Assembly (NCBI GenBank): GCA_035506275.1
Contig: DATJPT010000008.1
Coordinates: forward strand, 62,001-126,000
DNA from: Bacteroidota bacterium
Lineage (GTDB): Bacteria > Bacteroidota > Ignavibacteria > UBA10030 > UBA8401
Reading direction: 5' to 3'
DNA: 64,000 nt
Shown one piece after another: positions 1 to 64,000 of this stretch. How positions within the stretch are numbered: position 1 is the first letter of the stretch; the number at the start of each line of letters is the position of its first letter. Both the position numbers and the translations under genes were made by a program. The notes below the pieces were generated by a model. It saw only the letters and a program-made list of their open reading frames with translations, searched no databases and had not been told where the DNA came from.

Positions 1-439
1 CGGAGAGCATAAGAATGATGCTGGAATACAAGCGCGGCCGACTATTCATCCAAACAATCGTGGATACTTAAAAAAGTCAAATGCGGGATAGAGTGTAATG
101 AGAACTACCTATCACTGCCAAAATTGAGGCTGGCACTCAAGGTACTAACCAGATAGTTACGATTCAACCTTATTTTTCTCTGGGATTTTGGAGGGAGAAC
201 AGATTCGAAGCCAACCAAGGGAACGTTTTCGGCCAGCGATAGAATTCAGGTCTCAACGATTATCGCTTTTTGCCGGAGTTTCTACAATCATCAATTACTT
301 AGGGCGAAAGCCCGACAGAAGGAAATAGGCGAATTACGATGAAATAAAGCAATTTCGTTCTTCAGCTCGACGTTCATCACCGAGCTGACTGCCGCACCCC
401 TTTTCCAATAAGCACGAATTGATCCGCCAATATCAGATA
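1..439. other. Intergenic stretch at left edge
   Basis: No convincing open reading frame, RNA gene or repeat is visible here. The stretch lies downstream of the stop codon of the minus-strand DUF4954 gene, so it is the 3' flank of the chitin locus. I see no strong hairpin followed by a T tract. Confidence 0.5.
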
Positions 440-2422
440 TCAGTTCAACCGCTTGATAAGATCAATCAGAGCTTTCGCTCTCGCTTCAACCCTAACGGAA
501 TCTTCTTTGATTCCTTTCACGAAACTGTTGCCGTCGTACGTCCCGCGAACAGCGGAAAAATCCGCATCCCGTACGGATGCGCCGCCGTCGATTCCATAGC
601 TAATTTTTGACTGGACATCGAACTCCTTTCGGGCATCATCAAGGACCATCACATTGTATTTGTCGGATGCCGCCTTCCATTCTTCGATGAGAGAGACGAG
701 TGTGGCGGCTGTCATCTCCCTCATCGAGATATGAGACCGGGTTTCGATCAGTCGGGCGCACCAGTTCCATTCATATTCATCGTACTTTGCATGAATCTTC
801 AACAGCTCATCATCGAAACTCTTGATATCGTTGATCTTCCCGCCGGCAACGTTGCCAACAAATTCGGCAATGACCGATTCCGGCGCCATGAGGCCGTTGA
901 CATCAACCCATTTTACCAGATCGTTGTCAACGGTCCGGGAAAGCGCGCTGCGGACCTCGTTGAGCGTCGTGCAATTTTTCAGCTCGTCAAGTTTCCTGCC
1001 TAGGCAATCGCCGATAAACATTCTAATAGCCGTTTCGTAACACTCGCAAGCAGTGTTTACAACTTTCTTCTGAATGAGAACACCGCCGAAGTTCAGCGTC
1101 TCCTGGCCGTCTGAAGCACTTTTTGCGAGGTCGTTCAGCAACTGGATCCCGCGGAGCATTTTCCCGATCACAAACGGGGAAAGAACTTGAAAATGTATAA
1201 GATCGCGTTTCGCGTCTTTTCGGCCGTCGCGGCCCGGCCATTTCATGCCGTCCCGCTTTACGCCGACCGTGAAGAAACTCCACCCCGGGATGCACACGGT
1301 TTTTCCTCCGCTCTCCCTGATAAGAGAAAACGGAAGGTCGGTGGTATCGAAATTTGCGTAATTCTTGCCGATCACGGTGCTGAACGCGCCGACGCGGTTC
1401 TCCCATGACAAATAACTGAACGAACCTGTCTTCGATCCCCGTTCAAGAACTCCTTGATGAACCGGACCGAGTTTATACATGTGGTTACTTTGATTCGATC
1501 CGCTGCCGGCATTATAGAACGAAAAGAAACCTGCGATCAAAAGGGTCGACTTATGGTGTGAAACGGTGTAAGGGCCGGCAAAGGCAGAGCATCCTTCGCC
1601 GTGAAATAGTTCCGAATTGCAAAAGAACGCAGAGTTCTCAGCAGAAAATTGTTTGCCGACTTTTACGCTTTGGCCGACAAAGCATTTTTCCAGAATAGCG
1701 GACTGATCTGCTTTCGAGCCGGACAGAACAATGAATTTTTTCGCTATGACGCCGGTTCCTATGTACACCGGAGCCAGGGCTGAACTTTGGACGGTTCCCT
1801 CTTCGAGCGTCAGTGCTCCGTCGATGATCGCGAACGGCCCAACCGCGACGTTTGTTATCCTTCCCGCGCCGCTAATCCGAGCGCCCGTTCCGATCGTTCC
1901 CCTTGACGCCGTCCTTGTTTTGGTGTAGCCGTCGATAATTTCATTGAGCTTGTCGATCAGCGCTGAATGGTGTCTGTAGAAGACAATGAAGTACGCCATT
2001 TGAGCGGAGAGGCAATCAAATATTTTCAGGCTCCGGCCGCCCCCCTCGTTTAACACATCGATCTCGACACCGTTGCCGAACGACGACGTCCCGACGACCA
2101 TCACCGGGCCGCAATTTTCGATGACAACATTGTCTTCAAGAAGATAATTTCCAAGGTATGCCACGTTTGACAGATAACTATTGCTCCCGATCGAGCAATT
2201 ATGGATCTGGCAATGGTATAGTCCGCAGTTTTGTTCGATACCGCTGGACAATTTCACTTTCGCGGTAAAAGCACCAAGCTCCACGGCGCCGCTGAACGAG
2301 ACGTTTCTAAATCTTTTGATATCAAAAGGTTCCTTGACGAGGATTTGGCTCCAATCACCGGCCTGACACCCGCGCGCTTCCAGCTCGTCTATTTCCTTCC
2401 GTGATAATGTTCTCGATTCCAT
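440..2422 (-). CDS. DUF4954 family protein, probable left-handed beta-helix
   Basis: 660 aa and cytoplasmic, with no signal peptide. The N-terminal 250 residues contain many short hexapeptide-like turns (motifs such as NCSIGSNSYLSNV and SSFGNGVEIDVLNEGGGR). This is the pattern of DUF4954 proteins of Bacteroidota, which resemble left-handed beta-helix acyl- or nucleotidyl-transferases. The family assignment is from memory of Bacteroides homologues. The catalytic activity is unknown. The start is an ATG with a GGAAGG-type ribosome site about 10 nt upstream. It is the last gene of the minus-strand chitin/GlcNAc locus, separated from nagB by a hairpin. That position suggests a link to amino-sugar or UDP-GlcNAc metabolism, but this is inference only. 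Confidence 0.75.
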   Translation of the reverse strand: MESRTLSRKEIDELEARGCQAGDWSQILVKEPFDIKRFRNVSFSGAVELGAFTAKVKLSSGIEQNCGLYHCQIHNCSIGSNSYLSNVAYLGNYLLEDNVVIENCGPVMVVGTSSFGNGVEIDVLNEGGGRSLKIFDCLSAQMAYFIVFYRHHSALIDKLNEIIDGYTKTRTASRGTIGTGARISGAGRITNVAVGPFAIIDGALTLEEGTVQSSALAPVYIGTGVIAKKFIVLSGSKADQSAILEKCFVGQSVKVGKQFSAENSAFFCNSELFHGEGCSAFAGPYTVSHHKSTLLIAGFFSFYNAGSGSNQSNHMYKLGPVHQGVLERGSKTGSFSYLSWENRVGAFSTVIGKNYANFDTTDLPFSLIRESGGKTVCIPGWSFFTVGVKRDGMKWPGRDGRKDAKRDLIHFQVLSPFVIGKMLRGIQLLNDLAKSASDGQETLNFGGVLIQKKVVNTACECYETAIRMFIGDCLGRKLDELKNCTTLNEVRSALSRTVDNDLVKWVDVNGLMAPESVIAEFVGNVAGGKINDIKSFDDELLKIHAKYDEYEWNWCARLIETRSHISMREMTAATLVSLIEEWKAASDKYNVMVLDDARKEFDVQSKISYGIDGGASVRDADFSAVRGTYDGNSFVKGIKEDSVRVEARAKALIDLIKRLN

Positions 2423-2448
2423 GTCCGGTATGCCTTCCTAAAGCAAGC

Positions 2449-2474
2449 GAGCCGCTCATTGGCTTGAGCGGCTC
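2449..2474 (-). terminator. Hairpin between nagB and the DUF4954 gene
   Basis: A perfect 10-bp stem (GAGCCGCTCA / TGAGCGGCTC) with a 6-nt loop lies 13 nt past the nagB stop codon on the minus strand. No long T run follows, only GCTTGCTTT. It may be a weak terminator, an attenuator or an mRNA-stability element that lowers expression of the distal DUF4954 gene. Confidence 0.55.
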
Positions 2475-2487
2475 ACGGTGAATTTTA

Positions 2488-3294
2488 TTATTCCAATGCT
2501 AGGTTTAGGTGCTCTTTTTCAATGTCCTTAAAATATCTGACCGTACTCACTCTCAGTTCCATCGTCGAATCGTCATCGCAGACAATAATCCCGTGTTTAT
2601 GCAATTGAAGCATTGAGACGGTCCAAAAGTGATTGACCCCCTCTTCAACACACTGTCTCAAAGCCCTTGCCTTTCCGTATCCATTGATGAGGATCATGAC
2701 TTCATCCGCATCCATGATAGTCCCGACACCGACGGTGAGGGCAGTTTTCGGAACCTTATTGATATCGTTCTCAAAAAACCGCGAATTAGCTTTAAGCGTG
2801 TCATAGGTGAGCGTTTTGACGCGCGTGCGGGAGGTGAGCGACGACCCCGGCTCGTTGAACGCAATATGGCCATCCGGGCCGATACCCCCCATGAACAGGT
2901 GAATACCGCCGTACGATTTTATTTTTTCTTCGTACCGTTTACATTCTTGCTCCAGATCGGGGGCGTTGCCGTTGAGAATATTGATGTTGCCAGCAGGAAT
3001 ATCTATATGCTGGAACAGATGATGATGCATAAAGTAGTGGTAACTTTCGGGGTGTGTTTCAGCAAGCCCGATATACTCATCCATGTTAAAAGTGACTACA
3101 TTCTTAAACGACACTTTTCCTTGCTTGTGATACTTTGCAAGCTGTTGATACGTGCCGATCGGAGTGCTGCCGGTAGGCAATCCCAGGACAAATGGTTTTT
3201 GAGCGGTCGGTTTGAATTTATTAATCTTGTTGATGATGTATGTCGCCGCCCAGTTGCTCATGGCTTCCGCACTTTGTTCGATGATGATCCTCAT
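2488..3294 (-). CDS. nagB: Glucosamine-6-phosphate deaminase NagB
   Basis: 268 aa, the usual length for the enzyme that converts glucosamine-6-phosphate to fructose-6-phosphate and ammonia in the cytoplasm. Visible family motifs are the phosphate-binding LGLPTGSTP near residue 40, NMDEYIGL with the catalytic Asp near residue 71, and [17 protein letters not shown] near residue 140 carrying the catalytic His. The start ATG is preceded at 7 nt by a full AAGGAGGT ribosome site, the strongest in this locus. It lies 120 nt downstream of the NagB-LmbE fusion gene and ends the catabolic part of the chitin operon, feeding GlcNAc carbon into glycolysis. Confidence 0.95.
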
Positions 3295-3414
3295 GTATAC
3301 TACCTCCTTCGTTTACGGTTGACGGATTGTATGTTGATTGAGGAAATGAGAGCAGCAGACTCATCGCGGCGCCGTGCGCCTGACGGAAGCCGACGGAATC
3401 GAAAGGGGGCGCCG

Positions 3415-5763
3415 TCAGTTGCTTGATTCTGTTACTTTTTTTAAGTCTCTGACCTTTTGATAAAAGTCCTGGAGCTTCAGATCCTTGAGAAAGATCAACC
3501 CGCGTGCTGCCCGAAGGCGCGGATGCGCATGCTTATGGAAATACTCTCTCCCCAAACAGGTCTTCACCATGTCATACTGCTCGACCATGATCTTCTGCGC
3601 CAGCTCTGAGAACGGGCCGTCGTATTCGTAACTCGGGAACGAAGCCGCACTCTGCGACCCAAAACAGTTCATAAACGCCGTGTTCATCAATGACAACGTG
3701 TTGAGCGAGGCCGGCACAATCACATCGGCCTCCGCAGCCTTGAACCGATACCAGACATTCCGGTATCCCCACACACGGACCGACGAGTCCCTGCTCTCCT
3801 TCTCATACATCCTCAAGGCTTCAGCCACCGCCATGAGCACCTTATAGTGCGTGTCCGGTCCGCTCCCCTCCGGGTCCAGAGCAACCGTCACCACATTCGG
3901 CCTGAGCTTCTTCATTAACTCGTAGATCGGAAGCACATCCCTGTCCACCTTCGGCTCTTCCGAGAAGATATCCCCACGGTAGAACCCCAAACGCAGAGGA
4001 TGAATGGCCGTCGGCTCGATCCCAAAATACGCCCACAGAAGCTCCACCTCCCACTCCCGGAGCATCCCTTTCAGCGTCTGGATATCGGCCGGGTCCTTCG
4101 CCCCCGGATACTGCCCCAAGAGGTATTCTTCCAAATTCTTCGCCCGGGCCCGTATCTGATCAAGCTCCGTGGTGCCGTACACCTCGATCAGGTTTCTGAG
4201 CATCCGGCGGGCCTCGGCCTCATTCTTGCGCTCCTCGGAGCGCTCCGCACTCCCGTCTAAGAACAAATACATATCTTCGATCCGCTTGGCCTCGTTCTCT
4301 ACCTCAAAATACCCCTTTGCAAGAAGCGATGTAAAATCGCCATGCTCTATGTAATGCCTGAGCTTTTGAACGATCGACAAAAAATACGCGTTTGAAACAG
4401 CTGTGAACCCGGAGGTCAAATTGGCAAAATAATGATGGTTCGTGGCATCGCGTACCAGGTGATAAAGATATGGCAGATATCCGAGCATGATATCGTCATG
4501 ATGCGGCTCGGTATGAAAGAACGTCGTCTGGGTAACACTCTGGAGCCCTTTTTCGATCTTCTTGATCAAGCGCTCGCGTGCTTGGCGCGAAAGTTCGCTG
4601 TGGGAACGCCCGCTGCGTTTCAGAAGCTCGGAAGAACAACGGTCATACTTAAAATCCTCCTGGCTCAGCTCGGTCAGGGGCTTCCTGAACTGGAGCGCCA
4701 GGCCGATCACAATATCGTCGGCAATGTCGTCCTCCACCTTCTCTCGTTCGACCAAACTCAGATACCGGCGTTCACTCAACAGGCTTGCCGCCCCCTTCGA
4801 GAGGTAGAACCTCGCATGCTTTAAGTTCTGAAGCACACTTGCCGGGTATTGAGGCCCCTTATCTTCCTCGATCGCCTGGCGCACGATCTGCGCCTTGGCA
4901 TCTCCGGCTGCAATGATGATCGCCGTTGAGGTAGGGTTATAGGTGATCGTCGATAGCCCGATCGTGATCACCAAGCGCTTCCGGGCGATCTCTATCCCCC
5001 CGAGGTCCGTGGCTGCCGCTGCCTGCGTCTCATAGTTGGTCCCGGTCAGCCTTGTCACCGAATAAAAGCTCGAACCTCGGACGTTGAATGCGATATGCCC
5101 GTCAGGACCGATACCGCCGAGAAAGAACCCTATCCCCCCCATCTCGCGGATCTTCCGCTCGTATTCCATGCAGAACCAATCCACTCGGTTGATCGTATCG
5201 CGCTGCAAGCTCTCCAGTTCCGTCCTCGTCTGCCGCACTCTCAACGAAAGGTCGACCACGCCGTCCGGAAATACCTCGGCCATCGTCTTCCCCATGGGGA
5301 TCCCCAACCGTGTCGTATCGATCAGCAGCGCCTTATCGATCGAGAGCCCAAACCCATCGATATAATACTTTCTGACATAATGATTGAAGCTGTTGTGCTG
5401 CTGGGAATCGATCGGATAGAACTCATCGATCTGCACAAACGAGAGGCTCTCCATCTCCGGGCGCTTTGAGGACTCAATACCATAGGATGCAAGCATTGAC
5501 TGGACCTCTTTTGTCTCCCAGCGCTCAAGGATCCGGGTCACCCATTTGATGAAGTGTTCGGGCGTCTTCCCGGTCGGAAGTGAGATCACTCCGCCTGGGT
5601 TCTTCTGAACCCACTCGATGAACCGAAACGCCGAGAGCTTCCCCAAAAGCGGAAAATTATCCACCTCGATCACATCGATTTTCTCCGTCGGCGAATACCG
5701 GAGCTTCCGATTGATACGAGCTAGTTCTACTGCCTCTACCGACGATGTCCCATCATACACCAT
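3415..5763 (-). CDS. NagB-like deaminase fused to a PIG-L/LmbE-type deacetylase domain
   Basis: 782 aa from the chosen ATG. An AAAGGAG site about 6 nt upstream supports this start over the in-frame ATG 27 nt earlier. Residues about 25-340 are NagB-like ([28 protein letters not shown] at about 217). Residues about 410-780 resemble the zinc-dependent PIG-L/LmbE de-N-acetylases. The metal motif reads PHHDD at 420-424, where the usual Glu after HPDD is Ile, and DPEGSGPDTHYK sits near 620. Similar fusions are annotated as glucosamine-6-phosphate deaminase in Bacteroidota. No NagA deacetylase lies nearby, so a combined GlcNAc-6-P deacetylase/deaminase role is an attractive but unproven inference. 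It overlaps the chitobiose phosphorylase gene by 11 nt, which suggests translational coupling. Confidence 0.85.
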   Translation of the reverse strand: MVYDGTSSVEAVELARINRKLRYSPTEKIDVIEVDNFPLLGKLSAFRFIEWVQKNPGGVISLPTGKTPEHFIKWVTRILERWETKEVQSMLASYGIESSKRPEMESLSFVQIDEFYPIDSQQHNSFNHYVRKYYIDGFGLSIDKALLIDTTRLGIPMGKTMAEVFPDGVVDLSLRVRQTRTELESLQRDTINRVDWFCMEYERKIREMGGIGFFLGGIGPDGHIAFNVRGSSFYSVTRLTGTNYETQAAAATDLGGIEIARKRLVITIGLSTITYNPTSTAIIIAAGDAKAQIVRQAIEEDKGPQYPASVLQNLKHARFYLSKGAASLLSERRYLSLVEREKVEDDIADDIVIGLALQFRKPLTELSQEDFKYDRCSSELLKRSGRSHSELSRQARERLIKKIEKGLQSVTQTTFFHTEPHHDDIMLGYLPYLYHLVRDATNHHYFANLTSGFTAVSNAYFLSIVQKLRHYIEHGDFTSLLAKGYFEVENEAKRIEDMYLFLDGSAERSEERKNEAEARRMLRNLIEVYGTTELDQIRARAKNLEEYLLGQYPGAKDPADIQTLKGMLREWEVELLWAYFGIEPTAIHPLRLGFYRGDIFSEEPKVDRDVLPIYELMKKLRPNVVTVALDPEGSGPDTHYKVLMAVAEALRMYEKESRDSSVRVWGYRNVWYRFKAAEADVIVPASLNTLSLMNTAFMNCFGSQSAASFPSYEYDGPFSELAQKIMVEQYDMVKTCLGREYFHKHAHPRLRAARGLIFLKDLKLQDFYQKVRDLKKVTESSN

Positions 5764-8209
5764 ATGCCGCTCCTTTTCCTTTCCTTTCAAATATTTTCCC
5801 GATCTTTCCGCTATTTCCCATCGTTACAATGACTTCATGGGACGAGCCGGCATCCTTTGGCGCAACGGGGCCGCTCATCTCTTTTCCATCCAGAACAATT
5901 GAACGGACACCCTTCTCTACTCCGTCCGGATTTTTGACCCTAATTTTATATGTCGTGCCGCGCCACTTTCTCGTCACCTCAAATTCCTTCCAGTCCTTCG
6001 GAATACATGGATCGATTATCAATGAATCAAAATCGGGGCGAACGCCGAGAATCCACTTAGTCGCTGCAGTGTATGCCCAGCCGGCGCTCCCCGTAAGCCA
6101 TGGATGACGCGCTCTTCCGTATGCCGTATGATCTTTCCCCATAATGAACTGACAGTACGAGTACGGTTCTGACTCCCGAACCTCGATCTTGTCGTTCTGA
6201 TTGTATGGGAGGAGGTCGTTATACAACTTCATCGCGAGCGTTCCTCTGCCGAGCTTACATTCGGCGATCATCGCCCATGGGTTCGGGTGACTGAAAATTG
6301 CCCCGTTCTCTTTGATCCCCTTATAGACCCTGGTCAAATATCCGATATCGTCGTTCGGTTCAGAATATGTCGGCCAACAAAGGTGAATGCCGTACGGCGA
6401 TGCTAAATATTTGTGGATCGAATCCATGCATTTTCTTCCCCGTTCTTCCGACGCTGCTCCGGAAAGCACCGCCCAGCTGTTGCTTTCCAAAAAAATCTTC
6501 CCCTCGGTATTCTTGTCGGTTCCGATCTTGATCCCCTTCTTGGTAACTCCGCGGATGTACCACTCCCCATCCCACAATTCTTTCTCGCATGCCTGCCGGA
6601 CTTTCTCAGCCATGGCTGAATAGCGTATCACATCATCTGAACGGCCCAGAAATTCAGCGGCGGCGATAAACTCTTTCAGCGCCCAGAAATGCATGAATGA
6701 CACCATCGCGCTCTGGCCGCCGCCGAGGTTCAAGCAGTCGTTCCAGTCCGCGCGGAGTCCGAGGCAAATGCCGTTCGCGGCGGTCTGTTCGGCTGAGAAA
6801 TCGAGCGAGCGCTTCATGTGCTCGTACACCGTTCCTTCCCCCTTGTCGGCAAACGGAACGACGAGGTCGAAGAATTTTGTGTCGCCGGTCTCTTTCACAA
6901 ATTCGCAGATGGAAGCGATGATCCAGAGTGCATCATCGGAACAAACATCTTCCATGCCGTGGATGATATCGCTCGCGGCCGGCGTGGGCACTACGGTGGG
7001 AAGCTTCACGCCCGGAAGTTTTGCTTCTTGTGGAGCAAAGACTTCAGGATCAAAAAGGTGCAGACCATACCCCCTGCTCACCTGGCCGTGAAGAAGCTCG
7101 ACGATCCGCTGTTTGACTTTCGCCGGATTCGTATGCGGAACAGCCATCACGTCTTGTGAAGTGTCTCGATACCCAAGACCCGTCCGTCCTCCCACCTCGA
7201 CGAATGAAGCGAAACGGGACCAGACGACGCATGTCTCGGCCTGGAAGAGCGTCCAGGCATTGATCATCGTATCGAAGCCCTCGCTCGGCGTTGTGCACTT
7301 GAAGACCGATTGTTTGCGCCTCCAGTACATTGCAAGCTCGTTGAAGGCGTCCTCGACATTCTTTGGGTTGGAATATTTTCCCCTCATTTGTTTTCCTTCA
7401 GCGCGCGAGCCCACACCCAGCATAAAAACGAGCCGTGACTCTTCACCGGGCTTCAGTGTCAGCTTCTTATGAAGTGCGCCGCAGTGATTGCCGCCCAACT
7501 CGGTGCTGCCGCTGCAGCTCCCCCGTTCGACGGCAAGAGGATTTGTTTCTGTCCGGTACGCACCGAGAAATCGGTCGCGGACACAATCATACCCGTCAGG
7601 GGTGACATTTGAAGTAAAATAATGGTATGTCCACGGTTCATAAAAAAAGTCATATTCAATGATGCCGTCAGCATAATTGGACCCGCTGGCATACAGGGAC
7701 ATCTGGAGATTCTGATTGTCGATCTCGATGTGATGGAAAGAAAATTCAACGTAAGAAAAGATACTGAGCTTTCTCGGCTTGCCGTCAGTATTCTTGATTT
7801 TCACATCCCATAGCTCGACATCGTCGTCAACCGGAATGAAGATCGTCTGCTCTGCACGAATGCCCTGATAGTCGCTGATGAATTTTGAGTACGAGAGCCC
7901 GTGCCTGCACTCATATTTCGCCTTCGCCAGATCCTTTCCGGTCGGCTGCCAGGAGATTGACCAGAACTCGCCGGTTTCATCATCTCTGATATAGACGTAG
8001 TGTCCGGGCCGATCCAACGGCACGCCATTCTGGCGAAATCGGGTAATGCGATGATGCTCGGCGTTCTTATAGAATGAATAGCCGCCTGCATTATGAGAAA
8101 TGACGGTGCACAGGTCCCTCACGCCGAGGTAGTTCGTCCAAGACACCGGAACGTCCGGCCGGTCGATCACGTACTCAAAAGTTGTGTTATCAAAATAACC
8201 GTACTGCAT
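5753..8209 (-). CDS. chbP: N,N'-diacetylchitobiose phosphorylase (GH94)
   Basis: 818 aa, cytoplasmic, with no signal peptide. The protein is colinear with Vibrio chitobiose phosphorylase as I remember it. The shared motifs include YGYFDN at the N terminus, SHNAGGYSFY near 38-47, GRTGLGYRDTSQD near 341-353 and ADWNDCLN near 487-494, which holds the catalytic acid Asp. The reaction is (GlcNAc)2 plus phosphate to GlcNAc-1-phosphate plus GlcNAc. GH94 also contains cellobiose and cellodextrin phosphorylases. The chitinase neighbours and the close N-terminal similarity favour chitobiose. The start has an AAGGAG site 5 nt upstream. It lies 20 nt after the GH18 gene and overlaps the next gene, so it is clearly part of an operon. 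Confidence 0.92.
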   Translation of the reverse strand: MQYGYFDNTTFEYVIDRPDVPVSWTNYLGVRDLCTVISHNAGGYSFYKNAEHHRITRFRQNGVPLDRPGHYVYIRDDETGEFWSISWQPTGKDLAKAKYECRHGLSYSKFISDYQGIRAEQTIFIPVDDDVELWDVKIKNTDGKPRKLSIFSYVEFSFHHIEIDNQNLQMSLYASGSNYADGIIEYDFFYEPWTYHYFTSNVTPDGYDCVRDRFLGAYRTETNPLAVERGSCSGSTELGGNHCGALHKKLTLKPGEESRLVFMLGVGSRAEGKQMRGKYSNPKNVEDAFNELAMYWRRKQSVFKCTTPSEGFDTMINAWTLFQAETCVVWSRFASFVEVGGRTGLGYRDTSQDVMAVPHTNPAKVKQRIVELLHGQVSRGYGLHLFDPEVFAPQEAKLPGVKLPTVVPTPAASDIIHGMEDVCSDDALWIIASICEFVKETGDTKFFDLVVPFADKGEGTVYEHMKRSLDFSAEQTAANGICLGLRADWNDCLNLGGGQSAMVSFMHFWALKEFIAAAEFLGRSDDVIRYSAMAEKVRQACEKELWDGEWYIRGVTKKGIKIGTDKNTEGKIFLESNSWAVLSGAASEERGRKCMDSIHKYLASPYGIHLCWPTYSEPNDDIGYLTRVYKGIKENGAIFSHPNPWAMIAECKLGRGTLAMKLYNDLLPYNQNDKIEVRESEPYSYCQFIMGKDHTAYGRARHPWLTGSAGWAYTAATKWILGVRPDFDSLIIDPCIPKDWKEFEVTRKWRGTTYKIRVKNPDGVEKGVRSIVLDGKEMSGPVAPKDAGSSHEVIVTMGNSGKIGKIFERKGKGAAYGV

Positions 8210-8229
8210 GATTCTCCTTGTTCATGAGC

Positions 8230-9387
8230 TCACTGTGATGAAAATGTCGTATACAGAGCGTCCAATAATGGGGTCCTCCCGTCCGTCAAATAATCTGCGG
8301 TGATCTCCCAAATAATCACGCCGCGCGCATGGTGGTCGACAACATAGTGTGCTTTATATGTGATCGATTCCTCGTCGTCATACGATACGAAAGTCTTCGT
8401 CGACGGGACGACAAGATACGGGACTTTTGCTTTATCATCCCAATGCCTGTACATGCCGGAATACTGGACGATGGAATAGTAGTCCGCATCGCCGCCGGGA
8501 AAGAGCGTTGTGTCGACTCCATGATATTCGCCGCCCACCATCGTACACTGCGCAAACGCATGGCCGTAGAACGGTACTCCCAGATTGATCTGTGAAGCCG
8601 GAACATGGAACCCTTCAGTGAACAGCTTGAACGTAGCCTCGATATTCGACACACTGTCTGCCTCGCTCGAGGCGTAAAGGGGCGAATTGTGCCCGCTGCG
8701 GGGAGACCACGAGCCGTTATAGTCGTACGTCATCACATTGAACATGTCGAGAATAGGGATCAGCTTCTCCACTTCGTAACCAGAAAGATGCTCGGCAGTG
8801 GCGGCAAGAGCCGCAGAAAGGAATAATTTTTTGTGTACCTGCGAACCGTAAGCACCGAGGCTATCGCGGAGAGTCCTGAACAAAGCAGTTGAATTTGTCC
8901 GGTCGGCAGGCGTTCCGTTGTGCTCTGCATAGCCGGGATATTCCCAGTCGATATCGATGCCGTCGAAATCGAATTTCCTGACCGCATCGAGGCATGCATG
9001 GGCGAATGTTGTGCGCAGCTCCTGCGTCGAAGCGACCGCCGGGAAATTCTCTGAATCCCCCCATCCGCCGATCGAAAGCATCACTTTGACCTTGTTTTCG
9101 TGGGCAAGATCGACGAGAGACGGCTTGTCTCCGCCGCCGATCAATATGAGACTGTCGCCCCGCGGATTGATCCCTGCAATCGTGCCATCGAGCAGCGGAT
9201 GCCAAAAAGCATAGTCGATGATCGTTACTTTCTTGAAGGGAATTTTATCATACGTCATCAAAGCATTTTTATGCTCCCAATTCCAGGACGGGAAATAACC
9301 GACGACCTCTTTTTGCTGTCCAATGGCGGAAGCAAAAAGAAACGCAATAAGCAGAAGCGGGTGATAGGCAAAGCACTTTGATTTCAT
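8230..9387 (-). CDS. GH18 chitinase, Sec-exported, no sorting domain
   Basis: 385 aa. Residues 1-24 form a signal peptide ending near AIGQQ. The rest is a single GH18 TIM barrel: VGYFPSW on strand 1, MLSIGGWG near 103-110, and the catalytic DxxDxDxE motif at 142-149 (FDGIDIDWEYPG) with Glu149 as the proton donor. The late barrel motif GVIIWEIT lies near 360. Unlike the other GH18 in this locus it has no T9SS tail, so it probably stays in the periplasm or is anchored there, cutting imported chito-oligosaccharides down to chitobiose for the neighbouring phosphorylase. The last point is inferred from context. It is spaced 32 nt from the MFS gene. Confidence 0.92.
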   Translation of the reverse strand: MKSKCFAYHPLLLIAFLFASAIGQQKEVVGYFPSWNWEHKNALMTYDKIPFKKVTIIDYAFWHPLLDGTIAGINPRGDSLILIGGGDKPSLVDLAHENKVKVMLSIGGWGDSENFPAVASTQELRTTFAHACLDAVRKFDFDGIDIDWEYPGYAEHNGTPADRTNSTALFRTLRDSLGAYGSQVHKKLFLSAALAATAEHLSGYEVEKLIPILDMFNVMTYDYNGSWSPRSGHNSPLYASSEADSVSNIEATFKLFTEGFHVPASQINLGVPFYGHAFAQCTMVGGEYHGVDTTLFPGGDADYYSIVQYSGMYRHWDDKAKVPYLVVPSTKTFVSYDDEESITYKAHYVVDHHARGVIIWEITADYLTDGRTPLLDALYTTFSSQ

Positions 9388-9419
9388 GGTTTACTCTCTG
9401 AAAATCCCTGGCATGGTTT

Positions 9420-10691
9420 TTACGATTCTTGGATCTCACGGAACGGAACGAACCATGTCGCCAAAAACGACGGGATCGTCGCTATGATGACCCAAATGAA
9501 GAAATCCTTATACCCTAAAAGATCGCTTAAGAAGCCGCTCAGCATCGAGGGGATGTTGAACCCGAGAGCCATCAATGCCGTCGCAAACGCGTAATGCGCC
9601 ATCTTGTATTTTCCGGGGGCTATCTGCTGCATCATGAACAACGTCAACCCGATGAATCCGAAGCCGTAGCCGAAATACTCGAAAACAACGGCGGATTCAA
9701 TCACGTAGAAGTTGGCCGGCTGGGCGATCGCAAGAAACGTATAGACAACAAAAGGAATGTTAAAGAAGCAGCAAAGGATGAACAACGATTTGCGCAGCCC
9801 CCGATTCGCGGTGAAGTATCCGGACAGCACCGAGCCAAGAATGAACGCAAGCGGCGGGAAAAATCCGTACAACAAGCCTATCTCTTCCGTTGAAAGACCG
9901 AGCCCCCCGTGCTCGCGTGCTGCGCGCATGAAGAGCGGAACGATTTTAATGGCCTGTCCCTCCGCGAATCGATACAAGACGAGGAAAATGATCCCCCACC
10001 ATATATATTTCTTCTCGAAAAAAGTCTTTACGACATCGGCGAATGCCGCGAACGTCTCTTTTATCGAGCGGACATTCCCCGACGCTCCTCCTGTCGGAAG
10101 GTTCTTAGCGTGATACAGGCTGAGCACGATGAGCACGGCTGCAAACATCCCCATCACCGTTCCCCATGCCGGAACCACGCCGATGCTCTTTTCCAGCGTT
10201 CCGGCAACGATGACAAAAACTCCCTGAGAGAGGATCTTGCCGACGTTATAGAATGCTCCCTGCCAACCGACATATTCCGATTGCTGTTTGTCCGAAAGGA
10301 CGTTGACATAGACGCCGTCGGCCGCAATATCGTGCGTCGCGAAGTTAAAAGCGATAATGGCGAAGAGGACGAGCGACCACTCGAAATAACTCGGCAGCTG
10401 CAGCGTCAGGGCGAGCATGCCGAACAGCACGCCGCCGATGAACTGCGTGGCAATGACGAAATACTTTTTCGTCTTGAACATTTCAAGGATCGGCCCCCAG
10501 AGCGGTTTCAACATCCACGGAAGAGCGACGAGCGTCGTAAAAAAGGCAATTTCGCCGTCCGTTTTTCCCATGCTTTTGTACATCAGGACGGAGACGATGT
10601 TCACTGCGACGAACGGCAGTCCCTCGGCTGTGTACAATGTCGGCACCCAGAGTGCAGGATGCCGGGGCTTTGATTCGTTATCGGTTGACAT
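9420..10691 (-). CDS. MFS transporter of the AmpG/PAT type, likely chitobiose permease
   Basis: 423 aa with about 12 predicted membrane segments. It begins with HPALWVPTLYTAEGLPF, as in AmpG/PAT-family major facilitator proteins, which carry GlcNAc-containing muropeptides in other bacteria. The DIAADGVYVNVL motif in the third to fourth helix region is typical of the group. It sits between two chitinase genes (24-32 nt spacing) in the chitin operon. I therefore infer inner-membrane import of GlcNAc or chitobiose. Substrate specificity cannot be read from the sequence. The start ATG has only a weak ribosome site. Confidence 0.85.
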   Translation of the reverse strand: MSTDNESKPRHPALWVPTLYTAEGLPFVAVNIVSVLMYKSMGKTDGEIAFFTTLVALPWMLKPLWGPILEMFKTKKYFVIATQFIGGVLFGMLALTLQLPSYFEWSLVLFAIIAFNFATHDIAADGVYVNVLSDKQQSEYVGWQGAFYNVGKILSQGVFVIVAGTLEKSIGVVPAWGTVMGMFAAVLIVLSLYHAKNLPTGGASGNVRSIKETFAAFADVVKTFFEKKYIWWGIIFLVLYRFAEGQAIKIVPLFMRAAREHGGLGLSTEEIGLLYGFFPPLAFILGSVLSGYFTANRGLRKSLFILCCFFNIPFVVYTFLAIAQPANFYVIESAVVFEYFGYGFGFIGLTLFMMQQIAPGKYKMAHYAFATALMALGFNIPSMLSGFLSDLLGYKDFFIWVIIATIPSFLATWFVPFREIQES

Positions 10692-10715
10692 GACGAAGTT
10701 CTTTCAACAAAGAGC

Positions 10716-12104
10716 CTATTGGACGAGGATCATCTTTTTCGTTTGCACGAACGATCCAGCCTGAATTCGGTAGAAGTACACGCCGCTTGCCACCGCATGC
10801 GTTGAAGCTTCGAAATGAACACTGCCAGTTCCGGCATTTCTTTGTTCGTTGAGCAAAGTCGCAACCTCCCGTCCGAGGACATCAAAGACCTTGATCGTCA
10901 CGTGCGCAGCCGCGGGCAGCAAAAACTGAATCGTGGTCGAAGGATTGAACGGATTCGGAAAATTATCGTAAAGGACAAACCCGCCGGGAATATTTTGCGG
11001 CGCGTGCCCCGCGGCAACTTCGGTGGGTACCATCTGATCCCCGATGACATCCATCAGCGGCTGAGTCGTGCCAATCACGTCCTGGCTGATCTCCCATATC
11101 ATCACGCCCGAAAGTCTTTGGGTCTTCACATATTGGCACTTCACCGCTATCGATGCCGAATCATCCAGTGTAATAAACTCATCCGGACGGGACGACGTAT
11201 AGTATGGAGCTTCCGATCCGCTGTCCCAAACGTAGGTCCATTGCCCGGATTGAATCGTCGTCATGATGTCCCGGTACGCAAGGTCTTCTTCCTGAACATA
11301 GGAAGTATAGATAGTCGACGTGCCGAACATTTTTCCGTAAAACGGTAGGCCGAGCACAATTTTATTTTTCGGGATGGCACGGGTTCCCGCAAGATACTGG
11401 ATGCTTTCCACGATCGAATAGGCATCGGGGTCGGTATTCGGGTCGCTGCCGATATTCAGAGGAGCGTTATGGCCGGCGATGCTGCTCCAGCTTCCATGAA
11501 AATCGTACTCCATTGCATTGAACCAATCGACGTATTGTTCAAGCGTTGCAAAATCGCGCCATTGTCCGGACCAATCCGACGCGCCGATGGCCATCGTAAT
11601 GAGCCATGAGGAATCGGCCGCTCGAAAGGCGGCACGCAGCTCTTTCACAAAAAGGGCCTCGTTGGACCTCTGAGCGAGGGTTCCCGGCCCTTCCCAGTCA
11701 AGGTCGGCGCCGTCATAATGCGCAGTGGATAGCTGCGCGACGATATTGTTGATGAATGTCTTTCGAAGGTTCGAGTCGGCAGTCACGGTCGCGTAATTGT
11801 CCGTTTGTGTCGTTCCGGCGCCTCCATACGACAGAAGAATTTTGCGTCCGGCGCGATGGGTCGTATTAATGAGCGCTGTGTCGACGACATTGTCGTCCGA
11901 GGAAATCGTACCGTCTGCATTCGGCCATGCGAACGCATGGATGATATGCGTTAAGGAGGTAAATCTAATTTCTGTTGCGGGGAGCGTCGTCCGTTCCCAC
12001 ATCGGGTAGTATCCGACGACGCGGTATTGGCTATGTAGTTCTGTGATAGCAATGCAGGACAAAAGCAAAAGAACGCAGCCAAGCTTGTGGAAGAGCACCT
12101 TCAT
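10716..12104 (-). CDS. GH18 chitinase with T9SS C-terminal sorting domain
   Basis: 462 aa from the ATG at 12104. A longer reading from a TTG 27 nt upstream is possible, but the ATG puts a good signal peptide (MKVLFHKLGC..., cleavage near LHSQ) at the N terminus. The GH18 barrel spans about residues 27-340, with YDGADLDWEG at 130-139 and Glu138 as catalytic acid. The C-terminal 85 residues are a type A T9SS sorting domain starting with DNFPNPFNPSTT and ending in KKMILVQ. This implies export across the outer membrane and attachment or release at the cell surface, where it would attack polymeric chitin. It is followed at 24 nt by the MFS gene. Confidence 0.92.
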   Translation of the reverse strand: MKVLFHKLGCVLLLLSCIAITELHSQYRVVGYYPMWERTTLPATEIRFTSLTHIIHAFAWPNADGTISSDDNVVDTALINTTHRAGRKILLSYGGAGTTQTDNYATVTADSNLRKTFINNIVAQLSTAHYDGADLDWEGPGTLAQRSNEALFVKELRAAFRAADSSWLITMAIGASDWSGQWRDFATLEQYVDWFNAMEYDFHGSWSSIAGHNAPLNIGSDPNTDPDAYSIVESIQYLAGTRAIPKNKIVLGLPFYGKMFGTSTIYTSYVQEEDLAYRDIMTTIQSGQWTYVWDSGSEAPYYTSSRPDEFITLDDSASIAVKCQYVKTQRLSGVMIWEISQDVIGTTQPLMDVIGDQMVPTEVAAGHAPQNIPGGFVLYDNFPNPFNPSTTIQFLLPAAAHVTIKVFDVLGREVATLLNEQRNAGTGSVHFEASTHAVASGVYFYRIQAGSFVQTKKMILVQ

Positions 12105-12275
12105 GCGGTTGTCATCAGCGATGGGGATCAAGAATCATAAGATTTGCGGCCGGGATTAGCCAGCATGGAAGGTCAACGACTTTTCAGGTGACCGACCCTG
12201 CTTTATCGCTTCTACAATATCGACATTCACACGGTCGTTCTTGCATTCACCGGGAATGATGAGCTTTTATACGCA

Positions 12276-12312
12276 ATCACAGGAGGCGCTGTTTGACGGC
12301 GCCCCCTGTGAT
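12276..12312 (-). terminator. Hairpin downstream of the beta-helix gene
   Basis: A 14-bp stem with one mismatch (ATCACAGGAGGCGC pairing with GCGCCCCCTGTGAT) and a 9-nt loop lies about 28 nt past the stop codon of the minus-strand beta-helix gene. No T run follows it on the minus strand, so it may act as a partial terminator or as a processing/stability element separating receptor-side from catabolic genes. Confidence 0.5.
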
Positions 12313-12339
12313 GGTAGGAGGAATGAAAGAAAGCAACTA

Positions 12340-14082
12340 TTACTTCAGCAACATCATTTTTTGAACGAGGCGGTTATTTCCCTGCTCGAGAGAATAGAAG
12401 TACACGCCGCTGGTCAAGTTGGACATGTCAACATGCAATGTGTATTCGCCTGCTTCCTGATGAGCACTGTTCACGAGTGTCTTCACGACCTGGCCAAGAA
12501 CATTGTACACTCTCATCGTCACGTTGCCTGCGTTCGCGAGACTGTAACGGATGTTTGTGCTCGGGTTGAAAGGATTCGGATACGCTTCGGAAAGCGAGAA
12601 GGAATGCGGAAGCGTCTTCGGTGCGGCTGCAACGCCCGTTAATCCATTGAACCAATACGGATCGCCGATAATGCCGCCATCCGTCGCGCCGGTTTTCAGC
12701 GACGCATTGGTGTATTTCAGATCGTTCGCTTCAGGGAGAGGCCATGCAGGAGCCCAGGTCGCAGATGTTCCGACTTTGGTCAGATCATATCCATACACCT
12801 CCGTCGTTCCGGTCCCTGTCCTGACTGCCGTGAACCAGCCCAATAACCCGGCTCCGTTAGCACTGTCGGTGCCTGGATTCAACGCACCGGTTATGGAAGC
12901 GCCAAACCCGGGATCAACATTCTGATTTCCCGATTGGACAAATCCCGGCCACAGCGTGCTGTTCGCGAAGAAAGCGGCTGTGGAAGTGTTCATCCATTGC
13001 GTTGTATAAACTGAATCGAGATGAGCAGTATCATTCCAGGCAGTATAGAACGAGGTCAGTCCCGAAGGCCAAAAGTACACATTGTTCTTGACTTCGACCT
13101 TCCTCAATAATTCAGCTGCGGGGTCGCCTTTGCCGGTCGAAGCATGACCGAGGAGAATTGCCGCCGTGGTCGAGTCGAGCAATCCCATCGTAATAATCGA
13201 CGGCCCAGTGTTGGCATCGAACGAATCCCAGCCTGCGTACTCCGTCTTGTTTTCACCGCCGGCATACGCCGCATAGAAGATATTGTTGTCGAATTTTGCG
13301 TTCACCATCCTATCGAGGAAAAATGGATTCTTGAAGGTGTAGACGACATCATTATGTGAAAATTCGTAGTAATTCACAATTCCGCCCGTAGCCGCAGTGG
13401 CATAGCCACTGACGAAGAGCATCGTGCAGTTCTTAATGACAATTGAATCGGTTTTAAATGCGCCGATGTAATTTTCATTTCGAAGGACCTCACCGACATA
13501 CCACTGGTTCGGCTCAGTCGTCATGTTCCTGAACTTACAGTTCGTCATGATGAAATCATCAGAATTTCCGGCATAGCCGACCGCGAACTGCGACCATTGT
13601 TCAAACACAACATTGTTCGCTGCGAACCGGACATTGTCGCCTGAAATCTGCACCGCCTGCCCGGAGCCATAATTGACAACGTTGTTGACTGCGATCCCGA
13701 GGAGGTACAGATTCTGGAGCGACGCTGAAAGGCCGTTTCCATTCACCGTGAAAAGAACGCCGGGGATTGAGTTATCCTGGAGAACGTCCGGCTGAATCAC
13801 GGGAAGCTTCCCGGTCGATGGATCCGGCACTCCCCAGACAGTTATATTTGCATTTGTGGTAATCGTTGCATCAAAGATATACGTTGTGTCTCTGGAGACG
13901 AGTTTATAGACATGGTGTACTTTCACACCAGCGGCAGTAGTATCTCCCATGATCACTTTATCCAGCGTCGCACCTGAAGCATAGACAACGAGGGTATCGT
14001 TTGCAGCGAACAACTGGCACGGCGCTAGAACTACAAGCACCATGATCGTCGCAAAAAATGCTGCGGTAAGTATCCGTTTCAT
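12340..14082 (-). CDS. Exported right-handed beta-helix protein with T9SS sorting domain
   Basis: 580 aa from the ATG at 14082, which has an AAAGGAGAG ribosome site and opens a clear signal peptide (MKRILTAAFFATIMVLVV, cleavage near LFAAN). The longer frame to 14193 lacks such support. The middle contains repeated N-rich turns (FRNMTTEPNQWY, VIKNCTMLF, VKNNVYFWP) typical of parallel beta-helix surface proteins and of Bacteroidota DUF5123/DUF4957-like proteins. The last 85 residues are a T9SS type A tail (EAYPNPFNPSTN ... MMLLK). No catalytic motif is evident. Its place between the TonB-dependent receptor and a chitinase suggests a surface chitin-binding or degrading role, which is inference. 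It may partly take the place of a SusD-like binding protein. Confidence 0.8.
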   Translation of the reverse strand: MKRILTAAFFATIMVLVVLAPCQLFAANDTLVVYASGATLDKVIMGDTTAAGVKVHHVYKLVSRDTTYIFDATITTNANITVWGVPDPSTGKLPVIQPDVLQDNSIPGVLFTVNGNGLSASLQNLYLLGIAVNNVVNYGSGQAVQISGDNVRFAANNVVFEQWSQFAVGYAGNSDDFIMTNCKFRNMTTEPNQWYVGEVLRNENYIGAFKTDSIVIKNCTMLFVSGYATAATGGIVNYYEFSHNDVVYTFKNPFFLDRMVNAKFDNNIFYAAYAGGENKTEYAGWDSFDANTGPSIITMGLLDSTTAAILLGHASTGKGDPAAELLRKVEVKNNVYFWPSGLTSFYTAWNDTAHLDSVYTTQWMNTSTAAFFANSTLWPGFVQSGNQNVDPGFGASITGALNPGTDSANGAGLLGWFTAVRTGTGTTEVYGYDLTKVGTSATWAPAWPLPEANDLKYTNASLKTGATDGGIIGDPYWFNGLTGVAAAPKTLPHSFSLSEAYPNPFNPSTNIRYSLANAGNVTMRVYNVLGQVVKTLVNSAHQEAGEYTLHVDMSNLTSGVYFYSLEQGNNRLVQKMMLLK

Positions 14083-14263
14083 AACTGCTCTCCTTTTGTT
14101 GTTTAGATGATTGATGAATCTACCACTTGACACTCTTGCTACAGATTTGCCGTGATCACCTCCCTTGAAGCGGAACCATTGTTTGTTGAACATATCGTGC
14201 GTTGTGATTTGTTTTATCTTTTAACATGGCATTAGCCTCACTACATCGTTTTCTTCACCACGT

Positions 14264-17206
14264 TTAGAACTGCCAGCGCAAACCGAGGTCGGCCGTGAGG
14301 CCGTACGATTGCTCGGAACTCGGGACGCCCGTCTCCGCCTGAATAACACTGATATCATTTGCACTGTTGAAATTATTGAGGTCGCCGTACACTTGCAGCC
14401 CGTACCATGGCAGGGCTTGTTTGACTGAAAGATCCCATCGCGTGTATGCGGAGGTCGAACCTTTCAACTGCGGCCAAATGCTCGGATTGGTCCAAATATT
14501 TGCCTGATAGAGCATGGACACGCGGATGGAAAAGCCTTCGTAATCGTATCCGAGCGACAGGTTCACAATGTTATCCGGCTGAAAGAGCAAGCGGTCTGTA
14601 AAAGCGGTATCGACGTACTGAACCAGCCGGCCAACTTTCTCAACAAGCGTATACGGATATTTCGCTTTCGAATATATGTGGGTGAAGTTGACATTCATGA
14701 CTAATCCGTCGAAGGGATGCGGCAAATACCAGAAGTGCGTCTGCCAGTCGAGCTCAAGGCCGTAGTTATTGATCCTGTATGGATCGTTCACGTAGGTTGC
14801 GATGTCGTACTCTCCGTTGGGTGCGGAAGTTGAAAGAAACGGCGGATAATATTGAAGCGCACTGGCTCCTGAAGCGTAAAAGTTCCATGCATAGATAAGA
14901 TTGTCTATCTGTTTGATAAAGCCGCCGACCGTAAATAATCCTATTGAGTTGTCGTAAAAGGAAAGATAGCCGTCATAATTTGTAGACCTCGACGGCGACA
15001 GCTGGTAATTGTTCCAACTGATCGCGCCTCCTGTTGCAATATCAATTCTCGGTATAATAGCATTGTAGTCGGGATACGCCAAGGTATTCGTGTATGAAAA
15101 GCGGGCATCGAACCACGGCAGAGGTTTATAGCGCAGCATGACATCGGGGAGCCAATAACCGTGATTCACGGTGAGCGTCGTATCATAATGCTGATACGCT
15201 CCTCCCCCCGTTGCAGACGCCGTGCTTTGGATACCGCGCGCTCCCGAATACGTTGTCTGGAGGTTCTGAAACCGGACACCCGGGATCACTGTGACATCCG
15301 ACCCGACATTGATGGTGGTCATCGCATAAACGGCGCTTTGATTTTCATGGCCAGCGTAATCGTTTGTTGCGGAGTTAAAGTTGTCGTAAAAATACGAGAT
15401 AGCGTCGTTGTTCTGCTGGATAAGCGAGGCGTTACTTTTCACGTAGGAAGCTACTTCTGAAAGCATTGAGTAGTTCAACGGAAAAATCATAGGATAATTT
15501 CCGCTGAGAAACGTTCCATACTTAAAATTCGGATCGACGAACGGCCCCATCGGAATGCTCGTGGTATTGGCATATTGAGCAGTCGATGGAAAATGAGCGG
15601 CGATCAGCTTGTCGACGTATCCAGCGCTGGTCAGTCCCAGTCCTTGACCGCTGTATTGGTCATAGTCGTACGCACGGGTCTGGTACCGGAATTTTCCGCC
15701 AAATTTTATCGTGGCACTCAGCTTATCCGCAATATTGATCGGAGTATCCATATCCAGAGAAGCGGTCAATGCCCGTTCCTTTGAAAAACTGTTGCTCGAG
15801 ACAAGGCTGTTGAGATATGTGGAGCTAAGGTCGTCACTCGCCGCCTTTGGTATTTGCTGCGGAATCAAATTCGCAACGTTGAGGAACGGCGCCAAACCCG
15901 CGGACGCTTGTTTGAATCCGACAGTCCAATCGCCCGGGTCGTTCGTTTCAGAATAGGTATGCGACAATTTCGCATCGACGTGGAAGATAGACACTTGCTG
16001 ATCTGCGTCAATCGTGTTCGTGATGATATTCACCGTGCTCTTGGAATAGGCAAGGGAGTAATCGTGGAGATTATTCTGGATATCGTACACCTCTCCCCGG
16101 TCATCGACTGTCGTCGTCCCCGAGCTGAAAAAGTTCGACAAACTAATCTTTCCGGCCGGAGTCCGGTAATCCATGACAACAGTCGCATTGGCCCTCTGCC
16201 GGTCTCTCGGAACATCATCGAGGTTCAAACTCTGAGTGATGTAGTCTGTCGTGCTGCTCCCTAAATGCGTGTAGGAGGCCCCATATTGATTCGACGAGAG
16301 GTTCCTCCTTTCTAAATCCGCCTGTGCAAAAATTCCAAAGCTGTGATCCTCAAAAAAACGGCTTTCGACGCTCGCGATATATTTGTAGTTGTTGTACGGA
16401 TTAACTGCATCCGACAAACCGTTGTATCCTCCTTCAGCGATAAGATTGACTCCTACGCCTTCTTCCTTCGTCGCTTGTTTCAGTTTGAAGTTGACTGTGC
16501 CGCCGAGCACATCCGCATCCTGGTCAGCTGTGTTCGCTTTCGTGACTTCAATTCCCTCAAGCATATACGGAGAGATCATGCTCAAATCGGTGCTGCGGTC
16601 GCTCGGGTTCGACGATGCCATGCGGACGCCATCGATCGTGATAGCATTGTACTTCGGCTGTAAACCGCGGACGACAACCTCATTCCCTTCACCGCCGCTT
16701 CTCAGCACTGCGATACCCGGAAGCCGGCCTATTGCCTCGGCGGCGTTCGCATCCGGCAATTCCTGAATGCGGGCAGCCGAGACAACGCTGACGATTTGCT
16801 GTGATGAAAGCTGCTGGTTAATAGCCTCGTTTTGTCCCGCAGCCTGCGCAGTGACGACGACCACTTCGCCCTGAATCGCAACACTATTCAGTTTGAAGAA
16901 TAAGTTAAGGTCTTTTCCCCCCGCCACCTGAGCATTCAAGGACGCGGCTTCGTATCCGATGTACGTGATGCGAAGCGTATAACTTCCCGGAGGAACATTC
17001 CGAATAATGAATTTGCCGTCAACGTCTGTCGATGCACCGAGGCTCGTTCCTGCAAGTACGATCGTTGCCCCGGGGAGAACTTCGCCAGTCTTTGAGTCCG
17101 TCACCACACCGGTAATGTTTGATTCCGGTGCTGCTGCTGCCGGAGAGCTCTGCAGGGCTGAGAGCAATGACAAGAAGAGGGCGATAATGATAGTTCGCTT
17201 GAGCAT
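14264..17206 (-). CDS. TonB-dependent receptor with carboxypeptidase-like N-terminal domain
   Basis: 980 aa from the ATG chosen because it opens a signal peptide (MLKRTIIIALFLSLLSAL, cleavage near AAAAPE). Residues about 29-110 form a carboxypeptidase D regulatory-like domain (GVVTDSKTGEVLPGATIVLAG). Residues about 130-240 are the plug (LPGIAVLRSGGEGNEVVVRG, ITIDGVRMASS). The rest is a beta-barrel ending in the typical terminal aromatic residue (LRWQF). It imports ligand across the outer membrane using TonB energy, and the locus suggests chito-oligosaccharides. No SusD-type partner gene is present in the window, so this is a stand-alone receptor as in proteobacterial chitin loci. An AAAGAG ribosome site precedes the start. 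Confidence 0.93.
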   Translation of the reverse strand: MLKRTIIIALFLSLLSALQSSPAAAAPESNITGVVTDSKTGEVLPGATIVLAGTSLGASTDVDGKFIIRNVPPGSYTLRITYIGYEAASLNAQVAGGKDLNLFFKLNSVAIQGEVVVVTAQAAGQNEAINQQLSSQQIVSVVSAARIQELPDANAAEAIGRLPGIAVLRSGGEGNEVVVRGLQPKYNAITIDGVRMASSNPSDRSTDLSMISPYMLEGIEVTKANTADQDADVLGGTVNFKLKQATKEEGVGVNLIAEGGYNGLSDAVNPYNNYKYIASVESRFFEDHSFGIFAQADLERRNLSSNQYGASYTHLGSSTTDYITQSLNLDDVPRDRQRANATVVMDYRTPAGKISLSNFFSSGTTTVDDRGEVYDIQNNLHDYSLAYSKSTVNIITNTIDADQQVSIFHVDAKLSHTYSETNDPGDWTVGFKQASAGLAPFLNVANLIPQQIPKAASDDLSSTYLNSLVSSNSFSKERALTASLDMDTPINIADKLSATIKFGGKFRYQTRAYDYDQYSGQGLGLTSAGYVDKLIAAHFPSTAQYANTTSIPMGPFVDPNFKYGTFLSGNYPMIFPLNYSMLSEVASYVKSNASLIQQNNDAISYFYDNFNSATNDYAGHENQSAVYAMTTINVGSDVTVIPGVRFQNLQTTYSGARGIQSTASATGGGAYQHYDTTLTVNHGYWLPDVMLRYKPLPWFDARFSYTNTLAYPDYNAIIPRIDIATGGAISWNNYQLSPSRSTNYDGYLSFYDNSIGLFTVGGFIKQIDNLIYAWNFYASGASALQYYPPFLSTSAPNGEYDIATYVNDPYRINNYGLELDWQTHFWYLPHPFDGLVMNVNFTHIYSKAKYPYTLVEKVGRLVQYVDTAFTDRLLFQPDNIVNLSLGYDYEGFSIRVSMLYQANIWTNPSIWPQLKGSTSAYTRWDLSVKQALPWYGLQVYGDLNNFNSANDISVIQAETGVPSSEQSYGLTADLGLRWQF

Positions 17207-17287
17207 AATATTCTCTTTCAATAGTCTGCGTGGATTGAAAAAGGCTCTTTGGCTTGTTGATAAATACATAGAATCACGTTTGAAAAC

Positions 17288-17323
17288 GCCGGCTCTTGAC
17301 CACGATGACAAGCGTCAGCCGGC
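17288..17323 (-). terminator. Hairpin between ROK kinase and TonB receptor genes
   Basis: A GCCGGCT/AGCCGGC stem begins 2 nt after the kinase stop codon, with a partly paired interior (TGAC...GTCA). On the minus strand it is followed by GTTTTC. It looks like an intrinsic terminator or attenuator that separates the regulator/kinase unit from the receptor gene. Confidence 0.6.
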
Positions 17324-17324
17324 A

Positions 17325-18329
17325 TTAGGTTTCCTGAAACATCGTCGGCGATGCCGGAATATTTTCTGATACCGCTCCACCGTCGCCGATCAACGAACTG
17401 GCTCCGAGTATCGCTGCCTCGCCGTCCTTCAATTGTGACTGGAGGATGACCGCTTTCTTCTTGTGGAGTTTCAGGACGTTCTCATGATACGCTTTCGTGG
17501 TCGGTTCGAGGAGCAACCTTCCGGCATGCATCAAACCGCCGGAAAGGATAATCGCTTCGGGGTCGAACACCGCGACCGTATTCGAGAGAACACGCCCGAG
17601 AATTCGCCCCGTGAAGTTGAATGCCTGCACGGCGACAGGATCTTCATTCCGGGCCAGCTCGTAGATTGTTTCCGCGGAAAGATCGTTGAAGCTGATCTTC
17701 CGCAGTTCAGAGTCTTCAGTAGAATCGGCGAGCAGCTCGAAAACGGTGCGGCGGATGCCCGATGCGGACACATAGGTTTCGACGCATCCTTGCCTCTTGC
17801 ATCCGCAGTGACGTCCCCCCGGCTCGATCGTCATGTGCCCGAGTTCCCCCGCGACGCCGTTCTCTCCGTACAACAAACGGCCGTCGACGACGATGCCGGC
17901 TCCCAGGCCGGTTCCCATCGTAATGACAACGAAATTTTTCATCCCCCGTGCCAGCCCGAACTTCATCTCGCCAAGCGCTGCGGCATTGCTGTCGTTCGTG
18001 AGCACGACGGGAACGTTGTAGTATGGTTTCAGCAGTCTGACAATGTCAATGGTCCCCCATTGAAGATTTGCGGGACTCTGAATTGTACCATCGATGTGCC
18101 GGGCGGCGGGCGCGGCAATTCCGATCCCGGAAATATTTCGCGCGGCCCCGTTTTTCTGGGAAAGCTGGGAGATCCCCGCGACGAGCTTCATTTTGAAATC
18201 TTCAACGGAAGGACATTCCTGGGTGAAAAATCTTGTTTTCTCAACGCAGGTTCCGTTCCATGAGACAAGGCCGAGCACTGTGTTGGTACCGCCGATGTCG
18301 ATCCCGAGAGTAAATGTTTCGTTGTGCAT
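17325..18329 (-). CDS. ROK-family sugar kinase (glucokinase/N-acetylglucosamine kinase type)
   Basis: 334 aa from the ATG; a TTG 15 nt upstream also keeps the frame. There is no DNA-binding domain. The ATP site LGIDIGGTNT lies at the N terminus. The catalytic Asp is in LTNDSNAAALGE near residue 113. The zinc signature GHMTIEPGGRHCGCKRQGC is complete (His plus three Cys near 163-181). ROK kinases phosphorylate glucose, GlcNAc, ManNAc or fructose. Next to a chitobiose phosphorylase, GlcNAc is the likely substrate, giving GlcNAc-6-phosphate for deacetylation and deamination. It follows the ROK repressor by 15 nt, so the two are probably co-transcribed and derepressed together. Confidence 0.88.
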   Translation of the reverse strand: MHNETFTLGIDIGGTNTVLGLVSWNGTCVEKTRFFTQECPSVEDFKMKLVAGISQLSQKNGAARNISGIGIAAPAARHIDGTIQSPANLQWGTIDIVRLLKPYYNVPVVLTNDSNAAALGEMKFGLARGMKNFVVITMGTGLGAGIVVDGRLLYGENGVAGELGHMTIEPGGRHCGCKRQGCVETYVSASGIRRTVFELLADSTEDSELRKISFNDLSAETIYELARNEDPVAVQAFNFTGRILGRVLSNTVAVFDPEAIILSGGLMHAGRLLLEPTTKAYHENVLKLHKKKAVILQSQLKDGEAAILGASSLIGDGGAVSENIPASPTMFQET

Positions 18330-18344
18330 GAAGTCCGAATTCAA

Positions 18345-19553
18345 TTAGATGGCGATCCTAAAATCAGTGAATATTTTCCGTATGGACAGGGCGGCAGCAC
18401 CGAGAAGCGGCGGATTTTCGGAGAGGGATGTCGGAAGCACAAGCGTGTTGCGCTGCTTTCCGAAAAAACCGCGCTTGTTGACCGTCTCCATGATGACCGG
18501 ATACATGATGTCCCATGCTTTCACTGTCGATCCGCCGATGATGATATTTTGCGGGTCGATAGTGCGGATGATATTGGCAATGCCTAGTCCGATGTATTCC
18601 GCGGACCTTTTCAGCGATTCAATCGCGTTGGTATTACCGGCCACCGCGAGCGCAGTGAGATCGTCCATCCCTATCTTTTCGACGCGCTGATCCCCGGAAC
18701 CGCTGCGATTCAAGTAATGAAGTATCGTCGCCCGGTCCGAGGCATACATTTCCCAGCAGCCTCTGTTGCCGCATGAACATGACTCCCCTCCTTCGATGAG
18801 CGTCATGTGTCCGTACTCTCCTGCGGCGTGAGAGTTGCCGCTGAGGATATGATTATCAACAACGATCCCAGCACCGATGCCAGCACCGATAGAAAGGAAA
18901 ATAAAATTGGACGATGCGATGCCATGCTTCCCCAGCATCAGTTCTGCAAGGGCCGATGCTTTGGCATCATTCTCGACCGTCACAAGCTCGATCTCCGGAC
19001 ATTTCTCCTGGGCGATCGAACCGATGTCCAGATCCTGCCATCCAAGATTCGACGAATACGCGACGCGCGAATGGACTGAGTCGACGATGCCGGCGACGGA
19101 AATTCCGATTCCCCGCAAGGGACGGGAATGTAATGCGAGGTGCATTTTTTTCAACGAGTCGAGACAAAAAGATATAAAGACCTTGGGGTCTCCGGACTTT
19201 GTTTCGATCATCACTTTATTCATCAGCGTACCGTCAATGTCGACGATGGCGAGAGTCGTATGGACCGAATCGATGTAAATCGCTCCGACGAAATTCTTTT
19301 CACGCTTGATGCTCAGGTCCAAAGGATTTCTTCCGACAACCTGGTTCCTCACAATTTCCTCCATGATCAGATCCTCCTTCAGGAGAGATGAGACAATGTT
19401 CGAGACCGTGCTTTTGTTGAGTCCCGTTATTTGAGAAATTCGAGTGCGTGAGATCGGCTGCTTTTCCCGAACGGCGTTGAGAATAATTGCTCTATTGATA
19501 TTTCGACCAACCTTAGGATTGATGCTGGTGATCTGGTCGTATCTCTTCTTCAT
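18345..19553 (-). CDS. ROK-family transcriptional repressor (NagC/XylR type)
   Basis: 402 aa. Residues about 18-75 form a winged helix-turn-helix (ISRTRISQITGLNKSTVS), followed by a ROK sugar-kinase fold with an intact ND catalytic motif (VENDAKASALAE) and a full zinc site (GHMTLIEGGESCSCGNRGC). Proteins of this build repress sugar genes until the cognate sugar binds. A near-perfect XylR-like palindrome overlaps its own promoter, suggesting autoregulation together with the downstream kinase. The likely effector is GlcNAc or a phosphorylated derivative, inferred from the surrounding chitin genes. The 5' leader of about 70 nt contains a second, weaker operator-like site. Confidence 0.92.
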   Translation of the reverse strand: MKKRYDQITSINPKVGRNINRAIILNAVREKQPISRTRISQITGLNKSTVSNIVSSLLKEDLIMEEIVRNQVVGRNPLDLSIKREKNFVGAIYIDSVHTTLAIVDIDGTLMNKVMIETKSGDPKVFISFCLDSLKKMHLALHSRPLRGIGISVAGIVDSVHSRVAYSSNLGWQDLDIGSIAQEKCPEIELVTVENDAKASALAELMLGKHGIASSNFIFLSIGAGIGAGIVVDNHILSGNSHAAGEYGHMTLIEGGESCSCGNRGCWEMYASDRATILHYLNRSGSGDQRVEKIGMDDLTALAVAGNTNAIESLKRSAEYIGLGIANIIRTIDPQNIIIGGSTVKAWDIMYPVIMETVNKRGFFGKQRNTLVLPTSLSENPPLLGAAALSIRKIFTDFRIAI

Positions 19554-19574
19554 TTAGAGGTTGGTGGTAACAGG

Positions 19575-19601
19575 TTTAATTCATCGTTTCAACAAACTAA
19601 T
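19575..19601. promoter_or_regulatory. Second, imperfect ROK operator-like site
   Basis: The right arm AACAAACTAAT matches the strong palindrome exactly. The left arm (TTTAATTCATC) is degenerate, about 6 of 10 matches. Its centre lies 71 bp, close to seven helical turns, from the centre of the strong site and falls in the 5' leader of the repressor gene. Such spacing would allow repression by looping or roadblock. Confidence 0.5.
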
Positions 19602-19631
19602 AATGTGTCACGTAATAGCTCTTTCCGACAC

Positions 19632-19659
19632 AATATAACCATTTAATTAGTTTGTTGAA
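19632..19659 (-). promoter_or_regulatory. Putative promoter of the ROK repressor-kinase unit
   Basis: On the minus strand TTCAAC (19659-19654) and TATATT (19637-19632) are separated by 16 nt, a plausible housekeeping -35/-10 pair. The -35 half lies inside the operator palindrome, so bound repressor would block RNA polymerase. The predicted start of transcription is about 70 nt upstream of the ATG at 19553. Confidence 0.5.
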
Positions 19660-19672
19660 TAAACAAACTAAT
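19646..19672. promoter_or_regulatory. XylR/ROK-type operator palindrome
   Basis: Two 11-nt arms, ATTAGTTTGTT and AACAAACTAAT, form a perfect inverted repeat around a 5-nt spacer (GAATA). The arms are essentially those of the Bacillus XylR operator (TTAGTTTGTT-n5/6-AACAAACTAA), and XylR is also a ROK repressor. It lies 93-119 nt upstream of the ROK repressor start codon and overlaps the putative -35 box. The agent binding here is most likely the adjacent ROK repressor. Confidence 0.82.
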
Positions 19673-19993
19673 GCGATAATAGACCTTTATTACCCAATTG
19701 TCAAGTACTTTTTAATTAATTTGAACATTTTTCGGCATTCCCTAAATTCTATGCCAATTTTTTGTCTGCGGAAAATAGAACTTTTGGGTGAATAAGCACG
19801 GAAAATCCCCCCCTCAAGTCAACCGGACCAAATCACCTGAAGAAATTCTCTCCGGGTCAGAAACCAGTGATTTCCGGATACTCAAACCCAAATGTCAGTG
19901 GGAGCTGCAACGAGAAGAGATTAGTGTTGACGAGCCGGCGTTGAATAGGAGATAAAATAGGTGGGGATGCAAACGATCTCGGGGGAGTGCGAG
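19673..19993. other. Intergenic region between the two ROK regulator genes
   Basis: 321 nt without a supported gene. It is AT-rich near 19680-19790 and holds the upstream side of the operator-bearing promoter. No further copy of the palindrome and no clear terminator with a T tract for the second ROK gene were found. Confidence 0.5.
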
Positions 19994-21262
19994 TCAGCCT
20001 GCAACTGCTCCTTCGAGCCTCGTGAATGAAGATATCCTGGAGGCGTGGAGTGAAATCGTGTGAAGAGGTTCGAACATTTCGTACAACACGAGGCCGGCTG
20101 CTCCCAATGCAACGGCTTCTTCCCCCTTCGTTGCAGCTTTGACCACAACAGCTTCGGCAGGAACAGAAAGCAAATCCTTGTGAATATTACCGCGCACCAA
20201 TTCGACGATTTTCGGGTACAAAAGAGGAAGTTTACCCCCCAGAATAATAAGCTCCGGGTTCAGTGTGTTGATCAGATTGATGCTGATATTGCTGAGCAGT
20301 GACGCACATTCTTCGTAGATTCGGAGCGCAATTCTATCGCCATTGAGCGCCTTATTTGCGATATCGGGAGCAGAGAGCTCCCCTTTGTGAGCATCCGATA
20401 CGTTTCTTCGGTATGCGTCGATGATATTTGCATCGGTTAGAATTTGACCGACGATAGACTGACCGTTGTACAAAAGCGGGAATTGTTCTTTGTAAAAGAA
20501 CGCCGGTTCAAGCTCGGCATATCCGATCTCTCCTGCGCTGGATGTAAATCCCCGGTGAAGAAGCCCGTTGATCATGATGCCCGCCCCCAGGCCGTCTCCG
20601 ATAAAGAGATAGACAAGATTCTTGACCCCTTTGGCCGAACCGAGCAAATATTCTCCGAGCGTCATTGCTTTGACGTCGTTCTCGACGTACACTGGCACCT
20701 TGTACTCCCTTTCCAACTCATCGCTCAGCGATTCCCCCTCCCATGATTTTTTGTTGTGCGAAACCATGAGGAGATTGTTTTTGTAGTCGATCAAACCCTG
20801 GACGCCTATGCCGATGCCGACCAGGCGCGATTGCGGCGTGTGTGTTTCTTTAAGGAGAGAGGAGATCGTATCAACAGCAATCGACAGAACTTTTTTCGCG
20901 GGCGTTTCGAGCGAATAGGCAAAGGTTTTTTCCCGAAGGACTGCCGCGTTGAGGTCGGTGAGAACGATAGTCGCATGAGTCATGCCGATGTCGACACCGG
21001 CGACGAGTCCAGCAAGAGGGAGAAACCGGAGAAGCATTCTTTTTCGCCCCACTTTATCGTTGGCCTCCGTTTTACCGGTCTCTTCGAGGAATCCTGATTG
21101 AATCAGCTTGGCGACAATTTCGGAAACATAGGCTTTATTGAGATTGCACGCCTTGGCAATTTCGACGCGGGAGATTTCTCCGCTGTCTCTCACGAGACGG
21201 AGAACACGCACTTCATTGGGCTCCCGAATTAACGATGATCGTTGACTAATGACATCCCACAA
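19994..21262 (-). CDS. ROK-family regulator lacking the zinc motif
   Basis: 422 aa. An N-terminal winged helix-turn-helix (ISRVEIAKACNLNKAYVS, about residues 30-75) is followed by a ROK domain (GVDIGMTHATIVL, VENDVKAMTLGE, GDGLGAGIMING). Unlike its neighbour, the sequence after the GE motif reads GYAELEP instead of GH...CxCGxxGC, so both the zinc-binding His and the three Cys are absent. DIGGT is also altered to DIGMT. It is probably a non-catalytic sensor-repressor of divergent specificity. The frame starts at TTG with a poor ribosome site, and no in-frame ATG lies near, so the exact start is uncertain. It shares the strand with the chitin locus and may be its second regulator. Confidence 0.85.
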   Translation of the reverse strand: MWDVISQRSSLIREPNEVRVLRLVRDSGEISRVEIAKACNLNKAYVSEIVAKLIQSGFLEETGKTEANDKVGRKRMLLRFLPLAGLVAGVDIGMTHATIVLTDLNAAVLREKTFAYSLETPAKKVLSIAVDTISSLLKETHTPQSRLVGIGIGVQGLIDYKNNLLMVSHNKKSWEGESLSDELEREYKVPVYVENDVKAMTLGEYLLGSAKGVKNLVYLFIGDGLGAGIMINGLLHRGFTSSAGEIGYAELEPAFFYKEQFPLLYNGQSIVGQILTDANIIDAYRRNVSDAHKGELSAPDIANKALNGDRIALRIYEECASLLSNISINLINTLNPELIILGGKLPLLYPKIVELVRGNIHKDLLSVPAEAVVVKAATKGEEAVALGAAGLVLYEMFEPLHTISLHASRISSFTRLEGAVAG

Positions 21263-21500
21263 AGAATTTGGCCCGGCGCATAGAGATAAAATGGGTACGA
21301 GTTGAACGGTACAAACCTACCTGAAAATGTGATAAAAATCAAGGGAACGAAAAAGGAGGTTGAGGTCATTTAACTTCCAAGCACGATGTTCACTCTTCAA
21401 AAGACCCCGCAACCAAAAGATGAACGTCAAGCAGCACTTCTTCGACAACAGACTTTTTTCCTTCTTTTTATTTGACTCTTTTTTTTGTATTTTTGAGCGG

Positions 21501-21563
21501 ATGAGGAGAGCTGGCAGAACGGCTATTGCATCCTCCGAAGGAGGACGCGCGAGAGCCCTGTAG
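21501..21563 (+). pseudogene. Decayed tRNA-Ser 5' copy with altered anticodon arm
   Basis: The first 30 nt (ATGAGGAGAG... to TTGCA) are identical to 21595-21624, the 5' flank and 5' half of the intact tRNA-Ser. The anticodon arm is replaced by the hairpin TCCTCC-GAA-GGAGGA. A rough variable-arm relic (CGCGCGAGAGCCCTGTAG) follows, and the T arm and 3' acceptor strand are missing. It lies 36 nt upstream of the intact gene and cannot form a functional tRNA. The 238 nt before it, back to the ROK gene, hold nothing else recognisable. Confidence 0.75.
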
Positions 21564-21598
21564 ATTAGTTAGCGTTTAAGATCGTAATTTCTAAATGA

Positions 21599-21681
21599 GG
21601 AGAGCTGGCAGAACGGCTATTGCACCGGTCTTGAAAACCGGCGCCCGTAAGGGCTTGTAGGTTCGAATCCTACGCTCTCCG
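21599..21681 (+). tRNA. tRNA-Ser (anticodon TGA)
   Basis: An 83-nt class II tRNA folds fully. The acceptor is GGAGAGC/GCTCTCC with discriminator G. The anticodon stem is CCGGT/ACCGG around loop CTTGAAA (anticodon TGA at 21632-21634). The long variable arm is CGCCCGTAAGGGC, and the T arm is GTAGG-TTCGAAT-CCTAC. CCA is not encoded. It reads UCN codons, chiefly UCA. A GIY-YIG ORF begins 4 nt after its last base. Confidence 0.97.
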
Positions 21682-21684
21682 CAA

Positions 21685-21990
21685 GTGGGACAATTCTTTG
21701 TGTATATTCTTTGCTCGCAAAAACATTCCCGGTCGTATGTGGGTCAGACAAACGATTGTGAGGCTCGACTGGAACGCCACAACAGGGGCTATGTCACTTC
21801 AACAAGACCTTACCGTCCTTGGGTGATGATCCAACGGGAACAATTTGAGACTCGCGGTGAAGCAATGAAACGAGAGCACTGGTACAAAACCGGTACAGGA
21901 CATCGCCGTATTAAAAAACTCATCGCAGAGTATCTGGAAGCAAAACGGCTATTGCATCCTCCGAAGGAGGGCGCCCGTAAGGGCTTGTAG
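21685..21990 (+). CDS. GIY-YIG nuclease-family protein, copy 1
   Basis: 101 aa starting at GTG only 4 nt after tRNA-Ser; no ribosome site is visible. Residues 5-85 are a complete single GIY-YIG domain of the small UPF0213-like type common in Bacteroidota. It has FVYILCS and SYVGQTND in place of GIY and YIG, the catalytic Arg in ARLERHN, and the catalytic Glu in FETRGEAMKRE. The last 15 residues (KRLLHPPKEGARKGL) are encoded by a degenerate tRNA-Ser copy, and the TAG stop is the TAG of its T-arm stem. The role is unknown. It could be a tRNA-linked selfish endonuclease or a DNA repair accessory. Expression is uncertain, but the domain is intact. Confidence 0.7.
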   Translation: MGQFFVYILCSQKHSRSYVGQTNDCEARLERHNRGYVTSTRPYRPWVMIQREQFETRGEAMKREHWYKTGTGHRRIKKLIAEYLEAKRLLHPPKEGARKGL

Positions 21991-22039
21991 GTTCGAATCT
22001 CGAAGATCCGCCGCTCTTTTTAGCGGACAACGCTCTCCG
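21944..22039 (+). pseudogene. Decayed tRNA-Ser copy B, at the end of unit 1
   Basis: It matches tRNA-Ser from AACGGCTATTGCA in the D-arm region onwards. The 17-nt anticodon arm is replaced by the hairpin TCCTCC-GAA-GGAGGG. The variable arm and T loop (21971-21998) are identical to 21641-21668. A block of about 28 nt then splits the T stem, and CGCTCTCCG restores the acceptor 3' strand. The 5' acceptor strand is absent. It overlaps the C-terminal codons and the stop of GIY-YIG copy 1. Confidence 0.8.
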
Positions 22040-22042
22040 CAA

Positions 22043-22348
22043 GTGGGACAATTCTTTGTGTATATTCTTTGCTCGGAAAAGCATTCCCGGTCGTATGTGG
22101 GCCAGACAAACGATTGTGAAGCTCGACTGGAACGCCACAACAGCGGGTATGTCACTTCAACAAGACCTTACCGTCCTTGGGTGATGATCCGACGGGAACA
22201 ATTTGAGACTCGCAGCGAAGCAATGAAACGAGAGCACTGGTACAAAACCGGTACAGGACATCGCCGTATTAAAAAACTCATCGCAGAGTATCTGGAAACA
22301 AAAAGGCTATTGCATCCTCCGAAGGAGGACGCCCGTAAGGGCTTGTAG
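22043..22348 (+). CDS. GIY-YIG nuclease-family protein, copy 2
   Basis: 101 aa, tandem paralogue of copy 1 with six residue differences (for example Q12E, and Ser for Arg in HNSGY). All catalytic motifs (VYILCS, YVGQTND, ARLERHN, EAMKRE) are kept. It starts at GTG 3 nt after the CGCTCTCCG of pseudo-tRNA copy B, and again its last 15 codons and its TAG stop come from tRNA-derived sequence. Retention of both domain copies with several synonymous changes hints at some constraint, though the number of differences is too small to judge. Function as for copy 1. Confidence 0.68.
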   Translation: MGQFFVYILCSEKHSRSYVGQTNDCEARLERHNSGYVTSTRPYRPWVMIRREQFETRSEAMKREHWYKTGTGHRRIKKLIAEYLETKRLLHPPKEDARKGL

Positions 22349-22397
22349 GTTCGAATCTCGAAGATCCTCTGCTCTTTTTAGCGGACTACGCTCTCCG
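22302..22397 (+). pseudogene. Decayed tRNA-Ser copy C, at the end of unit 2
   Basis: Same architecture as copy B: D-arm fragment, hairpin TCCTCC-GAA-GGAGGA for the anticodon arm, intact variable arm and T loop, and a 28-nt block starting TCGAAGATCC inserted in the T stem. CTACGCTCTCCG then follows exactly as in the intact tRNA. Apart from the hairpin and the clean 28-nt insertion, the 3' half is unchanged. Confidence 0.8.
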
Positions 22398-22400
22398 CAA

Positions 22401-22553
22401 GTGGGACAATTCTTTCTGTATATTCTTTGCTCGGAAAAGCATTCCCATGAGAAAATCCAACGTCAACTCATCAATCATACTAAACGCCGTCGCTCTCTAA
22501 GAAAACTCAGCAAGGAATCCAGAGCCAGACTATCTACGATCTTGCAAATTTAA
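22401..22553 (+). pseudogene. Truncated GIY-YIG copy 3 joined to unrelated tail
   Basis: The GTG start and first 15 codons (GQFFLYILCSEKHS) match copies 1 and 2. The frame then continues into 35 unrelated, basic residues (HEKIQRQLINHTKRRR...) before TAA. The second half of the nuclease motif and the catalytic residues are lost. It marks the broken right end of the array. The tail may be a scrap of another gene, which I do not recognise. Confidence 0.65.
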
Positions 22554-22810
22554 ACTTGACTTTGATTTTGAACAGGACGAAGTTTGAACCATCGATTCTT
22601 CGGGCCGGCTCGATTCGTTTGAGAGTTGATTCGGAATAGACCTTACTATTGAACATGCTTCAAGGCGCCCAGCTAAGAAGCTCCAGGGGGCAGACGCAGC
22701 TAAAATTCAGTGAAGTATCTTCCAATTCATTTCTTTTCCCAAACAACTCCTTCGAGCTGTCTGCAATCCGCTTAGTGCAAAACTATTTATAGTTTTCGCA
22801 ATTGACAACC

Positions 22811-23914
22811 ATGACTCCCACTCGGCTTTTCGTTCAACTCGTTATCTTTCTATGCGTCTTGTCGAGCCTTGAATGCAAGAAAGGATCTCCTGTCGGACCC
22901 AGCCAACCCAGTAGTCCTGATTCGACGTCTCATAATATCTCATGGCAATCGTATTCACTTGACGGCGGATCCGGCGTTGAAGGCGCAAGTCTTTATGATG
23001 TTTCAATAATCAATGATTCGCTCATTCTTGCAGTCGGTGAAGTCTACTTCACGGACTCCACAACTGGAGTTCCTGATCCAAGGCCTTACAATCTGGCAGA
23101 GTGGAATGGAACTTCTTGGAGCTTAAGAAAGGTCGCCGTCGCGACTCCTTATGGATCTGCCACCACGCCAATATACGGGATATTTTCATTTTCAGCCACG
23201 GACATCTGGCTTCTCGCCGGATTCCCCGTTCACGGCGATGGCACAACGTGGAATGAATACGATCTCGTCAACATGGGAATCCTGACTCAGAACGATGGTT
23301 ATATTCGCGGTGCATGGGGAAGCAGTTCCAAGGACATGTATTTCATTGGAACTAAAGGAACAATAGTCCATTACGATGGGACGAATTGGAAAAAGATTCA
23401 AACGGGAACAGCGCTCGATATGCAGGCGATTTGGGGTGGATATGACCAGAAGACTTCTGAATACCAGATTTTGGCCCTGGCGTCATACCCATTCACTTTT
23501 CCAGAGGGCAAATTACTTCTACAACTCAATGGGTCAACGGCGACTGCAATTGCAGACAGCGGGCTGGCGCCTAGTCTGATGGGTCTTTGGTTTATACCAT
23601 CCGAGTGCTATTACATCGTTGGTGATGGGATTTATCAAAAGAGTATTCTTGGCGACCCAATGTGGTCATCTCTACCACTCCTTACAACCTTTTACACCTC
23701 AAACGCAAGAGGAAATAGTCCAATTGACGTCTTTATTGTCGGATCCTTCGGGGAATGTCTACATTGGAATGGAAAATCATGGAGGAGTTTCTTTAATGTT
23801 ACGGGGCTAGAAAATGGGGCTTATTCACAGGTTGCGGTGAAGGGAAACATTGTTGCGGCAGCGGGATCAAACAACGCAACCGCTGTCGTTCTGATCGGCC
23901 GTCGGGCAAATTGA
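22811..23914 (+). CDS. Exported (probable lipoprotein) beta-propeller-like protein
   Basis: 367 aa from the ATG; an in-frame TTG lies 9 nt upstream. A hydrophobic leader ends at SSLECKK, so Cys22 may be lipidated, although the lipobox is not canonical. The body has repeats of the form W-n-G-T/S-W (AEWNGTSWS, VHYDGTNWKKI, LHWNGKSWRS) with intervening SSxDxY/IW segments. This pattern is common in FCB-group surface lipoproteins and suggests a kelch- or BNR-like propeller. Function is unknown. It stands alone between the GIY-YIG array and a glycosyltransferase-like gene. No ribosome site is evident. Confidence 0.7.
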   Translation: MTPTRLFVQLVIFLCVLSSLECKKGSPVGPSQPSSPDSTSHNISWQSYSLDGGSGVEGASLYDVSIINDSLILAVGEVYFTDSTTGVPDPRPYNLAEWNGTSWSLRKVAVATPYGSATTPIYGIFSFSATDIWLLAGFPVHGDGTTWNEYDLVNMGILTQNDGYIRGAWGSSSKDMYFIGTKGTIVHYDGTNWKKIQTGTALDMQAIWGGYDQKTSEYQILALASYPFTFPEGKLLLQLNGSTATAIADSGLAPSLMGLWFIPSECYYIVGDGIYQKSILGDPMWSSLPLLTTFYTSNARGNSPIDVFIVGSFGECLHWNGKSWRSFFNVTGLENGAYSQVAVKGNIVAAAGSNNATAVVLIGRRAN

Positions 23915-24007
23915 TTTGGCCGAAACGGGGTTTTGGATTATTGAAACAATGGGCTTTTAAAAAAACATCCCCTACCAGCGATTCCCATAACGGCCCATCA
24001 CTGCATC

Positions 24008-24070
24008 AAAAACTCATCGCAGAGTATCTGGAAACAAAACGGCTATTGCATCCTCCGAAGGAGGACGCCC
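24008..24070 (+). repeat. Dispersed scrap of the GIY-YIG/pseudo-tRNA unit
   Basis: 63 nt matching the end of unit 2 almost exactly: codons for KLIAEYLETKRLLHPPKED, the hairpin TCCTCC-GAA-GGAGGA, and GACGCCC. It is flanked by unrelated sequence and lies 1.6 kb from the array, between the lipoprotein and the next gene. This shows the unit has been copied or left behind elsewhere. Confidence 0.85.
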
Positions 24071-24161
24071 ATCTGATGCCCCTCGCCCAGCAGAATATCT
24101 CACACTTTTTGCGAGCTCCTTCTTTAGACTAAGATGATTTAACTTCTTATATTGGTTGTTG

Positions 24162-25433
24162 ATGAAGTTCTTTCATGCTCTCAAAATTCGTCTTTTGTTC
24201 CCGCCAAAGAGCGTTTTGATCGCCGGTCTATCATTCAGACTAATTTGTGCTCTCGCCTTCGCGGATTTGCACTCAGATTACTACTGGGAATACGGCGAGA
24301 TCGCCAAAAACGTGATCTCTGGGAAAGGTTACTCGTTTCGCGCCTTTAGCGGCGACACCATGATCGACAGATATCGGGAGGGCCTATCTCCCCTTCCGAC
24401 AGCATTCATGTCTCCCGGTTATGTCTGGGTCCTGATTCCTTTCATTGCATTGCGCAATTCTGTCGTTGCCAACATCCTTCTCATTTTGCTTCAAACCCTT
24501 CTGTCAATGGCAACAATCGTTTTGGTCTATCACTTTACACGCGCAATGTTCAACCCTCGAGCGGCTTTGTTCAGCGCAATTGCAGCGGCGCTTATGCCAG
24601 ATGTTGTCTATGCAGTTATATCTTTTTCACCGACGGTTTTCTATCATGCCGGCGTGATCATACTCTTGTTGTTAATTGGAAACGGGAAGTCTGAATCCCC
24701 GCGCTTGCACATATTTCTTGTCTCGGTCTTATGCGCAGTGCTCATTTTTTTCCGATTCGAGTTCGTTCTTTACGTCTTTCTTATTGCCCTTTTGCTGGCA
24801 CTCGAACGCAGAGCCAAGGAGAGTATTGTCATTGTCATGACAACGATCTGTTTCATCCTTCCCTGGTCCGCTCGAAATTACGAGGTCTTCGGCGAGATGG
24901 TTCCTCTCGGAACCGGGGCAGGCTTGAATTTATACAGGGGAAATAATGCTGAAAATATTGGAAGCTGGGGGAATGAAAAGACCAATCGGGAACTCCTCAG
25001 AATTCCACGAGACAAAAGATTCGAGCTCGCTCTTGATAGTTTGTTTCGAGAAGAAGCATGGGATTTTGTCCGGAAGGAGCCGAAACGTGAGGCTGAACTT
25101 GTGGCAGTGAAGGTCGGACAACTCTGGTTGTTCAGCCCTCTTCACCCCACGCCGTACAATCTCGTGTACGTAGCGGCATCGTCACTTGCCTTCATTTTAT
25201 TTTTCGTTGGACTCTTGGTAACTTGGCATTGGGCCAAGTACAAATATCTTTATATGTTTCTGCTCTATTCTACAATCCTCGCAATGATATTTTTTGCCCT
25301 CCCCAGGCATCAGACGATGATGCGCATCGGGATGCTCCCCTTTATTGGTGCCGGCGTTGACGCTTTGATGACGTATTTCAGCCGGCCGGCGAAGTTAGGT
25401 CTCGAGAGGCAAAAAACTTTGGAAGGCCGTTAG
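24162..25433 (+). CDS. GT39/ArnT-like polytopic glycosyltransferase family protein
   Basis: 423 aa from the ATG; two in-frame TTG codons precede it. About 10 membrane helices are separated by a large first loop (residues 30-80) with HSDYYWEYGEIAKNVISGKGYS. This is the acidic-residue and GKGYS pattern of dolichyl-phosphate-mannose-type transferases, which move sugars from polyprenyl phosphates to lipids or proteins on the outer face of the inner membrane. Later motifs include LPWSARNYEVFG, common in this family. Substrate unknown. It is convergent with the EamA-like gene, 12 nt apart. Confidence 0.78.
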   Translation: MKFFHALKIRLLFPPKSVLIAGLSFRLICALAFADLHSDYYWEYGEIAKNVISGKGYSFRAFSGDTMIDRYREGLSPLPTAFMSPGYVWVLIPFIALRNSVVANILLILLQTLLSMATIVLVYHFTRAMFNPRAALFSAIAAALMPDVVYAVISFSPTVFYHAGVIILLLLIGNGKSESPRLHIFLVSVLCAVLIFFRFEFVLYVFLIALLLALERRAKESIVIVMTTICFILPWSARNYEVFGEMVPLGTGAGLNLYRGNNAENIGSWGNEKTNRELLRIPRDKRFELALDSLFREEAWDFVRKEPKREAELVAVKVGQLWLFSPLHPTPYNLVYVAASSLAFILFFVGLLVTWHWAKYKYLYMFLLYSTILAMIFFALPRHQTMMRIGMLPFIGAGVDALMTYFSRPAKLGLERQKTLEGR

Positions 25434-25445
25434 CTCCTACCTTAG

Positions 25446-25880
25446 CTATCGCTTGAACGCGAGGCATAAAACGCCCCCCGCAATCAGGGCTATTCCCAGC
25501 CACTCCCTCGGAGAATGACGCTCGCCAAGAAACCCAAAAGCGAAAACAGCAACCAGCACAAGACTGAATTTATCCACTGCCGCAACGTTTGAAGCGGCGC
25601 CGATCTGAAGCCCGCGAAAATAACAGACCCACGAGGCGCCTGTCGCTAAAGCGGATAAGGCGAGAAAAATCCATGTTTTTGGCGAAAGCTTGAAGGGGTC
25701 GGTCCACTTGCCGGCGTACAGAATAAACCCAGCAAGCAAAAAAAGAATGATAAAGGTACGCACCAGCGTTGCAAAATCGGAATCAACATCTTGCACGCCG
25801 ATCTTTGCGAAGATCGTCGTCAGGGCGGCAAAGGCCGCCGACATTGCCGCCCAAAAGAACCAATTCTGAAACGTCGCCAT
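25446..25880 (-). CDS. EamA/DMT-type transporter, single-domain form
   Basis: 144 aa from the ATG at 25880, which has a GGAGGG site 6 nt upstream and is preferred to the longer frame. It has five hydrophobic segments and a single EamA repeat (FFWAAMSAAFAALTTIFAKIG at the start, LGERHSPREWLGIALIAGGV near the end). Small single-domain members of the drug/metabolite transporter superfamily act as dimers. Substrate unknown. The start lies 17 nt from the 3' end of the broken DUF1761-type gene, with which it was probably co-transcribed. Confidence 0.82.
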   Translation of the reverse strand: MATFQNWFFWAAMSAAFAALTTIFAKIGVQDVDSDFATLVRTFIILFLLAGFILYAGKWTDPFKLSPKTWIFLALSALATGASWVCYFRGLQIGAASNVAAVDKFSLVLVAVFAFGFLGERHSPREWLGIALIAGGVLCLAFKR

Positions 25881-25897
25881 GTGATTCCCTCCGGACA

Positions 25898-26302
25898 TCA
25901 CATCCAAAGTGAGAGAATAACTCCCATCAGAAGCAGGGAAAGAAGCCAGAAAGAATTATCGAGGACCCAAAGACTCCATGGTTTTTTCTCGTAGAGCTTT
26001 GTCGTCAGCGTGACCGGTGCTATGTACCCAAGCCATCCAAAAAATCCTCCCATCAGCCCCCCTCCGATCCCTCCCATTTTGAAGTACGCGTCGCCGAACA
26101 CGATCGAATGGTAGAGGACATAACTTATCACAAAAGAAGCGACAAACGAAAAAACCATGTTCATCGGTGCCGGCTTCATATCGGCAATGCCGGTGAGCTT
26201 TTGCCATTGTTTCGAAAAAATAACCGCTTACCAGACAGTAGCGAGAAGATAGTTTGCCACAGCGGCGACGATGACCGCGAGAAAGTTAACGTGGACATCC
26301 AT
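25898..26302 (-). pseudogene. DUF1761-like membrane protein gene with internal stop codon
   Basis: The ATG at 26302, with a GAGGG site 8 nt upstream, opens a frame reading MDVHVNFLAVIVAAVANYLLATVW. It then meets TAA at 26230-26228 and continues in the same frame as AVIFSKQWQKLTGIADMKPAP and on to a normal membrane protein of 134 codons. DUF1761 proteins have W-Y-S at this place, so TAA replaces a Tyr codon by a single substitution. The downstream part retains four hydrophobic segments. Either the gene is recently inactivated or the base is a sequence error. A shorter product from internal ATGs (93 aa) is possible but would lack the first helix. Confidence 0.75.
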
Positions 26303-26354
26303 TTAGATTCCCTCTTTCTGTTGGAATAAATTCACCAGCAAGCTGCGCTGATCG

Positions 26355-26528
26355 TTACATCTTTAAGAATTCGAGCAGCTTGTACATCAACACCGCGGGC
26401 CAGACGAGTGCCTTGAGAAACCCGAGCACTCCTTCCCAAAAGCTTGCTGAATGTTGGATGAAATAGACTGCCGCCCCTATAAAAGCCAAGCCGTATACTC
26501 CGCCGAAGGCATTGTGGTCATGTTTCAT
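26355..26528 (-). CDS. Small conserved membrane protein, 57 aa
   Basis: The frame MKHDHNAFGGVYGLAFIGAAV... ends in VWPAVLMYKLLEFLKM. It has two hydrophobic stretches around a short amphipathic middle (QHSASFWEGVLGFLKAL). I recall very similar 55-60 aa proteins (GxxYxLxFIGAxVYYIQHA, ...WPAxLVYKLLEFL) being widespread, usually unnamed or labelled as membrane proteins. A weak AGGA site lies 8 nt upstream. It is on the same strand and 52 nt upstream of the DUF1761-like gene, forming a small membrane-protein cluster. Function is not known. Confidence 0.72.
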   Translation of the reverse strand: MKHDHNAFGGVYGLAFIGAAVYFIQHSASFWEGVLGFLKALVWPAVLMYKLLEFLKM

Positions 26529-26732
26529 TTCAATATCCTGATAAGTTTATTCACTTTGTGAGCCCTGACTATATGCAGGTGTTCTCAGAATGAGACAAAT
26601 ATATCTGTTGCCCGGTGAAGAAACAACTATTGCATCAGTCAGAACGAGAGTTCTGAAGGCTCCGGACGGCCGAAGGTCGGAAGGTGAATGGGGAATACCG
26701 CATTATCGGGATCAAAACTGCCGGCAAAAATA

Positions 26733-26760
26733 AACAATGGCCTGTTGCCAGGCCATCGTT
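26733..26760 (-). terminator. Terminator of tRNA-Ser(GCT)
   Basis: A stem ATGGCCTG/CAGGCCAT with a TTGC loop, extended by AAAC/GTTT beyond one mismatch. On the minus strand it is followed by a T-rich run (TTTATTTTTG). It lies just past the 3' end of the minus-strand tRNA-Ser gene and fits a rho-independent terminator. Confidence 0.8.
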
Positions 26761-26765
26761 TCTTG

Positions 26766-26855
26766 CGGAGAGGGAGAGATTTGAACTCTCGGTACAGGTT
26801 TACCCCGTACGGCGGTTTAGCAAACCGCTGGTTTAAGCCGCTCACCCACCTCTCC
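26766..26855 (-). tRNA. tRNA-Ser (anticodon GCT)
   Basis: A 90-nt class II tRNA on the minus strand. The acceptor is GGAGAGG/CCTCTCC with discriminator G. The anticodon arm is GCGGT-TTGCTAA-ACCGC, giving anticodon GCT for AGC/AGU codons. The long variable arm is CGTACGGGGTAAACCTGTACCG, and the T arm contains GTTCAAATC. CCA is not encoded. It lies 65 nt downstream of the carboxyltransferase gene, with its own terminator. Confidence 0.97.
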
Positions 26856-26920
26856 GGAGAGTGCTTAAAATTTCTGCTTTAATGTAGCTAATCGGGAAAA
26901 TACTTGCAACCCCTTTTTCG

Positions 26921-28468
26921 TCAGAGCGGAATGTTGCCGTGTTTCTTTTTCGGGTTGCGGTCAACTTTCGTTTCGAGCATTTGCAAAGCGCGGATGACCC
27001 TCGGGCGGGTTTCCTTTGGTTCGATGACATCATCAAGAAAACCCCGTTCAGCGGCAATATACGGGTTTGCAAATTTCTCCCGGAACTCGCTTTCTTTTTG
27101 CTTCACGGCTTCTTCTTTGTTCGCTGCTTTTTCAATTTCCTTTTTGAAAATGATCTCCACGGCTCCTTTCGGTCCCATCACGGCAATTTCCGCGGTCGGC
27201 CATCCAAAATTAATATCGCCGCGGATATGCTTGGAGTTCATCACATCGTACGCCCCGCCGTATGCTTTGCGCGTGATCACGGTGATTTTCGGCACCGTCG
27301 CTTCGCAAAATGCGAAAAGAAGTTTTGCACCATTCTTAATGATCCCTCCCCACTCCTGCGCAGTGCCGGGCAAAAATCCGGGGACATCCTCAAAAACCAG
27401 AAGCGGGATATTGAACGCATCGCAGAAGCGGACAAAGCGGGCCCCTTTCACCGACGCATCATTGTCCAGCACGCCCGCGAGTACCGACGGCTGATTTGCA
27501 ATGATTCCCACGGGCTTTCCGTCCATCCTCGCAAAACCGACGATGATATTCTCGGCGTAATGCTCGTGGACCTCGAAGAAATCCCCCTCATCCACGACAG
27601 TATGGACAATCTGCTTCATGTCGTACGGCTTGTTCGGGTTATCGGGGACCACCGAATTGAGCGCGTCGTCCGTCCGCTGGATCGGATCCTTCGAATCGCG
27701 AAGCGGCGGATCGTCCATGTTGTTCGACGGAAGAAATGCGAGGAGCGTCTTGATCCGCTCGATGCACTCGGCCTCGCTCTCGCAAGCAAAGTGAGCCACT
27801 CCGCTCTTTGTTGCATGGGTAATTGCTCCCCCTAAATCCTCCGAGGAGACATCCTCGTGGGTAACGGTCTTCACAACATTCGGACCGGTGACAAACATGT
27901 AGCTGGTGTTCTTTACCATGAAAATAAAATCCGTGATCGCCGGGGAATAGACCGCTCCTCCCGCACACGGGCCCATCACAGCCGAAATCTGCGGGATGAC
28001 GCCCGAGGCCATGGTGTTTCGCAAAAAAATGTCTGCATATCCGCCAAGGCTGACGACCCCTTCCTGTATGCGCGCCCCCCCCGAATCGTTCAGCCCGATC
28101 AACGGCACCCCGACCTTGAGAGCGAGGTCCATGATCTTGCAGATTTTTTCCGCATGCGCTTCGGAGAGAGAGCCGCCGAAAACGGTAAAATCCTGGCTGT
28201 AGACAAACACTTCGCGTCCATCGATCCTGCCGTGCCCGGTAACGACGCCGTCGCCCAAAAATTTCTGATTCTCTAATCCGAAATCATACGAGCGGTGCTG
28301 CACGAGCATGCCGATCTCCTCAAACGTCCCTTCGTCGACCAGCATGCTGATCCTCTCGCGGGCAGTCATTTTCCCCTTCTTATGCTGGTCCTCAATGCGT
28401 TGTTTTCCGCCGCCGAGCAATGCATCATTTTTTTTATCACGAAGTATTTTAAGCCGGTCTGCCGACAT
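26921..28468 (-). CDS. Acyl-CoA carboxylase carboxyltransferase subunit (propionyl/methylmalonyl-CoA type)
   Basis: 515 aa, the full length of the biotin-dependent carboxyltransferase beta chain. The N half carries [15 protein letters not shown] and the acyl-CoA/oxyanion segment [18 protein letters not shown] with [12 protein letters not shown]. The C half carries [24 protein letters not shown] and [13 protein letters not shown]. The family includes PccB (propionyl-CoA carboxylase) and the alpha subunit of methylmalonyl-CoA decarboxylase (MmdA). In this lineage either reading is possible, because no biotin carboxylase or biotin carrier gene is adjacent to decide. It acts in the cytoplasm or at a membrane complex, in propionate or odd-chain metabolism. 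Confidence 0.92.
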
Positions 28469-28587
28469 ACGCGCCTCGCTGGTGAGATAGAATCTATGAT
28501 TTCGACAGCTCTAGTGCAGGAAGATACAATTTCAATCCTGTTGATTCAATGCGAATTTTACAGGGAAGTACCGAAGAGCCGCCCGCA

Positions 28588-29502
28588 TTAGTGACGCGCG
28601 GAATGAGAGGGAAGCCTCCGTACTTCAACGCCCGCTCTCCGCTCCAGGACCTTGACAACCGCCGAATAGTCCTCGTGCACCGAACCTGTTTCCGACGCTT
28701 CTGAAAATAAGGAGCGGGCAACTTCGATGCCCGGCAACGGCACGCCGAGATTCTTCCCAGCGTCGAGGATGAGGTTGATATCCTTGAGCATATGCTCGAC
28801 GTAGAATCTCGGGGCGAAATTCCGGTCGATGATCGAATTCCCTTTGGTCTGGTACATCGGCGCGCTCAATGAAGAGTTGTTCAGAATATCGAGCAGTATT
28901 TCCGGAGTGACGTCCGCTTTTTGGGCCAGCACCAGCGCCTGCGCGAGCGTCGTTCCCATCGCGCCGATGAAAAGATTGCACAACAGTTTTGTGTATGAAG
29001 CCTGTTCGGGGTGTTCAAAGCGCCAGATCTTCTTGCCGAGAATGTTCAAAAGCTTTTCAACTTTGACAAACGCTTCGTCCTTTCCGCCGACGAAAAGGAG
29101 CAAGGAGCCGTCCGCCGCCTGGGGAACGCTTCCCAATACGGGAGAATGCATGAAGAAAAAGCCGCTTCTCTCGTATTCTGCGGACAATTGTTCTGTCGTC
29201 ACGGGAGCCACCGTGCTCATGTCGACGTGCACAGCCCCCTTTCTAAGCCCATGAATGATCCCTCCGTTCCCCAGTGCAATTTCTTCCAGCGCGGCTGAAT
29301 TCGAAACCATGGAAAAAACAATATCCGAACGTTCCGCAGCTTCTTTCGGCGATTGACACCAACCGGCTCCGCCGCCGACAAGCCCGGCAGCTTTCTCTTT
29401 CGTCCTATTAAAGACGTTCATCGAATGTCCCGCGTTGAGGAGACGTGACGCCAAGGGAGAGCCCATCAAACCAAGACCGACAAAACCGACTGACATTTTC
29501 AT
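28588..29502 (-). CDS. NAD(P)-dependent beta-hydroxyacid dehydrogenase (HIBADH family)
   Basis: 304 aa. The N-terminal Rossmann motif is VGFVGLGLMGSPLASRLLNAGH. The substrate loop reads MHSPVLGSVPQA (SxGG-type position altered), and the catalytic Lys lies in YTKLLCNLFIGAM near residue 175. The helical C-terminal domain is complete. Members oxidise 3-hydroxyisobutyrate, tartronate semialdehyde, succinic semialdehyde or related short acids, and substrate cannot be told here. It shares the strand with the carboxyltransferase 119 nt away, so a link to branched-chain or propionate catabolism is possible. An AAAGGT site precedes the ATG. Confidence 0.85.
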   Translation of the reverse strand: MKMSVGFVGLGLMGSPLASRLLNAGHSMNVFNRTKEKAAGLVGGGAGWCQSPKEAAERSDIVFSMVSNSAALEEIALGNGGIIHGLRKGAVHVDMSTVAPVTTEQLSAEYERSGFFFMHSPVLGSVPQAADGSLLLFVGGKDEAFVKVEKLLNILGKKIWRFEHPEQASYTKLLCNLFIGAMGTTLAQALVLAQKADVTPEILLDILNNSSLSAPMYQTKGNSIIDRNFAPRFYVEHMLKDINLILDAGKNLGVPLPGIEVARSLFSEASETGSVHEDYSAVVKVLERRAGVEVRRLPSHSARH

Positions 29503-29576
29503 AGATTACCTTTCACTGGGAAATAAAAAAGGCGAAACGATCTTCGCCTGGACGAATACTAACTTTTGCGCCGCGA

Positions 29577-30698
29577 TCATCCCACCGATTCGATGATCGC
29601 ACCGCCGACAAGATCATTCCCCTCATAGAAAACAACCGATTGCCCCGGGGTCATTGCCCGCTTCGGCGAGTCAAAGTCAACCCGAACAACCCCCTCACCG
29701 TCTCCTTCCCCGTCAATCTGGGTCACGAGCGCCGCCTCGTCTGTATCTTTATAGCGGATCTTCACCGTCAGCCGCTTTCCGGCACGGAGATGGGCGTACT
29801 TGATCAGGTTCAGTTTCTTTGCGGTCAGAGCAGTGTGCAGTAGATCTTTGTCATGCCCGACGGTGATGACATTGTCTTTGTAATTGATCGCGGTGACATA
29901 AACCGGATCGGGAAACGCAACGCCCACCCCCTTCCGCTGTCCGATCGTGTAGAAAGGAAAGCCCCGATGCTTTCCGACAACCTTGCCGTCCAAGACGACA
30001 TCGCCGCCGGCGACCGATTCTTCCAGCTGAGGAAGCTTATGTTTAAGGAAGCGTTCGTAGTTATTGTCGGTAACAAAACAGATCTCATAGCTTTCCCCTT
30101 TCGCCGCCGTCTTGAGGCCGAAGCGTTCGGCAACGGCCCGCGACTCCGGTTTCGTCAGCTCGGACAGAGGAAAAATCGTTCGCCTCAACGAATCCTGCGT
30201 CAATCCCCACAAAGCGTATGACTGATCCTTTTGCTCATCTCTTCCGCGGGAAACGACATATCGCTGAGTCTGCTCGTCTTTTCGGACGCGCGCGTAGTGC
30301 CCGGTCGCGATGAAATCGGCGCCAAGCTTGAGACTCTTCCGGATCATCTCTTCCCATTTGATCTTCCTGTTGCAAATAACGCACGGGTTCGGCGTGCGCC
30401 CATGCAGGTATTCTTCGACAAAATTATCGATCACCGCTGCGCCAAACGCCTCAGAAAAATCGAGGACATAGTGGGGAAATCCGAGCTTCGCGGCGACCAT
30501 CCGGGCATCGTTTATTCCGTCAAGCGAGCAGCAGCTTTTGTCGTTTTCGTCATTTCCGCCGACATCGTCGTAGTTAAAGGTCTTGATGGTAATGCCAATA
30601 ACATTGTACCCCTGCTCGACCAGCAGAGCTGCGGCAGCAGACGAATCGACGCCGCCGCTCATTCCAACGACGACAGTTGTGTTCTTGTTCTGGGACAT
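29577..30698 (-). CDS. mnmA: tRNA-specific 2-thiouridylase MnmA
   Basis: 373 aa, normal length. The ATP pyrophosphatase loop GMSGGVDSS lies at residues 12-20. The catalytic pair consists of Cys106 in TPNPCVICN and Cys207 in SYEICFVTDN. The middle TGHYARV and GIGQRKG-like YTIGQRKGVGVAFPDP motifs are present. It thiolates U34 of tRNA-Lys, -Glu and -Gln in the cytoplasm using sulfur from a relay system. No sulfur-relay genes lie nearby. The ATG has no clear ribosome site. It lies downstream of, and in the same direction as, the outer-membrane protein genes, separated by 90 nt. Confidence 0.96.
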   Translation of the reverse strand: MSQNKNTTVVVGMSGGVDSSAAAALLVEQGYNVIGITIKTFNYDDVGGNDENDKSCCSLDGINDARMVAAKLGFPHYVLDFSEAFGAAVIDNFVEEYLHGRTPNPCVICNRKIKWEEMIRKSLKLGADFIATGHYARVRKDEQTQRYVVSRGRDEQKDQSYALWGLTQDSLRRTIFPLSELTKPESRAVAERFGLKTAAKGESYEICFVTDNNYERFLKHKLPQLEESVAGGDVVLDGKVVGKHRGFPFYTIGQRKGVGVAFPDPVYVTAINYKDNVITVGHDKDLLHTALTAKKLNLIKYAHLRAGKRLTVKIRYKDTDEAALVTQIDGEGDGEGVVRVDFDSPKRAMTPGQSVVFYEGNDLVGGAIIESVG

Positions 30699-30788
30699 GG
30701 CAATACAATGTACAAAAAGATTCGTTGACTCCCAAACATGAACCAGTCGAGGTTGAGGAGGAACAACCCGTTAAAACGGCGATGGAGA

Positions 30789-32780
30789 TCACAGGTCCAC
30801 ATCCAACTGAACCGTCACGCGATTATCCAGCGGAGCAGGCGTTCCGGCGCTATCGCTGATGACGCCAGGAATTTCCCCCCGGAAAGTCTCGCTGTATTTA
30901 CAAGTAACCTCAAGACGGGACAGGAATTTCCATCCGGCGATGATGTACCATCGAATTCCTTTTCCATAAAGCGGAGGAAAAGAATATCCCCCGCGGACGT
31001 CATCTTCATATTCGTACACCCGCGAGTCATACGACTGTGTCTCAAAGAATACCATTCTCGAGGTACAAGTAAAGCCGGAACGGGGCGGAAACACATTAAC
31101 ATCGGTGAATATCAGCATCCCGTTTTCACGTGCGCGTGAAACGGAATAGGAGACCGTTGTCAGTTCGACACGCTGGGCGAGTGCAATCCATTTATTGATC
31201 GAAACGGAACACGATGCCCGGATGTTCTGCTGGTTTCGCTCTTCGAACATTTTAGCCTGAGTTTGCTCCGCAGTCCCGATGGTGTGTTCCTCCGTTTTAC
31301 TGTTGTTTTTGAATTGGAAGGAGAAGGTCGTCGTTTTATCGGCTTCATCCTCGCATCGAACGACATATTCATCCCCCGATCTGGTGAACCCTGAGAGTGA
31401 TGGGAATCCAAATTCATCAACGCTCATCGAAATTTTAAGCCGGCGGGATGCCTGGTACGCAATCCCCAGGAAGATTCCGTTCTCCCCATTGACAGCACCG
31501 TTTTGTTCACCGAAGCCGTATGCATGAGGATCGACATAATTATCAGAATAGGATCGAATTTGAGTCGACAGAGACAACCGATTGGACAACTGGCCGATGA
31601 AGCCGGCAACGCCGTTCCTGCTTTCAAACGAGTTGCCCGCGACCTCACCAAAGAGAGCATAGGACTCAAAAGCAAAATCTGCGTTCATGCCGAAAGCAGA
31701 AAAGCTTCTGCCCAAAAATGGGGACGGCGCCTGAAGTGCAACCTGTTTGTCGTATTGCTCTTCCAATATCGAAAATCCGAAACTGCTTGTTCTTCCAACC
31801 CGAACGTTCGCGATGCCCCCCATCGCCGTTTCGTTCAGCGCATTTTTTTTCTCGATCTCGGCCGGCGAACGAAAAAGGCCCGAGGTAAAGAGGCTCGTCA
31901 CTGATCCTGCAGAATCAACGGTCCCTGCTACAGCCTTCCGCGAACAAAAGAACGTCAATGCAGCCGGATACAATTCCAAGATCGCAGCGGCTCCCTGGAA
32001 GTAATGATATTCATCCGTGGCAAGGTGAGGAACAACCGATCTTCCCACTTCCTTGATCTGGGACACAACATTTCCCCCTTTTGAGGACGATCGAGGACTT
32101 GAGTAGACCAGGCCCTGCCCGCTGTTGAGCGTAAAATCGCCGGCAACAAATTTTTTCAGAACTCCGCCGTTGTCGAGTCCGACATATCCGCTGACGAAAC
32201 CGGCGCTCAACGGTTCGCCGGCATCTTTATCGACAAGCACTCCCCCGCTCCATCGCGGTGTGGAGAGCGTCAAACGCGTATACGCTGCAACGGGGCTTCC
32301 TAAATATTCGCCGTCGCGGAATTCTTTGGGAGGATGGATTTCCATGAGTCCACGGGAACGGAACGATGCTTGGACGATACTGTCGCCGCCGGCCGCAGCG
32401 CTCGCCGGCGCTTTGGCGGGAGAAAATTTAATAAATGGCAATATGCGCGATACGATTTTTTCATCGATGCCGGGAAGTGACACCAAATCCGATAACGAAA
32501 TGCTTCCCGCAGAATCCCGGAGAAATAGTATTTTCAACGCCATCGCTTCGGGAAGGAACGGGATCTCGGTCAATTCCATAAATGAAGCAGTGTTGACATC
32601 GACCGGATTCATCCGATAGAAGTCCAATTCATCCATCGTGGCGGATTTTCCCCCTCCGTCATCGATAGAGTTTTCCATTTGTGCTTCAAAATCCTCCGAC
32701 GGTGGTTGATGATCACTAAGCTCTTGAGAAAATAATACCCCCGAAAGCAGCAGCATGCTGCACAGAATACTCCCCTTCAT
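30789..32780 (-). CDS. Exported helix-hairpin-helix protein with beta-barrel-like body
   Basis: 663 aa with a signal peptide (MKGSILCSMLLLSGVLFSQ). Residues about 55-118 hold two ComEA-like helix-hairpin-helix motifs (NPVDVNTASFMELTEIP, LSDLVSLPGIDEKIVSRIL). The remaining 500 residues alternate short beta strands rich in aromatic and Gly residues (SAGFVSGYVGLDNGG, DFTLNSGQGLVYSS), like an outer-membrane barrel. Proteins with this architecture are common in Ignavibacteria-like genomes, but I know of no established function. DNA uptake is suggested only by the ComEA-like part. A strong AAGGGGGA site precedes the ATG, and the gene follows the PorV-like gene by 13 nt. Confidence 0.8.
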   Translation of the reverse strand: MKGSILCSMLLLSGVLFSQELSDHQPPSEDFEAQMENSIDDGGGKSATMDELDFYRMNPVDVNTASFMELTEIPFLPEAMALKILFLRDSAGSISLSDLVSLPGIDEKIVSRILPFIKFSPAKAPASAAAGGDSIVQASFRSRGLMEIHPPKEFRDGEYLGSPVAAYTRLTLSTPRWSGGVLVDKDAGEPLSAGFVSGYVGLDNGGVLKKFVAGDFTLNSGQGLVYSSPRSSSKGGNVVSQIKEVGRSVVPHLATDEYHYFQGAAAILELYPAALTFFCSRKAVAGTVDSAGSVTSLFTSGLFRSPAEIEKKNALNETAMGGIANVRVGRTSSFGFSILEEQYDKQVALQAPSPFLGRSFSAFGMNADFAFESYALFGEVAGNSFESRNGVAGFIGQLSNRLSLSTQIRSYSDNYVDPHAYGFGEQNGAVNGENGIFLGIAYQASRRLKISMSVDEFGFPSLSGFTRSGDEYVVRCEDEADKTTTFSFQFKNNSKTEEHTIGTAEQTQAKMFEERNQQNIRASCSVSINKWIALAQRVELTTVSYSVSRARENGMLIFTDVNVFPPRSGFTCTSRMVFFETQSYDSRVYEYEDDVRGGYSFPPLYGKGIRWYIIAGWKFLSRLEVTCKYSETFRGEIPGVISDSAGTPAPLDNRVTVQLDVDL

Positions 32781-32793
32781 AATTCCCCCTTTT

Positions 32794-33600
32794 TTACAAG
32801 CTGAACGAAAGGCCTATCGTGTGAGTCAAACCGAGATCAGCATGTGTCGCCATACTGTACCGTACGGACAACGACATATAGTTGATGCCGATGCCGGCAT
32901 AATATCTTGAAGGATCGCTCGAGACTCCAACCTGAAAATCGATGATGTCGATAGGCGAGAATTTGACTCCCGTTCGAACCGAGAGCGGATACATGACGTC
33001 TTTGATCATGGTAAACGACACGCTTGCAGTCGAAAGAAATTGGCACGTTATTCCGGTGAGGTACCATTGCGGAAGGAGCTCCTTCTCCCGGCCGATCGAC
33101 GGCCTGTTGATATTCAACAACGAAACGCCCCAACGAATATCGTCGGACATCTGAACCGAAACGGCGAGGTCTATTCCAACCGCGGCCGCATCCCCGTATC
33201 CTTCGATCCTCAGGTGATTGTAATTGATGTTGCACCCTCCGGAAATTATGCCGAACGATCTTGCAAAGACCGCCGTTGCGGTCAATTCCTTGTATAAAGA
33301 ATAACCTGTGCTCGTCACCGCGTACCCGGTTTCGAACCATTCCGTCGGCACAGCAATAGCCAGACCTCCGTTCGATAATTGAGGGAGGTCGAAGGGAGAG
33401 GGAGAATAGAACACGGATGCATGAAGTGACTGAATCGACGCTGCGGCAGATGGGTTCAGCATGAAGAAGTCGACGTCTCCGGCGAACAGAGAAGACATCC
33501 CGTCTGCATAGACTGCCGGCGGTTCCGGCATTCGTTCGAAGCCGGCAAAGGAAAATGAGAACGCGGCAAAGGACAAGATCAACAACCGGCGGCAACGCAC
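32794..33600 (-). CDS. PorV/PorQ-like outer-membrane beta-barrel protein, start uncertain
   Basis: About 268 aa if the GTG at 33600 is used, which gives a plausible signal peptide (RCRRLLILSFAAFSFSFAG). The body resembles PorV/PorQ or UPF0164-type barrels of T9SS phyla (MLNPSAAASIQSLHASVFYSPSP, GIGINYMSLSVRYSMATHADLG). It ends in a terminal Leu after alternating hydrophobics. The frame also runs upstream to 33717, overlapping the divergent porD-like gene, but that extension is implausible. An ATG at 33623 in another frame encodes MKSLLTIACVAAGC before TGA, so a frameshift near 33581-33623 is possible. It is co-transcribed with the helix-hairpin-helix gene. Confidence 0.7.
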   Translation of the reverse strand: MRCRRLLILSFAAFSFSFAGFERMPEPPAVYADGMSSLFAGDVDFFMLNPSAAASIQSLHASVFYSPSPFDLPQLSNGGLAIAVPTEWFETGYAVTSTGYSLYKELTATAVFARSFGIISGGCNINYNHLRIEGYGDAAAVGIDLAVSVQMSDDIRWGVSLLNINRPSIGREKELLPQWYLTGITCQFLSTASVSFTMIKDVMYPLSVRTGVKFSPIDIIDFQVGVSSDPSRYYAGIGINYMSLSVRYSMATHADLGLTHTIGLSFSL

Positions 33601-33694
33601 GCGATGGTGAGCAGGCTCTTCATGCTTGAACGGGTAATCGAAAGTGGTTATATTGCGGCAGAAATATTTTCCAAACAACGAAAAAAGGATTGCC

Positions 33695-34582
33695 ATGCGT
33701 CCCCCCCTGATTGTCATGACAGTGATTATTGCGGTAGTATGTTTTGCAGAGACTGCGCTTGGGCAGATTGAAGCTCAGGTGACGGTGAATCTGGATCAGA
33801 TCCAGGGATCAACCAGAGACATCCTTTCAAATTTCGGCCCCGACGTCCAGCGTTATATCAATTCAAACCGATGGTCTTCCGAAGACATCGGCAACGAAAA
33901 AATTCAGATTTCCCTTTCTATCTCGCTCACGGCGACAGCGACCGCAAACGTGTACGATGCTCAGGTATTCCTTGGAAGCTCGCGTCCGGTATACAAATCG
34001 GAGAAGAAATCAGCCATGTTGAGGCTGTTCGACGATTCATGGGAATTCACCTATGTCAAAAACCAGCCGTTGGTGCATGACGAAACCCGATTCGACCCTC
34101 TCACGAGTTTCATCAATTTCTACATGTATCTGGTCCTTGGCTACGATTTCGATTCGTACAGCCCGCCGCTCTCCGGAACGCAGTACTTTCAGCGCGCGAT
34201 CACCATTTGCGGCCAAGCCCCGAGCGGCACGAAAGGCTGGGACCGTTCAACGACCACCTACAGCAAGTACTCCTTCATCGAAGAGTTGCTGAACTCAAAA
34301 TACGAACCGCTCCGCGAAGGGATGTTCACGTACAATTATAGAGGGATCGATTACCTGATCGTGAAGCCCGATGCGGCATACAAAAATATCATCACGTTCA
34401 TTCAAAACGTCGCTGATTTCAAACGGTCGGTCGACCCCAATTCCCTGATCCTGAAGGCGTTCTTCGATGCGAAGTACCAGGAACTTGCAGAAACTTTCAG
34501 AAATTATCAAGACAAAAGTATCTTACAGCTGCTTTCTTCGACCGACCCCAGCCATCAGAGCACGTACATGGGACTTAAGTAA
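33695..34582 (+). CDS. DUF4835 family protein, PorD-like T9SS component
   Basis: 295 aa from the ATG with an AAGGA site 5-6 nt upstream; the longer frame from 33644 is not supported. A signal peptide (MRPPLIVMTVIIAVVCFAETALG) is followed by QIEAQVTVNLDQIQGS. The conserved DUF4835 pattern includes TANVYDAQVFLGSSRPVY, DPLTSFINFYMYLVLGYDFDSY and ILKAFFDAKYQELAE. PorD is a periplasmic/outer-membrane protein associated with type IX secretion in Porphyromonas. Presence here agrees with the three sorting-domain proteins in the window. It is transcribed divergently from the PorV-like gene. Confidence 0.88.
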   Translation: MRPPLIVMTVIIAVVCFAETALGQIEAQVTVNLDQIQGSTRDILSNFGPDVQRYINSNRWSSEDIGNEKIQISLSISLTATATANVYDAQVFLGSSRPVYKSEKKSAMLRLFDDSWEFTYVKNQPLVHDETRFDPLTSFINFYMYLVLGYDFDSYSPPLSGTQYFQRAITICGQAPSGTKGWDRSTTTYSKYSFIEELLNSKYEPLREGMFTYNYRGIDYLIVKPDAAYKNIITFIQNVADFKRSVDPNSLILKAFFDAKYQELAETFRNYQDKSILQLLSSTDPSHQSTYMGLK

Positions 34583-34648
34583 CGGATAAGAAAGGGGGAG
34601 GAATTTTTGCCGCAGAGGCCGCACAACGCATCGTCATATGCGGCCCAC

Positions 34649-36652
34649 CTACTCCGAGAGAGTCACAGAGAGTATTGTGTCGCCGACCTGTATTTTGCCG
34701 ACCACATCAAGGTCCTTTGTATAGGCAAAGATCGAGTACCGGCCGTCGAGATGCGGTGTCGGACAATGCGTGATGAAGAATTGCGACCCTTCCGTGTCTT
34801 TTCCTGCGCTTGCCATGCCTACAGCTCCCTCTGAATAGAGGGCATCGGGATGCACTTCAGTCCTGATCGCATAGCCCGGGCCGCCAAAACCGGTCCCCTG
34901 CGGATCTCCCCCCTGAATAACAAAATTCGGGACCACGCGATGGAAGATCAATCCGTCAAAGAAATGCTTTTTTGCCAATACGATGAAATTCAGCACTGTG
35001 TAAGGAGCCTCATCGGGGCGGAAGTCGATAGTGATAAGCCCTTTTGACGTAAGGATCGAGGCAGAGCGATAACGTTCCAACAGACCGAGATCTTCCTCTT
35101 TATAGAATTTTTTTGACTCCGGAGAAATCGCTGCAGAGGGGGCATAGTCTGTTCCAGTGATCTCGTGCAGCGCCCGTGCCGCAGCATCGCGAACGACTTT
35201 ATCGTTATCCTGCAAGGATCTTTGGAGGAGCGGAATGGCTGCCTCAGCTTTCAATCCGGCAAAAACATTCATAAACTCCACCATCACTTCAACGTCTTCC
35301 GGAGTTGATAAACGCTGATACACCGTTACAAATTTGGTCAGACCCTGTGTCCTTATCTCCCTTCGAACGGCAGTATCTTCAAACGCCGAAGCCACTGAAA
35401 AAGAAACCGAAAGATCCCGCCTGGCCAAAAGCGGGAGAATTTTCTCCGTGAATTCCGCCTGAACCGCCGAGTCCTTGTTAACAATTACATTCTCGTATGA
35501 TTGAACAGCAGCGCTTACGACGCGGGAGTCGCTTTGCCGCAGTTCATTCTGCAATGCAGGAATTGCTTTCGCCGATCTTGTTTCACCCAACGCTGAAATT
35601 ATCTTCGCGCGGAACAAGGGCTCTGTCTTGAGATAATTGCACAGCAATGAAACGGACCTTTCTTTTAAAACAGCCGCAAAAAGGAGAGCTGCTTCCCCCC
35701 TTTCCCTCCAGGTAAATTTGGTGGAATCAGTTACTATCGTGCGAAGATCGTCTGCTAGGTTGTTGGGCAGATATTTTTCAGGAAGGGAGCTCAAAAGCGA
35801 AAATGCGGTAAGCGCAACATGTTCGTTGTTGTCGGATACCAATGACAGCAACAATCGTGAAGCCCTTTCACCTTGGCTTTTCAAAGCTCTAACGCAATTG
35901 ACGCGAACCCGCCAATCCGGATCATCGACCGCATGGCTAACAACGGCCGCTCTTGCTAGGGAATCGCTCGCCAGACTTAGCAATGAACCGGTCCACATTC
36001 TTGTTTCGGCTGAGGAATCATCCATTAATGGGATAAAGCGGGCGAGGTGGCGTGCCACTGAGGTAGAATCGGCAATACGCATCAGGGCATAAACGGCCAT
36101 TGGACGGGATTCAGAATTGCCGATCAAACTTGCGGCATACTCGGTTGCGAGCGAATCCTTGATCCTTCTGATCGCAAATCTTGCGATAGAAAGGGCAACA
36201 GAGCGCTGGATGCGTCCTGGAAGCCTCGGGGCAATAGCAATCAACGTTTTGAGGTCTTCACCGTTTCCGCATTTGGCAAGTGCGTCGATCTCCTCCTGCG
36301 CAGACATAGCGTCAGCGTCGAGCGGAATTCTTCTGATCAAGTATTTGGCGGCTTCCTGACGGCCAGTCTGACCGAGTGCGAATGCTACGCTGCGGCGAAC
36401 CATCGGGATTGAATCGTCCAACATTGGGAGGAGTACTGGGATCGAGGACGAGTCTTGAATATTGGCCAATGCCAGGGCGGCACGGGATCGTTCAATGGGG
36501 TTCGACGAATGAAGATAAGCATACAGCTTTCCATCAGCGACGTTGCGTGCATTCTGGAGTTCCGTAATGCTATCGATAGTCTGCGCCCCGATCATGCGAT
36601 AGGAACCGAGCAGCAGGATAAAGAATTCAACAAATATATGAAGCTTTTTCAT
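34649..36652 (-). CDS. HEAT-repeat protein fused to a cyclophilin-type prolyl isomerase
   Basis: 667 aa from the ATG at 36652, which opens a signal peptide (MKKLHIFVEFFILLLGSY, cleavage near MIGAQ). A start 30 nt upstream (MKGVLF) is an alternative. Residues about 30-480 are tandem HEAT/PBS-like repeats (ALALANIQDSSSIPVLLPMLDD, ARALHEITG). Residues about 520-667 are a cyclophilin with the catalytic FHRVVPNFVIQGGDPQGTG and GSQFFITHCPTPHLDG. It is thus a periplasmic folding factor with a large scaffold for client or partner binding. The combination is known in the FCB group, but its clients are not. It is convergent with the porD-like gene. Confidence 0.9.
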   Translation of the reverse strand: MKKLHIFVEFFILLLGSYRMIGAQTIDSITELQNARNVADGKLYAYLHSSNPIERSRAALALANIQDSSSIPVLLPMLDDSIPMVRRSVAFALGQTGRQEAAKYLIRRIPLDADAMSAQEEIDALAKCGNGEDLKTLIAIAPRLPGRIQRSVALSIARFAIRRIKDSLATEYAASLIGNSESRPMAVYALMRIADSTSVARHLARFIPLMDDSSAETRMWTGSLLSLASDSLARAAVVSHAVDDPDWRVRVNCVRALKSQGERASRLLLSLVSDNNEHVALTAFSLLSSLPEKYLPNNLADDLRTIVTDSTKFTWRERGEAALLFAAVLKERSVSLLCNYLKTEPLFRAKIISALGETRSAKAIPALQNELRQSDSRVVSAAVQSYENVIVNKDSAVQAEFTEKILPLLARRDLSVSFSVASAFEDTAVRREIRTQGLTKFVTVYQRLSTPEDVEVMVEFMNVFAGLKAEAAIPLLQRSLQDNDKVVRDAAARALHEITGTDYAPSAAISPESKKFYKEEDLGLLERYRSASILTSKGLITIDFRPDEAPYTVLNFIVLAKKHFFDGLIFHRVVPNFVIQGGDPQGTGFGGPGYAIRTEVHPDALYSEGAVGMASAGKDTEGSQFFITHCPTPHLDGRYSIFAYTKDLDVVGKIQVGDTILSVTLSE

Positions 36653-36748
36653 GGATGCGGTTCTAAAAAGGACTCCCTTCATAAACTTTCTGCGGGAGAG
36701 AAAGGCTGTTAGACCTCGCGGGCAAACTCTCATTAACCCTGGCTGTGT

Positions 36749-36775
36749 TCGTTCCCAACGAGACGTTGGGAACGA
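36749..36775. repeat. Palindromic REP-like element
   Basis: GTTCCCAACG and CGTTGGGAAC form a perfect inverted repeat around AGA, extended by TC/GA on each side. It is intergenic, between the HEAT-cyclophilin gene and the TatD-radical SAM gene on the minus strand. Related but decayed copies occur near 57.6 kb. It resembles dispersed palindromes seen in many genomes. It could stabilise the 3' end of the upstream gene. Confidence 0.7.
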
Positions 36776-36865
36776 GGTGAAGAACAAGGCGAAGAGACCT
36801 ATCTCGGGAGACAGATCGAGATGGAAAGTCGATATCTCACACTTCAATCAGCAGCTGCCGGCCGA

Positions 36866-38269
36866 TCAAAAATACGGCCTTACCCTGTATTTAACGCCAA
36901 GAACATCTTCGACGTATTTCTTCGCCCCTTCAAGGTCCACTTCTTCAATACCGACAACACTCATCACGACCTCGGGGACGTATTTTTTTGCTTCGCGTGC
37001 AAAATCCACCATTGCAGCGTGATTCTTTTCTCCGTTGATCCTCATGAGCTCGCCATATTGAAGCGGATCGACCGAGTTAAGACTGATCGATACCGTATCA
37101 ATGACTCCCTTGAGCTCGGGAGCGATATTTCTTTTGTTTATCAAACTCCCGTGGCCGTCGGTATTGAGACGAGTCTTGCCGCCGTTGGCTTTCACCCAGG
37201 AGCCGATCTCTTTTACCGCATCGAAGCGGATCGTCGGCTCTCCGTAACCGCAGAAAACGACCTCGTCGTAGGATTTCGGGTCCTTAATGCCGGAAATAAT
37301 TTCCTGGACGGTCGGCTCGCGGGTGATTTTCAAATTGTGCCCTTTGACGACGGCCTCCCCTTTCCTGTCGCAAAAGACGCAATCGGCATCGCACCGGATC
37401 GTCAGGTTAATATAGAGGGAGCGCCCCAATGAATACGTGAACACCGGTTCGCCGAGAGAACCTATATTAAAAAGGCGTTTGGCATTGTACGTTGTTGTGC
37501 GGGCAACGTCGGCTTCGGTCGCCGAACAGACCTCCGCGACTTTTTTTCCGATGAGAGGAACGTACATCGGTTCATTGCGCTTCCCCCGGTGAGGAGCGGG
37601 GGTGAGGTACGGCGAATCGGTCTCGAGCATAATGTGGTCATAACCGATCGCCTTCAGGGTTTCAGCCGCGGAAGAATTTTTGAACGTCACGATCCCGGGA
37701 TAGGAGACCAGGAATCCCATTCGCAAAAGTTTTCGCGCGGTCGATGCGTCGCCGGAGAAACAATGAAAGACCCCTTTCGGAGCGGGGAAGCGGCTGTTCG
37801 GCGTTGCTTGCTGGCTTCTCCAATATTCGTTCCCCTGAATCATTTCCGCCGCCATCGATACGGCATCATCCATCGAATCCCTCGTATGCACGACGATCGG
37901 AAGATTTCGCCGGATCGCGATCTCGATCTGGGCCTTAAACATCCGCTGCTGCTTTTCCCTCGGCGTCGTGTCGTAATAGTAATCAAGGCCTATCTCACCG
38001 ATCGCCACGACTTTTCTGTGCTCGCTCAATTTTTCAATTTCCTGGAGGCTGTTGTCGTCCGCCCCGTTCATATCCAGCGGATGGATGCCGACACAGACAT
38101 AAATATTTTCATGCCGCTCGGACAACGCAATCGCCTCCTTGCTGGTTTCGACGTTAGTTGCAGGAACCACAAAGAACGCTACACCGGCGTCTTCCGCGCG
38201 GCGAATAACGTCTTCGATATCTTCCTTAAAATCGGGGTAGAATAAATGTGCGTGGGAATCTATGTACAT
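36866..38269 (-). CDS. TatD-family metal-dependent hydrolase fused to a radical SAM domain
   Basis: 467 aa. Residues 1-262 are a complete TatD nuclease: MYIDSHAHLF (metal His pair), VGIHPLD, AIGEIGLDYYY, VVHTRDS, FHCFSGD, LETDSPYLTP. Residues about 270-467 are a short radical SAM domain with the cluster motif CDADCVFCDRKG (CxxxCxxC) and the SAM-binding CGYGEPTIRFD. In other genomes these occur as two adjacent genes, with the second called a TatD-associated radical SAM protein. Here they are one polypeptide. TatD proteins are 3'-5' DNA exonucleases. The radical reaction is unknown. The gene is divergent from the heme operon. Confidence 0.92.
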   Translation of the reverse strand: MYIDSHAHLFYPDFKEDIEDVIRRAEDAGVAFFVVPATNVETSKEAIALSERHENIYVCVGIHPLDMNGADDNSLQEIEKLSEHRKVVAIGEIGLDYYYDTTPREKQQRMFKAQIEIAIRRNLPIVVHTRDSMDDAVSMAAEMIQGNEYWRSQQATPNSRFPAPKGVFHCFSGDASTARKLLRMGFLVSYPGIVTFKNSSAAETLKAIGYDHIMLETDSPYLTPAPHRGKRNEPMYVPLIGKKVAEVCSATEADVARTTTYNAKRLFNIGSLGEPVFTYSLGRSLYINLTIRCDADCVFCDRKGEAVVKGHNLKITREPTVQEIISGIKDPKSYDEVVFCGYGEPTIRFDAVKEIGSWVKANGGKTRLNTDGHGSLINKRNIAPELKGVIDTVSISLNSVDPLQYGELMRINGEKNHAAMVDFAREAKKYVPEVVMSVVGIEEVDLEGAKKYVEDVLGVKYRVRPYF

Positions 38270-38513
38270 GCGTTGTTCAATCGGTTAAAGGAGGAGAATT
38301 ATGCATCCGCGTCATTCTTAAATTAGCAAAGCGGTGCTCTAATATCAAGCGGAGCGCCGTTCCAGGCGCCGTCAAATTCGACCATGCATGTTGAGAACGA
38401 AGCAGATCGGGTTCTCGGTGTCTTCACGCGAGAGACGCGTCACACACGCCGCTCCCAGACTGAGTTTGGGATCGAGAGTGTAAATTCTCGCGCTGTAACA
38501 CTCCCTCCCCGCC
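38270..38513. other. Divergent intergenic region ahead of the heme operon
   Basis: No gene of normal size. A strong AAAGGAGGAG site precedes a six-codon ORF (MHPRHS) at 38301-38321. A GAGTGT/ACACTC inverted repeat lies near 38477-38502. No recognised riboswitch fold was found. The region must contain the promoter of the TatD-radical SAM gene. Confidence 0.5.
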
Positions 38514-38542
38514 TTGATTATGCTTCGTGCTTTGCGTAAATT
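38514..38542 (+). promoter_or_regulatory. Putative promoter of the heme operon
   Basis: TTGATT at 38514-38519 and TAAATT at 38537-38542 are separated by 17 nt, about 35 nt before the ccsA/hemX-like start codon. The same spacing and a similar -35 occur before hemB and the citrate synthase gene. Confidence 0.5.
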
Positions 38543-38576
38543 GAAGGAGAAGGATGACATCATCCAGGAAAATCCT

Positions 38577-39401
38577 ATGAAGACACTCATTGATGTTTTT
38601 ACTGTGGCGCTCCCGCTTCTTTATTTCAGCACCGTCTGGGCGTACGCCAAGGCATTCTTCAAAGATTCTGCAGCCGCAAAACGAACAAAGACCCCTCTTC
38701 TTCTCGCAACACTTGCAGTCCATCTCTCCTATCTGCTGTTGCGCTCGGCATTCTTCAACCATCCGCCGATCACGACAATATTCGAGATCATGTCGATCAT
38801 TGCGTTCTCGATCGGCGCGGCATACGCCGTCATCGAATTCCAGACGAAAGTCAAGAACACCGGATACTTCATTCTCATCCTTGCGTTCATCTTCCAGACG
38901 ATTTCATCTTTCTTTATCGAAAACCTCTCGGAAGTAAAGCCCGTCCTGCGAAGCAGCCTGCTGGGCATCCATGTCTCCAGCGCGTTGCTCGGCTATGCTG
39001 CGATCGCGATTTCTGCCGTTTATGGATTTCTGTATTTAATGCTCTATCACCATATCAAGTCGAGCCGCTTCGGGGTGATCTATACCAAACTCCCGAACCT
39101 GGAAACGCTCGAAAAGATGTCGATCCTTTCGATCATATTCGGCTTCTCGTTTCTGACCGTTGCGATCGCCGTGGGACTCATATGGCTGCCGCGCGCCTTT
39201 GATCATTTCTCATATTTCGACCCGAAGTTGATCGGCACGGTGTTCATCTGGGCGATGTACGGCGCCGGGCTGGGGGCAAAAAAAACGATCGGCTGGCAAG
39301 GAAGAAAAATCATGATCCTGTCGATCATCGCGTTTGCAGTTTCTTTTTTCTCGCTGACGATCATCAACGTCTATTTCAGCGCGTTCCATAAATTTTATTG
39401 A
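38577..39401 (+). CDS. CcsA/HemX-like cytochrome c assembly family membrane protein
   Basis: 274 aa from the ATG with AGGA 8 nt upstream; the longer frame from 38514 overlaps the promoter. It has about eight hydrophobic helices. The family pattern FNHPPITTIFEIMSIIAFSIGAAY and LLGIHVSSALLGYAAIAISAVYGFLYL matches the CcsA/CcmC/HemX group, although a clear WWD heme-handling motif is not seen. Bacillus has hemX beside hemA, where it lowers GluTR level. Here too the gene is immediately upstream of hemA (28 nt), so a regulatory or heme-handling role at the membrane is likely. Confidence 0.82.
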   Translation: MKTLIDVFTVALPLLYFSTVWAYAKAFFKDSAAAKRTKTPLLLATLAVHLSYLLLRSAFFNHPPITTIFEIMSIIAFSIGAAYAVIEFQTKVKNTGYFILILAFIFQTISSFFIENLSEVKPVLRSSLLGIHVSSALLGYAAIAISAVYGFLYLMLYHHIKSSRFGVIYTKLPNLETLEKMSILSIIFGFSFLTVAIAVGLIWLPRAFDHFSYFDPKLIGTVFIWAMYGAGLGAKKTIGWQGRKIMILSIIAFAVSFFSLTIINVYFSAFHKFY

Positions 39402-39429
39402 CCCATCGCGTTCGCTCTGCTGCCGCTTT

Positions 39430-40725
39430 ATGAATCTAATTGCTGTAGGAATTAATCACCGCACGGCTCCTCTTGAAGTCCGGGAGAAGCTGTGGATGTC
39501 GAGCGATGAAATACGGAAGGCCGTTGCCGACCTGAAAGGCAGACCGTTTTCCGAATGCTTTATCGTCTCCACGTGCAACCGGACGGAGTTGTACGGCATG
39601 TATAACTCCTCCGAAGGCGACAGCGAAAATCCCCCCGATGTTGACGACCTTAAAGACCGGCTGATAGCGTTTAAATCCGCCGGCAGTTCCGTCCATCGCG
39701 AACATCTGTACCACATGGTGTCGAGCAACGCGATCCGGCATTTGTTCAAAGTGGCATCGGGCATCGACTCGATGGTCATCGGGGATATTCAGATCCTCAG
39801 CCAGATCAAGGACGACTTCAACCTCGCCAGCGAAGAGAAGGCGACCGGACCGTTCCTTCACCGCCTCCTGCAATCGACGTACCATGTGGGCAAGCGGACG
39901 AGGACAGAAACGACGATCACCGAAGGGGCAGTATCGGTCAGCTATGCGGCGGTGGAACTTGCTAGCAAGATCTTCTCCGACCTCTCGAAAAAGACCGCCC
40001 TGCTCATCGGCGCCGGGGAAACCGGCGAATTGACCGCAAAACATCTGAACGGCCGCGGCATCGGCGGATTGTTCGTCGCGAACAGAACACGATCGAAGGC
40101 CGATGACCTGGTGGCTGCCCTCGGCGGCAAGGCGGTCGAATTCGATGCTCTCCAGCAAATGCTGGCCCACGTCGACATCGTTGTCTCATCGGTGACAAGC
40201 GATCATTATGTCATCACGAAGACCGACGTTCAGCGGGCGATGAAAGAGCGTTCTCATAAACCGCTGTTCATGATCGACATCGGCGTTCCGCGCAACATCG
40301 ACCCTGCGGCGAACAACATCGAGAACGTTTTCCTGCACGACATGGACGGCATTTCGGCGATCATCGACGGCAATCTGCAAAAAAGGAGGTCCGAAATCCC
40401 GAGGGTCAATGAAATCGTCCTTGAGGAGTTGACCGAGTTCACCAACTGGTTTAATTCGCTCCAGGTCAATCCGACGATCCATGATCTGCGGACGCATTTC
40501 GAGCAGGTGCGGCAGGAGGAAGTTGAGAAGAACATCAACCGTTTTTCCGCGGAAGACCGGGAGCTGCTTGACCTTGTGACAAGACGGATCGTCAATAAGC
40601 TCCTTCATCTCCCGACCACGAATTTGAAAAACGGAAACGAAGAGAGCGACGAAGAAAAGCACAAAAAACTTCATATCGTCCGCTCCCTCTTCGGGCTGCA
40701 TAAAGAACAGATGCCGAAAGAATGA
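39430..40725 (+). CDS. hemA: Glutamyl-tRNA reductase
   Basis: 431 aa. The catalytic Cys49 lies in FIVSTCNRTELYG, GINHRTAPLEVREKLW is at the N terminus, the NADPH domain is LIGAGETGELTAKHL near 195, and the C-terminal dimerisation helices (TRRIVNKLLHLPT) are complete. It reduces glutamyl-tRNA to glutamate-1-semialdehyde, the first committed step of C5-pathway tetrapyrrole synthesis. The product is used by HemL, encoded 15 kb downstream. The stop overlaps the hemC start by 4 nt (ATGA), giving translational coupling. Confidence 0.98.
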   Translation: MNLIAVGINHRTAPLEVREKLWMSSDEIRKAVADLKGRPFSECFIVSTCNRTELYGMYNSSEGDSENPPDVDDLKDRLIAFKSAGSSVHREHLYHMVSSNAIRHLFKVASGIDSMVIGDIQILSQIKDDFNLASEEKATGPFLHRLLQSTYHVGKRTRTETTITEGAVSVSYAAVELASKIFSDLSKKTALLIGAGETGELTAKHLNGRGIGGLFVANRTRSKADDLVAALGGKAVEFDALQQMLAHVDIVVSSVTSDHYVITKTDVQRAMKERSHKPLFMIDIGVPRNIDPAANNIENVFLHDMDGISAIIDGNLQKRRSEIPRVNEIVLEELTEFTNWFNSLQVNPTIHDLRTHFEQVRQEEVEKNINRFSAEDRELLDLVTRRIVNKLLHLPTTNLKNGNEESDEEKHKKLHIVRSLFGLHKEQMPKE

Positions 40726-41669
40726 CATCCAGCAAGAACATTATCATCGGAACGCGCGGGAGCGACCTCGCTCTCTGGCAATCGACATGGGTCGCGAAAG
40801 AGCTCCGGCGGATCCATCCATCGATCACGATCGAGACGACGGTCATCAAAACGACCGGCGACAAGATTCTCGATTCACCTCTTTCGAAGATCGGCGATAA
40901 GGGGCTTTTCACGAAGGAAATTGAGAGCGCCCTTCTTGAGAGATCGATCGACCTTGCCGTTCACAGCCTCAAGGACGTTCCGACGAATCTTGCCGAGGGG
41001 TTGGCGATCGGAGCAATTTCCGAGCGCGAAGACGTCCGCGATGTCTTCATTTCCCATCCCAGGAAAAAATATCCCTCATTTGACGCCGTGCCGAAAAACG
41101 GGTCGATCGCGACCGGCAGCCTTCGCCGAAGGTCCCAGCTGCTCGCCATGCGGCCCGACCTGCGCATCATCGACATTCGCGGAAACTTGAAAACCCGCAG
41201 GACGAAACTCGAGGAATCCCAGTGGGACGGCATGCTGCTTGCCAAGGCGGGAGTTACACGGCTCGGATGGGGGGAGATCATTTCTGAGGTGCTGCCGCCG
41301 ACGACCATTCTTCCGGCGGTCGGCCAGGGGGCTCTTGCGGTCGAAATCCGAAAAGACGACGCATTCCTTGCGTCGGCCCTTGCGCCGTTGAATGATCTTC
41401 CAACCGCCCAATCGACCGCCGGAGAGCGGGCGTTGCTCCGGCATCTCGAGGGAGGATGCCAGATTCCGATCGGCACGTACGGAAGAATCGAGTCGGGACG
41501 ATTCGTTCTTGACGCAGTGGTCGGAAGCATCGACGGGAAAAAGGTCGTCCGCGGAACGATCAGCGGCGACCCCGGCGATTCGGAAAGGCTTGGGATCTCG
41601 CTCGCGAAGGATTTGCTTCACAGGGGAGCCGACGAGATCCTGAAGGAAATCAGAACGGCGGGAAGCTGA
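40722..41669 (+). CDS. hemC: Porphobilinogen deaminase (hydroxymethylbilane synthase)
   Basis: 315 aa. GTRGSDLALWQ lies at the N terminus, HSLKDVPT near 81, GSLRRRSQL near 132, and Cys246 in HLEGGCQIPIG carries the dipyrromethane cofactor. It polymerises four porphobilinogen units to hydroxymethylbilane in the cytoplasm. The start codon overlaps the hemA stop, and hemD follows after 6 nt. Confidence 0.98.
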   Translation: MTSSKNIIIGTRGSDLALWQSTWVAKELRRIHPSITIETTVIKTTGDKILDSPLSKIGDKGLFTKEIESALLERSIDLAVHSLKDVPTNLAEGLAIGAISEREDVRDVFISHPRKKYPSFDAVPKNGSIATGSLRRRSQLLAMRPDLRIIDIRGNLKTRRTKLEESQWDGMLLAKAGVTRLGWGEIISEVLPPTTILPAVGQGALAVEIRKDDAFLASALAPLNDLPTAQSTAGERALLRHLEGGCQIPIGTYGRIESGRFVLDAVVGSIDGKKVVRGTISGDPGDSERLGISLAKDLLHRGADEILKEIRTAGS

Positions 41670-41675
41670 GATCAA

Positions 41676-42479
41676 ATGGCAGAACAACCGACACAGGCGG
41701 CGGCTCAACCTCATTCTCCCCTTCTCGGGAAGACAATTCTCGTCACGCGGGCGAAGGAACAGGCGGCGGAATTCGTCAAGCTGCTCGAGCAGCTTGGAGC
41801 TTCCGTGATGCTTTTTCCGACCATCCAGATCGTCCCGCCGAAATCCTGGGAGGAATGCGACAACGCCATCGCTCATATCGGCACCTACGATGCCATCGTT
41901 CTTACGAGCTCGAATGCCGCGGAAAATTTTTTCACACGCGTCCGGCTCGCCGATAACGGCACAGCAAAGCTGATCGCAGAAAAGACCGTCTATGCCGTCG
42001 GCGAAAAAACCAGGGAAGCGGCGGAAAAGCATAACATCCCCGTTGCCGCGATGCCAGCGGTCTCGGATGCGAAAAATCTTGCCATCACACTTTCACGGAC
42101 CGATGTCAAAGGGAAGCGCTTCCTTTTCCCGAAGGGCAATCTCGCCGGGAAAGTCGTGACGTTTGCCCTTCAGGAACACGGTGCGACCGTCGACGAAGTG
42201 GTCGTGTATGAAACCATCCAGCCCTCGGAGACCGATGCCGAAGCGGTCAAACAAAGACTCCGGAAAAACGAGATCGATGTAGTGACATTTTTCAGCCCCT
42301 CGAGCGTGTCAAATTTCCTCGCATCAATTTCGGAAGAGCTCCTGGAGAACACAACGATCGCGGTCATCGGGCATACAACGGCCGCGGCGGCGAAGAATTT
42401 GTCCCTTCCGGTTCATGTCGTTGCGGAGCATGCCACATCAGCCAATTTTGTCGGGTCGATCGTCCGATACTATGAATAA
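41676..42479 (+). CDS. hemD: Uroporphyrinogen-III synthase
   Basis: 267 aa. This family is poorly conserved, but the position between hemC and hemE, the length and the typical patterns (GKTILVTRAKEQAAEFVKLL, DAIVLTSSNAAENF, VDVVTFFSPSSVSNFL, VIGHTTAAAAKNL) make the call firm. It closes and inverts ring D of hydroxymethylbilane. The last 8 nt overlap the start of the DNA methyltransferase gene. Confidence 0.93.
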   Translation: MAEQPTQAAAQPHSPLLGKTILVTRAKEQAAEFVKLLEQLGASVMLFPTIQIVPPKSWEECDNAIAHIGTYDAIVLTSSNAAENFFTRVRLADNGTAKLIAEKTVYAVGEKTREAAEKHNIPVAAMPAVSDAKNLAITLSRTDVKGKRFLFPKGNLAGKVVTFALQEHGATVDEVVVYETIQPSETDAEAVKQRLRKNEIDVVTFFSPSSVSNFLASISEELLENTTIAVIGHTTAAAAKNLSLPVHVVAEHATSANFVGSIVRYYE

Positions 42480-43647
42480 CACTGCCCTAAAAAAGAATAT
42501 TCCGATTCATGCCAATCCTCCGAGGCTGAACGTTGGAGAATTTTGGACCGCCAGGCAGCGGCAGGCCTCATCGCTCCATGAAATTTCATACCGTGCATGT
42601 TTCAAGCCGCAATTGCCGCGCTATTTTATAGAGCGATTCAGCAGCGAGGGGGATGCCGTCTATGATCCGTTCATGGGGAGAGGAACGACGGTGATCGAAG
42701 CGGCGCTGTTAAAAAGAAACGTCATCGGCAACGATATCAATCCGCTGAGCACAATTCTTGTCGCGCCGCGGCTTGATATTCCGGAGATCAGCACAATAGA
42801 ACGGCGCCTCGAAGAAATCGAATTTTCGAAAAGGGCAAAGGCCGATATCGATATTTCGATGTTCTTTCATCCGGAAACCGAAGCGGAAATCGTCTCCCTC
42901 CAACAATATTTGTTAAAGAAAGAAAAGGACGGGACGGAAGACTCCTCGGACAGGTGGATCCGAATGGTTGCGACGAACCGGCTGACCGGACATTCTTCGG
43001 GATTCTTTTCGGTCTACACCCTTCCCCCGAACCAGGCAACGCAGCCAAAAAGCCAGATCCGTATCAACCGGCTGAGAGAACAGACCCCGGAATACCGCAA
43101 CATCAAAATGATCATCCTGAAAAAAACCAGGACGCTCTTGAACCGAATTTCCGAACGCGGGCGGGAGAATATTGACGCGGTCGGCCCGCGCGCTCGGTTT
43201 CTTTCGGTGGATGCCGGACGGAGTGTGGAGATCGCCGACGCGACCATCGACTTGACCATCACTTCCCCCCCTTTCTTGGATATCGTGAATTACTCAAACG
43301 ACAACTGGCTTCGGTGCTGGTTCAACGGCATCGATGCTAAAGCGATAGAGGGACGCATCACGATGTCCAGAACTCTTGATGAATGGTCCGCAGTGATGGG
43401 GGGCGTTTTCACTGAACTCTTCCGGGTCACGAAACCCGGGGGGCACGTCGCGTTCGAAGTCGGAGAAGTGCGGAGTAAAACGGTGAAGCTTGAGGAGTAT
43501 GTCATCCCGATCGGAGAGGAAGCCGGATTCCGATGCGAGGAAATTTTCATCAACTCCCAGAACTTCACAAAGACGGCGAATATCTGGGGTATCCACAATA
43601 ACGAATCAGGAACGAATACCAACCGTATCGTCCTTTTCCGAAAATAA
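42472..43647 (+). CDS. Site-specific DNA methyltransferase (TSPP type) inside the heme operon
   Basis: 391 aa from the ATG that overlaps the hemD stop; a longer frame from 42415 lies within hemD and is rejected. The AdoMet motif YDPFMGRGTTVIEAALLKR comes first, near residue 62. The catalytic TSPPFLDIVNYSND follows near residue 263, then VTKPGGHVAFEVGE. TSPP is the signature of N4-cytosine or some N6-adenine amino-methyltransferases; the base and the recognition site are unknown. No restriction enzyme gene is adjacent, so it is an orphan enzyme. It is embedded between hemD and hemE with an 8-nt overlap upstream and a 15-nt gap downstream, so it must be co-transcribed with heme genes. Confidence 0.88.
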   Translation: MNNTALKKNIPIHANPPRLNVGEFWTARQRQASSLHEISYRACFKPQLPRYFIERFSSEGDAVYDPFMGRGTTVIEAALLKRNVIGNDINPLSTILVAPRLDIPEISTIERRLEEIEFSKRAKADIDISMFFHPETEAEIVSLQQYLLKKEKDGTEDSSDRWIRMVATNRLTGHSSGFFSVYTLPPNQATQPKSQIRINRLREQTPEYRNIKMIILKKTRTLLNRISERGRENIDAVGPRARFLSVDAGRSVEIADATIDLTITSPPFLDIVNYSNDNWLRCWFNGIDAKAIEGRITMSRTLDEWSAVMGGVFTELFRVTKPGGHVAFEVGEVRSKTVKLEEYVIPIGEEAGFRCEEIFINSQNFTKTANIWGIHNNESGTNTNRIVLFRK

Positions 43648-43662
43648 TCATCTCCCGACGAT

Positions 43663-44718
43663 TTGAAAAATCAGAATCCAACAAACGACCTGTTCCTCCG
43701 CGCGTGCAAACGGGAGGCTGTTGAACGAACGCCGGTCTGGTTTATGCGGCAGGCGGGGAGATATTTGCCCGAATACCGGGCTGTGAGAGAAAAGGTCGAT
43801 TTTCTGACATTGTGCAAAACTCCCGACCTTGCCGCTGAAGTCACGATCCAGCCTGTCGACATCATCGGCGTCGATGCCGCGATCATCTTTTCGGACATCC
43901 TTGTCGTTCCCGAAGCAATGGGAATGGAACTGGTGGTCGAAGAAGGCAGAGGGGGGCCGCGATTCCCTTCGCCGCTCCGCTCGCGCGCCGAGATCGAAAA
44001 GCTCCCCGTCCCCGACCCGAATTCAAAATTGAAATTCGTGACGGATGCGATCCGGACAACGCAAAAAAACCTCCACGGCAAAGTACCGTTGATCGGATTT
44101 TCCGGATCGCCGTGGACACTCGCGGCCTACATGGTCGAAGGACGCGGCTCGAAGAATTTTCGCTATCCCAAAGAATTGATTTATTCATCCCCGCGGGACG
44201 CTCATCTTCTTCTCGACAAGCTGGCGCGCGCTGTTGCGGCGTACCTTTCCGCACAGATTGAAGCCGGCGCCCAAGCCGTGCAAATTTTCGACACGTGGGG
44301 AGGTATTTTAGGGCAGGAAGAGTTCGAAGAATTTTCCCTGCGGTACATCAAACAGGTGCTGTCGCTGCTGAGAACCAACGGCGCTCCCACGATCGTTTTT
44401 TGCAAGGATTGCGGACATTCGCTGGAGAAGATCGCGGATACGGGTACTTCCGCTGTTGGACTCGATTGGGCGACCGACATCGGCAAGGCGCGCGATATGG
44501 TGGGAAGCTATGCGGCGCTGCAGGGGAACCTCGATCCAGCGATGTTGTATTCGACCCCCGAGCGGATCGAAAAAGGAGTTCAGACAATTCTTAAGAAATT
44601 CGGGAAGGGCAGCGGACATATTTTCAACCTTGGCCACGGGGTCATGCCCGATACCCCCGTTGAAAATGTGCATGCTTTCGTGAACGCTGTAAAGAAATTT
44701 AGCGTTCAATATCATTAG
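43663..44718 (+). CDS. hemE: Uroporphyrinogen decarboxylase
   Basis: 351 aa. The signature PVWFMRQAGRYLPEYR lies at residues 23-38, the conserved SDILVVPEAMGMEL near 84, GFSGSPWTLAAYMVEG near 145, and NLGHGVMPDTP near the end. It removes four acetate carboxyls to give coproporphyrinogen III. The only available start is a TTG, 15 nt after the methyltransferase stop and in the same frame, with no visible ribosome site. Translation may depend on termination-reinitiation from the preceding gene. Confidence 0.97.
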   Translation: MKNQNPTNDLFLRACKREAVERTPVWFMRQAGRYLPEYRAVREKVDFLTLCKTPDLAAEVTIQPVDIIGVDAAIIFSDILVVPEAMGMELVVEEGRGGPRFPSPLRSRAEIEKLPVPDPNSKLKFVTDAIRTTQKNLHGKVPLIGFSGSPWTLAAYMVEGRGSKNFRYPKELIYSSPRDAHLLLDKLARAVAAYLSAQIEAGAQAVQIFDTWGGILGQEEFEEFSLRYIKQVLSLLRTNGAPTIVFCKDCGHSLEKIADTGTSAVGLDWATDIGKARDMVGSYAALQGNLDPAMLYSTPERIEKGVQTILKKFGKGSGHIFNLGHGVMPDTPVENVHAFVNAVKKFSVQYH

Positions 44719-44737
44719 AAGAGGGTCCAGGAAGAGC

Positions 44738-46126
44738 ATGAAACAATTTGATTCCATCGATGTCGAGCTGTTGAGAAAATACGACCGGCCGGGGCCGCGC
44801 TACACCAGTTATCCGACCGCGCCGGTGTTCACCTCTGCTTTCGGGCCAAAAGAATACCGCGATGAAGTCATCAGGACGAATGGGCGGGGCGATTCATCCG
44901 ACCTATCGCTGTACTTCCATTTCCCCTTCTGCGATACGCTCTGCTATTTCTGCGGATGCACAATGCTGGTCACGCACAGCCGCGACCGGATTCGGGAGTA
45001 TAACACTTTTCTCAAAAAAGAAATCGAGATGGTCGCTCCTCTCGTTTCGAAAAAGCGGAAGGTTTCGCAGCTGCACTGGGGAGGCGGAACGCCCTCGTAC
45101 CTCGATCCTGATGAAATTCTGGATATCGGCACTTTCATTCGGGAACGGTTCTCTTTCGGCGATGACATCGAGGCGGGCGTCGAAATCGACCCGCGCGGCC
45201 TTACCTTCGACCATATGAAGGCGCTGCGCGACAGCGGATTCAACCGCGTGAGCATGGGCGTTCAGGATTTCAACCCGAAAGTCCAGGAAGCCGTGAACCG
45301 GCTCCAGCCTGAATCGATCACGCGAGACGCGGTGAACTGGAGCCGCAAGCTCGGCTTCAAGAGCGTCAACCTCGATCTCATCTACGGCCTTCCCCATCAG
45401 ACGCTCGCCTCGTTCACGAAGACCGTCGAGACGATCATCGACATTTCGCCGGACAGGATCGCGGTGTTTAATTACGCGCACGTCCCCTGGCTGAAGCCGC
45501 ATCAAAAGCTCATCCACCAGGAACAACTACCGTCGCCGGAGTTGAAGCTGCAGATTTTCAAGATGACGATCGAAAAGCTGATCGACGCGGGATACTGGAA
45601 CATCGGCATGGACCACTTTTCGAAGCGGACGGATGAGATGGCGGTCGCGCAAAAGAACAAGACGCTCTACCGCAACTTCCAGGGCTATTCGACGAAGGCA
45701 GGATGCGACCTTTACGGATTCGGGATGTCGGCGATCGGACATTTCAAGGAAACGTACCAGCAGAACAAGAAGACCCTTCCTGAATACTACAAGTCGCTGA
45801 ACGCACATTCGCTGCCGACCAACCTCGGGTATAGAATGACCGCGGACGACCAGATCCGCAAAACGGTCATTATCCGCCTGATGTGCGACATGGAATTGGA
45901 GAAAGCGCCGGTCGAGAAAGAATTCGGGATCACCTTTGACGAGTATTTCAGCGATGCACTTCGAAAGCTCGAAGCGTTCGTGCCGGACGGTCTGGTCACG
46001 CTCACCAAAGAAAAGATCATTGTCAACGGGCTCGGCAGACTCATTATCAGAAATATTGCCATGAGCTTCGACGCCTATCTCGAAAAGATGATGAAAGAAA
46101 AACCGATCTTCTCGCGCACCGTATAG
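44738..46126 (+). CDS. hemN: Oxygen-independent coproporphyrinogen III oxidase (radical SAM)
   Basis: 462 aa. KYDRPGPRYTSYPTAP at the N terminus and the cluster motif FCDTLCYFCGC near 60-72 mark true HemN rather than HemW. LHWGGGTPSYLDP and VSMGVQDFNPKVQEAVNR follow. It decarboxylates two propionates of coproporphyrinogen III without oxygen. No HemF is present in the window, so this step is anaerobic-capable. It follows hemE by 19 nt. Confidence 0.97.
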   Translation: MKQFDSIDVELLRKYDRPGPRYTSYPTAPVFTSAFGPKEYRDEVIRTNGRGDSSDLSLYFHFPFCDTLCYFCGCTMLVTHSRDRIREYNTFLKKEIEMVAPLVSKKRKVSQLHWGGGTPSYLDPDEILDIGTFIRERFSFGDDIEAGVEIDPRGLTFDHMKALRDSGFNRVSMGVQDFNPKVQEAVNRLQPESITRDAVNWSRKLGFKSVNLDLIYGLPHQTLASFTKTVETIIDISPDRIAVFNYAHVPWLKPHQKLIHQEQLPSPELKLQIFKMTIEKLIDAGYWNIGMDHFSKRTDEMAVAQKNKTLYRNFQGYSTKAGCDLYGFGMSAIGHFKETYQQNKKTLPEYYKSLNAHSLPTNLGYRMTADDQIRKTVIIRLMCDMELEKAPVEKEFGITFDEYFSDALRKLEAFVPDGLVTLTKEKIIVNGLGRLIIRNIAMSFDAYLEKMMKEKPIFSRTV

Positions 46127-46137
46127 TAACGTCATCA

Positions 46138-47121
46138 ATGGAAAACAAGAAGAGAGCAATAATCCTTTTCCAGCTCGGCGGCCCCGATTCGCTCGACGCC
46201 GTCGAACCATTCCTCTATAATCTGTTTTGCGATCCCGACATCATCGACCTCCCCGGAGCTTTTCTTTTTCGGAAGACTTTGGCGAGAATAATTTCATCCC
46301 GGCGTGCACCAAAGGTCCGCGAATTGTACAAGAACATCGGCGGCGCTTCGCCGATTCTCCCCCAGACCATGGAGCAAGCCAAGAGCCTGCAAAGGTCGCT
46401 CGAAGAAAAAAGGATCTTTGCGGACGTCCACGTCGCTATGCGGTACTGGCATCCGATGACGGAAGAAGTCGTTGAAGGGATCAGGAAGGACAACGTCGAC
46501 GAAGTCATCCTGCTTCCTTTATACCCTCAATATTCGAAGGTGACGACTGGGTCGAGCGCAAGAGCATGGAGCGCTGCGGTGCAAAAACTGAATGTGAACC
46601 ATTTTTCGACGAAACTCATCGAAAGCTATTATGAGCATCCGCTGTACATCTCTGCGCTTGTTGAGAATATCAATCGATCACTCGATCGGGTTCCGGAGGG
46701 GGAGAGAAATAGCGTCCATCTCGTTTTCAGCGCTCACGGAACGCCAGTAAAATTGGTCAAAGAGGGGGATCCATACTCGGTCCAAATCCAAAAGACCTAT
46801 GAGCGGGTGCTCGAGGCCGGCAAGTTCGGATTACCGCATCATCTGTGTTTCCAAAGCAAGGTAGGCCCGCAGCGCTGGCTTGAGCCGTCGCTCACGGAGA
46901 CGATCGATTCATTGGCGCGGCAAAAGGTCTCCCACATGATCGTCGTGCCCATTGCATTTGTTACGGAACATATTGAGACGCTGTCGGAAATAGGCATCGA
47001 AGCACGGGAACAGGCGCTCCATTCGGGGGTGAAGTATTTTGACGTGATGCCCGCCCTCATTGCAAACGAAAAATTCATCGCATGCCTTACGGACCTTGTT
47101 CTCCAAAAATTGAAGGATTGA
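46138..47121 (+). CDS. hemH: Ferrochelatase
   Basis: 327 aa. QLGGPDSLDAVEPFLYNLF is at the N terminus, the active-site His lies in LVFSAHGTPVKLV near 200, and the distal acidic segment is VGPQRWLEPSLTETI near 242. It inserts ferrous iron into protoporphyrin IX. It is 11 nt downstream of hemN and 7 nt before the ATG of hemG. No cysteine cluster for an iron-sulfur centre is apparent at the C terminus. Confidence 0.97.
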   Translation: MENKKRAIILFQLGGPDSLDAVEPFLYNLFCDPDIIDLPGAFLFRKTLARIISSRRAPKVRELYKNIGGASPILPQTMEQAKSLQRSLEEKRIFADVHVAMRYWHPMTEEVVEGIRKDNVDEVILLPLYPQYSKVTTGSSARAWSAAVQKLNVNHFSTKLIESYYEHPLYISALVENINRSLDRVPEGERNSVHLVFSAHGTPVKLVKEGDPYSVQIQKTYERVLEAGKFGLPHHLCFQSKVGPQRWLEPSLTETIDSLARQKVSHMIVVPIAFVTEHIETLSEIGIEAREQALHSGVKYFDVMPALIANEKFIACLTDLVLQKLKD

Positions 47122-47128
47122 ATTGACG

Positions 47129-48547
47129 ATGGAACATCATACCGCCATTGTCATCGGCGCCGGAATCAGCGGGCTTGCTACGGCATGGTGGATGCATTGC
47201 GCGGGAATCGACGTTGCCGTCCTGGAAAGCGGTCCCGCAGTCGGCGGAACAATGAAAACGGTCAAGGCTGACGGCTGGCTCATCGAAACCGGTCCGAACA
47301 GCGCTCTCGAAACGACCCCCCTTTTGAGAAGACTCTCTTCCGAAATCGGCATCGAGCACGAGTTAATTTACGCAAATGAGGCCGCGGACAATCGCTACAT
47401 CCTGCGCAACGGCGCGTTGCATCCTCTTCCCATGAAACCGGGGCTGTTCTTGAAATCAAGGCTCTGGTCGACGTCCGGGAAGCTGCGATTGCTCAAAGAG
47501 CCGTTCATAGGCAGGGCTTCGAAGGAAGAGACGATCGCTGAATTTGTGGAGCGAAGGTTGGGGAAGGAATTTCTTGATTACGCCATCAACCCGTTCGTGG
47601 CAGGAGTCTATGCCGGCAATCCTGAACAGCTCAGCGTTCAGGCCGCATTCCCAAAACTTTATGCCCTCGAAAAGAACTACGGCGGCCTCGTCAAAGGCCA
47701 GATCATGGGGAGGCGGGAAAGAAAAAAACGGGCCGAAACGGCGAAGGATCGATCGCGTCTTTTTTCATACACGAGCGGAATGCAAGCCCTCCCGGACGCG
47801 ATCGGAAAGAAATTGGCGGACCGTATTCGCCTGGGCTTCAACGTCGAGACGATCACCCGCGTTTCAGAAAATGGGACAGGGTCGAAACAGTCCTTCTTTG
47901 CCGCCGGAAGAGAGAACGGAAAGCAATTTTCCTTGTCGGCCGACGCGGTCATTCTTGCCGTTCCATCGCATCGCGCCGCCGCGATGATCGATGGCCTGGA
48001 CAGCGCCCTTGCAAATTCTCTCAAAAACATTTATTATCCACCGGTGGCAGAGGTATATCTGGGATATGCAAACGGCGCGATCCGCCGTCCCTTGGACGGA
48101 TTCGGCTTTTTGGTTCCGGAAAAGGAACACAGAAAAATCTTAGGAACGATCTGGAGCTCCGTTCTCTTTCCGGAAAGAGCGCCTGGCGGACATTCTGCGC
48201 TGACGACCTTCGTCGGAGGGTCACGGCAGCCCGATCTTGCAGGGCTCGATGATGGACGACTTGTGGAATTGGTCACGGAGGAACTGGCCATGATCATGAA
48301 CATCGCCGGGGCGCCGGTCTTCAGCCGCGTGACCCGCTGGGAGAAAGCGATCCCCCAGTATCGCATCGGCCATCTTTCCATCATGGAGACAATAAGCGAA
48401 TTTGAATCACGATACCCGGGAATTTTTCTTAGCGGCAATTTCCGCGGCGGTATTGCGGTGGGTGATTGCGTCATCAACTCCGAGCTCATGGCGAACCGCG
48501 CCGCCGCTTTTCTCTCCACCTTAAAAGAGAAGACAACCTCTGCCTGA
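47129..48547 (+). CDS. hemG: Protoporphyrinogen oxidase (FAD, HemG/HemY type)
   Basis: 472 aa from the ATG; a TTG 6 nt upstream is better spaced from the AAGGA site and may be the true start. The FAD site IVIGAGISGLATAWWMH and the following LESGPAVGGTMKTV are present, and the C terminus carries SGNFRGGIAVGDCVINSE. Oxidation of protoporphyrinogen IX by this type normally uses oxygen, giving hydrogen peroxide. It stands after hemH, although the enzyme acts one step earlier. Together with HemN this suggests a facultative or microaerobic host. Confidence 0.94.
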   Translation: MEHHTAIVIGAGISGLATAWWMHCAGIDVAVLESGPAVGGTMKTVKADGWLIETGPNSALETTPLLRRLSSEIGIEHELIYANEAADNRYILRNGALHPLPMKPGLFLKSRLWSTSGKLRLLKEPFIGRASKEETIAEFVERRLGKEFLDYAINPFVAGVYAGNPEQLSVQAAFPKLYALEKNYGGLVKGQIMGRRERKKRAETAKDRSRLFSYTSGMQALPDAIGKKLADRIRLGFNVETITRVSENGTGSKQSFFAAGRENGKQFSLSADAVILAVPSHRAAAMIDGLDSALANSLKNIYYPPVAEVYLGYANGAIRRPLDGFGFLVPEKEHRKILGTIWSSVLFPERAPGGHSALTTFVGGSRQPDLAGLDDGRLVELVTEELAMIMNIAGAPVFSRVTRWEKAIPQYRIGHLSIMETISEFESRYPGIFLSGNFRGGIAVGDCVINSELMANRAAAFLSTLKEKTTSA

Positions 48548-48564
48548 ACGTTAAGGAGCATCGA

Positions 48565-49266
48565 ATGAAATTTTTCCTGATCATCCTCACCATCGCGGCC
48601 GCGGCCTGCAACCTCGCAGCGCAGTCCCCACTGGACGCCCCGGAGATGGAGCAAGCATTATCACCCGAAGCTTTTTCCGACGTGGTGAAATCGGTATGGG
48701 ACGTCGTCAAAAAAGGGGCCGACGATTATCAGTCCGAAACGGTGTCGCGGAATGAGTTCGAGACCACGGCGGACTTTGAAGCCCGGCTGCAGCAGCGGCA
48801 TAACGATATCGCATCAACGATCCAGACTTTTGCCGAATCAAAGAAATTGGGTCAGCGGGTGTTTGCCGTATGGATGCAGGCCAGCCTCGTCAAATACAAT
48901 GCCGATACGCAGACCTATACCGTCACATCATCGACGAAAATCGATGTTCCGCCGACCGCGGAAAATATGACAACGTCCTGTCCGCAGAATTCCTACATCG
49001 TTTTCTCGGAAAAGAACGAAAGAGGCTACAAGTTTGCCTCCCTCCTCTTGAAAGCAAAACCGGATTATTCCTGGCACGTGGACAAGGAGACAGCGCGAAA
49101 GGCCAAGGACAGCGAGGCCAACGTGTTCTTTAAGGTCTGGTTCCGCTTCGACATGTCACAGGCGCTAAGCGGCAGCCAGGGACAGCTCACTATCGTTCCG
49201 ATGAAGATCGCGCTCGTGAATAAATCGGGGAATACAACCTATTGGAGCGACGACATTCTAAAGTAG
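48565..49266 (+). CDS. Exported protein of unknown function
   Basis: 233 aa from the ATG with AAGGAG 8 nt upstream. A signal peptide (MKFFLIILTIAAAACNLAAQ) may end at AAQ, or Cys15 might be lipidated. The mature part is rich in charged and polar residues (DDYQSETVSRNEFETTADFEARLQQRHNDI), followed by beta-rich segments ending in WSDDILK. The NEFET-FEAR pattern recalls small periplasmic proteins of this phylum, but I cannot name a family. It sits 17 nt after hemG, so it may be co-transcribed with heme genes. Confidence 0.75.
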   Translation: MKFFLIILTIAAAACNLAAQSPLDAPEMEQALSPEAFSDVVKSVWDVVKKGADDYQSETVSRNEFETTADFEARLQQRHNDIASTIQTFAESKKLGQRVFAVWMQASLVKYNADTQTYTVTSSTKIDVPPTAENMTTSCPQNSYIVFSEKNERGYKFASLLLKAKPDYSWHVDKETARKAKDSEANVFFKVWFRFDMSQALSGSQGQLTIVPMKIALVNKSGNTTYWSDDILK

Positions 49267-49300
49267 CGGCAAAAAAGGGGCTGCCGCTTTCGAAGGAGCT

Positions 49301-50827
49301 ATGATGGACCAATTCAAAAAAAGCATGCTGACACTCGTCACGGACGCATCGACGAATCTCCCCCCCGACGTCCGTCGTGCAATTAAGCGGGCCGCCAGCA
49401 TCGAGACCCCCGGCACCCGTTCATCGCTTGCACTTGAGACGATCGCAACGAACGTCGACATGGCTTGCGATTACACCGCGCCTATTTGCCAGGACACGGG
49501 GATGCCGACGTTCTATATTCATACGCCCGTCGCCGCAAACCAGCTCCGGATGAAAAAAGACATTTTCGATGCGATCGCGGAGGCTACAAAGTCCGGAATT
49601 CTGCGGGAGAATTCCGTCGACTCGCTCACGGGAAAGAACAGCGGGAACAATTTAGGCCCGGGCACGCCCGTGATCCACTGGGAGCAATGGGATAACGAAA
49701 ATGAAATCGAGGTGAAACTGATCCTCAAAGGGGGCGGCTGCGAGAACAAGAATATCCAGTATTCTCTCCCCGCAACGCTCGACCATCTTGGAAAAGCGGG
49801 ACGAAACCTCGACGGCGTGCGCAAATGCATCCTGCACGCCATCTGGCAGGCGCAGGGGCATGGCTGTTCGATCGGAGCCATCGGAGTTTCGATCGGGGGC
49901 GACAGAGCCACCGGGTACGAGCAGGCAAAACAACAGCTCTTCCGAACCCTCGATGACGTGAACCCGAACCCGGACCTTGCGAAGCTTGAAGCGAACATCA
50001 TGGAGAGCGCGAACACGTTGAATATCGGCACCATGGGCTTCGGCGGCAAGGCGACTCTTATTGGATGCAAGATCGCGGCGCAGAACCGGCTGCCGGCGAG
50101 CTTCTTCGTTTCCGTGGCCTATGATTGCTGGGCGTTCCGGCGGCAAGGCGTCGTTCTCGATGCCGCGACCGGAGCGATCAAACGATGGCTCTATAAAGAC
50201 GATTCCCCCGTCATAACGATGGCGATCAAGGAAGGGATTTCCATGACGGGGAGAGAACGTGTCTTGACGACTCCCATCAGCGAGGCGGTCATCCGTTCGC
50301 TCAAGGTCGGAGATGTCGTTCTCGTGAACGGAAGAATGTACACCGGACGGGACGCAATTCATGCCCATCTTGTTAACCACGAATCGCCGGTGGATCTGCA
50401 CGACCAGGTGCTTTATCATTGCGGCCCCGTCGTGATCAAGGAAAACGGAAAATGGCGGATCAACGGCGCGGGGCCGACGACAAGCAGCCGCGAAGAGCCG
50501 TATCAGGCCGATATCATTAAGAAATTCGGCATCCGGGCAGTGATCGGCAAGGGAGGCATGGGAGCAAAAACCCTTGCAGCGTTGCAGGAGTACGGAGCCG
50601 TGTACCTGAACGCGATCGGAGGAGCCGCTCAATATTATTCGCATTGCATTGAGGAGGTCGAAGGGGTCGATTTTCTTGAGTTTGGCATTCCCGAAGCAAT
50701 GTGGCATTTGCGCGTGAAGAATTTCCCGGCGATCGTCACCATGGATGCACACGGCCACAGCCTCCATGCAGAAGTCGAAGAGGCCTCGGCTCATGAGCTA
50801 TCCAAGTTTGCTGAAGTACGCCTGTAG
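49301..50827 (+). CDS. Fumarate hydratase, class I (iron-sulfur type)
   Basis: 508 aa. Two adjacent ATG codons are possible starts; the second (49304) is better spaced from GAAGGAG. The N-terminal domain carries DYTAPICQDTGMPTFYI with a cluster Cys, and GGGCENKNIQYSLP. The C-terminal domain contains GRDAIHAHLV and KFGIRAVIGKGGMG. This is the fused single-chain class I fumarase, which needs an oxygen-sensitive 4Fe-4S cluster. The reaction is fumarate to malate in the TCA cycle. It is followed by citrate synthase, with a separate putative promoter between them. Confidence 0.94.
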   Translation: MMDQFKKSMLTLVTDASTNLPPDVRRAIKRAASIETPGTRSSLALETIATNVDMACDYTAPICQDTGMPTFYIHTPVAANQLRMKKDIFDAIAEATKSGILRENSVDSLTGKNSGNNLGPGTPVIHWEQWDNENEIEVKLILKGGGCENKNIQYSLPATLDHLGKAGRNLDGVRKCILHAIWQAQGHGCSIGAIGVSIGGDRATGYEQAKQQLFRTLDDVNPNPDLAKLEANIMESANTLNIGTMGFGGKATLIGCKIAAQNRLPASFFVSVAYDCWAFRRQGVVLDAATGAIKRWLYKDDSPVITMAIKEGISMTGRERVLTTPISEAVIRSLKVGDVVLVNGRMYTGRDAIHAHLVNHESPVDLHDQVLYHCGPVVIKENGKWRINGAGPTTSSREEPYQADIIKKFGIRAVIGKGGMGAKTLAALQEYGAVYLNAIGGAAQYYSHCIEEVEGVDFLEFGIPEAMWHLRVKNFPAIVTMDAHGHSLHAEVEEASAHELSKFAEVRL

Positions 50828-50897
50828 GAAGAAGATCTTGGAGGGAACCAGCCGCTAAGCTTCGTCGGGATCCATCAAAGTTTTTGTTCCCCACCTC

Positions 50898-50926
50898 TTG
50901 AAGTTCCGCATTTTCGTTCGTACTAT
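50898..50926 (+). promoter_or_regulatory. Putative promoter of the citrate synthase gene
   Basis: TTGAAG (50898-50903) and TACTAT (50921-50926) with 17-nt spacing, 47 nt before the start codon. The -35 hexamer and the spacing are the same as those before hemB, which supports a housekeeping consensus in this genome. Confidence 0.55.
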
Positions 50927-50973
50927 GAATCAGCCAAGCCAGTAACCACCGAAGTCCTGCAGGAGAAAATCGA

Positions 50974-52263
50974 ATGCCGAAAGATACGCTGACTATTACT
51001 GACAACAGAACGGGAAAAACATACGAGCTGCCGATCGTTCACGACACCATTCATTCCACCGACCTCCGTCAAATCAAAGTCAAAGACGATGATTTCGGGA
51101 TGATGACGTACGACCCGGCGTTCATGAACACTGCGTTGTGCAAAAGCACGATCACCTTCATCGACGGGGATAAGGGAATCCTCCGCTACAGGGGATATCC
51201 TATCGAGCAGCTCGCCGAGAAGAGCACGTACCTGGAAGTGTCGTACTTGATCCTCTACGGGGAACTTCCGACAAAAGAGCAGCTGGAACGATGGACGAAC
51301 GACATCAATCTGCACACCTTCATCCATGAGAATGTAAAATTGTTGATGGAAGGGTTCAGATACGACGCGCATCCGATGGGAATGTTCGTCAGCACCGTGG
51401 CCGCCCTTTCGACGTTCTATCCCGAAGCGGGGAATATTTATGATGAAGAGATCCGCCGAAAGCAGACGCTCCGCCTTATCGGCAAGGTCCCGACCGTTGC
51501 AGCATTCGCCTACCGGCACAGCAAAGGGATGCCGTACGTTTACCCGGACAATGAGCTGAGCTTTACCGGGAATTTTTTAAATATGATGTTCCGCATCGGA
51601 ACGGTGAAATACCATCCTCATCCTGTCCTGGAGCGGGCGCTCGAGGTCTTGTTCATCCTTCATGCCGACCATGAACTGAACTGCAGCACGGCCGCGATGA
51701 GGAATGTCGGAAGCTCGCATGTCGACCCGTATTCCGCCTTGGCGGCGGCCGCGGCGGCGCTCTACGGACCGCTGCACGGAGGAGCCAACGAAGCGGTGCT
51801 CCGCATGCTTGACCATATCGGGGATGTTTCCAAAGTCCCCGAGTTCATCAAAACCGTGAAGGCCGGGGAAGGAAAGCTGATGGGGTTCGGCCATCGCGTC
51901 TACAAGAATTTCGACCCGCGCGCAAAGGTGATCAAGAAACTCGCGGACGAAGTGTTCGACGTGACCGGACGAAACCCGAAGCTGGACATCGCGCTCGAAC
52001 TCGAACGGGTCGCCTTGCAGGATGAGTACTTTATCAAGCGGAAGTTATATCCCAACGTCGATTTCTATTCGGGATTGATCTACCAGGCGATGGGATTCCC
52101 GTCCGAAATGTTCCCGGTTCTGTTTGCAATTCCGAGAACTTCGGGATGGATCACGCACTGGGTTGAAATGCTGAAAGACCCGGAACAAAAGATCGCGCGC
52201 CCGCGGCAGATCTACCTCGGCTACGACAAGCGCGATTTCGTCCCGATCGAACGACGGAAGTGA
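50974..52263 (+). CDS. gltA: Citrate synthase
   Basis: 429 aa, type II hexameric length. Conserved active-site segments are ILRYRGYPIEQLAE near 70, LHADHELNCSTAAMRNVGSSH with the first catalytic His, GPLHGGANEAV with the second His, and MGFGHRVYKNFDPRAK with the CoA-site Arg. It condenses oxaloacetate and acetyl-CoA. AGGAG lies 9 nt upstream of the ATG. The hydrolase gene follows after 4 nt. Confidence 0.97.
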   Translation: MPKDTLTITDNRTGKTYELPIVHDTIHSTDLRQIKVKDDDFGMMTYDPAFMNTALCKSTITFIDGDKGILRYRGYPIEQLAEKSTYLEVSYLILYGELPTKEQLERWTNDINLHTFIHENVKLLMEGFRYDAHPMGMFVSTVAALSTFYPEAGNIYDEEIRRKQTLRLIGKVPTVAAFAYRHSKGMPYVYPDNELSFTGNFLNMMFRIGTVKYHPHPVLERALEVLFILHADHELNCSTAAMRNVGSSHVDPYSALAAAAAALYGPLHGGANEAVLRMLDHIGDVSKVPEFIKTVKAGEGKLMGFGHRVYKNFDPRAKVIKKLADEVFDVTGRNPKLDIALELERVALQDEYFIKRKLYPNVDFYSGLIYQAMGFPSEMFPVLFAIPRTSGWITHWVEMLKDPEQKIARPRQIYLGYDKRDFVPIERRK

Positions 52264-52267
52264 GTGA

Positions 52268-53074
52268 ATGAAGGCTACCGTCAATAATGCGCTCCTTCAT
52301 TACATCGACATCGGGATTTCTACGGCCATTCCGGTCGTTTTTATTCACGGGTTCCCGTTCAGCCACAAAATGTGGACGTTTCCCGGGGGACAGACCGAGG
52401 CCCTTGCATCGACGCACCGTGTGATCGCATACGACGTCCGGGGCCATGGTGAGAGCGAGGTCGGCGACGGGCAGTATACGATCGAATTGTTCGTCGATGA
52501 TCTGATCGGATTCCTCGATCATCTCAGCATCAGTAAAGCGGTTGCTGTCGGACTTTCCATGGGGGGCTACATCGTTCTTCGGGCGGTCGAACGTCATCCC
52601 GACCGGTTTCGGGGACTCGTGCTGTGCGACACGAAAAGCGAAGCTGATTCCAACGAGGCCAAAGTGAAACGCGCCTCTTCCATTAAGGCGGTCAAGGCGA
52701 ACGGCCCCCGGCAATTTGCGCAGAATTTCGTCGCCGGTGTTTTCACGGCCGAGAGCTTTAACGCACGGGCCGAAGCGGTGAAAGCGATTCAAAGCACGAT
52801 CGAGCGTACGGCCCCGATTTCTCTTTGCGGAACGATGCTTGCCCTTGCCGGGCGGACCGATACGACCTCATCGCTCCCTTCCATCGCCGTGCCGACGCTC
52901 ATTATGGTCGGAGAGCACGATGCGCTCACTCCGCCGCCAGCATCGCAATCAATGAAGGAAAAAATTCCAAATGCTGAACTCTCTATAATCCCGGGAGCCG
53001 CTCATATGAGCAACATCGAGAATGCGCCTGAGTTCAACAAGCATCTGTTGGAATTCCTTCAAAAGATCAGCTGA
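52268..53074 (+). CDS. Alpha/beta-hydrolase
   Basis: 268 aa with no signal peptide. The oxyanion motif is FIHGFPFSHKMW, the nucleophile Ser is in VGLSMGGYIVLRAVE near residue 98, the Asp in VGEHDALTPP, and the His in PGAAHMSNIE. The closest well-known relatives are 3-oxoadipate enol-lactonase and related esterases, but the substrate cannot be told. It is 4 nt downstream of gltA, so probably co-transcribed. Confidence 0.88.
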   Translation: MKATVNNALLHYIDIGISTAIPVVFIHGFPFSHKMWTFPGGQTEALASTHRVIAYDVRGHGESEVGDGQYTIELFVDDLIGFLDHLSISKAVAVGLSMGGYIVLRAVERHPDRFRGLVLCDTKSEADSNEAKVKRASSIKAVKANGPRQFAQNFVAGVFTAESFNARAEAVKAIQSTIERTAPISLCGTMLALAGRTDTTSSLPSIAVPTLIMVGEHDALTPPPASQSMKEKIPNAELSIIPGAAHMSNIENAPEFNKHLLEFLQKIS

Positions 53075-53125
53075 AGCAAAGAAACGCTTCAGGATAGACC
53101 TCCATCCTTCAACCCCTCTTCGTGA

Positions 53126-53824
53126 ATGCCAAGTCAACATTGTGCGAGCCTTTCGTCGCTGAATACTGAGATCATTTCCTGCAGAAAGTGTCCGCGACTG
53201 GTCAGGTGGCGCGAGTCGATCGCCCGTAAGAAGGTCAAGCGTTTTGCCAACCAGGAATATTGGGGGAAGCCCGTCCCCAGTTTTGGCGACTGCCGCGCCG
53301 AGGTTCTTGTCGTCGGTCTCGCTCCGGCTGCCCACGGCGGGAATCGCACCGGAAGAGTTTTTACGGGGGATGAAAGCGCGAACTGGTTGTTCCGCTCCCT
53401 CCATAAAAATGGATTCGCAAACCAGCCAAACTCAACGCACCGGGGAGACGGGCTGAAGCTGTCACGCTGCTATGTCACCGCCGTCTGCCACTGCGCTCCG
53501 CCTCAGAACAAGCTCCTGTTGAAAGAAATACATCATTGCCGCCCCTTCATGCTGCAAGAACTTCAGCTGTTGAAAAATTTACGGATCGTTGTCGGCCTCG
53601 GCAAAGTCGGGTTCGACGCATCGTTCGATTGCATGCGGGAACTTGGCTGGACATCACTGAAGGCGCGGCCGAAGTTTGGACACGGCGTGAAGTATACCAT
53701 CAACAAGACAATCACCCTCCTTGGATCATACCACCCCAGCCAACAAAACACATTTACCGGAAAACTGACTCAAGAAATGCTCGATGAGGTCTTCCGGACG
53801 GCGCGGAACGTCCTGAGAACCTAG
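53126..53824 (+). CDS. Uracil-DNA glycosylase, family 5 (UDGb)
   Basis: 232 aa. Iron-sulfur Cys residues 19 and 22 lie in ISCRKCPRLVRWRE, with further Cys in SRCYVTAVCHCAPP. The active-site motifs GLAPAAHGGNRTGRVFTGD and SYHPSQQNTFTGKLT distinguish UDGb from family 4, which has GEAPG. UDGb removes uracil and other deaminated bases, including hypoxanthine, from DNA. The family is best known from thermophiles but is also present in mesophilic FCB bacteria and actinobacteria. It follows the hydrolase gene by 51 nt. Confidence 0.92.
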   Translation: MPSQHCASLSSLNTEIISCRKCPRLVRWRESIARKKVKRFANQEYWGKPVPSFGDCRAEVLVVGLAPAAHGGNRTGRVFTGDESANWLFRSLHKNGFANQPNSTHRGDGLKLSRCYVTAVCHCAPPQNKLLLKEIHHCRPFMLQELQLLKNLRIVVGLGKVGFDASFDCMRELGWTSLKARPKFGHGVKYTINKTITLLGSYHPSQQNTFTGKLTQEMLDEVFRTARNVLRT

Positions 53825-54126
53825 CACGGCACACTTTCCCGTTTGGTTTGATTCCTGGATCTGAGGGACTTTTGTGAACAGATGTCCTTCGTCTCGTGGC
53901 GCGATAAAGCCGCGCCACTCGCTCAGGATAAACGTGTTTTTGTTTATGTTAACAAAACACAGCCTGTTCACCCTTTCCCCAAAGGACCCATTCGGGGAGC
54001 AAGTGACCCCGCGAAGTCGGTGGAAGGCGTCTGGCGAAGCCATACTTTGGGAGCAGGGTCGATCTAATTTCACTTTTGGGATCGCTTCTAATAAATCCCG
54101 CCGGCCAAATTAGGACACTCCCCGAT
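53825..54126. other. Intergenic region with two hairpins
   Basis: 302 nt. A perfect 8-bp stem GTGGCGCG/CGCGCCAC with a 7-nt loop lies at 53896-53918. An AT-rich inverted repeat (GTGTTTTTGTT ... AACAAAACAC) lies at about 53935-53960. The first could terminate the gltA-hydrolase-UDG unit, though no T run follows directly. No supported gene. Confidence 0.55.
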
Positions 54127-54155
54127 TTGAAGTTCTCTCCCTCATCTGTTATATT
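54127..54155 (+). promoter_or_regulatory. Putative promoter of hemB
   Basis: TTGAAG (54127-54132), 17-nt spacer, TATATT (54150-54155), followed after about 42 nt by the hemB ATG. This is the best match to a sigma-70-like consensus in the window. Confidence 0.65.
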
Positions 54156-54197
54156 TCAATAAGATGATCAGTTGCAAAATTTGGAGAGGAATCTGTT

Positions 54198-55217
54198 ATG
54201 ACGATGATTGATGAAAGAACGCCGTTTGGCGTTTCAGTGCGCACCGAACAGGAGCCGTTCAAGCGGCTGAGACGCCTGCGCATGACGGAAGCGTTCAGGT
54301 CGATGGTGCGCGAAACCGAGCTCTCGCGAAACGATTTTATCTATCCCCTTTTCGTCGTCCCCGGGAAAAAGGTGAGGAACGAAATAAGATCCATGCCGGG
54401 AATCTTTCAGCTTTCCGTCGACGAGGCGGCGAAGGAATGCGCATTGGTCAAGGCGCTCGGAATTCCAGCCGTTATTCTCTTTGGAATTCCTGAACACAAA
54501 GACGAGGTCGGGAGCGATGCGTACGACGAACAGGGGATCATCCAGACGGCCATCCGGGCGATCAAAAAGGAGGTCCCTGAGCTTGTCGTCATCACCGACG
54601 TCTGCCTCTGCGAGTATACCTCCACCGGACACTGCGGCATCGTCCGCGGCAACGAAATCATCAACGACGAATCGATCGAGCTGCTGGCAAAAGAGGCCCT
54701 GACGCACGCGCAGGCGGGGGCCGACCTTGTCGCCCCTTCCGACATGTTCGACGGGCGCGTGAAAGCGATCCGGCAGATCCTGGACGAGAACAAATTCCAC
54801 AATATTCCCATCATGTCGTATGCGGCAAAGTATGCGTCCGGATTTTACGGCCCGTTCCGCGATGCCGCCGAAAGCACGCCAAAATTCGGCGACCGCCGGT
54901 CGCACCAGATGGACCCGGCGAATTCCAACGAGGCCTTGCGCGAAGTTGAGCAGGATATCATCGAAGGCGCCGACATTGTGATGGTGAAACCGGCACTCCC
55001 CTATCTCGACATCGTCCGTCGCGTCAAGGAGAGGTTCGAGATGCCGACCGCTGCTTACAACGTGAGCGGCGAATATTCGATGATCAAGGCCGCCGGCAGA
55101 AACGGCTGGATCGATGAAGAGCGTGTCATGATGGAAACCCTCACAAGCATCAAGCGGGCGGGGGCGGATCTGATCCTCACCTATTTCGCGAAGGATGCCG
55201 CAAAGCTTCTCCGCTGA
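54198..55217 (+). CDS. hemB: Porphobilinogen synthase (ALA dehydratase)
   Basis: 339 aa. The Cys-rich zinc site is in [15 protein letters not shown] near 135-149. The two Schiff-base Lys are in [18 protein letters not shown] near 205 and [13 protein letters not shown] near 260. It condenses two 5-aminolevulinate molecules. It has its own promoter and is followed at 9 nt by an SDR gene, then by hemL, so a second heme transcription unit exists 13 kb from hemA. Confidence 0.98.
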
Positions 55218-55226
55218 CGACACTTC

Positions 55227-56210
55227 ATGAAGAACGTTCTTATTACCGGCGGCACGGGATTCATCGGCTCGAATCTTGCGGCCGCGCTTTCGGCCGAAGG
55301 ATGGAACGTTAGGATTCTTCGCCGCCCTTCCTCGAACCTTTTCAACGTTCAATCTCTTCCCGTCGAACACTCTATCGGGGACGTGCGCGACCTCGACTCG
55401 CTCCGATACGCCGTGCGCGGATGCGATACAGTTTTTCACACTGCGGCAATGGTCTCATTTTGGAAACCAGCACGGGAGCTTCAATATGAGATCAATGTGC
55501 TCGGAACAAGAAATGTCGTCCAGGCATGTTTACAGGAAAATGTCGAACGCCTTGTCCATACAAGCTCGATCGCCGCAATAGGACACGCTGCAAACGGAGA
55601 ACTCGCCGATGAATCGACGCAGTTCAACTGGCCGCAGGAAAGCAGCGGGTATAAGTATTCGAAACACATGGCGGAAGGCGAGATCGCGAAAGGTGTTGAG
55701 CAAGGGTTAGACGCCGTCATGGTGAACCCCGGAGTCGTCATCGGACCCGGAGACCTTCACTTCAACGGGGGCAAAATCATCCGCTCGGTAAGAAAGCACC
55801 AGGCATTGTTCTACATTGACGGCGGAATGAACGTCGTTTACGTTTCCGACGTCGTCAAAGGACATTGCGGTGCAGCGCTTAAAGGAAGGACCGGCGAACG
55901 CTACATTCTCGGCGGCGACAATTTGACCCACAAGCAGGCATTTCAGATCACCGCAGAAGTTGTCGGCGGCATCGTCCCGCGCGTCAAAATGCCGGTCGCC
56001 TTCGTGAAATCAGCCGGCAGATTTTTTGACCTCGCGGGAATGGTCATGAAGAAAGAACCATTCGTCACCTCGGAACTCTTCTCGGGGGCCGGAATCCGTA
56101 ATTGGTACAGCTCCAAAAAAGCCGAACGCGAACTCGGCTACACGATCACTCCGTTTCGCGAGGCAGTCGAAAGAACGTACCGCTGGTATTGTGACAACCA
56201 TCTCCTGTGA
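55227..56210 (+). CDS. NAD-dependent epimerase/dehydratase (extended SDR)
   Basis: 327 aa. The glycine-rich NAD(P) motif LITGGTGFIGSNLAAAL is at the N terminus, and the catalytic Tyr-Lys pair is in SSGYKYSKHMAE near 141-151 after HTSSIAAIG. The sequence resembles dihydroflavonol reductase-like and hopanoid-associated (HpnA-like) epimerases. The substrate is not readable. Placed between hemB and hemL with short gaps, it is probably co-transcribed with them, but no known tetrapyrrole step needs such an enzyme. Confidence 0.85.
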   Translation: MKNVLITGGTGFIGSNLAAALSAEGWNVRILRRPSSNLFNVQSLPVEHSIGDVRDLDSLRYAVRGCDTVFHTAAMVSFWKPARELQYEINVLGTRNVVQACLQENVERLVHTSSIAAIGHAANGELADESTQFNWPQESSGYKYSKHMAEGEIAKGVEQGLDAVMVNPGVVIGPGDLHFNGGKIIRSVRKHQALFYIDGGMNVVYVSDVVKGHCGAALKGRTGERYILGGDNLTHKQAFQITAEVVGGIVPRVKMPVAFVKSAGRFFDLAGMVMKKEPFVTSELFSGAGIRNWYSSKKAERELGYTITPFREAVERTYRWYCDNHLL

Positions 56211-56253
56211 ATGAACTGAATTTTTGAATGAAGATGTTTGGAGAAAGGAACTA

Positions 56254-57546
56254 ATGAAAACCTCGAAATCCAGAACGCTGTTCAGCAAGGCGCTGCAGCT
56301 CATTCCGGGGGGAGTGAATTCTCCGGTACGAGCTTTTGCTTCTGTCGGAAGGACCCCGGTGTTTATCGCCAAAGCGCGCGGCTCGAAGTTATGGGATGTG
56401 GACGGGAACCGGTATATCGATTACGTCGGCTCCTGGGGGCCGATGATCCTCGGCCATGCGGATCCTCACATTCTCAAAGCGGTGAAGAACGCAGCGAACA
56501 GCGGAACAAGTTTCGGAGCCGCGACGGAACGCGAGCTGGAAATGGCGGAGCGCATTTCGGCGATTATGCCCTCGGTTGAAATGGTCCGCATGGTCAACTC
56601 CGGGACCGAAGCAACGATGAGCGCGATCCGCCTCGCGCGGGCTTTCACCGGAAAAGACAAGATCATCAAGTTCGAAGGTTGTTACCATGGCCATGCTGAT
56701 TCGTTCCTGATCAAAGCCGGCTCCGGGGCGATGACACTTGGAGTCCCCGATAGTCCCGGCGTACCCGCAGTCATCGGCGGAGCGACCCTCACCGCCCGCT
56801 ACAACGACCTTGCGTCGGTCGAAAACCTGATCGCGGAATATCCTGATCAGATCGCCGGATTGATCGTCGAGCCCGTTGTCGGCAATATGGGCTGTGTTCC
56901 GCCGCGGCATGGATTTCTTGAGGGACTCCGTTCGCTGTGCACGAAGCACGGCATTGTATTTATTATGGATGAAGTGATGACCGGTTTCCGCGTTTCGCTC
57001 GGCGGGGCCCAACAGCTTTACGGCATCACACCCGACCTCACGACGCTGGGAAAGATCATCGGCGGAGGGCTCCCGGTTGGAGCGTATGGAGGGAAGAAAG
57101 AGATCATGAAAATGGTCGCACCGTCAGGACCGATGTATCAGGCTGGAACGCTCTCGGGAAACCCTCTCGCCATGGCCGCAGGAATCGAAATGCTGAAAAC
57201 GCTTTCCGGTAAAAAGAGCATTTATGCTCAGCTCGAAAAGAAATCCGCCAAACTCGAACGGGGCATCCAATCGATCATCGATAGACACAACCTCCCTCTC
57301 ACGCAAAATCGCGTCGGCTCGATGTTCACGCTGTTCTTTGCAACGGGGAAGGTGATCGACTATGAGACCGCAAAGAAATCGGACACCAAAAAATTTGCGG
57401 CATACTTCGGCTCCATGCTCGAGCAAGGGATCTATCTCGCTCCGTCGCAATTCGAGGCCGCATTCATGTCTGCAGCTCATTCGGACGATGACATCGAGAA
57501 GACGATAAAGGCGGCCGAAAAAGCGTTGACAGCGGTGTTCGGGTAA
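56254..57546 (+). CDS. hemL: Glutamate-1-semialdehyde 2,1-aminomutase
   Basis: 430 aa from the ATG with AGGA 6 nt upstream; the frame extends 30 nt further to a [19 protein letters not shown] near 17-32, the PLP-binding Lys267 in [18 protein letters not shown] and [16 protein letters not shown] mark HemL. It converts the HemA product to 5-aminolevulinate. With HemA, B, C, D, E, N, G and H this completes the pathway. Confidence 0.98.
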
Positions 57547-57576
57547 AGGCGGTTCGTTCACAATCCTAAGGCAATC

Positions 57577-57690
57577 ACTTCACGACGAGACGTCGGGAAC
57601 GAGGGACGGGAGAGAAGTTGGGTGCGAGATAGAAAGCATTGACGTCGGTTTTCTCGTGAGGGGAGCGTTCCCAAGGAGACCGTAGGAACG
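57577..57690. repeat. Two decayed copies of the REP-like palindrome
   Basis: GACGAGACGTCGGGAACGAGG (core 57584-57604) and GTTCCCAAGG-AGA-CCGTAGGAAC (57667-57689) share the GTTCCCAA...AGACGT...GGGAACGAG pattern of the perfect copy at 36749-36775. They lie in the space between the convergent hemL and minus-strand membrane protein genes, where they may act as bidirectional terminators. Confidence 0.6.
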
Positions 57691-57706
57691 AGGGAAAAAA
57701 CCTATC

Positions 57707-58387
57707 TTACGGAAAATTCGGGGGGAGAGGAAGTGAGCTTGGTGTGGAAGAACTCCCTTTTTTGTGTTCCACAATGAAGTAGACTCCCACGGCAACGCCG
57801 ACAACGACCGCTGAACCGACGTACCACCAGAGCTTCGACCTCGATTCCTGCAGCCCTTCGGGAACCGAAGTATCATGAGTCACCGCCTGCCCCACTTTGA
57901 TCGCCGCTTTCCTGATAAAGAGGTTAACCTCATCCGCCGAGGCGCAGACGGCATTGTCCGTTATCCCGGAAAGCTTCTGAGGTCTTTTGACGTCGAACTC
58001 GTCCGATTGAAGTTGATACGTTGAATTCTTCTTTGTGACCCTTAAGAGAAGCACCCTTTGGAAACCAGATTTAGCCGCAAGCGATTGGATGCAGGCGACG
58101 TCTTCACACTTATCCAGAGCGGCTTTGTCCTCCTTCTTCAACCCTTTACCAAAATCCGCCTTGAGCATAACTGCGAGATCGGGAAATTGAGAGAGTTTAT
58201 CCTTAAAGCTGGAAAAGAACGACTCTGATTCACCGGCCGACATTCCTGCCACTCCCCCGCTGACCAGGACTGCTTTGATAGAAGGCTTAGGCGCATCCTG
58301 AGCAGAAAGCCGCGGGGCAACAAGAGTCACGGCTGCGACGAGGAGGAGGATTGTGGTGTTCCGTTTGTCTTTTGGGTGAGAATACAT
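57707..58387 (-). CDS. Membrane-anchored periplasmic protein of unknown function
   Basis: 226 aa. It has an N-terminal signal peptide or anchor (NTTILLLVAAVTLVAP) and a single late transmembrane helix (LWWYVGSAVVVGVAVGVYFIVEH, near 188-210), followed by a Ser/Pro tail. The middle holds CEDVACIQSLAAKSGFQRVLLLRVTK. This resembles the nucleoside-like CxxxxC...A fold of small stress- or TolB/CsgG-like periplasmic proteins, but I cannot assign it. It starts 10 nt after the giant propeller protein gene and is co-oriented. Confidence 0.72.
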   Translation of the reverse strand: MYSHPKDKRNTTILLLVAAVTLVAPRLSAQDAPKPSIKAVLVSGGVAGMSAGESESFFSSFKDKLSQFPDLAVMLKADFGKGLKKEDKAALDKCEDVACIQSLAAKSGFQRVLLLRVTKKNSTYQLQSDEFDVKRPQKLSGITDNAVCASADEVNLFIRKAAIKVGQAVTHDTSVPEGLQESRSKLWWYVGSAVVVGVAVGVYFIVEHKKGSSSTPSSLPLPPNFP

Positions 58388-58397
58388 TGAATTGTCT

Positions 58398-61300
58398 CTA
58401 CTTGATCAAGAGCATTTTTTTGACATTATGATACGACGCACCCCCGCCGGTAATTGAGATGCGGTAAAAATACGTCCCCGAAGCAAGACCGTGTCCGTCA
58501 AAGCTCGCTTCATAGAATCCAGGCACGACTGACCCGTCGACGAGTGTCCGGATCTGCTGTCCCAGAATATTATACACCCGCAGCTGCACTCGCGCCGACG
58601 GCATCGACGAAGGAACGGCATAGCGGATGACGGTCGCAGGATTGAACGGGTTCGGATAATTATTAAAGAGGTTCGGCTCGTCCGGTATCAGGGCAATCCC
58701 ATCCAGATTCTTATCGATAAATGAAGAGGTCCCGACGATCAACCGCACCATCCCCTCGCCGTCGCTGCCGCTCGTGACCACGATCGATTTCTGCTTCGTC
58801 AGATCGTAGGCGAGGCCTTTCGCGGGATCGACGGCGATAACTCCGAAGCCTTGATTTACAATTGCCTCGGTCGAACCGAACCTCAATTGTGATTTGGCAA
58901 GAGCATCTCCCGTCTTAACAGTGACATCCCACACATCCCCCTCGGAGCTGACCGGCCTCATATCTTTCATGAGCATTCCCGCCGCGCTTTCCATTCCCAA
59001 GAGAATATTACTGCCGCCGATGAACGGAGCCTGGAACCGGTCGGACGGATCAACTCCTTTTTGCGCGTTTGCTTTCATGCCGACCTCAGCGCCGAGGCAC
59101 GACATGTTGATATCGTCTCTCACCGCATCGATCCCAAGCGTCCACTCCTTTGCGTTCAGCTTCGGGTCCGCTTTCGCGGGAAGCTTTGCCCCCTTTTTGA
59201 TCATCCCCGCCGCGGGGGGAAGAATAACTCCGGCCAGGTCGAACTTCACAACACATGCGGAGTCAACCTCAACGGCCAGTCCCTGCCAGCTGCGCATCGT
59301 GTCGACGTCGGAGCCTGATCCTTCCCATCCCCCCTGAGTTCCGGTCCCAGAAAAATAATAGTGAGCAAGGGGAGTCCCCCCCTGGAAGATAAGACGGTCA
59401 AACGGCACATCGACCAGGAAAGGATTTCCCAAGAGATTCCATCCCTGATCGAGCGCGATGCCGTTGTACAGCATGTTATCGGCCCGGATGAGTTTCGGCC
59501 TGGCCAACGCGGCGGATTTCCCGGCATTCTCAGTCACCATCATGAATCCAGAGCCGGGCACAACGACCGGCAGATCTTTGTACGTGCCATAATCGCTCCA
59601 GGCCCCGTTGAACCATCGCACCATCCGCCAATTCACGTATGCAACACCGTTCGCGTCGCTCGGACCGAAGCTTTGATCGATAAAACTGCTCGGCCTCTGA
59701 TCTTCGGGGATGTATGGTACGGACAAAAGCCGGTACGCCTTGACCTCCTGCCCCGCGGGCAGACTGAGGGAGTGGACAGTCGGAAGAGTCGTAAAATCCG
59801 TCACGGTCAGATCGTTCGAGTACCGAATGTCAAACGAGTAGAGGTTTGACAGCGAGATATTCCCCGCACTGTCGATCGCCTGAATCCTGTACACGGCGCC
59901 GACCGCTCTTCCGTTCTTGATGAACGATGTTGAAGGAATGGCGGCTGAATCATTCGCGAAGCTCACGGTTGTCCAGGCCTGCTCGTCGAGGCGCCGATAC
60001 AAGAGGTTGAAGCTCATCACCCCCGACTCATTCGCCGGTTCGGACGACGAGGCAGCGATGGGGGGAATGCCCGACAAGCTTCCGTCCGCCTGGACGAAAA
60101 TTGTGTCCAGAGCCGCGTTGTTGTGAACGATCGCCGGGCCCTTGTTGTCGAACTTGATCACGACAGAAGCGACCGAATCCGGATTTTTATTCCCCAAAGA
60201 ATCTTCGAGGAAGAAATAGACCGTGTCCTTCCCCACCAGCGACATCGGGAGCGAGGCGCTCGTGTTCGCCGCTGCCTGGCTCTGGACGGAAGCGGCATTC
60301 CGAGGAAGCGTATCGATCGAGTACCAAATCTTTCCAATCGGAAGCATTCCGGCCAGACTGTTCGTCCATGAAATCGAAAACGATTGCGCGTTCGACCAGC
60401 CCGATGGGGTCACCGACACGGCGGCCGGCTTGCCGGGAAGCGAGTACACCTTTGCTGACACGGGGAGCATGATCAACGGCGTCAGTGCGTTGCTTTTGAT
60501 GAAAACGGTATCGGCATAGGATCCGATCGAGTCGGCGCGAAAGAGCATTGTCAGCTTGAGTGAATCCGTAATGTTCCCCTGCGTGACCGAAAAAGTGAGC
60601 TTGTTCCCGTTGGCATAAATGGTATCGATGATCAAACGGTTTGCCGAAACATCCTTCACTTCGACGTCGATGCTGGAAGAATCATGAAGGGGTACAAAGC
60701 CGAAACCGATGAGAGATTTACCGACTGCAATCGAAGGAATGCCGTTATCGGACAAAAATACGGAAGCGGTGTTGGTCTGGCTGCTGGCTGTGATCAGATC
60801 CGGCCTCCCATCGCCGTTAAGGTCTCCGATAGCAAGTCCGAACGGAGAGCTCGCGATGCTAAAGTCTTTTTCGCCGCCGAGGGAGCTCGCGGCGATCGCG
60901 TTTCCGCTCCCGCTCATATTCTGAAAGACCGAAACGGTGTTGCCGCTGTTCGAGGTAGCAATGTCGGGAAGGCCGTCGCCGTTGAAATCACCCAGCGCGA
61001 TGCTGTTGGGCGCGCTGTTCAGCTTGAAATCAACCGCCGCTGCAAAGGATAAGCTTCCACTGGTGGAGTTGTTGTGGAAGACCGAAAGCGTGCTGTCGCT
61101 CGTGTTTGCCGAAACGATCTCCGGTTTTCCGTCGGCGTTGACGTCAACAAGTGCGACCGCATCCGGGGTGCCGCTTGCCGGAAGAGAAATTTTCGGAGCA
61201 AACGAGGCGGCTGAGATGCTGCCGCTGGAGCTCGTATTCCTGAAGATCGAAAGAGAATCGATGCCGCTGTTGGCGACGACGATGTCGGGCTTTCCGTCTC

Positions 61301-62216
61301 CGTCAAGATCGCCCACAGCGACCCCGTACGGAATGGCGCCCGTTGAAAAATCAACAGTCGCCGCAAATGCGACAGACCCAATACCGCTTGTATTTCTGAG
61401 GATCGAGATCGAATTAGCAAAATGATTTGTCACCACAACGTCCGGTTTTCCGTCTCCATCCAGGTCGGCGATCGCGATACCGTATCCCCCGCCGCCTCCG
61501 CCGCCTGTTGCAAAATCAACCCTGGGAGCAAATGAACTTGCTGTGATACTGCCGCTTGAGCCCGCGTTTCGAAATACAGAAATTGTCCCCCCGTTCCCGT
61601 TCGAGACCACGATGTCCAGCTTTCCGTCCCCGTCAATGTCGGCAACAGCGATCCCCCACGGACCTCTGCCGGTTGTCAGGATGACGGGGGGAGCGAACGT
61701 GCTGGTTGAAAGGCTGTCGCCCGTTCCCGTATTCCTGAAGATCGAGATCGAGCTGTCGGCATTGTTTGTGACCACAAAGTCGGGCTTGCCGTCTCCGTCC
61801 AGGTCGCCGATGGCAACGCCGTACGGAAGATCTCCGGTCACAAAATCCATTTTCGGGAAAAAGCCCGACGATGAAAGAGCGACCCCTCCGGGGAATGTTG
61901 GAATGAACGGAATGGCGGAAGATGCGGTGAGGCCGGTTGACGTAACAGTAACACTGACCGGGCCGAAAGAGGCCCCGACCGGAACTACTACTTTCAATTG
62001 TGTCGGAGATGCAGAGTTGACCGCCGCTTTCACGCCGCTGAAATAGACGACATCGCTTGCGGAAGCGGCGCTAAAATTATTTCCGGCAATTGTCACGACA
62101 GCGCCGGGAACTCCGGACGCCGGCGTCACCGATGTAATGGACGGAGCCTGCGGAAAGAGAAAAGAAAAAGCGGAGAAAAGAAGAGCCAGTGAACAGACCG
62201 ACCGTTTCACGATCAT
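58398..62216 (-). CDS. Giant exported TIG-VCBS propeller protein with T9SS sorting domain
   Basis: 1272 aa with a signal peptide (MIVKRSVCSLALLFSAFSFLFPQ). Residues about 24-108 form an IPT/TIG domain (SVTPASGVPGAVVTIAGNNFS). Residues about 120-505 contain seven FG-GAP/VCBS repeats of about 56 aa, each with a calcium-type DxDGDGKPD loop (for example IGDLDGDGKPDFVVTN). Seven such repeats fit a seven-bladed propeller. Ig-like or choice-of-anchor segments lie at about 510-830. The last 85 residues are a T9SS type A tail (NNYPNPFNPATVIRYA ... KKMLLIK). It is likely a cell-surface adhesin or ligand-binding protein. The ATG is poorly placed after AGAGG; a GTG two codons in is an alternative. Confidence 0.9.
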   Translation of the reverse strand: MIVKRSVCSLALLFSAFSFLFPQAPSITSVTPASGVPGAVVTIAGNNFSAASASDVVYFSGVKAAVNSASPTQLKVVVPVGASFGPVSVTVTSTGLTASSAIPFIPTFPGGVALSSSGFFPKMDFVTGDLPYGVAIGDLDGDGKPDFVVTNNADSSISIFRNTGTGDSLSTSTFAPPVILTTGRGPWGIAVADIDGDGKLDIVVSNGNGGTISVFRNAGSSGSITASSFAPRVDFATGGGGGGGYGIAIADLDGDGKPDVVVTNHFANSISILRNTSGIGSVAFAATVDFSTGAIPYGVAVGDLDGDGKPDIVVANSGIDSLSIFRNTSSSGSISAASFAPKISLPASGTPDAVALVDVNADGKPEIVSANTSDSTLSVFHNNSTSGSLSFAAAVDFKLNSAPNSIALGDFNGDGLPDIATSNSGNTVSVFQNMSGSGNAIAASSLGGEKDFSIASSPFGLAIGDLNGDGRPDLITASSQTNTASVFLSDNGIPSIAVGKSLIGFGFVPLHDSSSIDVEVKDVSANRLIIDTIYANGNKLTFSVTQGNITDSLKLTMLFRADSIGSYADTVFIKSNALTPLIMLPVSAKVYSLPGKPAAVSVTPSGWSNAQSFSISWTNSLAGMLPIGKIWYSIDTLPRNAASVQSQAAANTSASLPMSLVGKDTVYFFLEDSLGNKNPDSVASVVIKFDNKGPAIVHNNAALDTIFVQADGSLSGIPPIAASSSEPANESGVMSFNLLYRRLDEQAWTTVSFANDSAAIPSTSFIKNGRAVGAVYRIQAIDSAGNISLSNLYSFDIRYSNDLTVTDFTTLPTVHSLSLPAGQEVKAYRLLSVPYIPEDQRPSSFIDQSFGPSDANGVAYVNWRMVRWFNGAWSDYGTYKDLPVVVPGSGFMMVTENAGKSAALARPKLIRADNMLYNGIALDQGWNLLGNPFLVDVPFDRLIFQGGTPLAHYYFSGTGTQGGWEGSGSDVDTMRSWQGLAVEVDSACVVKFDLAGVILPPAAGMIKKGAKLPAKADPKLNAKEWTLGIDAVRDDINMSCLGAEVGMKANAQKGVDPSDRFQAPFIGGSNILLGMESAAGMLMKDMRPVSSEGDVWDVTVKTGDALAKSQLRFGSTEAIVNQGFGVIAVDPAKGLAYDLTKQKSIVVTSGSDGEGMVRLIVGTSSFIDKNLDGIALIPDEPNLFNNYPNPFNPATVIRYAVPSSMPSARVQLRVYNILGQQIRTLVDGSVVPGFYEASFDGHGLASGTYFYRISITGGGASYHNVKKMLLIK

Positions 62217-62270
62217 CCTCTATGGCTGACCTTGAGGCGAAAAAACATGCTCTTAAATGGCGAAGCTAAC

Positions 62271-62308
62271 AAAAACTCCAACCTCAAAAAAGAAGTTGGA
62301 GTTTTTTT
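62271..62308 (-). terminator. Bidirectional intrinsic terminator
   Basis: AAAAACTCCAAC and GTTGGAGTTTTT pair around a 12-nt loop. A run of T follows on both strands (TTTTTTT on plus, TTTTTG on minus). It lies 46 nt after the stop codon of the partial Ig-repeat gene on the minus strand and isolates it from the propeller protein gene. Confidence 0.82.
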
Positions 62309-62354
62309 CAGTTGATACTCTCGTCCCTGTAAAGTTCTATGCAGTTCCCTTACA

Positions 62355-64000
62355 CTATTGTGCTAAAGCATTAACCGTAAAGCTGACAGTGCCGATATTA
62401 GGACTGGCAATAGTAATAATCACCGTCACAGTAACCCCAGTGGCAACAGCTGGTGGAACCGACGAATTCACGACTTGGAAAGTGAAATCAGTGATTCCAG
62501 GACCCGGGAACCGTGCATAGGCAGCATCCGGGAGCGACACTACAGCCGAGTTTGAAATATCGCCGGAAACTCCGATCTGGAATCCCGATGGCGGGTTCGC
62601 GGGAGGCACAATGGTGGCCGAGATCGTGGTGCCGTCGGGCAACGGATTGCCATTCCCGTCTTTAATGGTAACTGAGATCGGAGCTGTAGTGTGAGAAACG
62701 GCACTCATCGGTACAACCGTATCCGGAACACCGGTCAAAACTATAGGATTGGTCGCCTCCACTTCCAGGACACTGTCAGTAACGTTTGTATTGAAGTGAC
62801 CTTGAGTTTGGGCAGTGACCCAGAAATATCCATCACGTCCGTTTATTAAAGATGCGTAGGGAAGACCGCTGAAAATACCCGGTTTATATTCATATTGGCC
62901 TGAATAGGGTAACGGATTTACCAAGAGCAAACTAACTGTTGCTGACCCGTCTATCTGGGTATATGCGTTGAAGTCCTGCGATCCAGTTTCGATAACCCCG
63001 GACTGTGAATGGAAATAAACGGCCGTTCCCTTGGCGACAGGATTGCTGAAAGTATCACCAACCTCGACCGTGAAAGGAATCTTGTTATTGAACCCAGCCA
63101 CAACATAATGGCTTGGAATAAGCGAAAAGTGCGCCTGATCCGGGAATCCTGCGTGGACAGTTATCTTGACCGGCTGGGAGATCAGAGTTCCTCTGTTCGG
63201 AACACTGATGTGTGCAACAACCTGAACGACGCCAGCCTCGGATCCGCTGATAACTGTCGTGTGCAACTGTCCATTGTCGTCAGTACTGTCTGTCGCGGGA
63301 ATAACCGACGGAGGTGTGCCCCCTGCAATTGTTGAGTTGGGGAAGAACTGGATATTATATGTCACACCAACCCTGCGCGTTCTGTCGATCGGAATTCCCA
63401 GAGAATCCGTGACTTGGTAGCCTATCGTCGAGTTCTCAAGCGCGCCGACGCCGTCAACATAAATATCTGTCGCAGTCGCCCCTAAATATTGGACCTGAGA
63501 AGCCAGCCTGGCAGACGAGGGAACAACAATGTAGACGATCTTCGGGTCCGATGTCTGGGTTATCGAGTCCTTGGTCGTCGAAGCGGTGACAAGAACCTCT
63601 CCGTACTTTGTCCCGCTTGTGAGCGTCGTCTGCACATTGCCGCCGGTATCGGTAAGAGCCGTTGCGGGCGAGAGATATTCTCCGCCGCCGAGCGGCACAA
63701 CTATTTTGAAGTTCACGGCAACATTCTTTGCCGGTTGCCCGAATGTGTTATACACTTTGAATTTGGCGACGTCAGTCGTCGTGCCGCCAACGCCGGTAAC
63801 ATAAATGGAATCGGTTGAAGGATTGGAGAGAACAATGTGGCTCACTATGCTGCTGTCAGGGCCGCCGCCCTGGGTGCTCGAAAGCGTCCCTCCCAGAACC
63901 AACTTGGAATTTCCGTTCTGGCTTGTCACCGAGATCGTCAGCGAAACCGGCTGAGCAACGTTCGTTCCCGTCGTCCGATTGTCCTTCAGATTCACCTGGT
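62355..64000 (-). CDS. Exported Ig-like repeat protein, 5' end beyond the window
   Basis: At least 546 aa; the frame is open to the right edge, and the GTG near 63995 is not credible as a start because the sequence already lies inside a domain. It consists of repeated beta-sandwich units. Two have the Big-1/invasin-like pattern AKFKVYNTFGQPAKNVAVNFKI...GGNVQTTLTSGTKYGEVLVTA. Others are irregular (PFTVEVGDTFSNPVAKGTAVYFHS, SVTIKDGNGNPLPDGTTISA). There is no sorting domain at the C terminus, which ends ...VSFTVNALAQ. It is probably a surface or periplasmic adhesive protein. Function unknown. Confidence 0.8.
   Translation of the reverse strand, partial: QVNLKDNRTTGTNVAQPVSLTISVTSQNGNSKLVLGGTLSSTQGGGPDSSIVSHIVLSNPSTDSIYVTGVGGTTTDVAKFKVYNTFGQPAKNVAVNFKIVVPLGGGEYLSPATALTDTGGNVQTTLTSGTKYGEVLVTASTTKDSITQTSDPKIVYIVVPSSARLASQVQYLGATATDIYVDGVGALENSTIGYQVTDSLGIPIDRTRRVGVTYNIQFFPNSTIAGGTPPSVIPATDSTDDNGQLHTTVISGSEAGVVQVVAHISVPNRGTLISQPVKITVHAGFPDQAHFSLIPSHYVVAGFNNKIPFTVEVGDTFSNPVAKGTAVYFHSQSGVIETGSQDFNAYTQIDGSATVSLLLVNPLPYSGQYEYKPGIFSGLPYASLINGRDGYFWVTAQTQGHFNTNVTDSVLEVEATNPIVLTGVPDTVVPMSAVSHTTAPISVTIKDGNGNPLPDGTTISATIVPPANPPSGFQIGVSGDISNSAVVSLPDAAYARFPGPGITDFTFQVVNSSVPPAVATGVTVTVIITIASPNIGTVSFTVNALAQ

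Follow-up and report, generated by a model that had tools for sequence, protein, structure and literature searches.

Probable homing elements and other occupants of RNA genes

Genomic islands and phages that integrate into tRNA genes have a well-known hallmark: the 3' end of the tRNA gene is restored and a displaced copy is left behind. In mitochondria, short palindromes called double-hairpin elements have been described as mobile, often in or near RNA genes and loops; we know of no linkage between them and a nuclease.

Other occupants bring an endonuclease of their own. Fungal mitochondrial endonuclease ORFs that carry a gene end are found in atp6 of Allomyces macrogynus and in atp6, atp9, cox2 and nad3 of Glomus sp. 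(PMC3630166). The ORF, encoding a LAGLIDADG protein or, in atp9, a GIY-YIG protein, interrupts an essential gene but brings a new 3' end that makes the gene whole again, and the native end is displaced downstream (PMC3630166). In phages T4 and T6, the tRNA gene regions harbour SegB, a homing endonuclease of the GIY-YIG type that is freestanding and has no intron (PMC2988022, PMC13096335); SegB was shown to drive the tandem amplification of a tRNA-containing segment via breaks and homologous recombination (PMC13096335).

How does the locus considered here compare with these systems? It lies in a 64,000-nucleotide stretch of a Bacteroidota genome, the whole of which is called the window below, and consists of small GIY-YIG nuclease genes repeated behind a tRNA-Ser gene. 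Its architecture is that of the Allomyces and Glomus type, in which a replacement part of the gene is carried and the native part is displaced beyond it. However, that type concerns organellar protein genes, with few cases per genome, whereas the hosts here are chromosomal bacterial RNA genes and the units measure ~300-450 bp. The Bacteroidota elements also come in both 5' and 3' rescue versions, form tandem arrays and have palindromes in the displaced half. Like SegB, they are intron-free, encode a GIY-YIG protein and lie beside tRNA genes of many isotypes. In contrast, SegB is phage-borne and acts on tRNA clusters, the accessible text reports no displaced rescue halves, and no sequence relation of the Bacteroidota nucleases to phage endonucleases was detected with the queries used. 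The intact tRNA on one side and the displaced tRNA 3' end on the other recall the tRNA-integrating islands and phages, but these carry a tyrosine or serine integrase and the Bacteroidota units carry none. The palindromes differ from mitochondrial double-hairpin elements in standing in displaced halves beside a nuclease gene. Judged from sequence, the family appears to belong to the homing elements, a known kind, in a bacterial RNA-gene form of which we found no description in the open-access literature (subscription papers and preprints fell outside the search).

The array at tRNA-Ser(UGA)

The source genome is a draft assembly of 20 contigs, and a DNA search of it found no second tRNA-Ser(UGA) gene. 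Behind this single copy lies the sole tandem array that Tandem Repeats Finder detects in the window. The features of the locus, all on the forward strand, are these:

21505-21566, +: 5' partial copy of tRNA-Ser(UGA), upstream of the intact gene (repeat family; alignment to tRNA positions 1-65)
21599-21682, +: intact single-copy tRNA-Ser(UGA), the host gene (ARAGORN; Rfam RF00005, 56.6 bits)
21672-22446, +: tandem array, period 358, 2.2 copies (Tandem Repeats Finder)
21685-21990, +: GIY-YIG nuclease gene of unit 1 (ORF; PF01541, E 2.3e-12; catalytic residues conserved in alignment)
21940-22040, +: displaced tRNA-Ser copy 1, tRNA positions 10-84 (alignment)
22043-22348, +: GIY-YIG nuclease gene of unit 2 (ORF; PF01541, E 5.6e-13; dN/dS to unit 1 0.215)
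22298-22398, +: displaced tRNA-Ser copy 2, inserts as in copy 1 (repeat families and alignment)
22401-22446, +: truncated third unit, start of the nuclease ORF only (Tandem Repeats Finder, repeat family)
24008-24070, +: displaced 63-bp remnant of the unit 3' end, 98% identical (own-genome DNA search, G000:C8:86008-86070)

Two full 358-bp units, 96% identical to each other, and a truncated third follow the intact tRNA gene, and the array as a whole shows 96% matches with no indels. A 61-nt unit head recurs at 21670, 22028 and 22386, at a spacing of exactly 358 bp both times; such regularity lies far outside chance expectation. The three starts 358 bp apart given in a preliminary description of this DNA are exact in spacing and belong to a real repeat, but only 46 bp of the third unit are present, from 22401 on, and this stub lacks a nuclease. 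The same description placed the start of the array 4 bp past the tRNA; the GTG start of the first nuclease gene is 2 nt past it, and the repeat register begins within the 3' end of the intact tRNA gene.

Both nuclease ORFs (from 21685 and 22043) encode 101 aa, and the final codons of the first overlap the partial tRNA copy. A GIY-YIG ORF is joined to a tRNA-Ser segment in both full units, as had been noted, but this segment is not simply decayed: it is near-identical to the tRNA save for palindromes at hairpin loops. In displaced copy 1, a palindrome at 21957-21971 replaces the anticodon arm, and a 28-nt insert (22000-22027) splits the T-stem. The palindrome in the anticodon-arm position of the displaced copies reads TCCTCCGAAGGAGG(A/G), also written TCCTCCGAAGGAGGR, and the 5' partial copy upstream of the intact gene likewise has its anticodon arm replaced, by TCCTCCGAAGGAGGA (21531-21545). 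Within the window, folding of the displaced half as a tRNA-like RNA with lengthened arms is unsupported (z -0.83 vs -3.57 for the intact tRNA), and an Rfam search of 21001-24500 returned tRNA only, with no group I intron or catalytic intron RNA. None of the remaining GIY-YIG genes of the source genome adjoins a tRNA.

Between the third-unit stub and the remnant lies ~1.56 kb (22447-24007) containing a putative 370-aa ORF (22802-23914) that has no NCBIfam match. This gap suggests an insertion or rearrangement within the array.

The nuclease

The nuclease domain is PF01541 (GIY-YIG; E ~1e-12), and the catalytic residues Y7, Y18, R28, H32 and E64 are conserved in the family alignment; as would be expected of a freestanding homing element, the encoded enzyme belongs to a family of homing endonucleases and retains its catalytic residues. 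The closest solved proteins by profile are those of UPF0213 (E 6.5e-15) and SLX1 (~1e-7) (1zg2, 1ywl, 7cq2); the nuclease, the sole gene of the element, is a small (~80-100 aa) GIY-YIG protein of UPF0213/SLX1-like kind. Known members of UPF0213, such as YhbQ, and SLX1 are treated as repair-type enzymes and are not tied to RNA genes or multi-copy arrays. The median dN/dS over 38 pairs is 0.105, and this value, like that between the two window copies, indicates that the nuclease genes are under purifying selection. Phage records, searched with a close homolog, and PHROGs gave no match to the nuclease; with one query protein, no relatives were found that would point to a phage or plasmid vehicle.

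A family of elements at RNA genes

Is the array peculiar to this genome? A protein search found relatives in 19 of 22 genomes of the same family, and the strong hits among those 22 genomes have a tRNA beside the ORF in nearly all cases, with many isotypes represented. An intact tRNA or tRNA remnant adjoins 41 of the 44 hits that score at least 75 bits against the family profile, as compared with 4 of the 26 other full-length hits. Across the phylum, matches were found in 227 of 394 sampled Bacteroidota genomes, single-contig genomes included; most of the genomes compared are draft assemblies.

Genomic context was compared at 142 loci (82 + 60) chosen by protein score and not by context. A same-strand tRNA lies within 200 bp at 70 of the 82 loci of the first set, and a same-strand RNA gene lies within 250 bp at 44 of the 60 loci of the second. 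Both sets together thus give 114 of 142 loci with a same-strand RNA gene within 200-250 bp; on the opposite strand, the number is zero in each set. Lower-scoring GIY-YIG genes of the same genomes mostly lack a tRNA link.

Copy number ranges from 0 to 18 per genome. The closed genome G251 has 17 copies at seven loci, every one beside a same-strand tRNA, and contains an array of 5.3 x 450 bp behind tRNA-Leu(CAG). The host tRNAs cover most isotypes (Ser, Pro, Ala, Arg, Leu, Cys, Asn, Asp, Val, Gln and Gly); other hosts are the 4.5S SRP RNA, tmRNA and, rarely, protein genes. These surveys identify the window repeat, at the level of sequence, as one member of a widespread family of ~300-450-bp elements in Bacteroidota. 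The preliminary description had proposed a search of complete genomes for relatives directly beside tRNA genes, and such relatives were found, including arrays of five in closed genomes. Homologs far from tRNAs, which it had named as evidence to the contrary, are a property of other GIY-YIG subfamilies in the same genomes and not of this one. Its picture of an element living on tRNA-Ser 3' ends holds for the host at hand, but is too narrow both in the host gene and in the placement downstream of it.

As a separate observation, six tandem copies (~381-bp spacing) of a more distant GIY-YIG gene occur at G245:C1:541839-543977, where the nearest listed tRNA is ~1.9 kb away.

Displaced halves and their palindromes

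Comparison of the loci reveals that RNA genes are the site of recurrent, oriented insertions, after which the nuclease has an intact gene on one side and a displaced half of that gene on the other. In the downstream form (46 loci) the order is intact tRNA, nuclease, 3' half copy; in the upstream form (25 of 71) it is 5' half copy, nuclease, intact tRNA. A nuclease downstream of the gene goes with a displaced 3' half, and a nuclease upstream of it with a displaced 5' half. A half copy of the same RNA could be aligned in 63 of the 79 pairs tested. The 5'-half copies run from RNA position 1 mostly to positions 28-41, in the anticodon loop, and the 3'-half copies extend to the RNA 3' end. The exact 3' repeats measure 13-44 bp.

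The displaced halves are 94% identical to the intact gene. Inserts of at least 12 nt are present in 50 of the 63 halves. Most of these 76 inserts occupy loops (D, anticodon, variable and T) or their edges, and 47 of the 76 have a better fold than 57 or more of their 60 shuffled versions. In several other halves the anticodon arm is wholly replaced, for example by TCCTCCGAAGGAGGA in the window vs TCCGCCGAAGGCGGA in G013 and G009; palindrome sequences vary between genomes and elements. Palindromes are thus frequent where substitutions are rare, a combination that sets them apart from ordinary decay.

In most of the genomes searched, 3-13 sites carry one particular palindrome type, and some of these sites are away from RNA genes. 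The idea that palindromes are a feature of the elements only was rejected, since they are also found at a few non-RNA sites of the same genomes. A 20-bp palindrome, CCTGCCTGCCGGCAGGCAGG, occupies several sites per genome (G251, G308, G245, G013 and others), some in displaced tRNA halves and some unrelated, and is possibly a mobile palindrome. At another locus (L120/L084, G005:C14), three tandem 5' partial copies of tRNA-Ser, spaced 62 bp apart, lie upstream of an intact tRNA-Ser(UGA) with no nuclease genes between them.

Hosts other than tRNA and a sister class

At two loci (L073 and L075) a 4.5S SRP RNA gene (RF00169, ~1e-12) lies directly before the nuclease and an SRP RNA copy lies behind it. 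In L073 this copy is broken exactly at the conserved tetraloop (CCGG|cctatggctcgtagag|AAGGAAGC). A third locus (L248) has tmRNA as its host (RF00023, 2e-70), with a weak second tmRNA match (E 0.011) behind the nuclease. At L214 and L233 the start of a sugar-nucleotide epimerase gene (..VTGGAGFI) is followed by the nuclease and then by a complete gene that restarts with MNILVTGGAGFIGS or MRILVTGGAGFIGS. In L214 the leftover and re-supplied gene starts differ at several bases; tRNA halves are too conserved for such a comparison of origin.

A sister class of GIY-YIG elements shows no rescue. These elements have inverted ends, such as CCCCGTGAGATA/TATCTCACGGGG, and interrupt integrase or transposase genes. 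Inverted ends of 11-17 bp (e.g. ACCCCGTGAGATA) were seen at L065, L176, L201, L205, L210, L229, L243, L250 and L252, and several elements of this class cleanly split XerC/integron-type integrase genes or a Y1-type transposase gene. A different kind of interruption is found at L094 (G004:C234), where a group I intron (1077-1281, minus strand; RF00028, E 2.9e-6) lies in the anticodon loop of a tRNA-Asp(GUC) gene directly behind an upstream-type nuclease element. A link between the intron site and the nuclease target is possible.

Nuclease lineages and their target genes

Do the nucleases move freely between RNA genes, or is each lineage bound to one of them? When the tRNA label is mapped onto the nuclease tree, 34 changes are required, compared with 66 for shuffled labels, and no shuffle out of 200 needed as few. 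The nucleases on Pro(GGG), Cys(GCA), Pro(CGG) and Asn(GTT) fall into one group per tRNA, that of Pro(GGG) mixing upstream and downstream forms; the tree is built on few columns and has many weak forks, which calls for caution over single clades. In 50 of 75 cases, a nuclease and its nearest relative from another host family occupy tRNAs for the same amino acid (mean of the shuffles 14.4, maximum 28), and the nearest relative lies within the same genome in only 4 of 54. These data argue that nuclease lineages follow the tRNA on which they sit, across host families. The isotype clades could derive in part from old insertions that were inherited vertically.

Empty and occupied sites

Two pairs of genomes, both at tRNA-Ser(UGA), allow an exact comparison of an occupied with an empty site. 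In G014 a 367-bp element is present that is absent from G016; the insertion is clean, and what follows the second tRNA end of G014 can be aligned with what follows the only tRNA of G016. The same alignment pattern is seen for a 349-bp element that is present in G007 and absent from G006. The inserted units include the nuclease.

Within the family, the tRNA-Ser(UGA) site is found intact and occupied, frameshifted (G005), reduced to remnants (G018, G019, G021) or empty (G002, G003, G010, G011, G015, G016, G017 and others). The coexistence of these states is, on sequence comparison, the pattern of a cycle of gain, decay and loss. The intact tRNA is identical in an occupied site (G009) and in empty sites (G018, G015). 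Immunity of the intact tRNA through single-nucleotide differences is thus unsupported, and the sequence of the restored tRNA does not appear to explain how it would escape cutting.

How might the elements spread?

The elements are probably homing elements of a minimal, freestanding kind, which interrupt an RNA gene and restore it ('home-and-rescue'). Each nuclease lineage would be adapted to one RNA gene, here tRNA-Ser, and we infer that it cuts an unoccupied copy of this gene inside the RNA-coding sequence. Repair of the break from an occupied allele would then copy the element in by way of the RNA gene, the sole homology between donor and recipient; such use of the RNA gene as homology arm would explain why the ends of the repeats coincide with those of the gene. 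One intact RNA gene would be restored after insertion because the element carries the missing half, and the cut-off host half would remain on the far side of the element. This displaced half may subsequently be blocked by palindromes at its hairpin loops, which could confer immunity against re-cutting or act as a barrier to recombination that deletes the element. Since the nuclease gene is always on the same strand as the RNA gene, and often only a few bases away, it is presumably expressed from the promoter of the RNA gene. Tandem arrays may arise by unequal recombination or by repeated homing between the repeated halves, and loss, frameshift and remnants would complete the cycle. The preliminary description had suggested that the array may be a minimal selfish or duplicating element; the core of that view, a selfish element with a GIY-YIG nuclease at its centre and a tRNA gene as its home, is well supported by empty sites, recurrence across the phylum and nuclease lineages that follow their target tRNA.

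The restored 3' end, the displaced copy and the exact 3' repeats would equally fit passengers of tyrosine-integrase elements that use tRNA att sites, with integration supplied in trans and the GIY-YIG gene as cargo. However, the units have a single ORF and no integrase, the upstream form with its 5'-half copy is no less well formed, the tRNA is tracked by the nuclease lineage and not by a shared integrase, and the same layout recurs on SRP RNA and at a protein gene start. Such passengers are very unlikely, and the remnant of a tyrosine-integrase island was rejected as the main account for want of an integrase and in view of the 5'-half versions and the SRP RNA and protein-gene cases. It is also unlikely that the nuclease is a host gene serving the adjoining RNA genes, for example in the repair of cruciform or transcription-damaged tRNA genes, with the partial copies as by-products of local duplication. 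Purifying selection on the nuclease is consistent with such a role, as are its nearest solved relatives, UPF0213 proteins and SLX1, which are repair-type structure-specific nucleases, and the RefSeq name of E. coli YhbQ, DNA damage response nuclease. A host gene would not be expected to show patchy occupancy with empty orthologous sites, a copy number that falls to zero and rises to 18, or remnants and frameshifts; moreover, each tRNA has a separate nuclease lineage instead of one shared housekeeping enzyme, and the sister class inserts into integrase and transposase genes.

Could the palindromes have come first? An unrelated mobile palindrome might fill duplicated RNA genes at their hairpin tips, in the manner of mitochondrial double-hairpin elements, and the nuclease gene might later have settled in these sheltered duplicates. 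Palindromes do occur elsewhere in the genomes, and in displaced halves they are found at the D, anticodon, variable and T loops and at the SRP tetraloop. Yet the constant part that tracks the target is the nuclease and not the palindrome, palindrome sequences differ between genomes and elements, and the units inserted at empty sites include the nuclease; the palindrome-led account is accordingly given little credence. It is barely conceivable that the array reflects nothing more than an assembly error or a local tandem duplication without meaning. The draft state of the source genome would allow it, but the units differ by 4%, equivalent arrays exist in single-contig genomes such as G251, selection acts between the copies and the elements recur across the phylum. 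An artefact, a concern raised in the preliminary description, was rejected on the strength of the arrays in closed genomes.

Implications

A broader proposal extends home-and-rescue to the whole phylum. The elements would be natural 'cleave-and-rescue' gene drives on essential structured RNA genes (tRNA, SRP RNA, tmRNA), each with a nuclease lineage matched to one RNA gene, the missing half carried as rescue and the displaced half inactivated by palindromes at hairpin loops. We regard the case for this proposal as evenly balanced. If it is true, the logic of synthetic cleave-and-rescue gene drives has evolved naturally, in bacteria, on noncoding RNA genes.

Few candidate autonomous mobile elements are smaller than these one-gene units of ~300-450 bp, which seem to have spread through the essential RNA genes of an entire bacterial phylum. 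Should the proposed mechanism be correct, they would offer many matched pairs of nuclease and target for the study of sequence specificity in a very small GIY-YIG protein. They would also account for a class of small genes next to tRNAs that bear the name 'GIY-YIG nuclease family', and would alert annotators to pseudo-tRNA copies. The presence of palindromes at hairpin loops poses a testable question, namely how inverted repeats are inserted or selected in the DNA of structured RNAs.
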